NCBI RefSeq assembly: GCF_008704715.1
Contig: NZ_CP023689.1
Coordinates: 2,728,001-2,792,000, forward strand
Reading direction: 5' to 3'
Length of the DNA stretch: 64,000 nucleotides
DNA from: Streptomyces chartreusis
GTDB taxonomy: Bacteria; Actinomycetota; Actinomycetes; Streptomycetales; Streptomycetaceae
A program made the translations under genes and the position numbers. Position 1 is the first letter of the stretch. Every line of letters starts with the position of its first letter. Shown here piece after piece: positions 1-64,000 of the stretch. A model generated the notes under the pieces. It saw only the letters and a program-made list of their open reading frames with translations, searched no databases and had not been told where the DNA came from.

Positions 1-1035
1 CTGCGGTCCGAACCAGCCCGCTTCGATCGCCTCGGCGCGCGAGGCCACCCAGAACTGCTCGCCGAGGACCTCGCGCCAGCAGGTCAGGACGTCGTTCGCG
101 GCGCCCGGCACCGCGTACACGTGCCGTGCGCGGCCCTCGCCGCCCAGCAGGGCGACACCGGCGCGCAGCTCCCAGTCCTCGTCGAAGTCGATGCGGTGCT
201 CTTCGTCGAAGGGCACGTCGATCATGCCGTGGTCGGCGGTGACGTAGAGCGCGGTGCGCGCCGGGAGCTGCTCGGCGAGGCGCTGGACGAGCCGGTCGAC
301 GTGCATGAGCTGGCCGCGCCAGGTGTCCGAGTCGACGCCGTAGCGATGGCCGGCGCCGTCGAGTTCGGCGTAGTACGTGTAGACCAGGGAGCGGTCGCCC
401 GCGGCCAGTTGCTCGGCCGCGAGGTCCATGCGCTCCTCGCCGGTCAGCCGCCCGAGGAACGTTCCGCCACTGAGTGCGACCTTGGTCAGCGGGGTGTTCT
501 GGAAGGTGGGCGAGGACACCTGGGCGGCGTGCACGCCCGCCCGGTGCGCCAGCTCGAAGACGGTCGGGTACGGCTGCCAGACGTGCGGCGCCGTCCACGG
601 GTTCCAGCGCAGCTGGTTCATCAGCTCGCCGGTGTCGGGGTTGCGCACGGTGTAGCCGGGCAGGCCGTGGGCGCCCGGCGGGAGGCCGGTGCCGACGGAG
701 GCGAGGGAGGTCGCGGTGGTCGCCGGGTAGCCGGTGGTGATCGGGCGTCCGGTGCCGCCGCGCGAGCTGCCGAGGAGCGCGCTCATGAAGGGGGCTTCCT
801 CGGGGTGCGCCCTGAGCTGCTCCCAGCCGAGGCCGTCGATCAGGAACACGCAGTTGCGGTCGGCGGGGGTCAGCTCGCCGATCGTGGCGGTCATGCCCGG
901 TACCGCCATGCCGGCGGCCAGCGTGGGCAGCAGGTCGGCGAGCGAGCCGCTGCCGTACTCGGGGGACGGCGCGGAGGTGACGGCGAGGGGTTCCGGATGG
1001 GGGTCCCAGGCGGTGGACTGTGCGGACTGGGACAT
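1..1035 (-). CDS. Alkaline-phosphatase-superfamily nucleotide pyrophosphatase/phosphodiesterase (3' end beyond window)
   Basis: The first 345 codons are present and the C-terminus lies off the left edge. The protein begins MSQSAQSTAW. Metal-site motifs of the alkaline phosphatase/NPP superfamily are visible: FLIDGLGWEQL near residue 65, the Thr-rich nucleophile segment TGYPATTATS, ELDGAGHRYG, and ADHGM. No signal peptide is seen, so it is probably cytoplasmic and hydrolyses a phosphodiester or pyrophosphate of unknown identity. Its ATG overlaps the TGA of the upstream DUF5998 gene (TGATG), so the two are likely translationally coupled and it is the last known member of a three-gene operon. 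Superfamily is certain from motifs; substrate is not. Confidence 0.88.
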   Translation of the reverse strand, partial: MSQSAQSTAWDPHPEPLAVTSAPSPEYGSGSLADLLPTLAAGMAVPGMTATIGELTPADRNCVFLIDGLGWEQLRAHPEEAPFMSALLGSSRGGTGRPITTGYPATTATSLASVGTGLPPGAHGLPGYTVRNPDTGELMNQLRWNPWTAPHVWQPYPTVFELAHRAGVHAAQVSSPTFQNTPLTKVALSGGTFLGRLTGEERMDLAAEQLAAGDRSLVYTYYAELDGAGHRYGVDSDTWRGQLMHVDRLVQRLAEQLPARTALYVTADHGMIDVPFDEEHRIDFDEDWELRAGVALLGGEGRARHVYAVPGAANDVLTCWREVLGEQFWVASRAEAIEAGWFGPQ

Positions 1036-1622
1036 CAGCGCGTGAGGTCCGCGGTCGCCTCGGACAGGGCCTGGGCGAAGGCGAGCGTCTGGCGCACCGT
1101 CTCCGGTCCGTCGCCGGCCTCGCTGACGCGCAGGCTGAGATCGTCCGCCGTCGAGCTGCCCGTGTAGCCGTGGTCGGCCTCGCAGTTGGGGTCGCCGCAG
1201 GCGGCGGGCTCCAGGTCGATGCGGGAGACGGCACCCCAGCCGATGGTGAGGACCACCTCGCGGGGCAGCGTGCCCACGGTGTACTGCTCGGGGTTGGCGA
1301 CGACGCGGCTGAGCACGACCGAGGAGATCCGGCCGAGCTTGACCGACTCCGTCGAGGTCGTGGCGTACGGCGTCGGGGAGGTGCTGTCCGCGGCCTGCTC
1401 GTCGGTGTGGCTGACGATGAAGCGGTTGCCGGTGAGGACGAGGACCGTCACATGGCGCCGCACCTCGTTCTGGTCGAACGTGGTCTCCTGGTGGACCAGG
1501 TACGACCGGATGGGCTCGCCGCCCACGGCGGCCTCCACCGCCTCGGCCACGAGGGCCGGGTAGTAGCCGCTGCGCTCGATCGCCGCTCGCAGCCCCTGGG
1601 TCGTCGTACTGGTCTTGGCCAT
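1035..1622 (-). CDS. DUF5998 family protein
   Basis: A 195-aa soluble protein starting MAKTSTTTQGLRAA. ATGs 9 and 24 bases further upstream are possible, but this one begins the recognisable domain. The sequence (LRAAIERSGYYPALV near the N-terminus; ACGDPNCEADHGYTGS with two Cys and a His toward the C-terminus) resembles the conserved actinobacterial family annotated DUF5998. No catalytic motif is recognised. The Cys/His cluster could bind metal, which is inference. It sits 52 bp after the Pat-like gene and its stop overlaps the start of the phosphatase gene. Confidence 0.8.
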   Translation of the reverse strand: MAKTSTTTQGLRAAIERSGYYPALVAEAVEAAVGGEPIRSYLVHQETTFDQNEVRRHVTVLVLTGNRFIVSHTDEQAADSTSPTPYATTSTESVKLGRISSVVLSRVVANPEQYTVGTLPREVVLTIGWGAVSRIDLEPAACGDPNCEADHGYTGSSTADDLSLRVSEAGDGPETVRQTLAFAQALSEATADLTR

Positions 1623-1674
1623 GACGCCCATCCTACGGGGGTGCACTGACTGCGAGGCACCGCTCGCGGCGGTC

Positions 1675-4521
1675 TCAGTACGTCGGCAGGGTCCTCGGCC
1701 CGAGGTCGTCGCGGGCGGGCGGCAGGGCGAGGCGGACGGAGGCGCCGAGCACGCTCAGACCGTGCGTGGCGACCACGACCGGCTCCAGGGTGACCGCGAC
1801 CACCTCCGGGTGGTCGTCGACGAGCCGCGACACCCGCACCAGCAGCTCCTCCAGGGCGGGGGTGTCGACGGGCGTGGAGCCGCGCCAGCCGAACAGGAGC
1901 GGTGCCGTGCGGATGGACCGGACGATCGAGGTGGCGTCGCGGTCGGTGACCGGGATCAGCCGGTGCGCCATGTCGCCGAGCAACTGGGAGGCGGCTCCGG
2001 CGAGCCCGAAGGACAGCACGGCGCCGGCCGCCGGGTCGATCACGGCCCGTACGACGGTGTCGACGCCGCGCGGTGCCATGGTCTGCACGACCGGCCTGAG
2101 CTCCTCCGGCCTGCCGAACAGCTCGGTCAACTCGGTGTACGCCCGTCGCAGTTGCTCCTCGTCCGCGAGGTCGAGCCGGACGCCGCCGAGGTCGGCACGG
2201 TGGCGCAGGTGCGGGGCGGTGGCCTTGAGGGCGACGGGGTAGCCGAGGGTGCGGGCGGCGTCGACGGCCGCGTCGGGGGTGGGGGCGTGCAGGGCGCGGT
2301 GCACCTCGATGCCGTACTTGCCGAGCAGGTCGCAGGTCTCGTCCGTGCCGAGCGTGAGCCCCTGCCCGCGCGCGAGCAGGCCGTCGATCAGCCGGGCGGC
2401 GCCCTTCTCGTCGATGTCCTCGTACTCGGGGACCTTGCCGGGCTCGGCCGCGTCGCGCCGCCACTGGGCGTACTTCACGGCTTCGCCGAGGGCGCGGACG
2501 GCACGCTCGGCGGCCGGGTAGGCAGGGATGAGGCGAGGGGTGGTCCCGTCGGTGTCCGTCGGTTCGGGCAGTGGTTCGGCCGGGAAGTCCAGCGGGCGGA
2601 AGGGGTGGTCGCGGCCCGGGGTGCGGGGCGCCGTCGTACCGGCCCGGGGCGCGGTGCTCGCCGCCGCGGACAGGGCCTCCGCGAGCCCTCCGAGCTCCAC
2701 GTGCACCACCAGGACGGGCTTGCCCGGCACCCGCTCGGCCGCCGAGCTCAGGGCCTGCGCCAGCTCGGCGTCCCCGGTCGTCGCGTCGCCGATCGCCGGT
2801 ATCGCGGTGACGACGACCGCGTCGCAGGTGTCGTCGGCGAGGGCGCGCGCGAGCGCCTCGTGGAAGTCGGCGGCCGACGCCGCGGTCGTCAGGTCCAGCG
2901 GCGGCAGCGGCCGCAGGCCCTCGGACAGACAGGCGTCGTACGTCAGCAGGCCCAGCGACTCGGAGTTCCCGAGGATCGCCACCCGCGGTCCGGTCGGCAG
3001 GGGCTGGCGCGCGAGCAGCAGTCCCGCGTCCACCAGCTCGGTGATGGTGTCGACGCGGATCACGCCTGCCTGCCGCAGCAGCGCGGAGACGGTGGTGTGC
3101 GGGAGCCGGGTGACCCGCACGGTGTGGCCCTGCGGCGCCGCTCCCCCGTGCCGCGCGCCCTGCACCACGACCAGCGGCTTCGCGGCCGCCGTGCGCCGGG
3201 CGAGGCGGGTGAACTTGCGCGGGTTGCCGATGGACTCCAGGTACATGAGGACGACGTCGGTGTCCGGGTCGTCGTACCAGTACTGGAGGACGTCGTTGCC
3301 GGAGACGTCGGCGCGGTTGCCGGAGGAGACGAAGGTCGAGATGCCGGTGACGCCGGTGACCCCGCCGCCGCGCCGGTGCAGCCGGGACAGCAGGGCGATC
3401 CCGATGGCGCCGGACTGCGCGAAGAGGCCGATCCGGCCCGGCCTCGGCATCTCGGGGGCCAGTGAGGCGTTCAGCCGTACGTCGTCGGCGGTGTTGATGA
3501 TCCCGAAGGCGTTCGGGCCGATGATGCGCATGCCGTACGTGCGCGCGTGCCGGACGAGTTCGCGCTGGCGCTCGCGTCCGTCGGGCCCGCTCTCGGCGTA
3601 TCCGGCGGACAGCACGACCAGGCCCTGTACGCCGTGCTCGCCGCACTCGGTGACCACGTCGGGGACGTACTCGGCCGGCACGGCGACCACCGCGAGGTCG
3701 ACCTGCTCCTCGATGTCCCGCACGGAGCGGTGCGCGGGCACCCCGTCGAGTTCCTTGAGGTCCTCGGGGAACGCCTTGTTCACGGCGTACAGCCGGCCCG
3801 TGAACCCGGCGTCCCTGATGTTGCCGAGTACGCCGCGGCCGACGCCGCCGGGGGTGCGGCCGGTGCCGATGACGGCGACGGAGCCGGGCACCAGCAGCCG
3901 CCGTACGGAGTGGGCCTCGGCGCGCTGCTCGCGCGCGTACTGCACGGCGAGCGAGCGGTCGGTCGGCTCCAGGTCGAACTCCAGACGGACGACGCCGTCC
4001 TCGAAGCTGCGCTTCTGGGTGTACCCGGCGTCCGTGAACACCTTGATCATCTTGGTGTTGGCGGGCAGCACCTCGGCGGCGAACCGGCGGATGTCGCGTT
4101 CGCGGGCGACCGCGGCGATGTGTTCGAGGAGGGCGGAGGCGACGCCGCGCCCCTGGTGGGCGTCCTGGACGAGGAAGGCGACCTCGGCCTCGTCGGCCGG
4201 TGCGGACGCGGGCATTCCGTCGGCGCCGATCCGGTCGTAGCGTACGGTGGCGATGAACTCGCCGCCGATCGTGGCCGCGAGTCCCACCCGGTCCACAAAG
4301 TCGTGGTGCGTGAAGCGGTGGACGTCCTTCGCGGACAGTCGCGGGTAGGGCGCGAAGAAGCGGTAGTACTTCGACTCGTCCGACACCTGCTCGTAGAAGC
4401 TGACCAGGCGCTCGGCGTCATCAACGGTGATGGGGCGGATGCGCGCGGTGCCGCCGTCGCGCAGCACCACGTCGGCTTCCCAGTGGGCGGGGTACTCGTG
4501 CCTGTCCGAGGCGCTCTGCAT
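1675..4521 (-). CDS. GNAT-acyl-CoA synthetase (NDP-forming) fusion, Pat-type protein acetyltransferase
   Basis: A 948-aa multidomain protein. Residues about 18-195 form a GNAT domain (acetyl-CoA loop QDAHQGRGVASALL). Residues about 205-335 form a CoA-binding Rossmann domain (VAVIGTGRTPGGVGRGVLG). Two succinyl-CoA-ligase-like domains follow, and residues about 730-945 form an ATP-grasp domain (GYPVALKATAPHLRHRADLG). The GNAT domain is N-terminal, as in the S. lividans PatA type and opposite to Salmonella Pat. Such enzymes acetylate the catalytic lysine of acyl-CoA synthetases; the synthetase-like part is usually inactive as a ligase and regulatory. The start MQSASDRHEY is preferred to longer frames. 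First gene of the operon that continues into DUF5998 and the phosphatase. Confidence 0.88.
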   Translation of the reverse strand: MQSASDRHEYPAHWEADVVLRDGGTARIRPITVDDAERLVSFYEQVSDESKYYRFFAPYPRLSAKDVHRFTHHDFVDRVGLAATIGGEFIATVRYDRIGADGMPASAPADEAEVAFLVQDAHQGRGVASALLEHIAAVARERDIRRFAAEVLPANTKMIKVFTDAGYTQKRSFEDGVVRLEFDLEPTDRSLAVQYAREQRAEAHSVRRLLVPGSVAVIGTGRTPGGVGRGVLGNIRDAGFTGRLYAVNKAFPEDLKELDGVPAHRSVRDIEEQVDLAVVAVPAEYVPDVVTECGEHGVQGLVVLSAGYAESGPDGRERQRELVRHARTYGMRIIGPNAFGIINTADDVRLNASLAPEMPRPGRIGLFAQSGAIGIALLSRLHRRGGGVTGVTGISTFVSSGNRADVSGNDVLQYWYDDPDTDVVLMYLESIGNPRKFTRLARRTAAAKPLVVVQGARHGGAAPQGHTVRVTRLPHTTVSALLRQAGVIRVDTITELVDAGLLLARQPLPTGPRVAILGNSESLGLLTYDACLSEGLRPLPPLDLTTAASAADFHEALARALADDTCDAVVVTAIPAIGDATTGDAELAQALSSAAERVPGKPVLVVHVELGGLAEALSAAASTAPRAGTTAPRTPGRDHPFRPLDFPAEPLPEPTDTDGTTPRLIPAYPAAERAVRALGEAVKYAQWRRDAAEPGKVPEYEDIDEKGAARLIDGLLARGQGLTLGTDETCDLLGKYGIEVHRALHAPTPDAAVDAARTLGYPVALKATAPHLRHRADLGGVRLDLADEEQLRRAYTELTELFGRPEELRPVVQTMAPRGVDTVVRAVIDPAAGAVLSFGLAGAASQLLGDMAHRLIPVTDRDATSIVRSIRTAPLLFGWRGSTPVDTPALEELLVRVSRLVDDHPEVVAVTLEPVVVATHGLSVLGASVRLALPPARDDLGPRTLPTY

Positions 4522-4659
4522 GGGGCCCAGATTACGGCTCGCGTACGACAACGGCGCGAGGCAGTCTGTGGAGGAAGTCACGTGGGGTCGAGGCCGCGAC
4601 CCCACGGTCACCACGGGAGGGTGTTTTGTCCCTCCCGGCCTGCTTCACGGGTGCGGGAA

Positions 4660-4675
4660 ACTGGTCTAGACAACC
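4660..4675 (+). promoter_or_regulatory. DasR operator (dre site) upstream of ptsH
   Basis: ACTGGTCTAGACAACC matches the Streptomyces DasR consensus ACTGGTCTAGACCACT at 14 of 16 positions and ends 24 bp before the ptsH ATG. DasR control of the GlcNAc PTS, including ptsH, is established in S. coelicolor, so this site predicts derepression of HPr by glucosamine-6-phosphate. Confidence 0.88.
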
Positions 4676-4699
4676 CTGAACACCGAAGGGCAGCATCAC

Positions 4700-4981
4700 A
4701 TGGCTGAGCGCCGCGTCAACGTCGGCTGGGCCGAGGGCCTTCACGCCCGCCCCGCTTCCATCTTCGTCCGGGCCGCCACGGCCGCAGGTATCCCGGTGAC
4801 GATCGCCAAGGCTGACGGCAACCCCGTCAACGCGGCCTCCATGCTGGCCGTCCTGGGCCTGGGCGCCCAGGGCGGCGAGGAGATCGTCCTCGCCTCCGAC
4901 GCCGAGGGTGCGGACGCCGCCCTCGACCGTCTGGCAAAGCTCGTCTCCGAGGGACTCGAGGAGCTGCCCGAGACGGTCTGA
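4700..4981 (+). CDS. ptsH: Phosphocarrier protein HPr
   Basis: A 93-aa HPr, full length for the family. His15 lies in the canonical GLHARPAS active-site loop and accepts phosphate from enzyme I. Ser47 in NAASMLA is equivalent to the regulatory Ser46 of Firmicute HPr, although HPr-kinase control is not established in Streptomyces. It is cytoplasmic and passes phosphate to PTS EIIA domains such as the GlcNAc system. The ATG follows GAAGGGCAGC. It is monocistronic: a DasR operator lies in front and a strong hairpin follows. Confidence 0.96.
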   Translation: MAERRVNVGWAEGLHARPASIFVRAATAAGIPVTIAKADGNPVNAASMLAVLGLGAQGGEEIVLASDAEGADAALDRLAKLVSEGLEELPETV

Positions 4982-5012
4982 ATGACCTGAGCGGGTATCC
5001 CGATCGAACGGT

Positions 5013-5047
5013 GAAGCCGCGTCCGCCTTTCCGGCGGGCGCGGCTTC
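5013..5047 (+). terminator. Intrinsic terminator of ptsH
   Basis: GAAGCCGCG and CGCGGCTTC form a perfect 9-bp outer stem, extended by GC-rich inner pairs (TCCGCC/GGCGGG). It is followed by GCTGTTTT and starts 31 bp after the ptsH stop. Confidence 0.85.
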
Positions 5048-5160
5048 GCTGTTTTCGGGAAGGCGCCGACGGAATTCAACGCACGGCGGTGACGCATCCG
5101 AAAAAGGGCAGCGAAAATTCCCCGCCGCCGAATATCTTCTCTTTGTATACGGCGCCTGTG

Positions 5161-5856
5161 TTAATGCCGCAGGCTCGGCATGTTTACGGGATGTTGCGAA
5201 TTCCTCACACGGTCCGCGCGCTCGCCGCCCGTGCCGAACCTCAGACGGTGCGCGGCGAGGGAGCGCTCGGTGTGCAGGGCGGTGATCGCGCGGGCGCGTT
5301 CGCCGTCGCCGCGCGCCACCGCGTCCACGATCGCGCCGTGCTCGGTCCAGGACTCCACGGGATCGGCGGGCGCCTCCACGGCGTACATCCAGGCGATCTT
5401 GTGCCGTAGCTGAGCCAGTATCGAGGTCAGGGCGGGGCTGCCGGTGGACTGGGCGAGCGTCTCGTGGAACCAGCTGCCCAGGGAGCGCAGATCGTCGCTG
5501 TTCCCGCGCCTGGCCCGCTCCTGCCCCAGCCTGACCAGGCCGCGCAGGACCTTCAGATGGGCCTCGGTGCGCCGCTGGGCGGCCCGGGAGGCGCCCAGGG
5601 GTTCCAGCAGGCCGCGCATCTCCAGCAGGTCGGCGGCCTCCTGCTCGGTCGGTTCGGCGACGCACGCGCCCGCGTGGCGCCGGGTCACCACGAAGCCCTC
5701 CGCCTCCAGGGTGCGCAGGGCCTCGCGCACGGGGACACGGGAGACGCCGTAGCGGCGGGCGAGCAGTTCCTCGGTGAGCCGGCTGCCGCGCTCGTAGACA
5801 CCGGCGACGATGTCGTCCCGGATCGCCGTGCACACCGAGTGCGCCGGAATACGCAT
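5161..5856 (-). CDS. GntR-family transcriptional regulator, FCD (FadR) subfamily
   Basis: A 231-aa regulator. The N-terminal winged helix (GSRLTEELLARRYGVSRVPVREALRTLE, about residues 20-60) is classic GntR and is followed by an all-helical FCD ligand domain. The start MRIPAHSVC is chosen because GGAGG lies about 9 nt upstream. It converges on ptsH. FCD regulators usually sense small organic acids or sugars; no ligand can be named and no obvious target gene adjoins it. Confidence 0.9.
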   Translation of the reverse strand: MRIPAHSVCTAIRDDIVAGVYERGSRLTEELLARRYGVSRVPVREALRTLEAEGFVVTRRHAGACVAEPTEQEAADLLEMRGLLEPLGASRAAQRRTEAHLKVLRGLVRLGQERARRGNSDDLRSLGSWFHETLAQSTGSPALTSILAQLRHKIAWMYAVEAPADPVESWTEHGAIVDAVARGDGERARAITALHTERSLAAHRLRFGTGGERADRVRNSQHPVNMPSLRH

Positions 5857-5996
5857 GACCGACCTCCGCCTTAATCCCCGTGAAACGTCGACGAATGACG
5901 TGTTCTCGAGGACTCTATTGCAATCGGCCGGAATTTCCGACGGCGAGCCGGAATCCATGGATATTTTTTGGTCAGCGTAACGTCCGGAAACAACGA

Positions 5997-6023
5997 AAGC
6001 CCCGGCTCGGGGAGCCGGGGCTT
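5997..6023 (-). terminator. Terminator after the M23 peptidase gene
   Basis: AAGCCCCGGCT and AGCCGGGGCTT form a perfect 11-bp stem around a 5-nt loop, 22 bp after the stop of the minus-strand M23 gene. Confidence 0.85.
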
Positions 6024-6044
6024 CGAGGGTGCGCGGCGGTGGCG

Positions 6045-6830
6045 TCAGACGTTCACGCCGTGCCCGCGCAGATAGGCGACGGGGTCGATGTCGGAGCCGT
6101 ACTCCGGCGTCGTGCGGGCCTCGAAGTGCAGGTGCGGCCCGGTGACGTTGCCGGTGGCGCCGGACAGGCCTATCTGCTGGCCGGGGGTGACGGTCTGGCC
6201 GACCGAGACGCCGATGGACGACAGGTGGCCGTACTGCGTGTACGTGCCGTCGTTCATCTTGATCACGATGTTGTTGCCGTACGCCCCGCCCCAGCCGGCC
6301 TCGACGACGGTGCCGGAGCCGACCGCGTGGACGGAGGTGCCGCTGGCGGCGTGGAAGTCGACGCCGGTGTGGCTGCCGGAGGACCAGACGGCGCCGCCGG
6401 ACTTGTAGCCGGTGGAGACGTACGAGCCGGCGATCGGGGAGACGTACGACAGCAGGCGCTTGCGCTCGGCCTCGCGGGCGGCGCGTTCCTTGGCCTCACG
6501 CTCCGCCTTCGCCTTCGCGGCCGCCTTCTCGCGGGCGGCCTCCTGAGCGGCCTTCTTCGCGGCGGCGGCCTCCGCGGCGGCCCGCTCCTGGGCGATGGCC
6601 TGGGCGTCGATCTGGGCCGCGATGGAGTTCTCGACGGAGATGACGGGTATGAGGCCGGTCTGCTCCGCGGCGGGCTCGGCGGCGAGCGCGGGGGCGGCCA
6701 GAGTGCCGACGACTCCGGTGGCGGTGAGCGCGGCGACTCCGGCCGCGCGGGCGGTGGTGCGCTCGAACCGGCCGGGCCTACGGTGCTTCCCGGTGGGGCG
6801 GTTCTTCCCCGTGGCGCAGGTGAACGCCAT
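6045..6830 (-). CDS. Secreted M23 (LytM-type) peptidase
   Basis: A 261-aa exported protein. The basic N-terminus and hydrophobic stretch (AAGVAALTATGVVGTLAAPALAAEP) form a signal peptide ending near residue 50. Residues about 65-125 are a charged Ala/Lys/Glu/Arg coiled-coil linker. The C-terminal 120 residues are an M23 domain with zinc ligands in HTGVDFH and HLHFE, both intact, so it should cleave peptidoglycan stem or cross-bridge peptides outside the membrane. The long leader carries a c-di-AMP riboswitch, which links this hydrolase to second-messenger control of wall growth or germination. Confidence 0.93.
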   Translation of the reverse strand: MAFTCATGKNRPTGKHRRPGRFERTTARAAGVAALTATGVVGTLAAPALAAEPAAEQTGLIPVISVENSIAAQIDAQAIAQERAAAEAAAAKKAAQEAAREKAAAKAKAEREAKERAAREAERKRLLSYVSPIAGSYVSTGYKSGGAVWSSGSHTGVDFHAASGTSVHAVGSGTVVEAGWGGAYGNNIVIKMNDGTYTQYGHLSSIGVSVGQTVTPGQQIGLSGATGNVTGPHLHFEARTTPEYGSDIDPVAYLRGHGVNV

Positions 6831-6854
6831 GAAGTGGCTGGTCCTTTCCTTCCC

Positions 6855-7015
6855 TCTCGCCTACCGGGTTAGCTGACGGGTTCGGAGCAGGAAGGTCTCC
6901 TACGGGCCCCCTCGCGACTCGCGCGGGCGTCCGATTCACCCCAGGGACTACGGGTGGGTCCCCGGCTCCCCAGGCTCGCGCCTTACGGGGACTCGGCGAT
7001 GGCTGTCCGGTGCCG
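6855..7015 (-). ncRNA. Cyclic di-AMP riboswitch (ydaO/yuaA class) in the M23 peptidase leader
   Basis: Read on the minus strand, the leader contains the conserved blocks of the class in order: GAGTCCCCGTAAGGCG, GGGGAGCCGGGGACCCA, CTGGGGTGAATCGGACG, GACCTTCCTGCTCCGAACCC, then GTCAGCTAACCCGGTAGGCG. It ends about 25 nt before the M23 ATG. In actinobacteria this class is commonly found ahead of cell-wall hydrolases (rpf, NlpC/P60, M23). Boundaries are approximate. Confidence 0.92.
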
Positions 7016-7152
7016 CGGGCGCGGCGCACTGCCTGACGGACAGCCCGGAAGACGCTAAACGCGGCGTCTTTCAATCCCCAAACGGATCGCGGCTTTTGTA
7101 GCGCATCCCACAGACCAGACAGGCAACCTCTCCCTCAATTCGGGCATAAGGG

Positions 7153-7182
7153 GGCCCTGGTGACTCAAGGGTCACCAGGGCC
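7153..7182. terminator. Hairpin after the M16 operon
   Basis: GGCCCTGGTGAC and GTCACCAGGGCC form a perfect 12-bp stem with a 6-nt loop, 40 bp after the stop of the minus-strand M16 gene. The stem is symmetric. The next gene to its left (M23, leader starting near 7015) is on the same minus strand, so it mainly separates the two units. Confidence 0.85.
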
Positions 7183-7221
7183 TCTGCACGCGCGTGGCGC
7201 CGGACGGCGCGAGCCCGTCCT

Positions 7222-8610
7222 CTACTCGGCCGCCACGACCTTGACTTCGCCGATGCCGAGGGCCTCGACGGGCTCCCGGATCTCGGCCGCGTCGCCGACG
7301 AGGATCGTCACCAGACGGTCCACCGGGAAGGCACTCACGGCCGCCGCGGTGGCCTCGACCGTGCCGGTCGCGGCCAGCTGCTGGTACAGCGTCGCCTGGT
7401 AGTCGTCGGGCAGGTGCTGCTCGACCTGGTCGGCCAGCGTGTTCGCCACGGACGCCGCGGTCTCGTACTTCAGCGGCGCCACCCCGACGAGGTTCTGCAC
7501 GGCGAAGTCCCGCTCGGCGTCGGTGAGCCCCTCGGCCGCGACACCCCGCAGGACCTTCCAGAGGTCGTCCAGGGCCGGACCGGTGTTCGGGGTGTCGACG
7601 GAGCCGCTGATGGCGAGCATCGCCGCGCCCGTGCCCTCCGGGGCGGAGCGCAGGACCTGACCGAAGGCCCGCACACCGTAGGTGTAGCCCTTCTCCTCGC
7701 GCAGGACCTTGTCCAGGCGTGAGGTGAGGGTGCCGCCGAGGCAGTAGGTGCCGAGCACCTGAGCGGGCCACACACGGTCGTGCCGGTCGGGGCCGATGCG
7801 GCCGATCAGCAGCTGCGTCTGGACGGCGCCGGGGCGGTCGACGATGACGACGCGTCCGGTGTCGTCCGCGACGACCGGCGGGACCGCGCGCGTCTCGCCC
7901 GGCGAGCCGGTCCAGGCGCCCAGGGTGTCGCCGAGCAAGGCGTCGAGGTCGACGCCGGTGAGGTCGCCGACGACCACGACGGTGGAGGTGGCAGGGCGTA
8001 CGTGCCGCTCGTAGAAGGCGCGTACGGAAGCCGAGTCGATGCCCTCGACGGTTTCCTCGGTGCCCTGGCGCGGGCGGGACATGCGCGCCGTCGCCGGGAA
8101 CAGCTCCTTGGAGAGCTCCTTGGCGGCCCGGCGCGAGGGGTTGGCCAGCTCGTGCGGGATCTCGTCGAGCCGGTTGCGCACCAGGCGCTCGACCTCGCTG
8201 TCCTCGAACGCGGGCGCCCTCAGGGCGTCGGCGAGCAGGCCGAGCGCCTTGGTCAGGCGGGAGACGGGCACTTCCAGGCTGACCCGGACGCCGGGGTGGT
8301 CGGCGTAGGCGTCGAGCGTGGCGCCGCAGCGCTCCAGCTCGGCGGCGAACTCCTCGGCGGTGTGCTTGTCGGTGCCCTCGGACAGGGCACGCGCCATGAT
8401 CGTGGCGATGCCGTCGAGGCCCTTCGGCTCGGCGTCCAGGGGCGTGTCCAGGAGCACCTCGACGGCGACGACCTGCTGGCCTGGGCGGTGGCAGTGCAGG
8501 ACGGTGAGGCCGTTGTCCAGCTTGCCGCGCTCGGGCGCCGGGAACGCCCAGGGCCGGGCCTGGCCCGCCTCGGGCTGCGGGTGGAACTCCATGCTGGCGA
8601 GCTCGGTCAC
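7222..8610 (-). CDS. M16-family peptidase-like protein, non-catalytic partner
   Basis: A 462-aa M16 (insulinase/processing-peptidase) fold protein starting VTELASMEFH. The region that should hold the HxxEH zinc motif instead reads GLDGIATIMARALSEGT, so the inverted zinc motif is missing and it is probably the non-catalytic half of a heterodimer. Its GTG overlaps the TGA of the catalytic gene (GTGA), implying coupled, roughly equimolar synthesis. There is no signal peptide. The pair resembles mitochondrial processing-peptidase alpha/beta in arrangement; its substrate is unknown. Confidence 0.9.
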   Translation of the reverse strand: MTELASMEFHPQPEAGQARPWAFPAPERGKLDNGLTVLHCHRPGQQVVAVEVLLDTPLDAEPKGLDGIATIMARALSEGTDKHTAEEFAAELERCGATLDAYADHPGVRVSLEVPVSRLTKALGLLADALRAPAFEDSEVERLVRNRLDEIPHELANPSRRAAKELSKELFPATARMSRPRQGTEETVEGIDSASVRAFYERHVRPATSTVVVVGDLTGVDLDALLGDTLGAWTGSPGETRAVPPVVADDTGRVVIVDRPGAVQTQLLIGRIGPDRHDRVWPAQVLGTYCLGGTLTSRLDKVLREEKGYTYGVRAFGQVLRSAPEGTGAAMLAISGSVDTPNTGPALDDLWKVLRGVAAEGLTDAERDFAVQNLVGVAPLKYETAASVANTLADQVEQHLPDDYQATLYQQLAATGTVEATAAAVSAFPVDRLVTILVGDAAEIREPVEALGIGEVKVVAAE

Positions 8611-9983
8611 TGCGCCGACTCCTCGTTCTCGTCCGTGGCGGGGGCGGCCCCGTCGGTGGCGGCGGCTTCCAGTTCCTCGGCCTCGTCGGCGACCGGCTCG
8701 TACACGAGCACCGCGCGGTTGTCGGGGCGCAGCCGGGCCTGGGCGACGGCCTTGACCTCCTCGGCGGTGACCTCGAGGACGCGCTGTACGGCGGTGAACG
8801 CCAGCTGCGGGTCGCCGAACAGGACGGCGTACCGGCACAGTTCGTCGGCGCGGCCCGCGACGGTGCCGAGCCGGTCCAGCCACTCGCGCTCCAGCTGGGC
8901 CTGCGCGCGCTCCATCTCCTCGGCGGTGGGGCCCTCCTGCGCGAAGCGGGCGAGCTCCTCGTCGACGGCCGACTCGATGACGGGCACCTCGACGTCACCG
9001 GAGGTCTTCACGTCCAGCCAGCCCAGCGAGGGCGCGCCGGCCAGGCGCAGCAGGCCGAAGCCGGCCGCGACAGCCGTACGGTCGCGGCGCACGAGGCGGT
9101 TGTAGAGGCGGGAGGACTCGCCGCCGCCGAGGACGGTCAGCGCCAGGTCGGCGGCGTCGCACTCGCGCGTGCCGTCGTTCGGGAGGCGGTAGGCGGCCAT
9201 CAGCGCCCGCGCGGGGACGTTCTCCTCGACGACCTCGCGCAGCTGCTCGCCGATGACCTCCGGCAGCGAGCCGTCGCGGGGGGCGGGCTTGCCGTCGTGG
9301 CCCGGGATGGAGCCGAAGTACTTCTCGACCCAGGCGAGCGTCTGCTCCGGGTCGATGTCGCCGACGACGGACAGAACGGCGTTGTTGGGCGCGTAGTAGG
9401 TGCGGAAGAACGCGCGGGCGTCCTCCAGGCTGGCCGCGTCCAGGTCGGCCATCGAACCGATCGGCGTGTGGTGGTACGGGTGTCCGTCGGGGTACGACAG
9501 CGCGGTCAGCTTCTCGAAGGCCGTGCCGTAGGGGACGTTGTCGTATCGCTGGCGGCGCTCGTTCTTGACGACGTCGCGCTGGTTCTCGAGGCTCACCTCG
9601 TCGAGCGCCGTCAGGAGGCTGCCCATGCGGTCGGCCTCCAGCCACAGCGCGAGCTCCAGCTGGTGGGTGGGCATGGTCTCGAAGTAGTTGGTGCGCTCGA
9701 AGCTGGTGGTGCCGTTCAGCGAGCCTCCGGCGCCCTGGACGAGCTCGAAGTGCCCCGTGCCCTTGACGCTGTTCGAGCCCTGGAACATCAGGTGCTCGAA
9801 GAGGTGGGCGAGTCCGGTACGGCCCTTGACCTCGTGGCGGGAGCCGACGTCGTACCAGAGGCAGACGGCGGCGACCGGCGTGAGGTGGTCCTCGGAGAGC
9901 ACCACGCGCAGGCCGTTGGCCAGGCGGTGCTCCGTCGCGGTGAGGCCGCCGGATTGTGCCTCCGGTGTGGCCGTGTGACCCAT
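8607..9983 (-). CDS. M16-family zinc metallopeptidase, catalytic partner
   Basis: A 458-aa M16 peptidase. H60-LFE-H64 is the inverted zinc motif HxxEH, and the downstream Glu ligand lies in SLENQRDVVKNERRQRYDN, so the active site is complete. The start MGHTATPEAQ is preferred over an ATG 54 bp upstream because the domain begins just after it. First gene of a two-gene operon with the non-catalytic paralogue, divergent from parC across a 420-bp gap. Confidence 0.93.
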   Translation of the reverse strand: MGHTATPEAQSGGLTATEHRLANGLRVVLSEDHLTPVAAVCLWYDVGSRHEVKGRTGLAHLFEHLMFQGSNSVKGTGHFELVQGAGGSLNGTTSFERTNYFETMPTHQLELALWLEADRMGSLLTALDEVSLENQRDVVKNERRQRYDNVPYGTAFEKLTALSYPDGHPYHHTPIGSMADLDAASLEDARAFFRTYYAPNNAVLSVVGDIDPEQTLAWVEKYFGSIPGHDGKPAPRDGSLPEVIGEQLREVVEENVPARALMAAYRLPNDGTRECDAADLALTVLGGGESSRLYNRLVRRDRTAVAAGFGLLRLAGAPSLGWLDVKTSGDVEVPVIESAVDEELARFAQEGPTAEEMERAQAQLEREWLDRLGTVAGRADELCRYAVLFGDPQLAFTAVQRVLEVTAEEVKAVAQARLRPDNRAVLVYEPVADEAEELEAAATDGAAPATDENEESAQ

Positions 9984-10403
9984 GGGCAAGGTGTCCTTCC
10001 GGTCGCGTGCACTGCCTTGTGCCGAGCAGTTCGGCATAAGTTCCTGCCACTGTATGCAGCGTGCGAAGGCTCGGCGAAGTTCCCGGTCAGAACGGCTCCC
10101 TCGGGACGCGCGTGTGGCGTGTGGGTCGGATGTGCCGTCTGTGTGCGGGGGCGATCACTCCGGCGAGTGAACGCTCGTGGGGCGTGAGCTTGCCACCGAG
10201 GTCGGAGTGTCCGTGCGGGCTCCCTCGTCCGGGCCCGTCGGTACTCGATGGCGTAGTCGGTCGCCGTCGGGGCCCGCCGTCGGCGACACTTCTCACGCGC
10301 CGGGCCGGAGCCCAACATCGGGTCCTGGTCGGTGGTTGTCAGTGCCGCGGTCCACAATGGTCCGCGTCAGATCCGTCCACGCTTCAGCAAGGAGCCGGCA
10401 GCG
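9984..10403. other. Divergent intergenic region between the M16 operon and parC
   Basis: This 420-bp gap must hold the promoters of both the M16 operon and parC. An AAGGAGCC ribosome site precedes parC. No convincing operator, hairpin or additional gene was seen. Confidence 0.6.
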
Positions 10404-12856
<2,453 letters not shown>

Positions 12857-12860
<4 letters not shown>

Positions 12861-14002
12861 GCGGGCGGGCCGTCCGGGCCCTGCTCATCCGTGCCCTGCT
12901 CGTCAGGGTCTTGCGCGTCCGGGTCCTGCCCGTCCGGGTCCTGCACATAGCGCAGAACGCCCCACATGCCGTGCTCGTCGGCTGCGTGTGGGGCGTCGCT
13001 CTTGCACCCCTCGAGGTCCTTGGCCAGGGCATCGGAGTCGATGCCGGATCCGATGAGGACGAGCTGGGTGAGGCGAGTACCGGCGTCGACATCGACGCCG
13101 GCCCACGGTTCCGGGTAGAAGCGCAGGAACGGCCCGACTGCGTGCACGGCATAGCGGTTCACGGCGTCGTGCGGCCCGAAGTCGACGTACCCCTTGATCC
13201 GGTACAGCCCCTCGGACCTGCTGTCCAGGAACCCCATCAGCCGCCGCGGATCGAGGGGCTGTTCGGAGACGAAGGACAGGCTGTCGTAGGCGGTGTGCAG
13301 GTGAGCGTGGTGACCGTCGTGGTCATCGCCGTCGCCGTCGCCGGTGTGCTCGTGCAGGTCGTCGAAGGACAGCTGCCCGATGCGCTCCTCGCTGGGCCGG
13401 CAGTCGAAGAGGAACTCCGGGTCGATACGGCCGTAGGTGGCCGGGACGACGGCGGCCCGGTCGGCCAGCTCACGGACCAGCCCGAGGACACGCCCGCCGT
13501 CCGGCGCCCGGTCGAGCTTGTTGACCACGACGAGGTCGGCGAGGGCGAGATGCCGGTCGATCTCGGGGTGCTTGGCGCGCGTGCCGTCGAACTCGGCTGC
13601 GTCGACGACCTCGACGAGCCCGCCGTACACGATGCCGGGATGCTCGCTGGCGAGCAGCATGCGCACGAGTTCCTGGGGCTCGGCGAGCCCGCTGGCCTCG
13701 ATGACGATGACGTCGATGCCGGTGGACGGCCTGGCGAGCCGCTCCAGATAGACGTCCAGCTCGCTCGCGTCGACCGCGCAGCACAGACAGCCGTTGCCGA
13801 GCGACACCGTGGAGTCGCCGAGCGCGCCGGCGACCGCCATCGCGTCGATCTCGATGGCGCCGAAGTCATTGACGATGGCCCCGACGCGGGTGCCTCCGCT
13901 GCGGTGGAGGAGGTGGTTGAGCAGAGTCGTCTTGCCGGAACCGAGGAATCCGGCGAGAACGACGACCGGAATCTGCTGCGGGCCGGGGCTCTGCTGACTC
14001 AA
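12857..14002 (-). CDS. CobW/COG0523 GTPase, probable metallochaperone
   Basis: A 381-aa G3E GTPase. The P-loop is GFLGSGKTT, the metal-binding signature GCLCC follows at GNGCLCCAVDA, and NKLD is the guanine-specificity motif. A His/Asp-rich loop (GDGDDHDGHHAHLH) precedes the CobW C-terminal domain. COG0523 proteins insert or move metals, often zinc, and are commonly Zur-regulated. The start is a TTG (LSQQSPGPQQ) with AAAGG 8 nt upstream; an ATG-initiated frame would add an implausible 49 residues. The tail is Asp/Gln-rich with repeated DPDGQDPDAQDPD. The exact metal is inference. Confidence 0.88.
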
Positions 14003-14325
14003 CGTGCGACCTTTCTCACGCCGACGGGTGCACCGGCTCGCGGCTCGGCGCACATACGAGGATCTGAATGCCGACCCAGGATACGAGCCGGAAGAATCTC
14101 CGCGAAGTGAACGATTGTTAGCTGCACTTGCCGGGCAGACGTTGGGCATGGCGCCGGAGTGTGCGACCCTCGCATCCCTCTGTGCGCCTCCTCTCCGCCT
14201 CCCCGCCGATCAGAGCCGCTCGGCACTCTGGGAGACGGCAAGCGCCGCCCACCGCTCGCCGGTCCCCTCCAGTCGACCCGCATCCCGACGACCGGCGGAC
14301 GGCCGCCTGATCGGGGGTAGTTGAC
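14003..14325. other. Divergent intergenic region (COG0523 / DUF6082)
   Basis: These 323 bp hold promoters for both genes. A locally AT-richer patch with GTGAACGATTGTTAGC lies near 14107. It shares some bases with Zur boxes but is not a good match, so no operator is called. Confidence 0.5.
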
Positions 14326-14877
14326 ATGGCCACACAGAAACGCTTCGCACGGAGGCTGGGTTCCACCGCGCTCACCCTCTTGGCAGCCACCGCCACGGTG
14401 GCGCTGACAGCGCGTCAATGGCGATCCGAGAAGACACGCCTGCACGAGCGACAGCTCGAGCTCGAGGAACTCGCGATCCGGCGAACAGCTCTGGCCCATC
14501 AACAGCGTATGCACTGGGAGTTGCTGGCGAGGGCCATCGACGACCCCTCCCTCGCGGCGGTGATCGACACCTACGACCAGAACATCCCGGCGGAGAGTCG
14601 CCGTCAGTTCCTTTACGCCAACGCCTGGTACGTCCACCTCTACCACCTCTACCAGGCAGAACTCCTGGACCGAGAGGAGCTGTACACACGCCTGCGGGAG
14701 TTCTTCCAGAGCGCCGTCTTCCGCGAGTACTGGGAGGCGTCGCGCCATATGCGAGCCAGCCTCGACGAGTCGTCCGTGGAAGCCCAGCTGGGGAAGATGG
14801 TCGACGGCCTCGTCCGCGACCTGGACGAATCCGATACGGACGAGTGGTGGGTCGTCGGCAATCCGCCGACGGACTGA
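14326..14877 (+). CDS. DUF6082-like membrane-anchored protein
   Basis: A 183-aa protein. Residues 8-28 (RRLGSTALTLLAATATVALTA is the core) form one hydrophobic N-terminal anchor. A charged amphipathic helix (about 35-55, likely coiled coil) follows, then a soluble helical domain rich in Tyr/Trp (FLYANAWYVHLYHLYQAEL; REYWEASRHMRASL). This pattern fits the Streptomyces family annotated DUF6082. No catalytic residues are recognised. The ATG is preceded by GGGGGTAG. It is followed by two small genes on the same strand that may belong to the same locus. Confidence 0.75.
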   Translation: MATQKRFARRLGSTALTLLAATATVALTARQWRSEKTRLHERQLELEELAIRRTALAHQQRMHWELLARAIDDPSLAAVIDTYDQNIPAESRRQFLYANAWYVHLYHLYQAELLDREELYTRLREFFQSAVFREYWEASRHMRASLDESSVEAQLGKMVDGLVRDLDESDTDEWWVVGNPPTD

Positions 14878-15091
14878 CGGACGCAACCAGGTCGGCCACT
14901 TGGCCCCCCAGCCCCGGACGCCTCTGCAACTTTTTGGTTGTCCGCCTCAAGTAGCGTGAGAGACACCAGTACGGTTCCCCCATCCGCCGGGGTTCACGGC
15001 CGCGTCCCTCACGTGAGGACACAGACGTTGCCTCAGCGGCGCGGGTCGCCATCCCGCATTCGGGCCTTCGGGCCAGGGAGGAGCCGGTGCC

Positions 15092-15226
15092 TTGAAGCTG
15101 ATCAACTGGCTCAAGGACCGGTGGAAGGACCACCTTCGACCACACGTCTCCTCGGAGAGGGTTTCCGTGACGTGCGATGTGGTGATCGTGGCCGCGTTGA
15201 TCCATCAGTGGTGGCCGTGGTCCTGA
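15092..15226 (+). CDS. Small amphipathic Trp-rich protein, 44 aa
   Basis: A short frame starting at TTG (read MKLINWLKDRWKDHLRPHVS) and ending HQWWPWS. The strong ribosome site GGGAGGAG lies 8 nt upstream and a stem-loop terminator begins 6 nt after the stop. Both lie exactly where a real gene would need them. The N-terminal half is an amphipathic basic helix; the middle (VVIVAALI) is a short hydrophobic stretch; the end has three Trp. No family is recognised. It could be a membrane-active small protein. Alternatively the transcript could be a small RNA and the frame chance. Confidence 0.55.
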   Translation: MKLINWLKDRWKDHLRPHVSSERVSVTCDVVIVAALIHQWWPWS

Positions 15227-15231
15227 AAAGG

Positions 15232-15265
15232 GTGAGTCCCAGCTGATTCATCAGCCGGGACTCAC
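15232..15265 (+). terminator. Terminator of the 44-aa gene
   Basis: GTGAGTCCC-A-GCTGA pairs with TCAGC-C-GGGACTCAC around TTCA, giving a 14-bp stem with one A/C mismatch. It begins directly after the stop of the 44-aa frame. Confidence 0.8.
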
Positions 15266-15635
15266 ACCACCGAGGCCGGGAGTTTCGTCCTCGCGATCCG
15301 TCGGGTGATGGCCGACAGGAGGGCGGACTCCCGGTCGCCTCCGCCGACATGGGCGTGAGTCGAAGCTTCACAATGCACTACTCAGTCCCATCAGGGCGAG
15401 GTCTCTTCACAAGGACACTTGAACGACGGCGGCCGACGAACCGGCATCGGGGCGCCGGCAGCCCACCCACCGACTCAGGGTCACCTAACGCCTAGTCCCT
15501 CAAATGCATGCACGCCGGGACACTACGGAGTGACGTTTTGTTGATCCAGCCTCAGGGCCCCGAGAATCATGAGACTGTGCTCCTCATCATTACACCCGTC
15601 ACCTCTAGCCTCAGTTGTTGTAAGGACCGGTACCT
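15266..15635. other. Intergenic region before the 78-aa gene
   Basis: These 370 bp are less G+C-rich than their surroundings near 15500-15620 (CATCATTACACCC, CTCAGTTGTTGTAAGG) and probably hold the promoter of the 78-aa gene. No further gene or repeat was seen. Confidence 0.5.
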
Positions 15636-15872
15636 TTGAAGATCGTGCGCCGCATCGGTGTGCCTCCAAGCGCCCGAGGCAGTAGTTCAGGAGCGACCTG
15701 CCCGGACGTGTTCGAACTCAGTGACGGCAACTTCGCCGTCATCGGCACCGAGGCCACCGAGGCGCTTGACCCGGAACTGCCCGCCGATGCCGCCCGCGCC
15801 GACTACGAGCGCATCGTCATCGTCAGCCGCGAGACTCTCATCCGCGCCAAGGCAGACATCCCCGACGCCTGA
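15636..15872 (+). CDS. Small conserved hypothetical protein, 78 aa
   Basis: The TTG start has AAGGA about 8 nt upstream. The protein is compact: a basic N-terminus (KIVRRIGVPPSARGS), then CPDVFELSDGNFAVIGTEAT and a conserved-looking tail ERIVIVSRETLIRAKADIP. I recognise the type as a small protein recurrent in Streptomyces genomes, often near other small regulatory or DUF genes, but with no known function. It is the third member of the 14.3-15.9 kb small-protein locus. Confidence 0.75.
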   Translation: MKIVRRIGVPPSARGSSSGATCPDVFELSDGNFAVIGTEATEALDPELPADAARADYERIVIVSRETLIRAKADIPDA

Positions 15873-16097
15873 CAGCCCCGCACGAGCACGCGTCCAACCG
15901 GACCCGTTCCGTCCCACTTCCCGGTCGCAAGCCACCCTTGAGCGAGCCGGGCCACCACCCACCCGGCGAGCAGCCGGTACCCCGTCGCTGCTCGATCTCC
16001 ACCGATGAGGCCTGGCGCCAGAACGGCACCAGGCCACACGCATGTCTGATGCCCCTTGAGCAGCACGGCGCCCCCTGAGCCCTCACGCCACGCCAAG

Positions 16098-16116
16098 TCA
16101 GGTTAGGCTCACCTCT
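16098..16116 (+). promoter_or_regulatory. Iron box (DmdR/IdeR-type operator)
   Basis: TCAGGTTAGGCTCACCTCT matches the iron-box consensus TTAGGTTAGGCTAACCTAA at 15 of 19 positions. It directly abuts the GTG start of the sucrase/ferredoxin-like gene, so a bound repressor would block transcription when iron is sufficient. No Shine-Dalgarno sequence fits between the box and the GTG, which suggests a leaderless or near-leaderless message. Confidence 0.82.
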
Positions 16117-17061
16117 GTGAGTACGTGCTCAACCGTCTCGCAGGACCTCGACGAGCCGATCGCGGGGACCGCGGCGACCGCGACGACATGGCTGCTGCTG
16201 GAGCAGCCCGGTCCGTGGGGTGCCAAGGCGCTCACCCAGAGCCACCTGGATCCCGCGCTGGGCCGCGCCCTGGAGGCCGCCGCGCAGGGCACGGGCGTAC
16301 GCATCGCGCTGATCCGCCGCCCCGGCCGCCACGCGGACTGCGGCGGGCCCGCCGAGCGCCAGGTCTACGTCGCCCACACCGTCCCCGGCAACGTATGGCT
16401 GCGCGGCGCCACGATCACCGACCCCCAGCACCTGCTCAACCTGGACTTCACCGCCCTCGGCATGGGCGACCACCACACCTTCGACTCGGTTCTCCAGGGG
16501 CAGCCCCACACAGGCGACCCCCTCGCGCTCGTCTGCACGAACGGCAAGCGCGACCGCTGCTGCGCCCTGCTGGGCCGCCCCCTCGCGGCGGAGCTTGCCG
16601 CCTCCGGGGTGGACGGGGTCTGGGAGGTCACTCACCTGGGCGGACACCGGTTCTCCCCCACGCTGCTCGTGCTGCCGTACGGCTACGCGTACGGCCGGGC
16701 GCAGGCCCATGCCGTCAAGGAAGTCCTGCACAGCGTCCAGGAGGGCCGGATCGTCGTCGAGGGCTGCCGCGGGAACTCGGCCTGGGAACGGCCCGGCCAG
16801 GCGGCCGAGCTGGCCGTCCGCAGGGCCACGGGCGAGGCCGCCGCCGAGGCACTGAGCGTCGTACGGACCGACGGCGCGGCCCCGCGGTGGGAGGTGACCG
16901 TCGCCCACGTGGACGGCCGGCACTGGCGAGTGAGCGTGGCCCAGGGCACCTCCGCACCGCCCCGCCCCGAGAGCTGCGGGACGTCGGTGCTCGGCTCGCC
17001 GGCGCGCATGGACGTGGTGGCGCTGCGCGAGCTGAGGACTACGACGGCACTGGCGAGCTGA
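16117..17061 (+). CDS. Sucrase/ferredoxin-like (thioredoxin-fold) protein, iron-regulated
   Basis: A 314-aa protein of the Suc_Fer-like family. Hallmarks are CTNGKRDRCCALLGRP and VWEVTHLGGHRFSPTLLVLPYG, the Cys/His set expected to hold a [2Fe-2S] cluster in a thioredoxin-like fold, followed by a C-terminal domain with VTVAHVDGRHWRVSV. Several actinobacterial relatives are iron-regulated and may act in ferric-siderophore reduction or redox chemistry; that role is inference, supported here by the iron box. The start is the GTG directly after the iron box. Confidence 0.88.
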   Translation: MSTCSTVSQDLDEPIAGTAATATTWLLLEQPGPWGAKALTQSHLDPALGRALEAAAQGTGVRIALIRRPGRHADCGGPAERQVYVAHTVPGNVWLRGATITDPQHLLNLDFTALGMGDHHTFDSVLQGQPHTGDPLALVCTNGKRDRCCALLGRPLAAELAASGVDGVWEVTHLGGHRFSPTLLVLPYGYAYGRAQAHAVKEVLHSVQEGRIVVEGCRGNSAWERPGQAAELAVRRATGEAAAEALSVVRTDGAAPRWEVTVAHVDGRHWRVSVAQGTSAPPRPESCGTSVLGSPARMDVVALRELRTTTALAS

Positions 17062-17434
17062 CTCGCAGGGCAGGGCGGCGGCGCTGCCCAAGGGGGCGTG
17101 CAGAGGCGCCCTGCCCGACCCGCACGCCCGTCTCGCCCCCGGCGGGCCACGCAACCCGCACGCCCGCCCGGAACCGCCCACGGCCCCACGCGACCCCGTA
17201 CGCCCCTCCCGACGTCCGCACGGGGCACACGGACCCCGACGCCCCGCCCGCCCCTCCTGACGTCCGCACAGGCCCACACGACCCGGTACACCGCGACCTC
17301 CGCAAGGGCCACACGCCCCCCCCGCAGTCCACCCCACACGCCCCTCCCCACACCCACAGCCCCACCCGCCCCCGCCGATCAGGAGATCCACGCCACATCC
17401 CCCTACGGCCCTCCCCACACCCCCACGTACCGTC
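17062..17434. repeat. C-rich, strand-biased low-complexity region upstream of the sensor kinase
   Basis: These 373 bp are dominated by C runs on the plus strand, including eight consecutive C at 17316-17323. Degenerate copies of CGCCCCTCCCGACGTCCGCAC occur around 17202 and 17249. The minus strand therefore carries many G tracts. No coding sequence is credible. The kinase start follows without a visible ribosome site. Confidence 0.6.
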
Positions 17435-19123
17435 ATGGATATGAGCCCCACTCCCCCCGCCCGTCGCCTGCGCCTGCATCTGCCCCGGCGGATGTTCGCA
17501 CAGGTGCTGCTGATGCAGGTGGCGATCGCCGCGGGGGTCGCGGTGCTCGCGACCGGACTCTTCCTCGCCCCGCTCAGCGACCAGCTCGACGACCAGGCGA
17601 TGCGCCGCGCGCTGGCGATCGCGCAGACGACCGCCGCCCAGCCGCAGATCGCCGAGGACCTGACGGACACGCCCGCCACGGCCGGCGGCCCGGTGCAGCG
17701 GGAAGCCGAGCGGATTCGTACGGCCACCAAGGCCGAGTACATCGTCGTGATGGACCGACGCGGGGTGCGCTGGTCGCACCCCACCCCCAGCGAGATCGGC
17801 AGGCTCGTCTCGACCGACCCGGGCCAGGCCCTCGCCGGCCACGACGTGATGCAGATCGACAGCGGCACCCTGGGCCGCACCGCCCGCGGCAAGGTCCCGC
17901 TGCGCGACAGCGACGGGAAGATCGTCGGGGCGGTCTCGGTCGGCATCGCCTACGACAGCGTGCGGGCCCGGCTGCTGCACGCCATCCCGGGGCTGTTCGC
18001 GTACGCCGGCGGTGCCCTGGCGGTCGGCGCGCTGGCCGCCTGGCTGATCTCCCGCCGGGTCCAGCGGCAGACCCGTGACCTGGCCTTCTCCGACATCTCG
18101 GCACTCCTCGCGGAACGCGAGGCGATGCTGCACGGCATCCGGGAGGGTGTCGTCGCCCTGGACCGCGGCGGTCGTATCCGCCTCCTCAACGACGAGGCGC
18201 GGCGCCTGCTCGGCATCGGTGACGAGGCCGTCGGCCGGTCCCTCGACGAGGCGCTCGGCGAGGGCCGTACCGCCGACGTGCTCGCCGGCCGGGTGACCGG
18301 CACCGACCTGCTCACGGTCCGCGGCCAGCGCGTCCTGGTCGCCAACCGCATGCCCACCGACGACGGCGGCGCCGTGGCCACCCTGCGCGACCGCACCGAG
18401 CTGGAGCAGCTCGGCAGGGAGCTCGACTCCACGCGTGGCCTGATCGACGCTCTGCGCGCCCAGGACCACGAGCACGCCAACCGCATGCACACGGTCCTCG
18501 GGCTGCTGGAGCTGGAGATGTACGACGACGCCGTGGAGTTCGTCGGGGAGGTCGTCGGCGACCACCGGGCCACCGCGGAGCAGGTCGCCGAGAAGATCCA
18601 GGACCCGCTGCTCGCCGCCCTGCTGGTCGGCAAGGCGACCGTGGCGGCCGAGCGCGGTGTCGCGCTGAGCCTGGCGGACCGCACGGGGCTGCCGGACCGG
18701 CTGATCGACCCCAGGGGCCTCGTCACGATCGTCGGCAACCTGGTGGACAACGCGCTGGACGCCACCGCGGGCACGCCGCACGCACGCGTGGAGGTCGAAT
18801 TGCAGGCCGAGGGCCGTATCGCGACGCTCAGGGTGCGCGACACGGGACCGGGAATCCCCGAGGAGCAACGCGAGTTGATCTTCACCGAGGGATGGTCCAC
18901 CAAGCAGCGCCCGGCCCACCGCGAGCGCGGCATCGGGCTCCCCCTCGTGCGCAGGCTCGCCGAACGGCAGGGCGGCAGCGCGAGCGTGGGCGAGGCGGCG
19001 GGTGGTGGCGCCGAGTTCACCGTGGTCCTGCCCGAGGCGCTGGCCGCGGCGGACCTGGAGCCGGCTCTCAGCGTGCCGTCGGATCCACATGCGCACACCG
19101 TCGCCGAGGAGGAGTCGCGATGA
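17435..19123 (+). CDS. Sensor histidine kinase, CitA/DcuS type
   Basis: A 562-aa membrane kinase. TM1 is about residues 20-47 (MFAQVLLMQVAIAAGVAVLA), followed by an extracytoplasmic PAS-like sensor to about 175. TM2 is about 178-205 and a cytoplasmic PAS domain about 215-320. The dimerisation helix has H345 in DHEHANRMHTV, the CitA-type phosphoacceptor. The ATPase domain has NLVDNALDA and DTGPGIPEE. CitA/DcuS kinases sense di- or tricarboxylates. The stop overlaps the regulator ATG (ATGA). The acetate symporter operon converges from the other side, a plausible but unproven target. Confidence 0.93.
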   Translation: MDMSPTPPARRLRLHLPRRMFAQVLLMQVAIAAGVAVLATGLFLAPLSDQLDDQAMRRALAIAQTTAAQPQIAEDLTDTPATAGGPVQREAERIRTATKAEYIVVMDRRGVRWSHPTPSEIGRLVSTDPGQALAGHDVMQIDSGTLGRTARGKVPLRDSDGKIVGAVSVGIAYDSVRARLLHAIPGLFAYAGGALAVGALAAWLISRRVQRQTRDLAFSDISALLAEREAMLHGIREGVVALDRGGRIRLLNDEARRLLGIGDEAVGRSLDEALGEGRTADVLAGRVTGTDLLTVRGQRVLVANRMPTDDGGAVATLRDRTELEQLGRELDSTRGLIDALRAQDHEHANRMHTVLGLLELEMYDDAVEFVGEVVGDHRATAEQVAEKIQDPLLAALLVGKATVAAERGVALSLADRTGLPDRLIDPRGLVTIVGNLVDNALDATAGTPHARVEVELQAEGRIATLRVRDTGPGIPEEQRELIFTEGWSTKQRPAHRERGIGLPLVRRLAERQGGSASVGEAAGGGAEFTVVLPEALAAADLEPALSVPSDPHAHTVAEEESR

Positions 19124-19800
19124 TCGAGGTCCTGGTCGTGGACGACGACACGCGCGTCGCGCGCGTCAACGCGGCCTACGTCGAGAAGGTGCCGGGCTTC
19201 CACGTCGCCGGCGAGGCGCACAACGCCGCCGAGGCGCTGCGCCGGGTGGAGGAGCTGCCTCAGCTGGACCTGGTCCTCATGGATCACTATCTGCCCGACG
19301 AGACGGGCCTCGCGGTCGTCCAGGAGATGCGCCGGCGCGGCCATCAGACCGACGTGATCATGGTGACCGCGGCGCGGGACATCACGACCGTGCAGGCGGC
19401 GATGCGGCAGGGCGCGCTCCAGTACCTGGTCAAGCCGTTCGCCTTCGCCGGCCTGCGCGCCAAGCTGGAGGCGTACGCGGAGCTGCGCCGCACCCTCGAC
19501 GGCGGCGGCGAGGCGGAACAGGCCGAGGTCGACAAGATCTTCGGCGCCCTGTCCGCCCCCACGGAGCCCGACCTGCCCAAGGGGCACTCCCCCACCACCG
19601 CGGAACTCGTACGGCAGGCCCTGATGAACTCCGAAGGCCCCCTGTCGGCCCAGGAGATCGCCGAACGGACCGGGGTGAGCCGACAGACCGCCCAGCGCTA
19701 TCTCAAGCTCCTGGAACGCACCGGCCGCGCCCGTCTGACCCTGAAGTACGGGGACGCGGGTCGCCCGGAACACCGTTACGTGTGGGCGACCCGCGCCTGA
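19120..19800 (+). CDS. Response regulator, CitB/DcuR type
   Basis: A 226-aa regulator. The receiver domain has D8-D10, the phosphoacceptor D55 (LVLMDHYLP) and LVKPF. The C-terminal helix-turn-helix (SAQEIAERTGVSRQTAQRYLKL) is the type paired with CitA-like kinases. It is translationally coupled to the kinase by a 4-base ATGA overlap. Downstream a weak 7-bp hairpin (19801-19836, GGCACGG/CCGTGCC) could help termination. Confidence 0.93.
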   Translation: MIEVLVVDDDTRVARVNAAYVEKVPGFHVAGEAHNAAEALRRVEELPQLDLVLMDHYLPDETGLAVVQEMRRRGHQTDVIMVTAARDITTVQAAMRQGALQYLVKPFAFAGLRAKLEAYAELRRTLDGGGEAEQAEVDKIFGALSAPTEPDLPKGHSPTTAELVRQALMNSEGPLSAQEIAERTGVSRQTAQRYLKLLERTGRARLTLKYGDAGRPEHRYVWATRA

Positions 19801-19983
19801 GGCACGGCCCGTGGGGGCGGGGGAAGGAACCGTGCCACCTCTTCATACGGACGCCGACCGCCGAATCGTCAGCCGCCGGCCGGCCAGGCCGCGGAGGGCT
19901 TGGCCATACATGGGCGCCGGGGACAGCCGTACGACGACGGAGAGAGCCGTACAACGGCTACGGCGACGGAACATCGGCCCGCT

Positions 19984-21576
19984 CTAGACCGCCCCCGCCC
20001 CCGTCAGCGCCCGCACCTCGGTCTCCGCGTGCTTTGCCTCGTCGGGGACCTCCGCCGAGGTGACGGTGCCGAGCCAGCCCGCGACGAAGCCCAGGGGGAT
20101 CGAGACGAGGCCGGGGTTCTGGAGGGGGAAGTACTGGAAGTCGACCGCGGGGAACAGCGATTCGGGGCTGCCGGACACCACCGGCGACAGCACCACGAGG
20201 ACCACGGCCGGGATGAGCCCTCCGTACACGGACCAGACGGCTCCCCGTGTGGTGAAGCCCCGCCAGAACAGCGAGTACAGCAGCACCGGAAGGTTGGCGG
20301 ACGCGGCGACGGCGAAGGCGAGGCCCACGAGGAACGCGACGTTCATGTCGCGGGCCAGCAGTCCGAGGCCGATCGCGACCACGCCGATGCCGACGGCTGC
20401 AACGCGGGCCACGGCCACCTCACTGCGGGGCTTGGAGTTCCGGCGGCGTAGCGAGGCGTACAGGTCGTGGGCCACGGAGGCCGATGACGAGAGTGTGATG
20501 CCGGCGACCACGGCGAGGATCGTGGCGAAGGCGATGGCGGCGACCACGGCGAACAGAACCGTTCCACCGGTGGAGTCCGCGCCGCCGCCGAGGTCGAGGG
20601 CGAGGAGCGGTACGGCCGTGTTCCCGGCCGCGTTCGACCCGCGTACCGCCTCGGGGCCGACGATCGCCGCCGCGCCGAACCCGAGGACGATCGTCATCAG
20701 GTAGAAGCCGCCGATGAGCCCGATCGCCCAGACCACCGAACGCCGGGCCGCACGGGCGGTGGGCACGGTGTAGAAGCGGGACAGGATGTGCGGCAGCCCG
20801 GCGGTGCCCAGCACGAGGGCGAGACCGAGGCTGATGAAGTCGAAGCGGGCGGTCCAGTCGCCGCCGTACTTCAGGCCGGGCGCGAGGAACGCGTCCCCGT
20901 GGCCGCTGCGTTCGGCCGCCGTGAGCAGCAGTTGGTCGAAGTCGCCGTGGAAGCGCAGCAGGACGAGCACGGTCAACGCGACGGTGCCGCCGAGCAGCAG
21001 GACCGATTTGACGATCTGGATCCAGGTGGTGGCCCGCATCCCTCCCAACGACACATAGATCACCATGAGCGCGCCGACGCCGATGACGGTCCAGGACTGC
21101 GCCGCCTCGCCCTTGCCCCCGAGCAGCAGCGCGACCAGCGTGCCCGCGCCCACCATCTGCGCCACCAGATACAGAACGGACACGGTGACCGAGGAAGTTC
21201 CCGCCGCGATCCGCACGGGCCGCTCGCTCATCCGAGAGGCGACCACGTCGGCGAGCGTGAACCGCCCGCAGTTGCGCACCAGTTCGGCGACGAGGAACAG
21301 CACGACGAGCCAGGCCACGAGGAAGCCCACCGAGTACAGCAGCCCGTCGTAGCCGAAGAGGGCGATGAGGCCGGAGATGCCGAGGAAGGAGGCGGCGGAC
21401 ATGTAGTCGCCGGCGATGGCAAAACCATTCTCCGCGGGCGTGAAGAGCCGGCCGCCCGCGTAGAACTCCTCGGCGGAGCCACGCCGGTTGCGGCTCACCC
21501 AGGTGGTGATCCCGAGCGTGATCGCGACGAACGCACTGAAGAGCAGCAGCGACAGCGTCTGATGGTCGACCGTCAC
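19984..21576 (-). CDS. Cation/acetate symporter, solute:sodium symporter family
   Basis: A 530-aa membrane protein with about 13 hydrophobic helices. RRGSAEEFYAGGRLFTPAENGFAIAGDYMSAASFLG is characteristic of ActP-like SSS transporters (sodium-driven acetate or short monocarboxylate uptake). Its GTG overlaps the TGA of the upstream DUF485 gene (GTGA); the DUF485-ActP pairing is very common. It converges on the CitA/CitB-type two-component system. The exact substrate is inferred from the family. Confidence 0.92.
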   Translation of the reverse strand: MTVDHQTLSLLLFSAFVAITLGITTWVSRNRRGSAEEFYAGGRLFTPAENGFAIAGDYMSAASFLGISGLIALFGYDGLLYSVGFLVAWLVVLFLVAELVRNCGRFTLADVVASRMSERPVRIAAGTSSVTVSVLYLVAQMVGAGTLVALLLGGKGEAAQSWTVIGVGALMVIYVSLGGMRATTWIQIVKSVLLLGGTVALTVLVLLRFHGDFDQLLLTAAERSGHGDAFLAPGLKYGGDWTARFDFISLGLALVLGTAGLPHILSRFYTVPTARAARRSVVWAIGLIGGFYLMTIVLGFGAAAIVGPEAVRGSNAAGNTAVPLLALDLGGGADSTGGTVLFAVVAAIAFATILAVVAGITLSSSASVAHDLYASLRRRNSKPRSEVAVARVAAVGIGVVAIGLGLLARDMNVAFLVGLAFAVAASANLPVLLYSLFWRGFTTRGAVWSVYGGLIPAVVLVVLSPVVSGSPESLFPAVDFQYFPLQNPGLVSIPLGFVAGWLGTVTSAEVPDEAKHAETEVRALTGAGAV

Positions 21577-22040
21577 GCGGCACCGCCCTTCGCGACGCGC
21601 GTCAACTCCTGGGTGTCCCAGCGCAATTCGAGCGCCGCGCGGTCCCGGCGCAGGCGCGCGTGACGGGCGTAGGCCCAGGTCAGCAGGAAGGTCGTGAGGA
21701 ACTGCCCGAGCCCGGCGAGCATCGCGACGTTCACGGCGCCCATGACGGGGCGGGCCATCAGCCCCGGTGCGGTCGTGGCCGCCACCACGTACGCCACGTA
21801 CCAGGAGAGGAACACGACGACCGCCGGCACCACGAACCGCCGGTAGCGGCTGCGCACTTCGCGGAAGGCGGCGCTGCGCTGCACCTCCAGGTACACATCA
21901 CCGGCGGGAGGCGGGGCGGCTTCGGGGGCGCCCGGAGCGTCCGACTCCCCCCATCCGGAGGCGAGGGCGTCGTACCAGGGATCGTCGTACCGCGCACCTG
22001 TGGCTTCGCGGGGACGACCATCGCTTGAGTGCATGCCCAA
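21573..22040 (-). CDS. DUF485 domain membrane protein
   Basis: A 155-aa protein with a charged N-terminal tail (about 50 residues) and two transmembrane helices (VVPAVVVFLSWYVAYVVAA and VNVAMLAGLGQFLTTFLLTWAYA). This is the DUF485 layout that almost always precedes an acetate symporter and is thought to be an accessory subunit. The start could be either of two ATGs 6 bp apart. It is translationally coupled to the symporter. Confidence 0.88.
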   Translation of the reverse strand: MGMHSSDGRPREATGARYDDPWYDALASGWGESDAPGAPEAAPPPAGDVYLEVQRSAAFREVRSRYRRFVVPAVVVFLSWYVAYVVAATTAPGLMARPVMGAVNVAMLAGLGQFLTTFLLTWAYARHARLRRDRAALELRWDTQELTRVAKGGAA

Positions 22041-22282
22041 GCATGGACAGAACGGAAAGATCGCCGACCCGGCTTCTCCGCCCGCTTCACCCCATCAGGT
22101 GATTCAAACCGGAAGGACCAGGCAAGTCGGTAAATGTTCCCTGCACCCGCCGACGACGGTCGACCCCCACAGGGGCCACCCGCACCCGCCGGCGAAAGCA
22201 GCACGGGCGGTGCGGGTGGGAACCCAAAAAACAGCCGAAGGCGAAGCCGAGGCCGAAACCCCGGCCCAAGCCGAGCGCAGCG

Positions 22283-24406
22283 CTACGCGTCGATACGCGA
22301 CCGGTCCAGCGTCGCCGCCGAGCTGGAGATGAACTCCTTGCGCGGCGCCACGTCGTTGCCCATCAGCAGATCGAAGACCCGCTCAGCGGCCTCCAGATCG
22401 GTCAGACTGATCCGCCGCAGCGTCCGATGCCGCGGATCCATCGTCGTCTCGGCCAGCTGGTCGGCGTCCATCTCGCCCAGACCCTTGTAGCGCTGGATGG
22501 TGTCCTTGTAGCGCACACCCTTGCTCTGGAACTCCATGAGCTTGTCACGCAGCTCGCGGTCCGAGTACGTGTACACGTACTTGTCCTGCCCCTTCTTGGG
22601 CTGGACGAGCTCGATCCGGTGCAGCGGGGGCACGGCCGCGAACACCCGGCCCGCCTCGATCATCGGCCGCATGTAGCGCTGGAACAGCGTCAGCAGCAGC
22701 GTCCGGATGTGGGAGCCGTCGACGTCGGCGTCGGTCATCATGATGATCTTGCCGTAGCGGGCGGCGTCGATGTCGAAGGTCCGGCCGGACCCCGCTCCTA
22801 TGACCTGGATGATCGCGCCGCACTCGGCGTTCTTGAGCATGTCGGTCACGGACGACTTCTGGACGTTGAGGATCTTGCCGCGGATCGGCAGCAGCGCCTG
22901 GAACTCGGAGTTCCGGGCGAGCTTGGCGGTGCCGAGCGCGGAGTCTCCCTCGACGATGAACAGCTCGCTGCGGTCGACGTCGTCGCTGCGGCAGTCGGCG
23001 AGCTTGGCGGGGAGCGACGAGGACTCCAGGGCCGTCTTGCGGCGCTGCGCGTCCTTGTGCTGGCGGGCGGCGATGCGCGTACGGGCCGCCGCGACGGCCT
23101 TTTCGAGCACCACGCGCGCCTGTGCCGCCGCGTCCCGCTTGGTGGACGTCAGGAACGCCTTGAGCTCCTTGGCGATCACCGTGTTCACGATGCGCCGGGC
23201 CGCCGAGGTGCCGAGGACCTCCTTGGTCTGGCCCTCGAACTGCGGCTCGGCGAGCCGGACGGTGACGACCGCGGTCAGGCCCTCCAGGGCGTCGTCCTTG
23301 ACGATGTCGTCCTCGGCGACGCGCAGCATCTTCTTGGTGCGCAGGACCTCGTTCATGGTGGCGGCGACGGCCGTCTCGAAGCCCGCGACGTGGGTGCCGC
23401 CCTTGGGGGTGGCGATGATGTTCACGAACGACTTCAGGGTCGTGTCGTAGCCCGTGCCCCAGCGCATGGCGACGTCGACGACGAGCTCGCGGGTGACCTG
23501 GGTCGGCGTCATCTGGCCGTGCTCGTCCAGGACCGGGACCGTCTCCTTGAAGGTGCCCTGACCGGTGAAGCGGAGGACGTCGCAGACGGGCTTGTCGGTG
23601 GCCAGGTACTCGCAGAACTCGCTGATCCCGCCGTCGAAGCGGAAGGACTCCTCGCCCTTGCTGCCGCCGTCGCCGAGGCCGAATTCGTCGCGGACGACGA
23701 TGGTCAGGCCGGGCACCAGGAACGCGGTCTGGCGGGCGCGCTGGTGGAGGTTCTCCAGGGAGAGCTTGGCGTCCTTGAGGAAGATCTGGCGGTCGGCCCA
23801 GTACCGCACGCGCGTGCCGTTGCGCGTCTTGGGGATCTTCTTGGTCTTGCGCAGGCCGCTCTTGGCCTCGAACTTCGCGTCGGGGCCGTCGGTGGCGAAG
23901 GCCCCGGGGACACCGCGCCGGAAGCTGATGGCGTGGGTGTGACCGCTGCGGTCCACCTCGACGTCCAGCCGCGCGGACAGGGCGTTCACCACGGAGGCGC
24001 CCACGCCGTGCAGACCGCCGGAGGCGGCGTAGGAGCCGCCGCCGAACTTGCCGCCGGCGTGCAGCTTGGTCATCACGACCTCGACGCCGGACATGCCGGT
24101 CTTGGGCTCGACGTCGACCGGGATGCCCCGGCCGTTGTCGCGGACCTCCACGGACCCGTCGTCGTGCAGGATCACCTCGATGTGATCGCAGTAGCCGCCG
24201 AGGGCCTCGTCGACGGAGTTGTCGATGATCTCCCACAGGCAGTGCATAAGACCGCGGCTGTCGGTCGACCCGATGTACATACCCGGGCGCTTGCGCACGG
24301 CCTCGAGGCCCTCGAGGACGAGCAGGTGCCGCGCGGTGTAGTTGGAACCGTCCCGGTCTGCTCCTGCCAGCAGCGCTGTGGACGGCACGGACGTCTCGGC
24401 GGTCAC
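22283..24406 (-). CDS. parE: DNA topoisomerase IV subunit B
   Basis: A 707-aa GHKL-ATPase topoisomerase subunit. Motifs: KRPGMYIGST, EIIDNSVDEALGG (ATP-binding Asn), DNGRGIPVD, GLHGVGASVVNALS, then the TOPRIM EGDSALGTAKLARN and MTDADVDGSHIRTLLL. The start is GTG with GAGGAG about 6 nt upstream. It partners the ParC encoded about 9.5 kb to the left; parC and parE are unlinked, as is typical in Streptomyces. Confidence 0.94.
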   Translation of the reverse strand: MTAETSVPSTALLAGADRDGSNYTARHLLVLEGLEAVRKRPGMYIGSTDSRGLMHCLWEIIDNSVDEALGGYCDHIEVILHDDGSVEVRDNGRGIPVDVEPKTGMSGVEVVMTKLHAGGKFGGGSYAASGGLHGVGASVVNALSARLDVEVDRSGHTHAISFRRGVPGAFATDGPDAKFEAKSGLRKTKKIPKTRNGTRVRYWADRQIFLKDAKLSLENLHQRARQTAFLVPGLTIVVRDEFGLGDGGSKGEESFRFDGGISEFCEYLATDKPVCDVLRFTGQGTFKETVPVLDEHGQMTPTQVTRELVVDVAMRWGTGYDTTLKSFVNIIATPKGGTHVAGFETAVAATMNEVLRTKKMLRVAEDDIVKDDALEGLTAVVTVRLAEPQFEGQTKEVLGTSAARRIVNTVIAKELKAFLTSTKRDAAAQARVVLEKAVAAARTRIAARQHKDAQRRKTALESSSLPAKLADCRSDDVDRSELFIVEGDSALGTAKLARNSEFQALLPIRGKILNVQKSSVTDMLKNAECGAIIQVIGAGSGRTFDIDAARYGKIIMMTDADVDGSHIRTLLLTLFQRYMRPMIEAGRVFAAVPPLHRIELVQPKKGQDKYVYTYSDRELRDKLMEFQSKGVRYKDTIQRYKGLGEMDADQLAETTMDPRHRTLRRISLTDLEAAERVFDLLMGNDVAPRKEFISSSAATLDRSRIDA

Positions 24407-24851
24407 GCGGTTCGCTCCTCGCTGAATTTCAGGTTGCGCCCTGGTGGGTAAGGGCGCGGCTTCGGTCGCCGTCAAGAGGGTACCGAGGCCTGGTAGAGCC
24501 GTTGTAACGCCACCCTCGTACGAAACACAGACTAGTCCACGGTCGCATAGGTGTTCGATCCCTCTATGGGGTGAAGTACATATCACGTTCCCTTCCAGGC
24601 ATGAACCATTTAGGCTCCGGGCACGTCCTCATGAACAAACCGGCAAGCCAGCCGGGTGGGACCGACCTTGACCAACAGCGCGAAACCGTAAGCAAGACAC
24701 CGACGCAATACGGCACATTCGCCGCCAAGCCGGCAGCAGCCGGCCGCCTCCAAAAAATTTCTCTCTGGGTGAAGCCACGAGCGGGAACGTTTTGGGGCTG
24801 GTTGGATGTTGACCCTGGTACGACAGCTCGTCGAGCTAGAGAAGAGGCGAC
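24407..24851. other. Divergent intergenic region between parE and the DUF7455 gene
   Basis: These 445 bp include an AT-rich patch near 24750 (CTCCAAAAAATTTCTC) and GTTGACCCTGGTACGAC near 24810, which could hold the promoter of the DUF7455 gene. No good -10 hexamer at standard spacing was found. No gene is credible here. Confidence 0.5.
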
Positions 24852-25082
24852 GTGACTACTGTTCTGACCCCCGCGAGCCCGCTGACGGCCGCTGACCGCT
24901 GCGACCGTTGCGGCGCCCAGGCGTACGTGCGCGTCGTCCTGCTCAGCGGCGGAGAGCTGCTCTTCTGCGCCCACCACGGTCGCAAGTTCGAGCCGGAACT
25001 CAAGAAGATCGCCGCTGAGATACAGGACGAGACGGAGCGGCTTACGTCCGTTCCCGCATCGGCGTCCGAAGAAGAGCGCTGA
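24852..25082 (+). CDS. DUF7455 zinc-ribbon-like small protein
   Basis: A 76-aa acidic protein starting at GTG after AGAAGAGGCG. CDRCGAQAYVRVVL and LLFCAHHGRKFEPEL give a CxxC...CxHH arrangement that could hold one zinc. The family is highly conserved in Streptomyces beside hrdB and parE; no function is established. A strong terminator follows. Confidence 0.85.
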   Translation: MTTVLTPASPLTAADRCDRCGAQAYVRVVLLSGGELLFCAHHGRKFEPELKKIAAEIQDETERLTSVPASASEEER

Positions 25083-25129
25083 CACCTCGCAACAAACGAC
25101 GAGCCAGCTTCCGGCACAGGCCGGTCGAC

Positions 25130-25163
25130 GGGCGGCCGCCCCTGACATCAGGGACGGCCGCCC
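25130..25163. terminator. Terminator between the DUF7455 gene and the trypsin-like protease gene
   Basis: GGGCGGCCGCCCCTGA pairs with TCAGGGACGGCCGCCC around a 2-nt centre with one mismatch. It lies between convergent genes and can serve both strands. Confidence 0.82.
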
Positions 25164-25196
25164 GCGCTCATATCCCGCTCGTATCCCCGCGAGGCC

Positions 25197-26054
25197 TCAG
25201 CCGCCCGCCGCGGACTCCTGCGCCCCGGCCCGCGAGCCCATGGCCCGCACGATGTCGGACACCCGCGTGTAGACGCCGGGGCTGCCCGCACGGCCGCACC
25301 CGTTCCCCCAGGACACGAGCCCGATCAGCTTCCCCTGGGCGACCAGCGGCCCTCCGCTGTCCCCCTGGCAGGCGTCCCTGCCACCCGTCCGCTCCCCCGC
25401 GCAGAGCATGCTGCCGGCCATGTACCTGCCGTCACCACCGCCCGGATACGCCTGGCTGCACAGCGCGTCGGGCAGCACGTGCACCCGCGCCGCCCGCAGC
25501 CCCCGCGGATAGTCGCCCGCGCCCGTGACGTCCCCCCACCCGTAGACCAGCGCTGGCGTCCCCGGCACATAGGCAGGGTCGCCGGGACCGGCCATCCCGA
25601 TCACCGCACTGGCGGGAAGGGCCTGCGACAGACTCACCACGGCGAAGTCGCCGCTGTTGCTGTCCTCGTCGTAGTCAGGGTTCACCCAGGCGCCCCGGAC
25701 GGGAATCTCGTGCCCCGAGCCCGACAGCAGGTCCGAGCGACCGGTGATGACCTTGAAGTCGCGCACCTGTTCCGGCGCCGACCCGAGGACCCCCTCGCTC
25801 AGGCAGTGGGCCGCGGTCAGCACGGTGGTCCGGCCGACCGCCACACCTACGCAGAACTGACCGGCCCGCGTACCCCCGAACCGGTCACGGCTGGACAGCG
25901 CCACGGTCCAGGGGCTGTCGGACACATCGACCGGGAACCCACCTACGACGACGCTGTCGGCGGCCGCGGGGGCTGCGGTCGCCAGCGGTACGGCGGTCGC
26001 CACTGCCGCCATAACCAGCGGCCGGGCCAGCGCCCGGGCAAAGGGACGACGCAT
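25197..26054 (-). CDS. Secreted trypsin-like serine protease (S1)
   Basis: A 285-aa chymotrypsin-fold protease. The Sec signal peptide is MRRPFARALARPLVMAAVAT through APAAADS. The triad is complete: His in VLTAAHCLS, Asp in SGDFAVVSLS, Ser in CQGDSGGPL. The Asp in RDACQGDSGG is the S1-pocket residue of trypsins and predicts cleavage after Lys or Arg. No obvious propeptide is present; the mature N-terminus may be VVVGGFPV. The start is chosen for the GAGGAG ribosome site. Confidence 0.93.
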   Translation of the reverse strand: MRRPFARALARPLVMAAVATAVPLATAAPAAADSVVVGGFPVDVSDSPWTVALSSRDRFGGTRAGQFCVGVAVGRTTVLTAAHCLSEGVLGSAPEQVRDFKVITGRSDLLSGSGHEIPVRGAWVNPDYDEDSNSGDFAVVSLSQALPASAVIGMAGPGDPAYVPGTPALVYGWGDVTGAGDYPRGLRAARVHVLPDALCSQAYPGGGDGRYMAGSMLCAGERTGGRDACQGDSGGPLVAQGKLIGLVSWGNGCGRAGSPGVYTRVSDIVRAMGSRAGAQESAAGG

Positions 26055-26132
26055 GGCGCTCCTCACTCTCGGGTGGTCATGGGAAACCCAGAGTGAGTCA
26101 GCCCGCCGCACCCCGCACCCGCGGGCAAACGC

Positions 26133-26165
26133 AAAGGCCCGGCCCCACTCGGGGACCGGGCCTTT
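26133..26165 (-). terminator. Terminator of hrdB
   Basis: AAAGGCCCGG and CCGGGCCTTT form a 10-bp perfect stem, 31 bp after the hrdB stop on the minus strand. Confidence 0.85.
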
Positions 26166-26196
26166 CGCGTCGTGAAACGCGTGGTGCGTGTGCGAC

Positions 26197-27741
26197 TTAG
26201 TCGAGGTAGTCGCGCAGCACCTGCGAGCGCGACGGGTGGCGCAGCTTCGACATGGTCTTCGACTCGATCTGGCGGATGCGCTCACGCGTCACGCCGTAGA
26301 CCTTGCCGATCTCGTCGAGGGTCTTCGGCTGACCGTCGGTGAGGCCGAAGCGCATGGAGACCACGCCCGCCTCGCGCTCGGACAGGGTGTCGAGGACCGA
26401 GTGCAGCTGCTCCTGGAGGAGCGTGAAGCTGACGGCGTCGGCCGGGACGACGGCCTCGGAGTCCTCGATGAGGTCACCGAACTCGCTGTCGCCGTCCTCG
26501 CCCAGCGGGGTGTGCAGGGAGATGGGCTCGCGGCCGTACTTCTGGACCTCGATGACCTTCTCGGGGGTCATGTCGAGTTCCTTGGCCAGCTCCTCCGGGG
26601 TGGGCTCGCGGCCCAGGTCCTGGAGCATCTGGCGCTGCACGCGGGCGAGCTTGTTGATGACCTCGACCATGTGCACCGGGATACGGATGGTGCGGGCCTG
26701 GTCGGCCATGGCGCGGGTGATCGCCTGACGGATCCACCAGGTGGCGTACGTGGAGAACTTGTAGCCCTTGGTGTAGTCGAACTTCTCGACCGCGCGGATC
26801 AGACCGAGGTTGCCCTCCTGGATGAGGTCCAGGAAGAGCATGCCGCGGCCGGTGTAGCGCTTGGCCAGGGAGACCACGAGGCGGAGGTTGGCCTCCAGCA
26901 GGTGGTTCTTGGCGCGGCGGCCGTCCTCGGCGATGATCTCCAGCTCGCGCTTCAGCTTCGGGGCGAGCTTGTCGGCGTTGGCGAGCTTGTCCTCGGCGAA
27001 CAGACCGGCCTCGATGCGCTTGGCGAGTTCGACCTCCTGCTCGGCGTTGAGCAGCGGGACCTTACCGATCTGCTTGAGGTAGTCCTTGACCGGGTCGGCG
27101 GTGGCACCGGCGGCGGCGACCTGCTGCGCGGGCGCGTCGTCCTCGTCCTCGTCGGAGAGCACGAAACCGGCGCTCTCGGCACCCTCGGGCTCGTCGCCGG
27201 CCTTGCCGCCGGGCGCCGCCTCTTCGAGACCCTCGTCCTCGGGAAGCTCGGCGTCGTCCTTCTTGGCGGTCGTCTTCTTGGCAGCGGTCTTCTTGGCTGC
27301 CGTCGTCTTCTTCGCCGCAGTCTTCTTGGCGGTCGTCTTCTTGGCGGCGGCCTTCTTCGCGGGGGCCTCGTCCTCGACGGCGGGTTCGGCGGTGGGCGCC
27401 GCGGGCGTGGCGGTGGCGGTGGCCTTCTTGGCGGTCACCGTCTTGGCCGCGACCGTCTTGGTGGCGGTGCGCTTGGCCGGACTCTTCGCTGCGACGCTCT
27501 TTCGGGTGCGCTTGGGCTCCGCGGCACTGACCATCAGCGTCACACCCTCTTCCTCGAGGATCTGGTTGAGGCTGCGCAGTACGTTCTTCCACTGAGTGGC
27601 CGGAATCTGGTCGGCTTCGAAGGCCCGACGCACATCGTCGCCGGCGATCTGCCCCTCAGCCTTTCCCCGCTCGATAAGAGCCATGACAGAGACGGACTCG
27701 GCGATCTCCGGCGGGAGCGTACGGGATGTGCTGGCCGACAC
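26197..27741 (-). CDS. hrdB: Principal RNA polymerase sigma factor HrdB
   Basis: A 514-aa group 1 sigma-70. Region 1.1 is at the N-terminus ([20 protein letters not shown]). A long Lys/Ala/Thr-rich tract (about residues 75-165, repeated AAKKTTAKK) and an acidic block precede region 1.2 ([16 protein letters not shown]). Region 2 contains [19 protein letters not shown] and [18 protein letters not shown]; region 4 contains [21 protein letters not shown]. These are the essential vegetative sigma hallmarks. The start is GTG (VSASTSRT) with AGAGG just upstream. It is read after whiH on the same strand, separated by a strong terminator. Confidence 0.97.
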
Positions 27742-28167
27742 GAACAACCTCTCGGAACGTTGGAAAACGGCTTCCGGCCCCGTCCACTACGGACAGGAGC
27801 CGACCACCGGCCTGGGGATTGGACCGACGGTGCGGGCGGGGGCCGGGAAGATTCACAGCGCCTGAAACGGCGTCCGTATTCCCTCCGCGGCTGTCACCTC
27901 TTAGGTCATCGCGCTGTTTCCCCGAGTGTTACGCCCAATCTGCGTGGCCCGAGTCACATCCCGTAACCGATCAAAAGCATGCAGACACGGACAGAACCGG
28001 TCGCCAGCTGCTTCGACCAAGCACTGTACGGCGTTTCCACCGCCCCTCGCACCGTCGGACCCGCAGGATCCGCGCGGGATCCTGCGGGTCCGACGGGAGG
28101 GGGCTGCGCAGACCGGGAGCGCCACAGGAGGGGGAGGCGCCCCTGGCCGCGTCACCCTGGCGCGCGG
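27742..28167 (-). promoter_or_regulatory. hrdB promoter region and long leader
   Basis: There are 426 bp between hrdB and the end of whiH. The half next to hrdB must hold its promoter; in Streptomyces hrdB transcription is known to depend partly on the ECF sigma ShbA. On the minus strand GGGCGTAACACTCGGGG near 27930 could be a -35-type element, but I cannot assign a -10 with confidence. The distal half contains the whiH terminator. Confidence 0.45.
28052..28096 (-). terminator. Perfect 20-bp inverted repeat after whiH
   Basis: CCGTCGGACCCGCAGGATCC is followed by 5 nt (GCGCG) and its exact reverse complement. It lies 72 bp after the whiH stop and about 310 bp upstream of hrdB. There is no T tract, which is normal for Streptomyces. 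It should shield hrdB from whiH read-through. Confidence 0.85.
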
Positions 28168-29055
28168 TCAGTGCTCGCGGGGTGCGGGCACCACGCGCTC
28201 CACCTCGGGATGGACCGTGAGCAGCTGACGCATGGCGTTCTCGGCCGCCGCCCCGTCGCCGGTGGCGAGGGCGTCGACGATCCTGCTGTGCAGTGTCAGC
28301 GAGGTCTCGTTCGGCCGGTCACAGCCGGTCACGGGGCCGCCGGAGACCTGGAGGGCGGCCGAGACGATCCCGGAGAGGTGCTCCAGCATGCGGTTGCCGG
28401 CGACCTGGATGAGCAGCGAGTGGAACTCGGTGTCGGCGCGGGAGAAGGTGAGGACGTCACCCTGCCCCATCGCATGGCTCATGATCTCGACCATGTCGGC
28501 GAGCCGCTGCTGAACGTCGTCGCGCCCGTGCCCGGCGGCGAGGCGGGCGGCGAGCGGCTCGATCGTCCAGCGCAGCTCGCTCAGCTCCCGGCGCTGGTCG
28601 TCGCGCTGCGGTCCGAAGGCCCGCCACTCGATGATGTCCGGGTCGAGGAGGTTCCAGTCACTGACGGGGCGCACGCGCGTGCCGACGTTCGGGCGCGCGC
28701 TGACCAGGCCCTTGGCCTCCAGTACGCGCAGCGACTCGCGGACGACGGTGCGGGAGACCTCGAAACGCTGGCCGATCTCCTCCGGGACCAGCGGGCGGTC
28801 GGCGCCCAGGTCTCCGGAGACGATCATCTGGCCGAGCTGTTGGACGAGTTGGCCGTGCAGCCCGCGTCCGCGGCTGCCCGCGGCGCGTCGGCCGACACGG
28901 CCCAGTTCCGGCTCAGCGCTGTCCCAGGCGGGGACTCCGACGCGGTCGGCGACGGAGGCCTCGGCGTAGGGGTAGCGGTCGAGATCGCCCGGGCCGGCAA
29001 GACCGGAGTCGGCGGCGCGGGCGGCGGTCATCATGGTGTGCGCAAGGGTACTCAC
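28168..29055 (-). CDS. whiH: Sporulation regulator WhiH (GntR family)
   Basis: A 295-aa GntR/FCD regulator. The winged helix is LVPEEIGQRFEVSRTVVRESLRVLEAKGL, preceded by an extended N-terminal arm (about 90 residues) and followed by an FCD domain. Length, position next to hrdB and N-terminus (VSTLAHTMMTAARAADSGL) match S. coelicolor WhiH, required for sporulation septation and dependent on sigma WhiG. The GTG start has AAAGGA 5 nt upstream. Two palindromes and a WhiG-like -10 lie in the leader. Confidence 0.93.
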   Translation of the reverse strand: MSTLAHTMMTAARAADSGLAGPGDLDRYPYAEASVADRVGVPAWDSAEPELGRVGRRAAGSRGRGLHGQLVQQLGQMIVSGDLGADRPLVPEEIGQRFEVSRTVVRESLRVLEAKGLVSARPNVGTRVRPVSDWNLLDPDIIEWRAFGPQRDDQRRELSELRWTIEPLAARLAAGHGRDDVQQRLADMVEIMSHAMGQGDVLTFSRADTEFHSLLIQVAGNRMLEHLSGIVSAALQVSGGPVTGCDRPNETSLTLHSRIVDALATGDGAAAENAMRQLLTVHPEVERVVPAPREH

Positions 29056-29075
29056 GGTTCCTTTGTCGGCGGTCT

Positions 29076-29092
29076 CCTCAACTCCCTTGAGG
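29076..29092. promoter_or_regulatory. Palindrome in the whiH leader, proximal
   Basis: CCTCAACTCCCTTGAGG is a 6-5-6 perfect inverted repeat about 20 bp upstream of the whiH start. It could be an operator, possibly autoregulatory, or a leader RNA hairpin. Confidence 0.4.
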
Positions 29093-29115
29093 TCTTTGGT
29101 GAAAAGCACACGAAA

Positions 29116-29131
29116 GGGTGATCGCTCACCC
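29116..29131. promoter_or_regulatory. Palindrome in the whiH leader, distal, candidate operator
   Basis: GGGTGATCGCTCACCC is a perfect 6-4-6 palindrome starting about 17 bp downstream of the WhiG-like -10, close to the expected transcription start. That is a typical position for a repressor site; autoregulation by WhiH is inference. Confidence 0.45.
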
Positions 29132-29147
29132 CGTCGCAATTGACGCC

Positions 29148-29154
29148 TTATCGG
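29148..29154 (-). promoter_or_regulatory. Candidate sigma-WhiG -10 element of whiH
   Basis: On the minus strand the sequence reads TCCGATAAGG, close to the WhiG/FliA-type -10 GCCGATAA. whiH is a known WhiG target in S. coelicolor. The -35 is not well matched: AAAG occurs, but only about 11-12 bp upstream rather than about 15. Confidence 0.5.
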
Positions 29155-29218
29155 AAAGAAATGGGCTTTCCCCGGGGAGTTGCGAGCACGACAGGTCGGG
29201 GAACGCCACGGACGGTCG

Positions 29219-31204
29219 TCATCGGACCCTGCTCCTCAGGGTCGTGAACAGATAGGCGCAGAGCAGAGCGGCCAGCGACAACGTCATTGCGCCACCCACG
29301 GGTTGACTTACGACCCGCGCGACCGCCGCGAGATACCGCTCTCCTCCGAACGGCCACTGCGACAGGAGCACCTCCCGCAGCCGCAGCGGAAATCCAGCCG
29401 CCGTTCGCACAGATGGTCCCTCCAAGACCTTTTGTACGAGGGGTACGACGACAATGGGCACGGTGACCACCGCGGCGAGCCCGGCCGTGGTCGACCGGAA
29501 AAGGCCGGCGGCGAGCACCCCGGCCCAGGAACAGCCGACGACGAGTCCGATCCAACTCGCGCTCAGCGAAAGCCAGTCCGCGGGAACTTCCGCGAGCTCC
29601 CGTCCGTAGACGAGATAGAGCACCTCGATGTTGCAGCCCACGGTGAGGACGGCCAGCACCAGGGCGGTGGCCGAGGCGACGAGGAGTTTCGCAGCCAGCA
29701 GCCCCAGCCGACGGGGCACGGTGCCGCGATCCGCTGCCAGGGCGGGGTGGCGGAACTCGTCACCGAACGCGATCGCCCCGAGCAGCCCCGCACCGAGCGC
29801 CGCGGGCGGCAGCGGCAGCTCGCGCGGCCACGCTGCCAGCAGGCGCGCATGCGGCGTGTGCCCGATGCGGGCGAGCACCACGGCGGTGAGCGCGGACACC
29901 ACGAGCACGACACCCGCGGTGACGAACCCTGTGCCGACGCCGAGTGCGCGACGGAGTTCGTAACGGAGGGGGCGGAGGGGGCTGGGGGCGGGGCGGACGG
30001 AGATGGGGGGCGGGAGATCGGGCAGATCATGGGCGGGGTGGTCGGAGGCGCGTGAGCCGTCGTCCCGCCCCGAAGGCTCGTCCCCGGTCCCTTGCGAGGT
30101 CTCGTGGGCCTCGACCCCGTCCTGCCCTTCGTCCGGCGCCTGCGACCTCTCGGGGGCAGACGCGAGATCCCCGGCCGGGGTCCGCCTCTCACCCCGCCTC
30201 GGCGCTGAGCCCCTGCGCCGCCGACTGCTGACTCCGGCATCGGCCTTGGTCGGCGCGGCATCCCCGTAGGCCGACCGCGACTCCTCGTCGACTCGCGACT
30301 CGATCCCGTCGGGATCCATGTCAGGCCCCGGCCCCATGTCCCCGATCTCGTCGGCGAGTTGGTGTACGAGGATGCCGTTGCGGAACGCGATCTCGCCGAC
30401 GTCGGCGCAGCTACTGCCGTACACCGAGAGACGGTTGCCGCTCTCACGGACGACCTCGACGGAACGGTGGGCGGTACGCGCCTGCTTGCCGAGCAGGGTG
30501 GCCAGCCGCGAGGCGTGCGGGGTGCGCACGGCGACGCGAGGACGCAGCCTGGTGCGTGCGAACTCGGCGGCGTCCTGGTCGGCGACGAGCCTGCCTCGCT
30601 CCAACGTGACGACACGGTCTGCGGTGCGCGCGGCTTCCTTGGCGTCGGCCGTGGTCAGCAGGACCGTTCCGCCCTGGGCCGCGTGTGCGTGCAGCGCGCC
30701 GTGCAGCCAGCGGCGCTCGCGGGTGGTGAGCCCTTCCGCGGGGTCGTCGAGCACGAGCGTGTGCGGGTCGGCGAGAAGGGTGCAGGCCAGGCCGAGGCGG
30801 CGGTCCATGCCGCGCGAGAGGGTGCCGAGGCGTTCGTCGCGCAGGCTGACGAGGCCGACCACCTCCAGAACCTCGTCGGCACGCCGGGCCGGTACGCCCG
30901 CCGCGGCGCACAGCATGCGCAGATGACCGCGCACCGAGCGCGCCGGATGCCCGGGAACGTCGCCCAGAAGCACACCGACCTCGCGCGACGGATGCGCCAT
31001 GCGATGCAGGGGGCGGCCTCTGAAGAAGGTGACTCCACGGCCCTGTTGGAGTTCGAGCATGAGTCTGAGCGCTGTGGTCTTGCCCGCTCCCGCCCCTCCG
31101 AGCAGCGCGGTGACACAGCCCGCCTGAGCCTCGAAGGACACGTCGTCGAGGGCGGGGGGAAACTCCTTGCGAGGGTTGCTGGTCAGTCCGATCGCCTGGA
31201 TCAC
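29219..31204 (-). CDS. ABC transporter fusing ATPase and permease
   Basis: A 661-aa fusion. Residues about 1-215 form an ABC ATPase: Walker A LLGGAGAGKTTALRL, a degenerate signature LGTLSRGMDRRLGL, Walker B TLVLDDPAEGLT. Residues about 280-400 are a hydrophilic low-complexity linker rich in Arg, Glu, Asp and Pro. The C-terminal 240 residues hold about six transmembrane helices (GVGTGFVTAGVVLVVSALTA and others) of ABC-2 type. Substrate unknown. The start is uncertain: GTG at 31204 or TTG 9 bp upstream, with no clear ribosome site. Located next to whiH in the conserved development region. Confidence 0.87.
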   Translation of the reverse strand: MIQAIGLTSNPRKEFPPALDDVSFEAQAGCVTALLGGAGAGKTTALRLMLELQQGRGVTFFRGRPLHRMAHPSREVGVLLGDVPGHPARSVRGHLRMLCAAAGVPARRADEVLEVVGLVSLRDERLGTLSRGMDRRLGLACTLLADPHTLVLDDPAEGLTTRERRWLHGALHAHAAQGGTVLLTTADAKEAARTADRVVTLERGRLVADQDAAEFARTRLRPRVAVRTPHASRLATLLGKQARTAHRSVEVVRESGNRLSVYGSSCADVGEIAFRNGILVHQLADEIGDMGPGPDMDPDGIESRVDEESRSAYGDAAPTKADAGVSSRRRRGSAPRRGERRTPAGDLASAPERSQAPDEGQDGVEAHETSQGTGDEPSGRDDGSRASDHPAHDLPDLPPPISVRPAPSPLRPLRYELRRALGVGTGFVTAGVVLVVSALTAVVLARIGHTPHARLLAAWPRELPLPPAALGAGLLGAIAFGDEFRHPALAADRGTVPRRLGLLAAKLLVASATALVLAVLTVGCNIEVLYLVYGRELAEVPADWLSLSASWIGLVVGCSWAGVLAAGLFRSTTAGLAAVVTVPIVVVPLVQKVLEGPSVRTAAGFPLRLREVLLSQWPFGGERYLAAVARVVSQPVGGAMTLSLAALLCAYLFTTLRSRVR

Positions 31205-31214
31205 CCGCAGCAAG

Positions 31215-31226
31215 ATAGCGCGCTAT
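31215..31226. promoter_or_regulatory. Perfect 12-bp palindrome at the ABC transporter start
   Basis: ATAGCGCGCTAT lies 10 bp upstream of the GTG of the ABC fusion gene. A perfect palindrome at the start of an apparently leaderless gene is a plausible operator; the binding protein is unknown. Confidence 0.4.
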
Positions 31227-31370
31227 GTCCGTTTTTTCCGGTAGGGCAAGGCCCTCTCGCCCGACGGTATTCCGCCCGGTCAGCCATCTGCACGGCCGCT
31301 CGTTCGCCCGGCTCTCGGTCGGGCTGCGTCGGACCGCCTCCGGACCGGCGTCGCGCCTTCGCCTCGCGCG

Positions 31371-32129
31371 TCAGACTTCGGGGCGCAGCATCGGCGGGTT
31401 GAGCAGGGTCGCACCACCGGCCCGGAAGAGCTGGGCGGGCCTGCCTCCCTGGCGGGTGGTGGTTCCACCGGTGGGCACGAGGAAGCCGGGCGTACCGGTC
31501 ACCTTGCGGTGAAAGTTGCGCGGGTCGAGCGCCACACCCCACACCGCCTCGTAGACCCGACGCAGCTCTCCGACCGTGAACTCGGTCGGGCAGAACGCCG
31601 TGGCCAACGACGAGTACTCGATCTTGGAGCGTGCCCTCTCCACACCGTCGGCCAGGATCTGCGCGTGGTCGAAGGCGAGCGGCGCGACCGGTTCGCCGTC
31701 CCGTCCGTATCCGCCCTGCTGCAACAGTTCGTCGACCGGGGCCCACCGGGCGTTGCTCGCGTCCCCGCCCGCGCGCGGCGCCGGCAGATCCGGGGCCAGC
31801 GCCAGGTGGGCAACGCTCACCACCCGCATCCGCGGATCCCGCTTGGGGTCACCGTAGGTCGCCAGCTGCTCGAGGTGAGCGCCGTTGTCCTGCACGGGGG
31901 CAGCGGGTTCGTGCGCCCGCAGCCCGGTCTCCTCGGCCAACTCGCGCGCGGCGGCCTGCGCCAGGTCCTCGTCCGCCCGCACGAACCCACCCGGCAGTGC
32001 CCAGCGCCCCTGGAACGGCGGTTCGCCCCTGCGCACCGCCAGCGCGCACAGGGCATGGCGGCGCACGGTCAGCACGACCAGGTCCACGGTTACGGCAAAG
32101 GGCGGGAAGGCTGACGGGTCGTAGGGCAT
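31371..32129 (-). CDS. NUDIX hydrolase with C-terminal winged helix (NrtR-like)
   Basis: A 252-aa protein. The Nudix box is intact (GFVRADEDLAQAAARELAEETG, core RELAEETG), so hydrolysis of an ADP-ribose-type substrate is possible. The C-terminal part (FTVGELRRVYEAVWGV and RNFHRKVTG) is the winged helix of NrtR-type regulators, which sense ADP-ribose and repress NAD or sugar genes. It may be a true enzyme, a regulator or both. An imperfect palindrome lies just upstream. The ATG (MPYDPSAF) has no visible ribosome site. Confidence 0.86.
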   Translation of the reverse strand: MPYDPSAFPPFAVTVDLVVLTVRRHALCALAVRRGEPPFQGRWALPGGFVRADEDLAQAAARELAEETGLRAHEPAAPVQDNGAHLEQLATYGDPKRDPRMRVVSVAHLALAPDLPAPRAGGDASNARWAPVDELLQQGGYGRDGEPVAPLAFDHAQILADGVERARSKIEYSSLATAFCPTEFTVGELRRVYEAVWGVALDPRNFHRKVTGTPGFLVPTGGTTTRQGGRPAQLFRAGGATLLNPPMLRPEV

Positions 32130-32139
32130 GCGGCGATCA

Positions 32140-32157
32140 TAGTCGTCTGCCTGACGA
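32140..32157. promoter_or_regulatory. Imperfect palindrome upstream of the NUDIX/NrtR-like gene
   Basis: GTCGTCTGCCTGACGAT (arms GTCGTC / GACGAT around TGCCT, one mismatch) lies about 10-15 bp upstream of the start and could be an autoregulatory site. Weak evidence; coordinates approximate. Confidence 0.3.
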
Positions 32158-32461
32158 TAAACACTCCCTTCGTCGAGCCCATCGACTGTTGATCCAATTC
32201 GGCCCGGCATGCGGCGTACCGGCCTCTGACGTGGCTCGTCCCGTCGTGCACGGCCGCGGCATGCGGTCGGTGGGGTCATGTGTGTGCGGCGAGTGAGGTC
32301 TGAGGTTGCCCGGCGTACGCGGCCGCGGTCGGTGTCGAATGAGGTCGCTTCGCTCGCCATGCGTCGTGCGAGGCCGCGTCGGGTGAGGTGCGAGGTCGTG
32401 ACGGGCGAGGCACGAGGTCGTGACGGGCGAGGCGCGCGGTCGCCTCAGGCGCTGTGCGTGG
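32158..32461. other. Gene-free region between the NUDIX gene and the debranching-like gene
   Basis: About 300 bp with no credible gene. It is G-rich on the plus strand and holds degenerate GAGGTCGTGACG-type repeats, with one exact 22-bp duplication at 32391-32434. Confidence 0.55.
32391..32434. repeat. Tandem 22-bp duplication
   Basis: CGAGGTCGTGACGGGCGAGG followed by CA or CG occurs twice head to tail (32391-32412 and 32413-32434). Only the last base differs. Less perfect relatives lie to the left. Confidence 0.8.
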
Positions 32462-34765
32462 TCATGCTCGCAACTGCAACCCGTCGGCCGCCTCCTCGAC
32501 CATGGCGAGACCGAGTCGGCTGACCCGTACCGAGAAGGGGGCTCCGGCGACCCGAAGGCCGGTCAGAACGATCTCGCCCAGCGGCGCACCTCGCACGGGC
32601 CGCAGTGTGACCGTCCCGGCCGGGGCGTCCGGGCGTATGCCGGCGAGCGTGGTGAGGAGCAGCACCCCGGCTGCCGCGGACGTGGCCGCCGGGCGGCAGG
32701 CCGCCGGATGCGGGAGGGGAGCGCTTCCTTCGGTGCGTGCCTCCCCCGCGTACATGTCCGGGAGCCGGTGGCCGAAGGCCTCTGCGGCCGCCAGCACGCC
32801 ATGCAGCAGTGCGCTGGCCTCCTTCTCGTAGTCGGCTGCGGCGAGACCGGCCACGGCGACGGCCGTCTCATGCACCCTCACGGCACCGCTGCGATGACCG
32901 AACGGGTTGTACCCCGCCTCCTTCGCGCTCAGCCCACGCAATCCCCAGCCCGAGTCCATGGCCGGGGCTCCGAGTAGCCGGGCGAGCTGCTCGGTCTGCA
33001 CCTTGTCGAGCAGTCCGGGTGCCAGTTCTCCCCCGCCCAGCAGGCCGGTGTCGAGGAGGTGAGCGGCGGCCGCACCCAGATGCGGCACCGGGCGTCCGTC
33101 CGGGGTCCGGGCGGCAGCGGGCCTGCCGCCGCCCAGGTCGTCGATCCAGAAGTCGGTCCGGAACGCTGCCCGGAGCTCCCCGGCCCAGTGGCGCAGCTCG
33201 TCACCGCCAGATCTGCCGCAGGTGTCCAGCAGGTCTGCGCCGAGCAGTGCCGCACGGTGGGCGTGAGCCTGGGTCTCGCAGCGGACGGGGCCGCCGGGGT
33301 GCGGGTCCGGCAGGTACGCGCCGTCGCCGACGGTGGTCCGCAGCCAGCTCAGGCAGCGCTCGGCCGCCGGCAGGAGTTCCTCGACCTCTGGCTCTGGCAG
33401 CCCCCAGCGTCGGGCCTCCGCGAGCAGCGCGGGGAAGAGCAGTGTGGCCTCGGTGCCCGTGCAACCCGGCGGCAGATGCGTGCCGGCGTCACGTCTCGGT
33501 CCGGGGATCATGCCGGACTGTGGCCCCTTGTCCCGGAGTTGAGTGCGAGCGAGGGTGCGCAGCGTGCCCACGGCGAGACGGGTGCCCAGGGGCAGGGTCA
33601 TCCGGGCGGCGGCGAGGGCATCGGCCGGCGCCATGCCGCAGCGCCAGGGTGCGCCGGCGGCAAGGTGGGTGTCGGAGGGGTAGGTAGGGTCGCGTAGGAG
33701 GAGGCCTTGGAGGTCGTCGATGCTCGTTCGTAGCAGCGCCTCGACCCTGGGATCGTCGCCGGCGGCGCGGGCCGGAGGCAGCGGGCTGGTCGCCGCCCGG
33801 CCTACCGCACGCATGGGTCCGGCTCCGTCCGACCGCACCCTCATCTCGATGTACGCGACACCTCCCGGCGGCAGCTCGAACTCCCAGCGCAACAGTCCTG
33901 CCGAGGCCAGCGCATCGGTCGGTGGCGGATCGGCCGTGACCGTCGAGCTTCCCCTGTCGGACGACCATCGCAGGCCGGAGTCGTGGACGGTGGCGGGGAG
34001 TTCGGGTCCTGCGTTGCCGCATGCGATGGAACCGAGGTCGGCCAGGTCGGTGGCCAGCGCGACTTCGACCGGCAGCCGAAGCGGGCGAACTGCCGCACTG
34101 CGCAAGGTGATTCGCTCCATGCCGTTCGCGTGACGGGTTCGCTCTACGACGACGTCCGGGTCGGGGCCGGCGTGCGGGGACGTACGCAGGGTGCCCACGA
34201 AGCGGACGCAGTCGGCTGTGGTCATCCAGGCCTGCACCGCGAGCGGTTCACGTCCGGCCACACGGAGCTGGCAGCGGGAGAGCACGCGTCGGCCCGCGCG
34301 GTAGAAGCCGTCGAGGCCTTGGCCGGTCAACTGGCCCTGATCCGTGGAGATCGCGAGGCCTGGGAGGGCCACGCAGATCAGGGCGTTGTGCGTGGGAGGT
34401 AAGGCGGCCGAGGTACGTGCGGGGCCGGTGTGGGGTGACGGTGTCGGGGTCGGGTTCGTTGGCCCTGTCGGACTGTGTGGCCTGGTCGGCTGTTGCGGGA
34501 GCCTGGTGTGTTGTCGCTGGTCCGTCTGCGGTGGAGGGGCCCAGCTCTTGGCGGTCGCGGACGGCCACTCGGTGGAGGTCGGCCAGGGTGATCCAAGGCC
34601 GGCCGGCTGGACGGTCCGAGGAGTGTCGCTCGGAACCCTGAGCGTGTGCTGCAGCCCAGCGCTCCCGCCGCGAGGCGGACCGGTGTCCTGCCGTTGGGAA
34701 GGCACCGGCCCGCCGGCTGTCGAACGGTCATCGGCGGCCGGCGAAGTCGGAATCGGCTGTGGCAT
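32462..34765 (-). CDS. Glycogen-debranching-type protein (GDE N-terminal domain, amylo-alpha-1,6-glucosidase-like)
   Basis: A 767-aa protein. Residues 1-120 are Pro/Thr/Ser-rich and disordered. The middle (LPGLAISTDQGQLTGQGLDGFYRAGRRVLSR) matches the N-terminal beta domain of bacterial debranching-enzyme-like proteins. The C-terminal 400 residues form an alpha/alpha-toroid GH63/GH133-like domain (HLAAGAPWRCGMAPADALAAARMTL; MDSGWGLRGLSAKEAGYNPFGHRSGAVRVHE). Likely acts on an alpha-glucan or trehalose-like polymer; the exact reaction is unproven. The start has GAGGAAG. It follows the DUF4192 gene on the same strand by 221 bp. Confidence 0.83.
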   Translation of the reverse strand: MPQPIPTSPAADDRSTAGGPVPSQRQDTGPPRGGSAGLQHTLRVPSDTPRTVQPAGLGSPWPTSTEWPSATAKSWAPPPQTDQRQHTRLPQQPTRPHSPTGPTNPTPTPSPHTGPARTSAALPPTHNALICVALPGLAISTDQGQLTGQGLDGFYRAGRRVLSRCQLRVAGREPLAVQAWMTTADCVRFVGTLRTSPHAGPDPDVVVERTRHANGMERITLRSAAVRPLRLPVEVALATDLADLGSIACGNAGPELPATVHDSGLRWSSDRGSSTVTADPPPTDALASAGLLRWEFELPPGGVAYIEMRVRSDGAGPMRAVGRAATSPLPPARAAGDDPRVEALLRTSIDDLQGLLLRDPTYPSDTHLAAGAPWRCGMAPADALAAARMTLPLGTRLAVGTLRTLARTQLRDKGPQSGMIPGPRRDAGTHLPPGCTGTEATLLFPALLAEARRWGLPEPEVEELLPAAERCLSWLRTTVGDGAYLPDPHPGGPVRCETQAHAHRAALLGADLLDTCGRSGGDELRHWAGELRAAFRTDFWIDDLGGGRPAAARTPDGRPVPHLGAAAAHLLDTGLLGGGELAPGLLDKVQTEQLARLLGAPAMDSGWGLRGLSAKEAGYNPFGHRSGAVRVHETAVAVAGLAAADYEKEASALLHGVLAAAEAFGHRLPDMYAGEARTEGSAPLPHPAACRPAATSAAAGVLLLTTLAGIRPDAPAGTVTLRPVRGAPLGEIVLTGLRVAGAPFSVRVSRLGLAMVEEAADGLQLRA

Positions 34766-34986
34766 GGTGCGGCTTCCTCTGCGCTCATCGCACCGCGGGC
34801 GAATGCGGCGCCGACCGGGGGATCCGGAGTGACAGGGGCGGTTCGGCGGCACGGCCGGTCCAGGCGTTCCGCCACTCAGGTGAACGGGGAGGGATCCCTC
34901 CAGGTCACGCCCAGCACGGGGTAACCCCGGCGCGTCGGAATCTCGTTCAGCTCGACAGTGCTCCTCAGTGCTCGGTCCACGCCGGT

Positions 34987-36771
34987 TCACGCCTCCCCCT
35001 CGACACCGGTGTTCTTGGGACTCGTGCCGTCAGGGCCGACCTCGCTCTGGCGTACGACTGGCTGCTTCGGGATGCGCGGAGCTGAGCCCTTCACCTCGCT
35101 CGGCGCAGAGTGCCGAGCCGTGCGTGGGGCAGTGGTCTTCCCTGCCCGCGTTGCAGAGTCACTCCCTGAACGCGGACTGGCGCCCTTCGCCGTACGCGAC
35201 CCCGCGTCCTTCGATACTTCCGACGCGTTGCCGCGAGGCCGCGCAGCGCTCGGATGCGACCCTGCCGCCGTACGCGCACGCGAAGCACTCGCCGCTCGCT
35301 TTCGCACGACCGACCTCGCGACGCGGGAGAGACCTCCGGCCGAACGCATGGAATGCCGGGACCTGCGACGATCCCCCACATCGGACGTCGACGCGTGCTT
35401 CACCGCCTCGCCCCACTTCGAGCCATCAGCCGGCTCCTCGCCATCCCCGAGCACATCCTGCTGCCCCGCCTCGGCCGCCCCGTCACGCCCCGCGCGCTCA
35501 GTGCGTAGGCAGCGGCGAATCGACTCGGGGTCCAGCCCTTCGTTGCAGGCCTGGTGCAGCAGACGAGCGAAGAGATAGTCGGAGTCAGCGCCCAGTGCCA
35601 TGGCAAAGGCCTCGCGGGCCTCCACCTCATCGCCGGTGGACCAGGCGACCCAACCGGCAAGAGTGAGGGGCGCCGCACCATGCTCCCGGTACGGCCCGAC
35701 GCAGCGTCGGGCCAGTGCGCGCCAGAGCCGCAGGGCCGGTGGGGCCTCGTCGCCCTCCATCCACTCGGCCACGCGGTCGCGCGTCGCACGGTCCTGCAGA
35801 CCCAGAATGAGCCTCGCGGCCTCTTCGTGATCGAGCAGTTCGTCGTCACGGAGATCCGCGGTGAGCGTTCCCGGCACGGCCGGGGCCGCCGCGAACCGGT
35901 TCCGAAGCAGCTCGGCGAGTTCCAGCGTCTCCTCCGCCACGCCTGCGCGTTGCTCGCCGTCAAGGATCCTGGGGACCAGTGCCATCGCGCCCCGGTCCAG
36001 GGCGATCTCCTGCTCCAGGGCTGCCGTGGTCTCCCAGGGCAGCAGCCTCGCCCGCAGCTCGCTCAGTGTGCCGCGGACCTGCACTCCGGCGTATGCGGCC
36101 GCAGCCGCCAGCACCGACGTACCGGGCAGGCCCATCGGTCGGCCCTCGGCCGGACAGCACTCGGTCCGGTCGCAGCAGTAGGACCAGTAGCGGCCGTCCG
36201 AGATGCACAGGGCCTCGACCACCGGCACGTCCAGGCCGCCGCACGCGAGGCGCATCTTCTGGGACAGCGGCCGCAGACGTTCCATGACCTGCCGGCCCGT
36301 CTCGCCCTGGGCCGGTTCCTGGCAGAGGAAGGCAACGATCTGTTCCGGTCGGGCGCCCCTGCGCTCGCTGCCCGTCACCAGGCCGTGGGCCAGCTGTGTG
36401 GCCGCGGCGTCCCAGTCGTCCGCGCTCGCGGGGATGCCGAGCCGTGCGCGGCCACCGAACCGACCTCGGCCGTCCCTGTCGTGCAGAGCGGCGAGCACCA
36501 TGCTGTCCTCGGGGCGGTAGCCGAGGAGGTACGGCAGGGCGTCGGCCAGCTCCGCCGGGGTGCGCAAGGTGACCTGGTGCTCGGGCAGCCGGCCTTTGTA
36601 CTCAGTGCAGTCGAGCGGGTTCTCGCGTCGCGCAGTTCCTGGACTCTCGCCGTGCCCGCCGCGCATGTCACGCGCCTCGTTCGGGTCAGTTGCCCGAGGG
36701 GCGAGAGGCTGCTCCTGGCCGGTGGTGCCGTCGTTTTCGTGGGATCCGGTGGCTTCGCTGTGGTTCGTCAT
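34987..36771 (-). CDS. DUF4192 domain protein
   Basis: A 594-aa protein. The DUF4192 domain begins near residue 65 (VTLRTPAELADALPYLLGYRPEDSMVLAAL) and runs to about 420, ending in TPR-like sequence (GWVAWSTGDEVEAREAFAMALGADSDY). The last 170 residues are Ser/Arg/Lys-rich and disordered. Function of the family is unknown; it is widespread in actinobacteria. There is a Cys cluster at YCCDRTECC. It is divergent from recQ across 134 bp. Confidence 0.87.
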   Translation of the reverse strand: MTNHSEATGSHENDGTTGQEQPLAPRATDPNEARDMRGGHGESPGTARRENPLDCTEYKGRLPEHQVTLRTPAELADALPYLLGYRPEDSMVLAALHDRDGRGRFGGRARLGIPASADDWDAAATQLAHGLVTGSERRGARPEQIVAFLCQEPAQGETGRQVMERLRPLSQKMRLACGGLDVPVVEALCISDGRYWSYCCDRTECCPAEGRPMGLPGTSVLAAAAAYAGVQVRGTLSELRARLLPWETTAALEQEIALDRGAMALVPRILDGEQRAGVAEETLELAELLRNRFAAAPAVPGTLTADLRDDELLDHEEAARLILGLQDRATRDRVAEWMEGDEAPPALRLWRALARRCVGPYREHGAAPLTLAGWVAWSTGDEVEAREAFAMALGADSDYLFARLLHQACNEGLDPESIRRCLRTERAGRDGAAEAGQQDVLGDGEEPADGSKWGEAVKHASTSDVGDRRRSRHSMRSAGGLSRVARSVVRKRAASASRARTAAGSHPSAARPRGNASEVSKDAGSRTAKGASPRSGSDSATRAGKTTAPRTARHSAPSEVKGSAPRIPKQPVVRQSEVGPDGTSPKNTGVEGEA

Positions 36772-36905
36772 GCGGAGACCATCTCGCGGATCTTGAGACT
36801 CCGCTTTGCCCTGTGGATAACTCCGACCAGGGACACGACAACACTGGATCTCCGACCTCGGATGCCTGACCCGTCCGACCCCGGATGTCAGTCCCGTCCT
36901 GTTGT

Positions 36906-39080
36906 ATGGAACCCATGGAACACACGAGCAACGCGGATCTGCGGACGGCCGCCGACGCGGTCCTCGCCCGCCTCGTCGGGGATGACACCGGCACGGCCCG
37001 GCTGCGCGAGGACCAGTGGCGAGCGATCGAGGCACTGGTCGCCGACAGACGCCGCGCGCTCGTGGTCCAGCGGACGGGGTGGGGCAAGTCCGCGGTCTAT
37101 TTCGTGGCCACGTCCCTGTTGCGGTCCCAGGGCAGCGGGCCCACCGTGATCGTTTCCCCGCTGCTCGCCCTCATGCGCAACCAGGTCGACGCGGCCGCCC
37201 GGGCCGGCATCCACGCACGCACCATCAACTCCTCCAACACCGAGGAGTGGGACACGATCCAGAGCGAGATCGCCGCTGGTGAAGTCGACGTGCTGCTCGT
37301 CTCGCCGGAACGCCTCAACAACCCCGACTTCCGCGACCAGGTACTGCCCAAGCTGGCCTCGGCGACCGGCCTGCTCGTGGTGGACGAGGCGCACTGCATC
37401 TCGGACTGGGGCCATGACTTCCGTCCGGACTACCGACGGCTGCGCACCATGCTCGCCGACCTCCCGCCCGGAGTGCCCGTGCTGGCGACGACCGCCACCG
37501 CCAACGCGCGCGTGACCGCCGACGTCGCCGAACAGCTCGGCACCGGGGGCACGTCGGACGCCCTGGTGCTGCGCGGCCCGCTGGACCGCGACAGTCTGAG
37601 CCTGAGTGTCCTGCGTCTACCGGACGCCGCGCACCGGATGGCCTGGCTCGCCGATCACCTCGACGACCTGCCTGGCTCGGGCATCATCTACACGCTCACG
37701 GTGGCCGCCGCCGAGGAGGTCACGGCCTTCCTGCGGCATCGCGGGCACACGGTTGCCTCCTATACCGGCAAGACGGAGAACGCCGACCGCCAGCAGGCCG
37801 AGGACGACCTGCTCGCCAACAGGGTCAAGGCCCTGGTCGCCACCTCCGCGCTCGGCATGGGCTTCGACAAGCCTGACCTGGGCTTCGTGGTGCACCTCGG
37901 TTCGCCCTCCTCCCCCATCGCCTACTACCAGCAGGTCGGTCGTGCCGGCCGCGGCGTCGAGCACGCCGAGGTGCTCCTGCTTCCCGGACAGGAGGACGAG
38001 GCGATCTGGCAGTACTTCGCCTCGCTCGCCTTCCCGTCGGAGGACCTGGTGCATCGCACGCTCGATGTCCTCGCCCGGTCGGACAGGCCGCTGTCGCTGC
38101 CCGCCCTGGAGCCCCTCGTCGAGCTGCGACGCTCCCGTCTGGAGACCATGCTCAAGGTCCTGGACGTGGACGGCGCGGTCCACCGGGTCAAGGGCGGCTG
38201 GATCGCCACCGGGCAGCCTTGGGTGTACGAGGCCGAGCGCTACGACTGGGTCGCCCGGCAACGCACGGCCGAGCAGCAGGCGATGCGCGAGTACGCCTCG
38301 ACGACGGGCTGCCGCATGGAGTTCCTCCAGCGTCAGCTCGACGACGAGGGAGCCAAGCCCTGCGGCCGCTGCGACAACTGCGCGGGCGCGCGCTTCACCG
38401 CCGATATGTCGTCCGTCGCGCTGGACGCCGCGCGCGTCGACCTGGGCCGAGCGGGCGTCGAGGTGGAGCCGCGCCGCATGTGGCCGACCGGCCTCCCGGC
38501 GATCGGCGTCGACCTCAAGGGACGTATCCCTGCCGGTGAACAGGCTGCTCCGGGGAGGGCTTTGGGGCGGCTGTCGGACATCGGGTGGGGCAACCGTCTA
38601 CGACCGATGTTCGCGCCCCACGCCCCTGACGGGCCCGTGCCCGACGACGTGGCGAAGGCAGTCGTGGGCGTCCTGGTCGACTGGGCCAAGGGGCCCGACG
38701 GCTGGGCTTCCGGGGCTCAGGACGCAGTACCGCGCCCGGTCGGCGTGGTCACCATCGCCTCGCGCACTCGGCCGCAGCTGATCAACTCCCTTGGCGCGCG
38801 TATCGCGGAGGTCGGCCGACTCCCGCTGCTCGGCTCCCTGGAGTACTCCGGTGAGGGCTCTTCGGTCTCCCGGAGCAACAGCGCACAGCGGCTGAAGGCG
38901 CTGGACGGCGCGTTGAACGTGCCTGGTGATCTGGCTTCGGCACTCTCCGAAAACCCGGGCCCCGTGCTGCTGGTGGACGACTTCACGGAGACGGGCTGGA
39001 CTCTCGCTGTCGCCGCCCGCATGCTCCGGCGCGCGGGGGCACAGGGGGTCATGCCATTGGTTCTGGCCGTTCAGGGGTGA
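36906..39080 (+). CDS. recQ: RecQ-type ATP-dependent DNA helicase fused to a phosphoribosyltransferase-like domain
   Basis: A 724-aa protein. SF2 helicase motifs: Walker [11 protein letters not shown] near residue 60, [33 protein letters not shown]. The zinc-binding Cys set follows ([24 protein letters not shown]). The C-terminal 180 residues lack an HRDC domain and instead contain [18 protein letters not shown], the PRPP-binding motif of type I phosphoribosyltransferases. It unwinds DNA at stalled forks or recombination intermediates; the role of the PRTase part is unknown. The start could be 36906 or 36915; no strong ribosome site is seen. Confidence 0.92.
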
Positions 39081-39394
39081 TCGCGGCCGACTCGAACCAT
39101 GGCCGCCAAGTCCGCGGCATCCAGGGCGTACACCCTCGCCGGATGGGTACGACCTAGTTGCGTACGGTCGCCCCATGCGTCTCACAGTCATGCACTGGGT
39201 AGGGATATAACCCGCGCACCGTCAGATATCGGTCGGTGGCCCCAATTGCTCGTTGCCGCATTCCGGTTCGGCAGGAAGAATTGGAGTCCGCTCCCCGTGC
39301 GGCTCGTCCGTGATTCGGATGGGCTCTGCTGCGGCGTGCGCTCCCCCGAATCCGATCTCGCCCGCAGTGTGGGCGCGTAGCCGAAGGGAGGACC
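39081..39394. other. Intergenic region after recQ
   Basis: These 314 bp hold no convincing gene. A locally AT-rich patch (GGGATATAACCC near 39203; CAGATATCGG near 39223) probably marks the promoter of the following gene. Confidence 0.5.
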
Positions 39395-40030
39395 GTGACC
39401 TTCGGATTCGCTCCGTCCTCCGCGGCATCCATGTCGACGTCAGCCGACCTGTCCGCCGCATCCGCCAACTCCCTGGCCCGCATGCTCGAACCCGCGGAGT
39501 GGGCCGCTGCGGGCATTCCCCTGCTGCGCAATCCACGCGAGATCGTCAGCGGTCTCCACTCACGGCACCGCCCCAGGCCGGCGACCGCGATCGTCGCCGT
39601 GCTCGACGCGGAGGAACGGCTGCGGGCGAGTGCTTCGTTCACCCGCCGAGCGGCCCCCGCCGACGGCTGGATGTTCCGCAACTCGCTGCTCTCGCAGTTG
39701 CGCCGGGTCATTCCGCACGACCTGCGGCGCCGCACTCCGGTGCGCACCGCCGTGCTGCTCTACTGCCGCGAGGGCGACGCCCGTTGGACGGAGGAGGACG
39801 GTGCATGGATGTGGGGCCTGAGGGACGCCTGCACCCTGCACGGCCTGCGCTGCGGGGCGTACATCACGCTGACGAATGACGGCTGGCAGGTCCTCGGCGA
39901 GGGACGCGGCGGCCGCCGCCCCAACGCCGACTCGTCACCCGAGCCTTTCGCGACGTCCGAGTCACCGGTCCCGCTGCCACGCACAGGCGGCGCGGCCTCG
40001 GAGGTCCTCCGTCGCGCAGCTGCTCGCTGA
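39395..40030 (+). CDS. Conserved hypothetical protein, 211 aa
   Basis: The GTG start has GGGAGGA immediately upstream. The N-terminal 30 residues are Ser/Ala-rich (FAPSSAASMSTSADLSAAS). The core contains MFRNSLLSQLRRVIPHDLRRRTPVRTAVLLYCREGDARW and WMWGLRDACTLHGLRCGAYITLT. No catalytic motif or membrane segment is seen. The pattern, with Arg-rich helices and one conserved-looking core, looks like a real conserved Streptomyces protein, but I do not recognise a named family. Confidence 0.8.
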   Translation: MTFGFAPSSAASMSTSADLSAASANSLARMLEPAEWAAAGIPLLRNPREIVSGLHSRHRPRPATAIVAVLDAEERLRASASFTRRAAPADGWMFRNSLLSQLRRVIPHDLRRRTPVRTAVLLYCREGDARWTEEDGAWMWGLRDACTLHGLRCGAYITLTNDGWQVLGEGRGGRRPNADSSPEPFATSESPVPLPRTGGAASEVLRRAAAR

Positions 40031-40061
40031 GCGCAGAAGACCGCGCAGCTGCCCGCTGAGC
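40013..40061. repeat. 20-bp direct repeat at the end of the 211-aa gene
   Basis: CGCGCAGCTGCTCGCTGAGC (40013-40032, which includes the stop codon) is repeated at 40042-40061 with one mismatch and a 29-bp period. It looks like a local duplication. Confidence 0.75.
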
Positions 40062-40351
40062 ACACAGGACATCTGCGCCCCTCAGGAGCGGACGCTCCCT
40101 GAGGACACGTACCGAAGCTCTCAGCCGACAACTCGGTACGGCGAACACCGTCGCGGCCTAGGACGGCTCGGAAACCGGTCCACGACGACAACGTCGTACA
40201 TGGACCCGCCCCCCGAACCCACGGGCCTGCGCACGACGAGTTCCCCACTCGTGCGTGCACTCCAAAGGCCCCACCGTGCGAAGACGCCGTCACAGCGGCG
40301 TTCCATCCCCCGGCGTGCTGCGGAACGTCCTTCGGACGAACCGGAACCGGA
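40031..40351. other. Gene-free region between convergent genes
   Basis: These 321 bp separate the 211-aa gene from the proline-rich protein gene. Apart from the direct repeat at its left edge, no terminator stem of convincing length or coding sequence was found. Confidence 0.5.
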
Positions 40352-40993
40352 TCAGACGCCCGCGCCCAGCACCGAGTTGATCCGCTGCGCGTCACCGCAG
40401 ACGATCAGCAGGGCACCGGCCTTGCCAAGAGCCAGTGGCAGGACGTCGGCAGCTGCGGTGTCGGAACCGCCGTTGACGGCAACGACGATCACGGGGCGCG
40501 CCGTGGCGCGGCTCGCGACGGAGGCGTCGGCGTAGAAGACGTCGTCGCCGGCGTCGTGCTGCGCCCAGTAGGAGGTGTCACCGAAGGACAGCTCGTGGGT
40601 GGCCCACGGGTGCTGTTCGCCGGTGGTGATCACCAGTACCTCGCCGGGAGCGCGACCCGAGTCGAGCAGCAGGTCGACGGCTTCCTCGGCAGCGTCGAGC
40701 GCCCCCTCGGGCGAGGCCGGGATCAATTGGATCTGCGGGGTCGCCGACGCCGGAGCGGGGGCGACCGAAGCAGCGGGGCCCGACGGTCCGGGCTTGGCAC
40801 CGGCCACATCACGCGGCGCACGTTGCACCGGCGGCGCGGGCCGCACGGGCCCGGGTCGGCCGGGACGCGACGGAGCCGCGGGACGCGGGCCGGGTACGGG
40901 ACGGGGGGTCGGCGCGGTACGGCCAGTGGCCGGCGTGGCGCGGGGACCCTGGGCACTCTCGTGAATCTGAGGCTCCTCGGGAATGAGAGGCAT
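40352..40993 (-). CDS. Proline/alanine-rich protein with conserved C-terminal domain
   Basis: A 213-aa protein starting MPLIPEEPQIHESAQ. Residues 15-85 are Pro/Arg/Ala/Gly-rich and disordered. The C-terminal 120 residues (ALDAAEEAVDLLLDSGRAPGEVLVITTGEQHPWATHELSFGD; ARPVIVVAVNGG) look folded, with an alpha/beta alternation. It lies 68 bp after rnhB on the same strand and is probably co-transcribed with it. No family is recognised; the C-terminal part reads like a fragment of a nucleotide- or helicase-accessory fold, but that is a guess. Confidence 0.75.
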   Translation of the reverse strand: MPLIPEEPQIHESAQGPRATPATGRTAPTPRPVPGPRPAAPSRPGRPGPVRPAPPVQRAPRDVAGAKPGPSGPAASVAPAPASATPQIQLIPASPEGALDAAEEAVDLLLDSGRAPGEVLVITTGEQHPWATHELSFGDTSYWAQHDAGDDVFYADASVASRATARPVIVVAVNGGSDTAAADVLPLALGKAGALLIVCGDAQRINSVLGAGV

Positions 40994-41061
40994 GAGTTGA
41001 TGTCTATCAAACGCTGGTACGGCTCGCGTCAGTGGGTGGCACATGAGTGCGAGCGGAATCG

Positions 41062-41763
41062 TCAGAAATCGAAGCCGAGCTGACCCTCGATCTCCGGAAC
41101 GCTTCCGTCCACCCAGGTGCGCACCTTCTTGAGGTGCTGCCACTGAGGCAGCGCATCAAGATACGCCCACGACAACCGGTGGTACGGGGTGGGTCCCCGC
41201 TCCGCCAGTGCGGCCTTGTGCACGGGCGACGGATACCCGGCGTTGTCCGCAAAACCGAAGTCTGCATGGTCGATACCCAGTTCGGCCATCATTTTGTCGC
41301 GCTGGACCTTGGCGATCACCGAGGCCGCCGCGACCGCCACGCAGGACTGATCGCCCTTGATCACCGTACGGACCCTCCAGGGCGCCCCGAGATAGTCGTG
41401 CTTCCCGTCGAGGATCACGGCGTCGGGGCGGACCGGAAGGGCTTCCAGGGCGCGGCACGCTGCCAGTCGCAGCGCGGCCGTCATCCCGAGCTTGTCGATC
41501 TCCTCCGGAGAGGCGTGCCCGAGGGCGTACGACGTCACCCACGTCCGCAGCACGACGGCGAGTTCATTGCGGCGCTTGACGGTGAGCAGCTTGGAGTCGG
41601 TGAGTCCTTCGGGGGGCCGGCGCAGTCCGGTGACCGCCGCGCAGACGGTGACGGGTCCGGCCCAGGCACCGCGCCCCACCTCGTCGACACCGGCAATGAT
41701 CTTCGCTCCGGTCGTGGCTCGGAGGGAGCGCTCGACGGTGTGAGTAGGCGGTTCGTACGGCAT
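41062..41763 (-). CDS. rnhB: Ribonuclease HII
   Basis: A 233-aa RNase HII. The catalytic set D-E-D-D is visible: [17 protein letters not shown] (Asp-Glu), [11 protein letters not shown] (Asp), and the downstream [30 protein letters not shown] region. It removes RNA from RNA/DNA hybrids and single misincorporated ribonucleotides. The length is typical. It is followed by the proline-rich gene. Confidence 0.95.
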
Positions 41764-41845
41764 GGCGCCCTTAGCCTACGCCGCCCCGAACCCGCTTCGA
41801 CACCCTGGTTCCCCGAAGTGATCTCCGGACCGGTGCAGCGATGCG

Positions 41846-42469
41846 TCAGTCAGCTGTCGGGCGGAGCAGCGGGACCATGAGCTGGTCGATCATCTCCTCC
41901 AGATCCCCGTCTTCCCATTCGCTCCCGCACATCTTTGACCGGTACATCATCATCGCCGGGATGGCGTCGAAGACGTAGCTGTTCGCCGCGTCCTCCCGCA
42001 CCTCTCCCCGCTCAATTCCACGGGTGATGGCCTCGCGCAGCAACGCGATCGTCGGCTCCACGACACCCTCGAAGATCACACCGTGAAACCGCTCCGCCTG
42101 GAGGGTGTCGCATTCGTGAATCACCGACCGCAGGGCGAAACCGGGGCGCGAGTACATCGCCTCACGCGCCTGCCGGCACAGCGCCAGCAGGTCCTCGCGC
42201 ACGCTGCCGAGGTCGGGGGCCGACTCGAAGTTCGGCAGTCCGGCCCGCAGCGCGTCGGCGACGAGGTCCTCCTTGGACGGCCAGCGACGGTAGACGGCGG
42301 CTTTGCCCGTCTGCGCACCGGCGGCGACGCCCTCCATGGTGAGGCCGTTCCAGCCGACGGTACTGAGTTGCTCCAGTGCGGCTTCGAGGATCGCGCGTTC
42401 GAGCACAGCGCCGCGCCGACGGAGGGAGGCCGCTTGAGCGGGGGCGGACGTCCAGCGCGAGGTAACCAT
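41846..42469 (-). CDS. TetR-family repressor of the adjacent MFS exporter
   Basis: A 207-aa TetR regulator. The helix-turn-helix is WNGLTMEGVAAGAQTGKAAVYRRWPSKEDLV and the C-terminal all-alpha domain is of the type often fused to drug sensing. The start MVTSRWTS is chosen because GGAG lies 8 nt upstream; an ATG at 42514 would add 15 residues. It is divergent from an MFS drug exporter with two perfect 20-bp palindromes between them, so it very likely represses both itself and the pump. Confidence 0.92.
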   Translation of the reverse strand: MVTSRWTSAPAQAASLRRRGAVLERAILEAALEQLSTVGWNGLTMEGVAAGAQTGKAAVYRRWPSKEDLVADALRAGLPNFESAPDLGSVREDLLALCRQAREAMYSRPGFALRSVIHECDTLQAERFHGVIFEGVVEPTIALLREAITRGIERGEVREDAANSYVFDAIPAMMMYRSKMCGSEWEDGDLEEMIDQLMVPLLRPTAD

Positions 42470-42565
42470 CTGAGCGTCTCCAACAAACAGGGGAAGCGGG
42501 GATTCCGGGGACATGGAACTCACCACGCGGCAACTAGGGGGGACATGCCGCGCGACGACAATACG

Positions 42566-42585
42566 AGTGAACGCTTGCGTTCACT
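42566..42585. promoter_or_regulatory. TetR operator 1
   Basis: AGTGAACGCTTGCGTTCACT is a 9-2-9 perfect palindrome in the divergent TetR/MFS promoter region. The half-site AGTGAACGC recurs in operator 2. Confidence 0.9.
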
Positions 42586-42613
42586 ACCGGGGACTCACTA
42601 CGGTTGTCGCGAC

Positions 42614-42633
42614 AGTGAACGCGAGCGTTCACT
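42614..42633. promoter_or_regulatory. TetR operator 2
   Basis: AGTGAACGCGAGCGTTCACT has the same 9-bp arms as operator 1, centred 48 bp away and ending 23 bp before the MFS start. It could block the exporter promoter directly. Confidence 0.9.
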
Positions 42634-42656
42634 AAGGCACTTGTGGGGGACCCATA

Positions 42657-44204
42657 GTGACAACCTCTCAGTTGATCAAAGATCAGATACCAGGTGCGGC
42701 ACGCCGGCAGGGACATCCCGGCATCGCGCTCACCGTCATCGCGGCCTGCCAACTCATGGTGGTACTCGACGCGACGATTGTGAACATCGCACTCCCGCAC
42801 ATTCAAGACGCGCTCAAGTTCAGCACGACCGACCTCACCTGGGTCGTCAGCTCCTACACGCTCACCTTCGGCGGCCTGCTGCTTCTGGGCGGCCGCGCCG
42901 GTGACATCCTGGGCCGCCGCCGGGTCTTCATGACCGGCATCCTGCTGTTCACGCTCGCCTCGCTGCTCGGTGGACTGGCCCAGGAACCCTGGCAGTTGCT
43001 GGCCGCGCGTGTGCTCCAGGGCATGGGTGGCGCGATCGCGTCGCCCACCTCGTTGGCGCTCATCACCACCACATTCCCCGAGGGCCCGGAACGCAACCGG
43101 GCCTTCGGCGTCTTCGCGGCCGTATCCGCGGGTGGTGGAGCGATCGGTCTGCTCGCGGGCGGCATGCTCACCGAGTGGCTCGACTGGCGCTGGGTGCTCT
43201 TCGTCAACGTGCCCATAGGCATCGTGATAGCCGTGCTCGCGCCGCTGTACATCAACGAGTCCGAACGGCACAGCGGCCGTTTCGACATAGCGGGCGCGGT
43301 GACCTCGACGGCCGGTATGGCCTCCCTGGTCTACGGCTTCATCCGTGCGGCAGACGAGGGCTGGCGGGACAGCCTGACCATCGGATCCTTCGCCGCCGCG
43401 GTGGTCCTGCTGCTGGCCTTCGCGTTCATCGAATCGCGGGCCAAGGAGCCCATCACCCCGCTGAAGATGTTCGCCGACCGCAACCGCTCGGGCACGTACG
43501 TGATCATGCTCAGCCTCGCCGCGGCGATGTTCGGCATGTTCTTCTACATCGTCCTGTTCGTACAGAACGTGCTCCAGTACAGCCCGATCGAGGCCGGTCT
43601 CGCCTTCCTGCCCGTGACGGTCGTGATCGCGCTCGGAGCCGGCCTGTCGCAGCGTTTCCTTCCGGTGCTCGGCCCCAAGCCGTTCATGCTCGCCGGCTCG
43701 GCGCTCGCGGCGATCGGGCTCGCCTGGCAGACCCTCATCACCGCGGACAGCTCGTATGCCGGCGGAGTGCTCGGTCCGATGCTCGTATTCGGCTTCGGCA
43801 TGGGTCTGAACTTCGTGACACTGACGATCACCGCGGTGTCCGGTGTCGCCCAGCACGAGGCCGGTGCCGCGTCCGGGCTTCTCAACGCCACGCAGCAGGT
43901 GGGCGGTTCGCTCGGCCTGTCCATCCTGACGACGGTCTTCGGCACCGCCAGCAAGGACGAGGCGGAGAAGCAACTGCCGAAGTTCATGGCGGAAGGGTCG
44001 GCCGAGCAGAAGGCGGAGTTCGCCAAGACGCACCAGCTGCCCGGCTCCTGGGGCCACGAAGTGCTCACGCAGGGCATCTCTACCGGCTTCGTGGCGGCCG
44101 CCTCGATGGCCGTCATCGCCCTGGCCACCGCGTGGTTGGTGATCCGGGTCCGCAAGAGCGACCTGGACGCCCTCTCCGGGACGGCGGGCCCGATGGCCGG
44201 CTGA
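42657..44204 (+). CDS. DHA2-family MFS drug exporter
   Basis: A 515-aa EmrB/QacA-type transporter with about 14 membrane helices. Motifs: LDATIVNIALPHIQ in TM1 (motif D1), LLLGGRAGDILGRRRVFM (motif A), and RVLQGMGGAIASPTSLALI (motif B/C region). Proton-driven export of hydrophobic drugs is expected; the substrate is unknown. The GTG start follows GTGGGGGACC. It is induced, by inference, through the divergent TetR and its two operators. Confidence 0.93.
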   Translation: MTTSQLIKDQIPGAARRQGHPGIALTVIAACQLMVVLDATIVNIALPHIQDALKFSTTDLTWVVSSYTLTFGGLLLLGGRAGDILGRRRVFMTGILLFTLASLLGGLAQEPWQLLAARVLQGMGGAIASPTSLALITTTFPEGPERNRAFGVFAAVSAGGGAIGLLAGGMLTEWLDWRWVLFVNVPIGIVIAVLAPLYINESERHSGRFDIAGAVTSTAGMASLVYGFIRAADEGWRDSLTIGSFAAAVVLLLAFAFIESRAKEPITPLKMFADRNRSGTYVIMLSLAAAMFGMFFYIVLFVQNVLQYSPIEAGLAFLPVTVVIALGAGLSQRFLPVLGPKPFMLAGSALAAIGLAWQTLITADSSYAGGVLGPMLVFGFGMGLNFVTLTITAVSGVAQHEAGAASGLLNATQQVGGSLGLSILTTVFGTASKDEAEKQLPKFMAEGSAEQKAEFAKTHQLPGSWGHEVLTQGISTGFVAAASMAVIALATAWLVIRVRKSDLDALSGTAGPMAG

Positions 44205-44605
44205 TCCGGCCGGGCCCGCGAAGGGCCGCGGATGGCCGGATCCGGTCCGGGGGACCGAAGGCGAGGGCGCCGATCCGGCCATCCGCACCGCTGTCGCGGC
44301 TGCCGCCATCCGCACCACGGTCACAGGTACCGCGATCGGCACGGCTGCCACAGCTACAGCCTCGGGGCGAGTCGTATTGGGGCGGGCAAGCCACAGCCCG
44401 CCCCAAACGGCAGCCGCCACGACGAACAGCACGCCGAGCACCGACGCGAACGCCATGACCCCACCCCCTGTGCCCTCGCGTGTCACCAGCGCGTGCGGCC
44501 CCACCGGTCGCACACCCACTGCCACGACAACGGACCAGCGGTCACGCAGAGTTCCCGGGATGCACAGAAAGTTATCGAGTGCTCCGGCAGGACGACCGAA
44601 CCGCC
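44205..44605. other. Gene-poor region after the MFS exporter
   Basis: These 401 bp contain small inverted and direct repeats (GCCATCCGCACC twice near 44278 and 44306). On the minus strand from 44456 there is a frame beginning MAFASVLGVLFVVAAAVWGG after GGGGGTGGGG that could encode a small membrane protein, but it stays open deep into the antisense of the MFS gene. Left unannotated as a gene. Confidence 0.5.
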
Positions 44606-45517
44606 CTAGGCGGTCATCGCCGTCGGCGCCCACTCGGGCAGAGCCTCGGTCCGCTCGAGCCACTGGGCTGGCGCCGATCCGGCCTTCCCAGAGCCGATCA
44701 CACCGCCCACGATGGCGCACGTGGTGTCGACGTCACCGCCGACCTGCGCGGTCGTCCAGAAGGCCCGCTCGTAGTCGCCCAGGGCCCGCGCGGCGGACCA
44801 GAGGGCGAAGGGCACCGTGTCGTGGGCCGTCGTACGCCGTCCGCAACCCAGGACGGCCGCGACGGTGCCAGCGTCGCCGTAGTCGAGCATGTCCCGTGCA
44901 CGTCGTAGACCTGCCCCGACCGCGCTCTTCGAGACCAGAGCGATGACGTCATCCAGGAGCGATTCCGGGCTGGGCGGCCCGCCAGGGGCCGCGGCCAGCG
45001 CGGCAGCCGCGGCGACGGCCATGGCGCCGACCACGGCCTCGCGGTGCTGATGCGTCGGGTAGGCGGAGATCTCGGCTTGGTGGGTCGCCTGCTCGGGATC
45101 GTCCGCGTACCAGGCCCCGAGAGGTGCGATCCGCATCGCGGCGCCGTTACCCCAGGAGCCCCGCCCGTTGAAGAGCGCGGCCGACAGCTCGCGCCAGTCC
45201 CCGCCCTCCCTGACCAGGCGCAGCAGCCGGTTGACCGCGGGCCCGTAGCCGCGGTCGAAGTCGTGGTGCTCGGCGAAGGAGCCGGCGAGGGCGTCCTGGT
45301 CGATGCGGTGGTGGGCAGCCAGGACGGCGACCACGGAGCAGGCCATTTCCGTGTCGTCCGTCCACTGCCAGGGACCGGGCGGGAGCTCGCGCCGCTTCAG
45401 CAGCGGATAGTTCACCGGCACGAAGAACTGCGAGCCGAGGGCGTCCCCCACCGCGAGTCCGCGCAGGCTGGTGAGGGCGCGGTCCAGGCGCCCTTCGGGG
45501 GAGGAGTCAGCGGTCAT
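44606..45517 (-). CDS. ADP-ribosylglycohydrolase family protein
   Basis: A 303-aa DraG/ARH-fold protein. The metal-binding motifs are GLAVGDALGSQFF, WTDDTEMACSVV (Thr-Asp-Asp) and QVGGDVDTTCAIVGGVIGS (Asp-x-Asp-Thr). All ligands for the two Mg ions are present, so it should remove ADP-ribose from proteins or small molecules. It lies 12 bp after the histidine phosphatase gene on the same strand, probably co-transcribed. Confidence 0.92.
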   Translation of the reverse strand: MTADSSPEGRLDRALTSLRGLAVGDALGSQFFVPVNYPLLKRRELPPGPWQWTDDTEMACSVVAVLAAHHRIDQDALAGSFAEHHDFDRGYGPAVNRLLRLVREGGDWRELSAALFNGRGSWGNGAAMRIAPLGAWYADDPEQATHQAEISAYPTHQHREAVVGAMAVAAAAALAAAPGGPPSPESLLDDVIALVSKSAVGAGLRRARDMLDYGDAGTVAAVLGCGRRTTAHDTVPFALWSAARALGDYERAFWTTAQVGGDVDTTCAIVGGVIGSGKAGSAPAQWLERTEALPEWAPTAMTA

Positions 45518-45529
45518 CGCCCTGCCACT

Positions 45530-46189
45530 CTATCCGGTGATCCCGTACGGTTCCGGGTCACGCCAGCGTTCGAACGGCCGGTCAAGCGTGTACTTGCCGT
45601 CGTCCCCGAGAACGAGCATCCGCATCTCCGCGTTCCCGGGGTTCGACAGCGACTCGAAGTCGGCGACCGTCCAGTGGAACCAGCGCATGCAGAACAGCCG
45701 CATGGCCAGTCCATGGGTCACGAGCAGCACGTTCGGCGGATGATCGGGCGCCTCGAAGCTGCGGTACAGGCTCTCCAGGAAGTTGCCGACCCGGTCGTAC
45801 ACGTCGGCGCCGGACTCGCCCTGGGCGAAGCGGTAGAAAAAGTGGCCGTAGGCGTCCCGGTAGGACTTCTGGAGGCGTACGTCGTCGCGGTCCTGCCAGT
45901 TCCCCCAGTCCTGCTCGCGCAGGCGGGGCTCCTCGCGCACCCGTATGAGCTCGGGGTCCAGGTGGAAGGCGCGCAGGGTCTCGTGGGTACGGCGGTAGGG
46001 CGAGACGTACACGCTGACTCGCTCGCGGCCGAAAACCTCCCTCAGGCGTTTACCCGTCTCCTCCGCCTGCCGCCAGCCCCGCTCGGTCAGGGCCAGCGCG
46101 TGGTCGGGCTCACGCTCGTAAACGGTGTCATCAACATTGCCCGTTGACTCCCCGTGTCGGACAAGGACGATGCGCCGTGGTCGTGCCAT
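45530..46189 (-). CDS. Histidine phosphatase family protein (phosphoglycerate-mutase-like)
   Basis: A 219-aa branch-1 histidine phosphatase. The catalytic motif is LVRHGESTGN, with SPYRRTHETL and LLVTHGLAMRLF completing the active site. DWGNWQDRDDV provides the expected acid-base region. It dephosphorylates an unidentified metabolite or protein. First gene of a probable two-gene unit with the ADP-ribosylglycohydrolase. Confidence 0.93.
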   Translation of the reverse strand: MARPRRIVLVRHGESTGNVDDTVYEREPDHALALTERGWRQAEETGKRLREVFGRERVSVYVSPYRRTHETLRAFHLDPELIRVREEPRLREQDWGNWQDRDDVRLQKSYRDAYGHFFYRFAQGESGADVYDRVGNFLESLYRSFEAPDHPPNVLLVTHGLAMRLFCMRWFHWTVADFESLSNPGNAEMRMLVLGDDGKYTLDRPFERWRDPEPYGITG

Positions 46190-46318
46190 GCCAAAACCCT
46201 AGATCGGCCGACGGCCGATCGAGCACTCATACGGGCTCCATACGGCGTAGGTCACACATTTCCTGTATCACCGGCCACATCAAGACACCGATACATCGCG
46301 TTTGGATTTCAAACCGAG

Positions 46319-46924
46319 TCAGACCGTCCAGGTCGCCTCGAGCTCCACGATGTCACCCGTAAGGGCCGCGACATCCGCCTCGATCTGGGCGCGCAGCGCC
46401 AGTCGCTCCACGCGCTCGGTCCGGTACTTGCCGTGCTCGGCGGCCGAGTGCCACATCGACAGCACGAGGAACTCGGGGCCCGGTGCCTCACCGAACAGTC
46501 CGCGGATCATGCCCGGGGAGCCGGCCATGGCGGGGTTCCAGACCTTCTCCTGCATGAGCGTGAAGTGCTCCGCGCGTTCCTCGTGGACACGGCAGTGGGC
46601 CACCCGGACGAGGTCGGCGTCGGTGAAGCGCGGCTCGAAGCCGGTCTTCACGTCGAAGCGGTAGTCGAACAGTTTGACCTGCATGTCCTTGAACGTGCCG
46701 GACTGGGCCGCGGCCAGCCGGTCATGGGAGCGGGCCATGAAGGAGTCGTAGAAGGAACGGCTCTCCCAGAACGAGAAGATGTGCGCCACTCCCTGCCGCC
46801 CCCGGCTCCAGCCACCACCCTGCCCCCGAAATCCCGGCTCCCCCAGAAGCCCCGCCCATTTTCGCTGCCCCCGCTCGAAGCCGCGGCGGTCCACCACGGT
46901 GCAGCGAATCCACTTGACCAGCAC
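46319..46924 (-). CDS. DUF4937 / YdbC-family protein
   Basis: A 201-aa protein starting at GTG (VLVKWIRCTVVDRRGFERGQRKW) with no clear ribosome site. It contains tandem dimeric alpha/beta-barrel-like halves (HIFSFWESRSFYDSFM; FLVLSMWHSAAEHGKYRTERVERL), the pattern of the YdbC/DUF4937 group, related in fold to antibiotic-biosynthesis monooxygenases. No cofactor motif and no known substrate. Confidence 0.8.
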   Translation of the reverse strand: MLVKWIRCTVVDRRGFERGQRKWAGLLGEPGFRGQGGGWSRGRQGVAHIFSFWESRSFYDSFMARSHDRLAAAQSGTFKDMQVKLFDYRFDVKTGFEPRFTDADLVRVAHCRVHEERAEHFTLMQEKVWNPAMAGSPGMIRGLFGEAPGPEFLVLSMWHSAAEHGKYRTERVERLALRAQIEADVAALTGDIVELEATWTV

Positions 46925-47080
46925 CGCGCCATGGTAAGGCCACTCAGCGTGGCGTCGGTCACGGTCGGCGCCACTGGTCCCCCACGCGTGATCCCGCGCG
47001 CGTGGCAGGATGGACAACCGGCCTTGTCCGCAGGGCAGTTCAGGCTGGGAGCATTCGCATCACGGGGAAGGGGAAGCCTG

Positions 47081-47614
47081 GTGAACGCCATCAACAAGGG
47101 AACCCGGAAAGTCGAGATCTCGCTCAAGTGGGATCCCAGTCCGGCCGGGCAGCCGCCCACCGATCTGGACATAGTGGCTGCGACCTATCTGACGAGCGAT
47201 CCTTACGGTGATCCCGCCTACGTGGTGCACTTCGACAGCCGCTCTCCCGACGGCACCATCTATCTCAACCGGGACAGCAAGGACGGCAAGGGCTTCGGCT
47301 GGGACGAGGTGCTGACCGTGGAGCTCGACCGGCTCGACAGGCGGTACGCGCGCGTGCTGGTCGGCGTCGTGATCCAGCAGCGCCCGGCGGAGCGCACCTT
47401 CGTCAGTGTCATCAAGCCGGCCCTGCGCATCCGCGAGGGCTACACCGTCATGGCCGAGGACGACTTCGGCGGGGTACTCGGATCGACAGCGGCCACGGTC
47501 GCGGAGTTCGTGCGCGAAGGATCGAGCACATGGGAGTTCCGCGCGGGTATCCGCGGCTTCGAGGACGACCCGGCGACGTTCACGGCGGTCATGGGCAGGG
47601 CCGGCCAGCCCTGA
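47081..47614 (+). CDS. TerD-family protein
   Basis: A 177-aa TerD domain protein. KVEISLKWDPSPAGQPPTDLDIVAATYL carries the Ca-binding Asp pattern, followed by VVHFDSRSPDGTIYLNRDSKDGKG and VLTVELDRLDRRYARVLVGVVI. TerD proteins bind calcium and are linked to tellurite/stress resistance and, in Streptomyces, to development. The GTG start follows GGGGAAGGGGAAGCCTG. It stands alone without other ter genes. Confidence 0.92.
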   Translation: MNAINKGTRKVEISLKWDPSPAGQPPTDLDIVAATYLTSDPYGDPAYVVHFDSRSPDGTIYLNRDSKDGKGFGWDEVLTVELDRLDRRYARVLVGVVIQQRPAERTFVSVIKPALRIREGYTVMAEDDFGGVLGSTAATVAEFVREGSSTWEFRAGIRGFEDDPATFTAVMGRAGQP

Positions 47615-47667
47615 GAGTCGCTCGCACACGCGCGTGACGTAATCGCCCACGCGCGGGCCGTACAACG

Positions 47668-47702
47668 AAGAGGGGCGCCGACATGTCGTCGGCGCCCCTC
47701 TT
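47668..47702. terminator. Bidirectional terminator between terD-like gene and nrdJ
   Basis: AAGAGGGGCGCCGAC and GTCGGCGCCCCTCTT form a perfect 15-bp stem with a 5-nt loop between the two convergent genes. Confidence 0.9.
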
Positions 47703-47769
47703 TGTGAGCTACCTGCCGTCAGAGCCCCTCAGGGGCTGTCCGACGGCCGGGGCCGAGCCCCGGGCGGTG

Positions 47770-50664
47770 TCAGCTGCAACCGCTGGTCGAGCCGCAGCCC
47801 TCGCAGATGTAGCAGGAACCGGCGCGCTGCATCTTCGTGCCGCAGGAGAAGCAGAGCGGGGCGTCGGCCTGGATGCCCAGCTGCATCTCCACCAGCTCGG
47901 CGCTGGTGTGGGCCTGCTGCGGAGCGGGCTTGGCCACCGAGGCCTCGGCCTTCGGCGCGGCGACGGCCTTCAGCTCCTGGGCGCGGGGCGCCGACTGGGC
48001 CAGACCCTCGACGTCGACCTCGTCCTCGTTGGGCTCGTAGGAACCCGTCTCGAGGTGACGCTGACGCTCCTCGGCGGAGTGGATGCCGAGCGCGGAGCGC
48101 GTCTCGAAGGGCAGGAAGTCCAGCGCCAGGCGACGGAAGATGTAGTCGACGATCGACTGCGCCATCCGCACGTCCGGGTCGTCCGTCATGCCGGCCGGCT
48201 CGAAGCGCATGTTCGTGAACTTCGAGACGTACGTCTCCAGCGGCACGCCGTACTGGAGGCCGACGGAGACCGCGATCGAGAAGGCGTCCATCATGCCTGC
48301 GAGCGTCGAGCCCTGCTTGGACATCTTCAGGAAGACCTCGCCGAGACCGTCGTCCGGGTAGGAGTTGGCGGTCATGTAGCCCTCGGCGCCGCCGACCGTG
48401 AAGGACGTGGTGATGCCGGGACGGCCCTTCGGGAGACGCTTGCGGACCGGGCGGTACTCGACGACCTTCTCGACCGTCTCACGGATGGTGGCCTCGGCCT
48501 TCTCCGTGATCTCGGCCTTCTCCTTCTCCTTGGTCTTCGCGGAGAGGGGCTGACCGACCTTGCAGTTGTCGCGGTAGATCGCGAGCGCCTTGACGCCCAT
48601 CTTCCAGGCCTCGAAGTAGATCTCCTCGACCTCCTCGACGGTCGCCGACTCCGGCATGTTGACCGTCTTGGACAGGGCGCCGGAGATCCACGGCTGGATC
48701 GCGGCCATCATCCGGACGTGGCCCATCGCAGAGATGGAGCGCTCGCCCATGGCGCAGTCGAACACCTCGTAGTGCTCGTGCTTGAGGCCCGGGGCGTCGA
48801 CGACATTGCCGTGGTCGGCGATGTGGGCGACGATCGCCTCGATCTGCTCCTCCTGGTAACCCAGGCGGCGCAGGGCCTGCGGGACGGTGCCGTTGACGAT
48901 CTGCATCGAGCCGCCACCGACCAGCTTCTTGAACTTGACCAGCGCGAGGTCGGGCTCAAGACCGGTGGTGTCGCAGGACATCGCCAGACCGATGGTGCCG
49001 GTCGGGGCGATGACGGACGCCTGGGAGTTACGGAAACCGTTCTTCTCACCGAGACGCTGCACGTCCTGCCAGGCCTCCGTGGCGGCGGCCCAGATCGGCG
49101 TGTCGAGGTCGTCCATGCGGACGGCCTTGCCGTTGGCGTCGGCGTGCTGCTTCATGACGCGCAGGTGCGGCGTCGCGTTGCGGGCGTAGCCGTCGTACGG
49201 GCCGACGACCGCGGCGAGTTCGGCGGAACGGCGGTACGACGTGCCGGTCATCAGGGAGGTGATGGCACCGGCGAGGGCACGGCCGCCGTCGGAGTCGTAC
49301 GCGTGGCCGGTCGCCATCAGCAGGGCGCCGAGGTTGGCGTAGCCGATGCCGAGCTGGCGGAACGCGCGCGTGTTCTCACCGATCTTCTGCGTCGGGAAGT
49401 CTGCGAAGCAGATGGAGATGTCCATCGCGGTGATCACGAGCTCGACGACCTTCGCGAAGCGCTCGACGTCGAAGGACTGGCTGCCCTTGCCGTCGTCCTT
49501 CAGGAACTTCATCAGGTTCAGCGAGGCGAGGTTGCAGGACGTGTTGTCCAGGTGCATGTACTCGCTGCACGGGTTCGAGCCGTTGATACGGCCGGACTCC
49601 GGGCACGTGTGCCAGTGGTTGATGGTGTCGTCGTACTGGATGCCGGGGTCGGCGCAGGCCCAGGCGGCCTCGGCCATCTTGCGGAACAGGGCCTTGGCGT
49701 CGACCTCTTCGATGACCTCGCCGGTCATACGGGAGGTCAGGCCGAACTTGCCGCCCGACTCGACCGCCTTCATGAACGTGTCGTTCACGCGGACCGAGTT
49801 GTTGGCGTTCTGGTACTGGACGGACGTGATGTCGTCGCCGCCCAGGTCCATGTCGAAGCCCGCGTCCCGCAGGGCGCGGATCTTCTCCTCTTCCTTCACC
49901 TTGGTCTCGATGAAGTCCTCGATGTCGGGGTGGTCGACGTCGAGGATGACCATCTTGGCCGCGCGGCGGGTGGCGCCGCCCGACTTGATCGTTCCTGCGG
50001 AGGCGTCGGCACCGCGCATGAAGGAGACCGGGCCCGAGGCGTTGCCGCCGGAGGACAGCAGTTCCTTGGAGGAGCGGATGCGGGAGAGGTTCAGGCCGGC
50101 GCCGGAGCCGCCCTTGAAGATCATGCCCTCTTCCTTGTACCAGTCGAGGATCGACTCCATGGAGTCGTCGACGGACAGGATGAAGCAGGCGGAGACCTGC
50201 TGCGGCTGGGGCGTGCCGACGTTGAACCAGACAGGGCTGTTGAAGCTGAAGATCTGGTGCAGGAGGGCGTACGCCAGCTCGTGCTCGAAGATCTCCGCGT
50301 CGGCGGGCGAGGCGAAGTACTTGTAGTCCTCGCCGGCCTTCCGATACGTCTTCACGATGCGGTCGATGAGCTGCTTGAGGCTCACCTCGCGCTGCGGGGT
50401 GCCGACGGCACCGCGGAAGTACTTGCTGGTGACGATGTTGACCGCGTTCACCGACCAGAAGCCGGGGAACTCGACGCCGCGCTGCTCGAAGTTCACCGAG
50501 CCGTCGCGCCAGTTGGTCATGACGACGTCACGGCGCTCCCAGGCCACCTCGTCGTACGGGTGCACGCCGGGGGTGGTGTGGATGCGCTCGATACGCAGTC
50601 CCTTGGTCGCCTTGGTGCCCTTGGCGCGGGAACTCCGTGCCGGACCGCTCGCCGTCTCTGTCAT
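47770..50664 (-). CDS. nrdJ: Adenosylcobalamin-dependent ribonucleotide reductase (class II)
   Basis: A 964-aa class II reductase. Near the N-terminus SFNSPVWFNVGTPQPQQVSACFIL holds an active-site Cys, GSNPCSEYMHLDNTSCNLASLNL the thiyl-radical region, and the C-terminus ends with the redox/zinc Cys set CFSCGTKMQRAGSCYICEGCG. It makes deoxynucleotides without oxygen. The ATG follows GGGAGGCGGC. It is the second gene of the nrdR-nrdJ operon, 163 bp after nrdR. Confidence 0.96.
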   Translation of the reverse strand: MTETASGPARSSRAKGTKATKGLRIERIHTTPGVHPYDEVAWERRDVVMTNWRDGSVNFEQRGVEFPGFWSVNAVNIVTSKYFRGAVGTPQREVSLKQLIDRIVKTYRKAGEDYKYFASPADAEIFEHELAYALLHQIFSFNSPVWFNVGTPQPQQVSACFILSVDDSMESILDWYKEEGMIFKGGSGAGLNLSRIRSSKELLSSGGNASGPVSFMRGADASAGTIKSGGATRRAAKMVILDVDHPDIEDFIETKVKEEEKIRALRDAGFDMDLGGDDITSVQYQNANNSVRVNDTFMKAVESGGKFGLTSRMTGEVIEEVDAKALFRKMAEAAWACADPGIQYDDTINHWHTCPESGRINGSNPCSEYMHLDNTSCNLASLNLMKFLKDDGKGSQSFDVERFAKVVELVITAMDISICFADFPTQKIGENTRAFRQLGIGYANLGALLMATGHAYDSDGGRALAGAITSLMTGTSYRRSAELAAVVGPYDGYARNATPHLRVMKQHADANGKAVRMDDLDTPIWAAATEAWQDVQRLGEKNGFRNSQASVIAPTGTIGLAMSCDTTGLEPDLALVKFKKLVGGGSMQIVNGTVPQALRRLGYQEEQIEAIVAHIADHGNVVDAPGLKHEHYEVFDCAMGERSISAMGHVRMMAAIQPWISGALSKTVNMPESATVEEVEEIYFEAWKMGVKALAIYRDNCKVGQPLSAKTKEKEKAEITEKAEATIRETVEKVVEYRPVRKRLPKGRPGITTSFTVGGAEGYMTANSYPDDGLGEVFLKMSKQGSTLAGMMDAFSIAVSVGLQYGVPLETYVSKFTNMRFEPAGMTDDPDVRMAQSIVDYIFRRLALDFLPFETRSALGIHSAEERQRHLETGSYEPNEDEVDVEGLAQSAPRAQELKAVAAPKAEASVAKPAPQQAHTSAELVEMQLGIQADAPLCFSCGTKMQRAGSCYICEGCGSTSGCS

Positions 50665-50827
50665 GCCGCCTCCCTGTACGGGCTAAAACGCCCTGAAGTG
50701 CCCCGATGTTCCCCGTGGCACGTGTTGTGTCTGGTGCTGCGAGCACCCTCTGATCGCCGCCCGCAGCAGGTCTTCTGTCGCCGCTCTCTCGGCCGGATCC
50801 CGGTCTGATGTCCGGATCCGGCCCGCC

Positions 50828-51397
50828 CTAGTCGGCGGCGTTGGCGGGCACGGGGACTTGTGCAGTCCCTCCGGACCCGCGGTGGTCTTCCTGGCCCCCC
50901 GTGACTGCGCCCACGTCGTCCTCGCGGTCGTCCTCGTCCGCGGCGGGGCGTCCCGTCGGTTCCCTCAGCTCTGCGATCGCGGCCTCGAAGTCCTCGAGCG
51001 AGTCGAAAGCCCGGTAGACGGAGGCGAATCGCAGGAAGGCGACGAGGTCGAGTTCCTGCAACGGGCCCAGTATGGCCAGCCCCACGTCGTGGGTGGTCAG
51101 CTCGGCGCTTCCGGTGGCCCGCACCGCCTCCTCGACCCGTTGGCCGAGCTGAGCGAGCGCGTCCTCGGTGACAGGTCGTCCCTGGCATGCCTTGCGCACG
51201 CCGTTGATGACCTTGGTACGGCTGAACGGTTCGGTGACTCCGGACCGCTTGATCACCATCAGCGAGCATGTCTCCACGGTCGTGAAACGACGGGAGCAGT
51301 CAGGACACTGGCGGCGCCTGCGGATCGACGTGCCGTCGTCGGTCGTACGGCTGTCGACGACACGGCTGTCGGGGTGCCTGCAGAAGGGGCAGTGCAT
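50828..51397 (-). CDS. nrdR: Transcriptional repressor NrdR
   Basis: A 189-aa NrdR. The N-terminal zinc ribbon is [17 protein letters not shown] and [17 protein letters not shown]; the ATP-cone domain begins [29 protein letters not shown]. It senses ATP/dATP and represses ribonucleotide reductase operons. The C-terminal 40 residues ([20 protein letters not shown]) are an acidic tail. Two NrdR boxes lie upstream, so it should regulate itself and nrdJ. GGAGGG precedes the ATG. Confidence 0.96.
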
Positions 51398-51505
51398 AAC
51401 TCCAACCCTCCTTCACAGCAGACTCAATAGCCTCGCTGGACCTCATGGGCCCCGCGAAGCAGCCCCAAGCATAGGCGATCTCCGAGGGTCCGAAGACCGG
51501 GGGGA

Positions 51506-51518
51506 CCACAACTTCTGG
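51506..51518. promoter_or_regulatory. NrdR box (start-proximal)
   Basis: CCACAACTTCTGG is a partial palindrome (CCA...TGG) resembling NrdR boxes. Its centre is 31 bp, about three helical turns, from the better box at 51537, the spacing known for paired NrdR sites. Confidence 0.7.
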
Positions 51519-51536
51519 GCTGCTGCTGCAATCCAA

Positions 51537-51549
51537 CCACTAGATGTGG
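51537..51549. promoter_or_regulatory. NrdR box (start-distal)
   Basis: CCACTAGATGTGG has perfect arms CCAC/GTGG and resembles the NrdR consensus core (CWATATATWG flanked by AC/GT). It lies 140 bp upstream of the nrdR ATG. Confidence 0.8.
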
Positions 51550-51886
51550 GGATTGGCTCATACATCCAGGCCGTATGCGCGTGTCGCACGGACATGGGCA
51601 GGTGGCGCACTGCCACGCCCGTCCGCCAGACACTCCGATGCACAGCCGTATCCCTGCGGCACATACGGAGATACCGTGAGCGCCACACGGAGGCGACGTG
51701 GGACTCCCGCACAGATGGGGGTCGCTTCCCAGCTGAGCTGATCCCGGATGGCAGACTGGGGCAACAACCCACGAGGTCGTCAGCCCGGCGGTGAAGAGTA
51801 CAACAATGGACCCTTTTGCCCGCCGGACAGCTCGTTAGCCATACACCCCGACACGCGATCACGTAAGCCGATTCGCGATTTTTCAC

Positions 51887-51902
51887 TCGAACGTGTGTTT
51901 GG
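51887..51902 (+). promoter_or_regulatory. SOS box upstream of lexA
   Basis: TCGAACGTGTGTTTGG matches the actinobacterial LexA operator TCGAAC-N4-GTTYGA at all but one arm position. It lies 60 bp upstream of the lexA start, consistent with autoregulation. Confidence 0.9.
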
Positions 51903-51961
51903 CGCAACCTTTCGAAAGCAACTACCGTTGTGCAGCAGGGAGACCATCGAGAGGGGCCGAC

Positions 51962-52741
51962 GTGACCACCACCGCAGACAGTGCCACCATCACTGCCCAG
52001 GACCGCTCCCAGGGCCGACTCGAGCCGGTGCATGCGATGAACGAAGCCATGAATCCCGAGGGACAAAAGCGTTCCCTTCCGGGTCGACCTCCCGGCATCC
52101 GGGCGGACAGCTCAGGGCTCACCGACCGCCAGCGCCGTGTCATCGAGGTCATCAGGGATTCCGTGCAGCGTCGTGGCTACCCGCCGTCGATGCGGGAGAT
52201 CGGCCAGGCGGTCGGCCTGTCCAGCACGTCCTCGGTGGCGCACCAGCTGATGGCACTGGAACGCAAGGGCTTCCTCCGTCGGGACCCGCACCGCCCGCGC
52301 GCGTACGAGGTGCGCGGCTCCGACCAGGCCGCATCCGTGCAGCCCACGGACACCGCCGGCAAGCCCGCAGCGTCGTACGTCCCGCTGGTCGGCCGCATCG
52401 CCGCCGGTGGCCCCATCCTCGCCGAGGAGTCGGTCGAGGACGTCTTCCCCCTCCCCCGGCAGCTGGTCGGCGACGGCGAGCTGTTCGTGCTCAAGGTCGT
52501 CGGTGACTCGATGATCGAGGCCGCGATCTGCGACGGCGACTGGGTCACGGTCCGTCGTCAGCCGGTCGCCGAGAACGGCGACATCGTGGCCGCGATGCTC
52601 GACGGCGAGGCCACCGTCAAGCGCTTCAAGCGCGAGGACGGCCACGTCTGGCTCCTCCCTCACAACTCCGCGTACGAGCCGATCCCCGGCGACGACGCGA
52701 CCATCCTGGGCAAGGTGGTGGCAGTGCTGCGGCGCGTGTGA
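51962..52741 (+). CDS. lexA: SOS repressor LexA
   Basis: A 259-aa LexA. The winged helix is [41 protein letters not shown]. The self-cleavage Ala-Gly is in [13 protein letters not shown]. The catalytic dyad is Ser183 ([11 protein letters not shown]) and Lys220 (ATVKRFKR), with the canonical 37-residue spacing. It has an N-terminal extension of about 50 residues before the DNA-binding domain, usual in Streptomyces. The GTG start follows GAGAGGGGCC. DNA damage triggers RecA-assisted cleavage and derepression. Confidence 0.97.
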
Positions 52742-52781
52742 CGGCTGCGGCGGGCGAACCGATAGGCGTCGCCCCTTGACC

Positions 52782-52815
52782 GGGCCCCGGGACCTCTGCG
52801 CCGGTTCCGGGGCCC
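52782..52815 (+). terminator. lexA terminator
   Basis: GGGCCCCGG and CCGGGGCCC form a perfect 9-bp stem with a 16-nt loop, 41 bp after the lexA stop. Confidence 0.75.
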
Positions 52816-52895
52816 TGTGCTGTTCGGGTGCGCGGGACCGACGGCATGACCGTCCGGTACTGGGACCGGACCCGGTGTCCGCGGCTTTTGGACCA

Positions 52896-52933
52896 GTGGT
52901 TAGCCTGTCGCGGTGCCGCGACAGGCTAACCAC
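52896..52933. terminator. Perfect 18-bp inverted repeat between lexA and dinG
   Basis: GTGGTTAGCCTGTCGCGG is followed by TG and its exact reverse complement. It lies 12 bp from the dinG stop, between convergent genes, and serves dinG and probably both directions. Confidence 0.88.
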
Positions 52934-52944
52934 GGTGGTCTCGG

Positions 52945-54933
52945 CTACTTCGCCGCTGCTTCGGCCTCCGCCTGTGTCGCTGACGCATCGATAGCGGCCA
53001 GCGATTTCCTGACCTGATTACGGTCCGTCGTGTACCAGAAGTCGGGCAGTGACGCCTTCAGATAGCTCCCGTACCGGGCTGTGGCCAGCCGCTGGTCCAG
53101 TACGGCCACCACGCCCTTGTCCCCCGATGCCCGTACGAGGCGCCCGGCGCCCTGGGCCATGAGCAGTGCGGCGTGGGTGGCGGCGACCGCCATGAAGCCG
53201 TTGCCGCCGGCGTCCTCCACCGCCTTCTGGCGGGCGCTCATCAGTGGGTCGTCGGGGCGTGGGAACGGGATCTTGTCCATGACGACCAGCTGGCAGCTGG
53301 GGCCGGGTACATCGACGCCCTGCCAGAGGGAGAGCGTGCCGAACAGGCAGGTCTTCGGGTCGGCGGCAAAGTTCTTGATCAGCTCACCGAGCGTCTCCTC
53401 GCCCTGGAGGAGGATCGGGAACTCCGGAATGCGGGAGCGGAGCTCCTCGGCCGCCAGCTGGGCTCCTCGCATCGAGGAGAACAGGCCGAGCGTGCGGCCG
53501 CCGGCCGCCTGGATCAGCTCGGTCAGTTCATCGAGCATGTCGGCGCGGTCGCCGTCCCGCGCGGGGCGCGACAGGTGCTTGGCGACGTACAGGATGCCCT
53601 GCTTGCGGTACTCGAACGGTGAGCCGACATCCACGCCCTTCCACTGCGGGAGGTCATCGCCCTCCGTGCCCTCCGGAGCGAGTCCAAGTGAGGCGCCGAC
53701 ACCGTTGAAATCGCCGCCCAGCTTCAAGGTCGCGGAGGTCAGAGTGACGGAGCGGTCGGCGAAGAGCTTCTCCCTCAGCAGACCCGACACCGACATCGGC
53801 GCCACGCGGAGGGACGCGCCGAAGCGGTCGTGTCGCTCGTACCAGACGACGTCCCACTCCGAACCGTTGGTGATCCGCTCCGCCACGTCGTGCACCGACT
53901 CGACGGAGGCGAGCGCCTGCTTGCGGACCGCGTCCTCGTCCTGCACCGACTTGTCGCGGGTCGCGCCGATTCCGGAGATCACGGTGCGGCAGGCGTCGCG
54001 CAGCGCCATGAGCGCGTAGGCGAGGTCTTCCGGGATCTCCTCCAGGCGGCCGGGCAGCGCCAGCTCCATCAGCCGTTCGAAGCCCTCGGCGGCTGTCTGG
54101 AGCTGGTCGGCGGCCTTCTCGTTCACGAGCTTCGCTGCGCGGCGCACCGCGCGGTTTACCTGGCCCGGCGTGAGCTCGCCAGTGGCGACTCCAGTGACGC
54201 GGGAGACCAGTTCGTGCGCCTCGTCGACGATCAGGACCTCGTGCTGTGGAAGGACCGGTGCGCCCTCGATGGCATCGATCGCGAGCAGCGCGTGGTTGGT
54301 GACGACGACCTCCGAGAGCTTGGCCCGCTCCCGGGCCATCTCGGCGAAGCACTCCGCGCCGTAGGCGCACTTCGTGGCGCCGAGGCACTCCCGCGACGAC
54401 ACCGACACCTGTGCCCAGGCGCGGTCGGACACACCGGGCGTCAGGTTGTCGCGGTCGCCCGTCTCCGTCTCGTCCGCCCAGTCGCGCATCCGGAGCAGGT
54501 CCTGGCCCAGCTTGCTGGTGGGTGCGGCTGCCTCGAACTGGTCGAAGAGGCCCTCCTCCTCGTCCTGCGGGACACCCTCGTGCAGGCGGTGCAGACACAG
54601 GTAGTTCGACCTGCCCTTGAGCATCGCGAACTCCGGACGCCGGCGCAGCAGCGGGTGCAGTGCGTCGACGGTGCGCGGCAGGTCCCGCTCCACGAGCTGG
54701 CGCTGAAGCGCCAGGGTGGCCGTCGCCACGACGACGCGCTCCCCGTGCGCGAGCGCGGGCACGAGGTAGCCGAGCGACTTTCCGGTGCCGGTGCCGGCCT
54801 GGACGAGCAGGTGGGTGCCGCCGTCGATCGCCTCCGCGACGGATTCGGCCATAGTCACCTGGCCAGGGCGCTCCGTGCCGCCAACAGCAGTGACAGCGGC
54901 ATGCAGGAGTTCGGGGAGTGAGGGCTTTTCCAT
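52945..54933 (-). CDS. dinG: DinG-family ATP-dependent DNA helicase
   Basis: A 662-aa XPD/DinG-type helicase. Walker A VQAGTGTGKSLGYLVPA, Walker B VDEAHELVSRVTG, and late motif AQGAGRLVRASGDKG. A 4Fe-4S ligand set is present: NYLCLHRL, ECLGATKC and GAECFAEMA. It acts 5'-3' on branched DNA, R-loops and G-quadruplexes in related organisms. It converges on lexA; no SOS box was found upstream of dinG itself. Confidence 0.94.
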   Translation of the reverse strand: MEKPSLPELLHAAVTAVGGTERPGQVTMAESVAEAIDGGTHLLVQAGTGTGKSLGYLVPALAHGERVVVATATLALQRQLVERDLPRTVDALHPLLRRRPEFAMLKGRSNYLCLHRLHEGVPQDEEEGLFDQFEAAAPTSKLGQDLLRMRDWADETETGDRDNLTPGVSDRAWAQVSVSSRECLGATKCAYGAECFAEMARERAKLSEVVVTNHALLAIDAIEGAPVLPQHEVLIVDEAHELVSRVTGVATGELTPGQVNRAVRRAAKLVNEKAADQLQTAAEGFERLMELALPGRLEEIPEDLAYALMALRDACRTVISGIGATRDKSVQDEDAVRKQALASVESVHDVAERITNGSEWDVVWYERHDRFGASLRVAPMSVSGLLREKLFADRSVTLTSATLKLGGDFNGVGASLGLAPEGTEGDDLPQWKGVDVGSPFEYRKQGILYVAKHLSRPARDGDRADMLDELTELIQAAGGRTLGLFSSMRGAQLAAEELRSRIPEFPILLQGEETLGELIKNFAADPKTCLFGTLSLWQGVDVPGPSCQLVVMDKIPFPRPDDPLMSARQKAVEDAGGNGFMAVAATHAALLMAQGAGRLVRASGDKGVVAVLDQRLATARYGSYLKASLPDFWYTTDRNQVRKSLAAIDASATQAEAEAAAK

Positions 54934-55373
54934 AGAGCGACCACCCTACGACTCGGCACTGACAAACGAGCGCCCACGGTCGAGCCCGGGGGCTGTATCA
55001 AGACCGGGTGATCGGCTGGTGAGGATCGGACCGGTTCGGGTGGCGGTGGGATCGGGTCGAGTGGGTGCGGGATCTGTTCGGTCGTGGTCAGGGAAGGTTC
55101 GGGTGGGTGTCGGGTGCGGTCGCTGCGGTCGGTTGCGCGCCGAATGTGATCAAGATCGGTCGACTTTGGCCGGGGTGATTTCGGGGTCGGGGCTGGGTGG
55201 TTCGGTGCGGTCATAGGGCTGGGGAGCTTTGAGCGCTAGCGAAGCCGATCGGTTGAGGCTCCGGTCGCGGTGGGTCCACGCAGAGATCGACTCGGCCTGA
55301 ATTCGGTTCGTCGGGAGTGGGAACCGGATCGGCGTGGGCGGTGTACCAAAAGTGACGACGTTGCGACGCGCCG
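54934..55373. other. G-rich intergenic region upstream of dinG
   Basis: These 440 bp have no gene. On the plus strand they hold two candidate G-quadruplex motifs: five GGG tracts at 55038-55071 and four at 55091-55114. Promoter of dinG should lie at the left end. Confidence 0.6.
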
Positions 55374-56294
55374 TCACAGCAGGTGACGCAGGCTCCGGTC
55401 TCTGATCATGAGGGCGGCCCGCTTGGCGGGCAGGTCGATCTCGGCGGCGAACCGGAAGCCGGCGGTCAAGAAGGCGGCGACGGAAGGGGTGTTGCGAATG
55501 TCCGGTTCGGCGACGACGCGAGCGCAGGCGGGCCGCTTGTCGAGTGCGAGATCGGCGACGGCTCGGAGAAGAGTTCCGCCGAGTCCTCGCCCTCGATCAC
55601 CCATGCCACCGATAAGGAGATGGACTCCGGTGTCGTGGGGCCTGGCCGGGTAGTGGCGGGCCAGCGGGTCGAGATCGGCTCGGTAGATCTCCCAGTAGCT
55701 CATCGGCGTGCCTTCCAGCAGGCCCATGCACGGGACGCTGCGTCCGTCGCCGGCGAGCTGGGATCGCAGGTGCTCCTCGATGGCGTTGTCCGGTCCCGCA
55801 AGGCCCCAGAACGCTGTGACGGCAGGGTCGTTCATCCAGCGGCTGATGATCGGGAGGTCTCGCTCGATCCGTACGGGTACTAGGTGCAGTGCCCCTGCCG
55901 GGGTGCTGAGCGGGCCCCAGTCTGCGACGCCGCCGAGGAGATCGTCGGGGTTCGGGGTGGTGGAAGCGGGCGGGGCCTCAGAGGCACACGTGGTTGTGCC
56001 TGCGCCTGCGCCGGCACGCTCGGCGGTGGCAGCGCTTGTGGCTGACGCGCTGGCTGGCCCTGCCGTTGTGGTTGCCGTTGCGGCTTCGCCAAGGCTTCGG
56101 CTCCCGTCGGCGCCGGTGTCCTCCGCGAAGAGCGCGACGAATTCGTCGGGCAGATGCAGGTCCAACGTGTCCTCGCTGTCTGCGCCCGCGTCGGCAGCCG
56201 GGCCGATACGGCTCTCAGGAGCGGTCGGACTCGTGGGGCCGGTGTCGGTGACCGGGGCGGTACCTGCGTTGGCACTCGCGTCGGTGGGAGGCAC
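55374..56294 (-). CDS. GNAT acyltransferase of the siderophore operon (IucB/MbtK-like)
   Basis: A 306-aa protein. The first 130 residues are Ala/Ser/Thr/Pro-rich and disordered. The C-terminal 170 residues are the hydroxamate-type siderophore acetyltransferase domain: VPVRIERDLPIISRWMNDPAVTAFW, SYWEIYRADLDPLARHYP and HLLIGGMGDRGRGLGGTLLRAV. It should acylate a (hydroxy)amine of the siderophore precursor. The GTG start has GAGAGGAG 7 nt upstream. Third gene of the operon, 39 bp after IucA/IucC. Confidence 0.9.
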   Translation of the reverse strand: MPPTDASANAGTAPVTDTGPTSPTAPESRIGPAADAGADSEDTLDLHLPDEFVALFAEDTGADGSRSLGEAATATTTAGPASASATSAATAERAGAGAGTTTCASEAPPASTTPNPDDLLGGVADWGPLSTPAGALHLVPVRIERDLPIISRWMNDPAVTAFWGLAGPDNAIEEHLRSQLAGDGRSVPCMGLLEGTPMSYWEIYRADLDPLARHYPARPHDTGVHLLIGGMGDRGRGLGGTLLRAVADLALDKRPACARVVAEPDIRNTPSVAAFLTAGFRFAAEIDLPAKRAALMIRDRSLRHLL

Positions 56295-56333
56295 GGGGAC
56301 GCTCCTCTCAGGAAGCGGGATGGGGCATGTTCC

Positions 56334-58349
56334 TCAGGAATGGAGGGGGTTGGCGATCGTGACGTAGACGGACTGGGTGTCGACCGGGCCCACGAGTTCG
56401 TCGAGGCCGTGGATTCGGGTCAGGAGGTTGGCTTTGCAGCGCAGGACGGGGGAGTCGAGCAGGTGTGCCGGCAGTGAGGTGCCGAGCCGGCTTGGCCCAG
56501 CGGCCACTTCGCCGAGGAAGCGACGAAACGCGGCGAGCAGCAACTGTTCGTCGACGAGACGCTGGGAACCGAATGCGCCGATGAGACCGAGCACGTTGTT
56601 GATCGCGAGGTAGTAGGCGAACCGTTCGTCGGTGACCTCGTCCGAGACGAAGGTGTCGCTGTGCTCGCCGATGCCGGGCAGTCGGGCATCCAGCTCCGCG
56701 CGCCGGGACTCGCGGAAGTAGTAGCCCTGGTTGTCGCGGTACCGGCCGCCGGAGGGCCAGCCGTCGCCGTCCAGCAGGAGCAGCGTGTTCTGCTGGTGCG
56801 CCTCCAGGGCGACGCCGGCCTCGGCGTCCAGCCACAGCACGGGGCGAACGACGTGTTCGAGGTAACGCAGGAACCACTCCGCGGCCACGGCTCCCCGGGG
56901 GCGGCCGGTTCGTGTGGCGAGACGCGTGATCAGCTCGGCCAGCCGGGACCGCAGCGGCTCCCTGTCCGACCGGCGTCGGGCTGCGGTGACGTCGGTTTGT
57001 GGGTGAGGAAGGGGTGAGACGAGTCCGGCCACGCAGGACACATCGTCGGAAGGACGGAAGGGGTTGTGTCGGATCATGACGTCGAGGCCCGGGATGGGGA
57101 CTCCGCCAGGCCCGTCGACGGCGAGCCAGGCCGGGTCGCGGACGATGTCGAATCCCGGGTGCGCGGCCTGCCACTGCGTCGCAAGTCCGCTGCGAAGGAG
57201 TCGGTGCACCTCAACGCCGCGGTGCAGTTCCTTGCGGAGGTTCTCACGGCGGGAATTGGTGATGCGCAGGCCCAGCGAGAGCTTGAGCATGGCCGGAGCG
57301 CCGGACCGATGGACGGTGCGTACCGAGGAGGTCGGATGCCACCGTTCGCCGTGGTCACCGAGGTCGGCAAGCAGGCTGGCATCGAACAGGTCGGCGGTCT
57401 CGGGGCGATGCCGAACTTCGCGCATTTGCCAGGGATGGAGTGGCAGGGCCGTGTAGCCGTCGGGAAGGGCCAGGTCAGGGCTGGCAAGTCGAGCGGTGAG
57501 CTGGGACGCGGGGACGGCACGGCCACGTTCGGTCCACGCCGAGTCGGTGGCGAGTACGGAAGGGGAGACGGCCAGCCAGTGCAAGGGGAAGGAGCCGCGC
57601 AGCTCGGGTGAGTACAGCCGGGCTTCGGTCTCGGAGAGGCTTTCGCGACTCTTCGGTGTCGGGTGGTGCGGGTGTCCGAGGAGGAGCGCCTGCTCGGCGG
57701 CGAGGAAGAGGTCAGCGCTGTCGGCCGGACTGTCCCGACGCTCGCTGATGAAACGGGCGGTTCGCTGGGCGGAGTCGGCGACGCGGGCGACCAGGTCCGT
57801 GGCGGCCGCCATCGCGGTGAGCGCCACGGGTGCGGACGACGGTACTGAGGAGGTCTCGGATGCATCGGGGGTTCGGTACAGCGCCTCCCTGGTGAGTAGG
57901 GCGGCGAGGGTGACCGAGTCGATGAGCGAGGACTGATCGGTAGCGGCGGCCAGGTACGGAAGGCCGAAGCGGTGCCATCCCGTCGGGGACCAGTAGTGGA
58001 CCGGGGCTACCAGGGCCGTGCCGGTGGCGGGCAGCAGGATGCGGAGAAGCCCGTCGTGGGGTGCCGGGACGTTGGTCTCGCGTACCCAGCAGCGGAGCAG
58101 GTTCTCCACGGCGGCGGCCTGGGCTGCGGTGTGCGGGTCGGGGTGCTCCAGCAGGTCGGGGGTTTCGCTGCGCAGCCGTTCAGCGTCCGGGACGTCTGCC
58201 TGGGGCGGTGTGCGGACCGGTCCCTGCGCCGCGGGTGCTGCGTGGGCGGAAACGGAAGCTGCCCTGTCTGCCGGGGCGGTTCCCTGCGGTGCGTCTCCTC
58301 GCTCCGGTGGGGTGGAACGGCGGCCGGCAGTTGTGGGGGTGCTGTTCAA
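56334..58349 (-). CDS. IucA/IucC-family NIS siderophore synthetase
   Basis: A 671-aa NRPS-independent siderophore synthetase. LPLHPWQMREVRH and KLSLGLRITNSRRENLRKEL hold the ATP and citrate-binding residues of the family; a FhuF-like C-terminal domain follows. It condenses a carboxylate (often citrate) with an amine or hydroxamate. The TTG start follows GAGGACC, immediately preceded by eight C on the coding strand. Second gene after the aminotransferase, 250 bp downstream of it. Confidence 0.93.
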   Translation of the reverse strand: MNSTPTTAGRRSTPPERGDAPQGTAPADRAASVSAHAAPAAQGPVRTPPQADVPDAERLRSETPDLLEHPDPHTAAQAAAVENLLRCWVRETNVPAPHDGLLRILLPATGTALVAPVHYWSPTGWHRFGLPYLAAATDQSSLIDSVTLAALLTREALYRTPDASETSSVPSSAPVALTAMAAATDLVARVADSAQRTARFISERRDSPADSADLFLAAEQALLLGHPHHPTPKSRESLSETEARLYSPELRGSFPLHWLAVSPSVLATDSAWTERGRAVPASQLTARLASPDLALPDGYTALPLHPWQMREVRHRPETADLFDASLLADLGDHGERWHPTSSVRTVHRSGAPAMLKLSLGLRITNSRRENLRKELHRGVEVHRLLRSGLATQWQAAHPGFDIVRDPAWLAVDGPGGVPIPGLDVMIRHNPFRPSDDVSCVAGLVSPLPHPQTDVTAARRRSDREPLRSRLAELITRLATRTGRPRGAVAAEWFLRYLEHVVRPVLWLDAEAGVALEAHQQNTLLLLDGDGWPSGGRYRDNQGYYFRESRRAELDARLPGIGEHSDTFVSDEVTDERFAYYLAINNVLGLIGAFGSQRLVDEQLLLAAFRRFLGEVAAGPSRLGTSLPAHLLDSPVLRCKANLLTRIHGLDELVGPVDTQSVYVTIANPLHS

Positions 58350-58599
58350 GGTTGGTCCTCGGGGGGGGTGGTTCCGACTCGCGCGGCAGTGCAGCCGTAC
58401 TGCGGTGTGGGGGCGGCTGGCGTGCAGCGTGCGGAAGGTACATGTGGAGGGGGTGTGTCAGTTGGAGGCGAGGTTGTGGAGGGGCGGGATGCTTCGCGAG
58501 GGGGTAGGCCGTCGGCTGGGGCGGGCACAACGGACGGACGGCGAAGCCAGGGCACAGCTCGGGGAACACACCGGCACGCCCCTGCTGTCGACTGCCGCG

Positions 58600-60372
58600 C
58601 TACCCCGCCTCGTCGGCGCGATCGGCGCGGTCGCCTCGGCCTTCGTGATCGGCACGGTCCGTACTCTGGGCTCGGTCGGCACGTCGCTGCTGTCCAGGTT
58701 GCGGGCGTTGCAGTCGGTCGTGACCGGGGTGGTTGCGGGATACCGCAGCCACCGCGTCCGCGAGTCGGTCGAGCACAGCGGTCGCCTGCTCGTCGCTGAT
58801 GGTCAGGGGTGGGAGGAGCCGTACGACGCTGGAGTGGCGGCCGCCGAGTTCGACGATCAGGCCGCGTCGCAGGCACTCGCGCTGGATGGCGACCGCGAGC
58901 TCCGGGGCTGCCGGTCGAGGGTGGTGGTCCCGGCTGCTCTGCATCGCCGCCGCTGCCGCGCCTGCCGCCCGGTCGGCAGGGGTGACGCCCGTCGGCCGGC
59001 CGCCCGGCGTCCGGGCGGAGTCGGGGTCCACCAGCCGGCCGACCTCGACGCCAGTGCCGCGGAGCCTCCCAGGGCCAGCCGAATCTCCCGGCACCGCCAG
59101 GTCAGTTACTCCCCCACGCCAGTCCGGATCGGCCAGCACCCCGCCCTCACCCGCCAGGCCCGCCAACCGCTCCCGCTCCCGCTCCCGCTCCCGCTCCCGC
59201 TCCCGCTCCCGCAAGGGTTCAGCTTCCGGCTCCACCACCTCGACCCCGATCATCAACCCCCTCCCCCGCACATCCCCGATGCAGTCGAACTCAGCTGCAA
59301 GGCCTCGGAGTTGGTCCAACATCCGGGTGCCAAGGTCGGCCGCGCGCTCGGCGAGGCGGTTCTCGCGGACGTAGGCGAGGGTTGCCATGCCGGCGGCCAT
59401 GGCGAGTTGGTTGCCGCGGAAGGTGCCGGCGTGGGCGCCGGGTTGCCAGGCGTCGAGGTCGTCGCGGTAGACGATGACCGCCAGCGGCAGGCTGCCTCCG
59501 ATGGCCTTGGAGAGGACCATCACGTCGGGGGTGACGCCGCTGTGCTCCACCGCCCAGAAGGAGCCGGTTCGGCCGACACCCGTCTGAACCTCGTCGGCGA
59601 TCAGAGGGATGGACCGGTCGGCCGTGATCTGGCGCATGCGGCGCATCCACTCGTCCGGGGCGGGGATCACTCCGCCTTCGCCCTGGACGGGTTCGAGGAT
59701 CATCCCGGCGGGGTGTCGGACGCCTGACTTGGGGTCGTCGAGGACGGACTCGGTCCAGCGGGCGGCGAGTTCGGCGCCGTGTTCACCGCCGACGCCGAAG
59801 GGGCAGCGGTAGTCCTGCGGGTAGGGCAGGCGCGCGACCCGGACGTCGTAGGCGCCTCCGGATGCCTCGAGGGCTCCGGCGGTCATGCCGTGGTAGGCGC
59901 CGCTGAAGGCGAGGATGCCGCTGCGTCCGGTCGCGGCCCGGACGAGTTTGAAGGCGGCTTCCACGGCGTCGGTGCCGGCGGGCCCGCAGAACTGCACGCG
60001 TGCGTTGTCGGCGAGCCCGGGCGGCAGGGTGCGGAACAGCTCGGTGATGAAGGCGTCCTTGACGGGGGTCGCGAGGTCGAGGACGTGGAGAGGGGCGCCC
60101 GAGTCGAGGACCTTGCGGATGGCCTCCAGGACCACGGGGTGGTTGTGTCCGAGTGCCAGTGTCCCGGCGCCAGAGAGGCAGTCCAGGTAGCGGCTGCCAT
60201 CCGCGCCCTCGATGGTCAGCCCACGTGCTCGCACCGGCACGATGGGCAGGGCGCGCGCGTAGGTGCGCGCCGCGGACTCGCGCGCCGACTGCCGTCGCAG
60301 GATCCCCTCATGCGCGGCGCCGGTCCCTGCCGACTCGGACGTATCCCCGCGCACAGATTCGGTCACGGCCAT
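58600..60372 (-). CDS. Class III aminotransferase (diaminobutyrate-2-oxoglutarate type) with Arg-Glu repeat insertion
   Basis: A 590-aa PLP enzyme, over 100 residues longer than usual. PLP Lys is in VMVLSKAIGGSLP; GPAGTDAVEAAFKLVRAATG and LIADEVQTGVGRTG are family motifs. After RGLMIGVEVVEPEAEPL an insertion of about 100 residues begins with an (Arg-Glu)8 tract encoded by a 6-bp tandem repeat. The domain then resumes at ELAVAIQRECLRRGLIVELGG. The C-terminus has a low-complexity Asp/Arg tail. It likely makes 2,4-diaminobutyrate for a siderophore. First gene of the NIS operon; no iron box was found upstream. Confidence 0.88.
   Translation of the reverse strand: MAVTESVRGDTSESAGTGAAHEGILRRQSARESAARTYARALPIVPVRARGLTIEGADGSRYLDCLSGAGTLALGHNHPVVLEAIRKVLDSGAPLHVLDLATPVKDAFITELFRTLPPGLADNARVQFCGPAGTDAVEAAFKLVRAATGRSGILAFSGAYHGMTAGALEASGGAYDVRVARLPYPQDYRCPFGVGGEHGAELAARWTESVLDDPKSGVRHPAGMILEPVQGEGGVIPAPDEWMRRMRQITADRSIPLIADEVQTGVGRTGSFWAVEHSGVTPDVMVLSKAIGGSLPLAVIVYRDDLDAWQPGAHAGTFRGNQLAMAAGMATLAYVRENRLAERAADLGTRMLDQLRGLAAEFDCIGDVRGRGLMIGVEVVEPEAEPLRERERERERERERERLAGLAGEGGVLADPDWRGGVTDLAVPGDSAGPGRLRGTGVEVGRLVDPDSARTPGGRPTGVTPADRAAGAAAAAMQSSRDHHPRPAAPELAVAIQRECLRRGLIVELGGRHSSVVRLLPPLTISDEQATAVLDRLADAVAAVSRNHPGHDRLQRPQPGQQRRADRAQSTDRADHEGRGDRADRADEAG
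59167..59212. repeat. 6-bp tandem repeat inside the aminotransferase gene
   Basis: CCGCTC is repeated about 7.7 times without interruption. On the coding strand it encodes Arg-Glu pairs. Length change by multiples of six keeps the frame. Confidence 0.95.
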
Positions 60373-61127
60373 GGCTCCCTGTCCTCCCGCTGTCCAGGGG
60401 CGAGCAGGTCTTTCGCATCCTCGCCCGCCCCGACATACGAAGCCCCGCGAGCGTCCACTCGAAACTCCGGGGAACTGGGCACAAGGGGCCGCTCACGGGC
60501 GGCGGACCCCCACGGCTACCAACCGTGGACCGTTCACCGGGTTACGGGTTGCTTCAAGATCCTTGCCGAGACGAAACCGTCGACGGGCGGGACCGCACGC
60601 GTCACGGCAGCAGCCTCCGACGGCCGCCGTGGCCTGGCAGTCCACTCCCCGCGCCCCCTCGGACCCGTTGCAAAGCCCGGCCGCCCTCGACGCCCTCGAG
60701 CTCGGAGCCAACGTGCACGGCAACGCATCGACGCTTGGCACTGGCAGCCAGCCCCCGCCCACACCACCGCTCCACACCGCACCGCACCGTCACAAACCAC
60801 ACTGCGACATCCGCCGCACAAGACACCCCACCCAACATCACCCCACCCGACAACACCGTGCCCGACAACACCGTGCCCGACAAAACCGGACCCGGGATAC
60901 TTCAAATCGGCGCCCCTCGCGACAAGTTGCCTGTTCAGACGGCCCGTAGCGAAACCGTTGCCGTTCTGTCGGAACGCACCCACAGCGACCGCATAGTGTG
61001 TGAGGCCGTCCCAACGCGCCGTGAAAGCAAGCAGGACCAGCGAGCGATCAGCAAGGGATCGGCAAGCGATCGGCGAATGCGTCACGGCTGCGGCACCACG
61101 AACCGTCACCTCAGGGGGAGACAGATC
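60373..61127. other. Gene-free, C-rich region between the siderophore operon and the lipoprotein protease genes
   Basis: These 755 bp hold the divergent promoters of the aminotransferase and the first lipoprotein protease. 60700-60890 is strongly C/A-biased on the plus strand with ACCGCACCGC-type runs and a three-unit 15-bp repeat (60846-60890). No iron box and no coding sequence are seen. Confidence 0.6.
60846..60890. repeat. 15-bp tandem repeat, three units
   Basis: CCCGACAACACCGTG occurs twice exactly (60846, 60861) and a third time with changes (60876). It lies upstream of the first lipoprotein protease. Confidence 0.85.
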
Positions 61128-62348
61128 ATGCGATCGATACGGCCGTCGTTCACCGCCCGTCGGGGGAGGAGTGCGCGCCGCAGAACCTCCCCGCTGCCCC
61201 TGGTCGCGCTCGCCGCGGCACTGACGCTCACCGTCACCGCCTGCGAGTCGGGCGACGCCGATGCGAGTGGCGAGCCCAGTGCGTCCGCCGCGGCCGGTGG
61301 CGAGGGCAAGATCACGATCCCGGACGACATCAAGGACAAGCTCAAGGAACACGGGATCGATCTCGACAAGTGGAAGGACGGGGCCTGGAAGAACTGGGAC
61401 CGGGACGACTGGTTGCGCGAGGCCAAGGACTACATCAACCCGATCATCGAGGGCCTGTGGGACCCGGACCGTATGCGCGACGCCGAGGACCCGGACCGGG
61501 GTGTCGACGACAGTGACCTCTCCGGTGACCAGGGCGTGACCGACCCGACGCCGCAGCCCGTGGACGCGCAGGCCGTGGCGCCCACGTACCACGCCAACGC
61601 CCCCGAGGCGGGCAAGGTGTTCTTCGACTCCCCCGAAGGCACGATGGTCTGCTCGGCGACGGTCGTACAGGACCCGGCCAACCCCGGTAAGTCCAACATG
61701 GTGTGGACGGCGGGCCACTGCGTGCACGCGGGCAAGAGCGGCGGCTGGTACCGCAACATCGCGTTCGTGCCGTCGTACAACGACAAGGCCATGGGTACGG
61801 CCGCGATGGAGAACGCCACGAAGGAGCAGGCGGCCCCGTACGGCGTCTGGTGGGCGGACTGGGTGCAGACCTCGGACCAGTGGATCGCTGATGGCGGTCC
61901 GACGGGCGGGGACGGCGCGCCGTACGACTTCGCCGTGCTGCATGTGAAGCCGGAGGCGGGCGGCAGCGGCAAGTCCCTGGAGGAGACGGTCGGTTCGGCC
62001 CTGCCCGTGAACTTCAACGCGCCGGCCGTCCCCGACGTGGACAGCATCAAGGCCGTCGGTTACCCGGCTGCCAAGCCGTACGACGGCCAGAAGCTGTACC
62101 AGTGCCAGGACCAGCCGGGCCGGCTGTCGCTGAGGGCGTCCGACCCGACCATGTACCGCATCGGCTGCACAATGACGGGCGGTTCGTCCGGTGGCGGTTG
62201 GATCGCCACGGGCTCGAACGGCAAGCCGGCGCTGGTGTCGAACACCTCGATCGGTCCGGTGGACGCGGGCTGGCTGGCGGGTCCGCGGCTGGGCAAGGAG
62301 GCCAAGGCCGTGTTCGACGGGGTGAGCGAGAAGTTCACCGGTCAGTGA
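61128..62348 (+). CDS. Lipoprotein serine protease (chymotrypsin fold), first paralogue
   Basis: A 406-aa exported lipoprotein. The basic signal region ends in TVTAC with lipobox Cys39. A Ser/Ala/Gly linker precedes a conserved helical module (DDIKDKLKEHGIDLDKWKDGAW; INPIIEGLW), then a trypsin-like domain: His in VWTAGHCVHAG, Asp in YDFAVLHV, Ser in TGGSSGGGW. The start follows CAGGGGGAGACAGATC. A near-identical architecture follows immediately, so this is a tandem duplication. The substrate is unknown. Confidence 0.92.
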   Translation: MRSIRPSFTARRGRSARRRTSPLPLVALAAALTLTVTACESGDADASGEPSASAAAGGEGKITIPDDIKDKLKEHGIDLDKWKDGAWKNWDRDDWLREAKDYINPIIEGLWDPDRMRDAEDPDRGVDDSDLSGDQGVTDPTPQPVDAQAVAPTYHANAPEAGKVFFDSPEGTMVCSATVVQDPANPGKSNMVWTAGHCVHAGKSGGWYRNIAFVPSYNDKAMGTAAMENATKEQAAPYGVWWADWVQTSDQWIADGGPTGGDGAPYDFAVLHVKPEAGGSGKSLEETVGSALPVNFNAPAVPDVDSIKAVGYPAAKPYDGQKLYQCQDQPGRLSLRASDPTMYRIGCTMTGGSSGGGWIATGSNGKPALVSNTSIGPVDAGWLAGPRLGKEAKAVFDGVSEKFTGQ

Positions 62349-62636
62349 CGCGCGCCGAAGCACGGAGTTGACAGCGACGGCGGCGGTGGGACGGTGAAGG
62401 GATCCTCACCGGGAGGGGGACCCATAGCAGGGGGAACCCGGTATCGGGGCGGAACCGTCACAGGGGGAAACCTTCACCGCCTCACCGCCGTTCGCTCTCA
62501 ACTCCACGGGCATAGTGGGATGTCGCGTCCGGGGGGCCGCGCAGAGATGGCAGTCGGCCCCTGAGAGGGACGAGTAAGCAACAGCCATCACGGCGCCCAT
62601 TCGCAGCACCATGCTTCAACGGGGGTTTACCGCACC

Positions 62637-63866
62637 ATGCGTTCCACGCGTTCCGCTCCATCGTCCGCAGTTCGATATCGCAGGCGGCGTTCCGTTCTCG
62701 CCGCCACCGGCCTCGTCGCCGCGCTGGCGTTGACCGCGACCGCCTGTGGCGGCTCGGCCGACGACCCGGCGAGCGACAAGGCCGACGCCGCCGCCTCGCA
62801 GGCCGCAGGGGCCGGTGACTCCGGCAACACCGGCGACGGCATCCAGATCCCGTCCGAGATCGCGGACAAGCTCAAGGAGCACGGGATCGACGTCGACCAG
62901 TGGAAGGACGGCGCCTGGAAGGACTGGGACCAGGACAAGTGGCTCAGCGAGGCCGAGGACTTCGTCAACCCGGTCATCGAGGGCCTGTGGAAGCCTGAGC
63001 GGATGCAGTCCGCGAAGGAGGCCAACAAGACGGTCACCACGCAGGACGCCTCCGCCGACCAGGGCGTGAGCGATCCGGAGCCTGCCCCCGTCCAGGCCAC
63101 GGCCGAGAAGACGCCGTACCACGACAACGCGGCGCCCGTCGGCAAGGTCTTCTTCGACACCCCCGACGGCCCGGCCGTCTGTTCCGGCACGGTCGTCAAG
63201 GACGTCAACCACCCCGGCAAGTCCAACCTCGTCTGGACGGCGGGCCACTGCGTGCACGCGGGACAGGGCGGCGGTTGGTACCGCAACATCGCCTTCGTCC
63301 CCGCGTACAACGACCTCGGCAAGTCCGAGGCGGAGCTGGGCAATGCCACGCCCACGGAGATCGCCCCCTACGGCAACTGGTGGGCCGACTGGGTCTCGAC
63401 GTCCAACGAGTGGATCCAGGGCGGCTCGGAGACAGGCGGCGCGGGTGCCACGTACGACTACGCGGTGCTGCACGTGCAGCCGGAGTCCGGCGCGAAGTCC
63501 CTGGAGGAGACCACCGGCGCTCTGGACGTCGACTTCACTGCCCCGTCCGCGACAGAGGTCGACACGATGGGCGCCTGGGGTTACCCGGCGGCACCGCCGT
63601 TCAACGGCCTGAAGATGTTCAAGTGCGTCGACCGTCCGGGCCGTCTCTCGCTGAGCCCGGCGCTGCCGACGATGTACCGCATCGGCTGCACGATGACCGG
63701 CGGCTCGTCGGGCGGCGGCTGGTTCCGGGTCGTCAACGGCGACACCAAGCTGGTGTCGAACACCTCGATCGGACCGGAGGACAACACCTGGCTCGCCGGC
63801 CCGCAGCTCGGCCGGGGGGCCGAGTCGCTGTACCAGAACATGAGCAGGACCTACGGCGGCCGGTGA
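62637..63866 (+). CDS. Lipoprotein serine protease (chymotrypsin fold), second paralogue
   Basis: A 409-aa paralogue of the preceding gene. Lipobox TATAC with Cys37, a Ser/Asp/Ala linker, the same helical module (IADKLKEHGIDVDQWKDGAW; VNPVIEGLW), and a protease domain with VWTAGHCVHAG, YDYAVLHV and TGGSSGGGW. Triad is complete. It starts 289 bp after the first copy and has its own upstream region. A strong terminator follows. Confidence 0.92.
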   Translation: MRSTRSAPSSAVRYRRRRSVLAATGLVAALALTATACGGSADDPASDKADAAASQAAGAGDSGNTGDGIQIPSEIADKLKEHGIDVDQWKDGAWKDWDQDKWLSEAEDFVNPVIEGLWKPERMQSAKEANKTVTTQDASADQGVSDPEPAPVQATAEKTPYHDNAAPVGKVFFDTPDGPAVCSGTVVKDVNHPGKSNLVWTAGHCVHAGQGGGWYRNIAFVPAYNDLGKSEAELGNATPTEIAPYGNWWADWVSTSNEWIQGGSETGGAGATYDYAVLHVQPESGAKSLEETTGALDVDFTAPSATEVDTMGAWGYPAAPPFNGLKMFKCVDRPGRLSLSPALPTMYRIGCTMTGGSSGGGWFRVVNGDTKLVSNTSIGPEDNTWLAGPQLGRGAESLYQNMSRTYGGR

Positions 63867-63909
63867 TCCACAAGCGGCACTGAGCACGAGCAGCACCGAG
63901 GACAGGCAG

Positions 63910-63944
63910 AAGGCCCGCTCCCCTGCGACAGGGGAGCGGGCCTT
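63910..63944. terminator. Terminator after the second lipoprotein protease
   Basis: AAGGCCCGCTCCCCTG and CAGGGGAGCGGGCCTT form a perfect 16-bp stem with a 3-nt loop. The symmetric A/T flanks allow function on both strands. Confidence 0.92.
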
Positions 63945-63970
63945 CGTCAGTTCCGGCCGTTACGGTCGGC

Positions 63971-64000
63971 TCAGGCGGTCGGCGCCGGGACGTACGGCGC
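63971..64000 (-). CDS. C-terminal end of a minus-strand gene beyond the window (tentative)
   Basis: A TGA on the minus strand at 63971-63973, read from a frame ending APYVPAPTA, lies just after the bidirectional terminator. Only nine residues are visible, so this is a guess from position and from the typical Ala/Pro end of Streptomyces proteins. Confidence 0.35.
   Translation of the reverse strand, partial: APYVPAPTA

Follow-up and report, generated by a model that had tools for sequence, protein, structure and literature searches.

The interval between a DUF6082 gene and a gene for a 78-aa protein in Streptomyces chartreusis contains a short TTG-initiated frame with a strong ribosome site and a hairpin after its stop, raising the question of whether a small protein has been overlooked there and, if so, what it and its transcript might do. 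The locus was analysed within a stretch of 64,000 nucleotides, hereafter called the window, in which the frame and its start region comprise the following features.

15092..15226, forward strand: reading frame of 44 aa with a TTG start and a TGA stop at 15224-15226, assigned to subfamily I of the peptide family from sequence, homologues and substitution pattern.
15076..15083, forward strand: Shine-Dalgarno (SD) sequence GGGAGGAG, spacer 8 nt, forming a duplex of -12.3 kcal/mol with the 16S tail.
15084..15121, forward strand: hairpin over the TTG start codon (CCGG...CCGG), which folds in 7 of 7 subfamily-I copies.

The 44-aa frame, the strong ribosome site 8 nt before the TTG and the 14-bp stem starting 6 nt past the stop, as described in the original prediction, were all present in the sequence, the stem consisting of 9+5 bp at 15232-15265. 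The anatomy was compared across the whole 64-kb window, in which frames of 30-60 aa have 775 possible starts. For 148 starts the SD energy reached -8 kcal/mol or was stronger, ten of which, representing seven distinct frames, were also followed by a post-stop hairpin of -24 kcal/mol or better; the 44-aa frame was alone among the 775 starts in equalling its own values on both measures. Since the combination of SD and hairpin is by itself only moderately rare, its rarity is of low weight and conservation decides the reality of the frame.

When 392 Streptomyces genomes were searched at the protein level with the 44-aa query, three clear relatives were identified beyond its own genome (E 5e-14 to 5e-11). 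A DNA search with 14900-15300 returned the same loci plus one in genome G332, the remaining matches being short. With a six-row profile, ten genomes were found at E 6e-13 or better, followed by a decayed copy in genome G189 (E 0.004); intact relatives are therefore present in 10 of the 392 genomes, the window's genome counted. A scan of representative genomes, restricted to subfamily-I patterns, returned four Streptomyces loci including those of S. hygroscopicus NBRC 3401 and S. resistomycificus DSM 40133, with the copies of S. acidiscabies NRRL B-16521 and Streptomyces sp. Act143 being new. Together with these two new strains, the ten genomes give a total of 12 intact members. Seven belong to subfamily I (the window copy and loci L069, L070, L071, L072, L081 and L082), with 42-44 aa and a TTG start, and five to subfamily II (L073-L077), with 53 aa and an ATG start. 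Roughly one in 40 of the Streptomyces species sampled has a relative with a similarly folded mRNA, often near mobile DNA. A class-wide search of 394 genomes from 137 genera gave a convincing match in the peptide's own genome only. The original prediction of no recognised family was borne out, there being no family match in Pfam with the window peptide as query or in NCBIfam, PHROGs and PADLOC-DB with three or four members as queries. A literature search, which included the part consulted of a Streptomyces smORF study (PMC10654065), found no published description of such a peptide family.

Several further matches were rejected. The class-wide match in G571 (E 6.8e-4) was judged from its translation to be due to chance, and a 24-base exact match common to many genomes proved on translation to belong to the C-terminus of an unrelated protein (...SELINWLKDPEPDR). 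Weak full-length HMM matches to 65-aa frames (E 0.03-0.1) were by eye antisense to a common gene, a Cereibacter locus (L083) was accounted for by 12 residues within an unrelated protein, and ten PDB profile matches (best E 4.8e-5) involved one 15-residue stretch in repetitive designed proteins.

The substitution pattern indicates that the frame is under protein-level selection. It is open in all 12 members, across which W6, R10 and V24 are invariant. Subfamily I, represented by six of its seven members because L072 has a codon insertion, gave dN/dS values of 0.14-0.55; those of subfamily II were 0.26-0.55, one near-identical pair apart. Residues Ser-25 (TCC/TCT/AGC, a TCN/AGY switch) and Arg-23 (AGG/CGT) are retained across codon classes. 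In each of eight hand-picked pairs, amino-acid changes were below those obtained by random placement of the same substitutions (P 0.009 or less). With this constraint, and with relatives in ten genomes and two named strains, the locus is an overlooked conserved small protein as had been predicted.

The frame is accompanied by RNA elements located as follows.

15232..15265, forward strand: H1, the post-stop hairpin originally read as a terminator; z -4.0, covarying structure, lacking a T-run.
15274..15336, forward strand: H2, a long stem with a one-sided bulge and an apical stem, at the right end of the cassette; covariation, fold z -2.3.
15008..15043, forward strand: H0, site of the 5' leader hairpin seen in relatives, weak in the window copy.

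The minimum free energy of 15215-15280 was -35.5 kcal/mol (z -4.0), with none of 200 shuffles as stable. H1 followed by H2 was found in all seven subfamily-I members, with compensatory changes in both. The 31 pairs of the two hairpins had 95.4% of cells paired (shuffled 89.7), 11 pairs changed on both sides (shuffled 4.3) and a covariation score of 0.303 (shuffled 0.190), values that are all favoured because the structure was selected on the very alignment used for counting. None of 500 shuffles was as high on any of these three measures, further pair types were in no excess over shuffles (308 of 500), and slid controls were 36-51% paired. An independent RNAalifold analysis of the 12 members of both subfamilies gave double changes in 11 of 20 pairs. 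The H2 fold was alike in the ten segments tried (z -1.1 to -5.1, the weakest being a decayed copy in genome G251). H1 and H2 are thus conserved RNA structures. H0 had z values of -1.5 to -5.0 in nine of ten folded copies; its value in the window copy was +0.17, with 101 of 200 shuffles as stable. Across 14880-15640, the search for terminator-like sites with a T-run found none. Lacking a T-run, H1 is probably not the end of the transcript and, with the conserved H2 just downstream, the proposal that it is the gene's own terminator is doubtful.

A hairpin formed by the leader and first codons covers the start codon in all seven subfamily-I copies. Its covariation in subfamily I was in no excess over shuffles (62 of 500 as high), and the same was true of anti-SD pairing in every copy (57 to 481 of 500). 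In the window copy the SD was 14% unpaired and the start codon 2%, below all 33 control genes on both measures. Seven of the 33 ordinary window genes were as masked on both measures as the upper bounds of the family, and start-site masking in copies other than that of the window is ordinary, not exceptional. Translational masking by mRNA structure is a putative, weakly supported feature of the cassette.

The extent of the conserved unit was determined by pairwise BLASTN of 3.3-kb segments from the 12 members, and its setting in the window is as follows.

14975..15348, forward strand: conserved cassette, running from -117 to +256 relative to the start codon; aligns with L071, the copy of S. resistomycificus (BLASTN, 67% identity over 376 nt).
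14326-14877: DUF6082 gene, a neighbour of the 78-aa gene in genomes G001 and G021 too.
15636-15872: 78-aa gene, with no Pfam or NCBIfam match.

The block of homology is about 0.35-0.45 kb long and ends near H2, with differing surroundings. Subfamily-I copies align from about -90/-210 to +185/+256 of the start, about the end of H2; the exception to the short block is the pair L071 and L081, which have a tRNA-Ser neighbourhood in common. Subfamily II aligns to +305-389, and its syntenic pair L075/L076 throughout. In G001 and G021 the DUF6082 gene lies about 140 and 170 bp from the 78-aa gene with no cassette between them, compared with about 730 bp in the window. Decayed copies were also found: in G251 the DUF6082 gene is followed by H2 only, with a downstream sequence that by eye resembles an IS5-type transposase, and in G189 the hairpins are kept and the frame is interrupted by stops. 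The block therefore sits as a unit in differing surroundings and is absent or decayed at some sites. The interval 15349-15620, about 270-280 bp from H2 to the 78-aa gene, has no counterpart in G001, and the same genome as the window contains another copy of the 78-aa gene (G000:C1:4190401-4190576, 80% DNA identity).

Neighbouring genes were evaluated by a profile search with ten chosen proteins, the neighbours of L072, L074, L075, L076 and L081 being inspected by eye. A profile-supported mobile-element protein was located within about 6.5 kb of 5 of the 12 loci. L071 is flanked by tRNA-Ser(CGA) on one side and an integrase on the other, next to HTH_17 and Prim-Pol genes. In another species the cassette of L081 likewise lies downstream of this tRNA gene, where a VapBC-like pair was seen by eye in place of the integrase island of L071. 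The L082 cassette is part of a prophage containing terminase and ParB-like genes; it lies 350 nt past tRNA-Arg, between phage genes in the same direction and upstream of the terminases. L070 adjoins a Transposase_mut gene, L077 adjoins Mu-transpos_C and a sub-threshold TnsA-like gene, and an integrase fragment lies 6.4 kb from L073. An integrase-like fragment seen by eye at L069 had no Pfam match and was excluded from the count, and the one PHROG query made with a neighbour of L072 gave no match. A promoter-like motif, TTGSGG-17-KGTATC, was present at -136 to -152 in L069, L071, L081 and L082 (four of seven subfamily-I copies), the same four from which it was derived, and was absent elsewhere in 545,238 bases, the window copy included. 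A promoter scan of the window locus with an E. coli-type consensus found nothing. Overall, we are highly confident that the locus is a real gene with a conserved RNA in a cassette that moves or is lost.

What the peptide does was approached from its composition. Net charge was +2 to +6 in the nine peptides computed, and the original description of a basic amphipathic N-terminal helix and a hydrophobic segment holds in that such a first helix and a hydrophobic second helix recur in the family. The WWPW end proposed as a Trp-rich hallmark is peculiar to the window copy and not conserved, other members ending in HRPW, GLW, EKWL, DKWK and others. The usual hydropathy cut-off for a transmembrane helix is 1.6. 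The best 19-residue hydropathy was 0.50-1.55 in the nine peptides, in all cases under that value, and the suggestion of a membrane-active peptide accordingly fared unevenly, the two-helix pattern fitting predicted membrane association and the hydropathies falling short. Membrane association is plausible, and the prediction that the peptide acts on membranes is somewhat favoured.

A tentative explanation, which we consider possible and by no means probable, is a mobile one-gene cassette in which a membrane-associating two-helix peptide would be restrained by its own mRNA and work like a type I toxin. The horizontally carried unit of about 0.35-0.45 kb would consist of a short leader, the reading frame of 42-44 or 53 aa and the two covarying 3' hairpins. 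The folded mRNA, with a hairpin over the weak TTG start and with leader and 3' hairpins, would hold translation low until the restraint is released by 3' processing, by loss of a putative antisense RNA or by a host or phage signal. The basic amphipathic first helix may then land on the inner face of the membrane and the hydrophobic second helix may enter it, so that the freed peptide would disturb the membrane and act as a mobile-element-borne counterpart of a type I toxin.

A type I toxin mode of control by mRNA structure, as in AapA3, is likewise suggested by analogy and with low confidence. As described in PMC6733600, hairpins of the leader and within the reading frame of AapA3 from Helicobacter pylori mask the SD, and the full-length mRNA is inert until processed at its 3' end. 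The cassette resembles AapA3 in having a short frame on a compact, strongly folded mRNA and, in all seven copies of subfamily I, a leader/first-codon hairpin that covers the start; this is a likeness of layout, with no sequence relation claimed. Unlike the AapA3 masking described there, that of the cassette is without covariation or shuffle support, and no antisense RNA was found in a weak scan: no antisense promoter-like site was detected in any of the 12 loci by a consensus scan that has little power, having also missed the putative forward promoter. The peptides themselves may be compared with a second group of toxins. In small hydrophobic toxins of the Ldr/Fst type the hydrophobic helix closes with aromatic and basic residues, and the same is seen in subfamily II with its ...YFYDKWK end. 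Unlike those toxins, the family has a longer basic N-terminal helix, and its hydrophobic stretch is shorter and contains a conserved acidic residue.

If the toxin-like explanation is true, streptomycete mobile DNA would have in this cassette its first native module of type I-like addiction or exclusion. That the self-contained cassette, common to prophages and integrative elements, represents a class of mobile membrane peptide under RNA control not described before in Streptomyces, whose covarying leader and 3' hairpins would time a membrane-disrupting peptide, is a speculative extension. If the peptide serves as a type I-like toxin or in exclusion, the cargo known from streptomycete mobile elements would gain an RNA-controlled module; as a regulatory RNA with a peptide, the unit would contribute a new RNA family, its H1-H2 structure. 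TTG-started frames of 44 aa are often missed by gene callers, and a unit of RNA plus peptide can go unnoticed between the genes of well-sequenced genomes and move about with prophages or integrative islands.

Phage morons and cargo genes of actinomycete integrative elements offer another explanation for a stand-alone unit of this kind, one that is conceivable and that we regard as doubtful. The gene would be a moron-type accessory of phages or integrative elements encoding a host-made membrane peptide directed against competing phages or plasmids, which it would exclude or modulate; the peptide would be non-toxic to the host, and the mRNA structure would serve stability only. The autonomy of the unit, with its promoter-like motif in four of seven subfamily-I copies, is as expected for a moron, and so is its position along phage genes in the same direction (L082) and between tRNA-Ser and integrase (L071). 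Of the moron trait of an own promoter and terminator, no terminator-like site was found in the window copy. A recognisable prophage surrounds one copy only, and unlike known morons and cargo genes the cassette has no PHROG or PADLOC family and no match in 50,697 phage records; scans of viral contigs gave 6, 7 and 79 pattern stretches, none of which was confirmed. A search for Streptomyces phages with an L082 site free of the cassette found only distant phages of other hosts. Plasmid searches gave matches that look like chance only, including a tblastn record (E 0.3) and a 42-nt Alloyangia plasmid match (E 0.008).

An unlikely alternative is that the locus chiefly yields a structured regulatory RNA, about 350 nt long, to which the small frame is secondary. 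The strong covariation of H1 and H2 argues for it, as do the copies in which the frame is lost or interrupted and the RNA persists, G251 keeping H2 and G189 keeping a match to the H1-H2 model. Against it stands the clear protein-level selection on the frame. The model (R1), of which the window is itself a part, matches window 15227-15341 with 101.8 bits and recovers its seven source members together with the decayed copies in G251 and G189. Matches to the five subfamily-II copies were weak (E 0.0006 to 0.32), with opposite-strand matches comparable. Nor are the hairpins widespread without the frame: seven of 392 genomes had a model match, five with the frame, one being the decayed G251 and one G176, a match (E 0.004) rejected as chance with only an H1-like hairpin following an unrelated gene. 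Rfam 15 gave no match at gathering score, the five weak matches (13-18 bits against gathering scores of 33-76) all being far below.

A small DNA-binding protein of integrative elements, excisionase-like or ribbon-helix-helix-like, is less probable still. Small size, basic charge and two helices are compatible with such a protein, and one island has the cassette between tRNA and integrase. The AlphaFold2 models, with a mean pLDDT of only 68.5, both consist of two helices (2-14 and 21-40; 9-25 and 32-52) without a strand, the second helix is very hydrophobic, no family was matched and some cassettes are far from integrases. A leader peptide or attenuator of a downstream gene, for example by Trp-codon sensing, is suggested by a short frame with Trp followed by a hairpin and is very improbable, since the downstream genes vary among members and the terminal Trp cluster is not conserved. 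A chance frame next to a conserved hairpin, for which it may be said that seven distinct window frames pass the looser SD-plus-hairpin filter and the anatomy is insufficiently unique, is scarcely credible, protein-level constraint having been found in both subfamilies alongside the RNA structure where the original prediction had allowed for a conserved hairpin by itself.

The coding sequence has one further feature. The rare valine codon GTA at codon 15 is kept in L069, L070, L071, L072, L081 and L082, as read for five loci from the codon table and for L072 from the alignment, and may mark an RNA or DNA signal.
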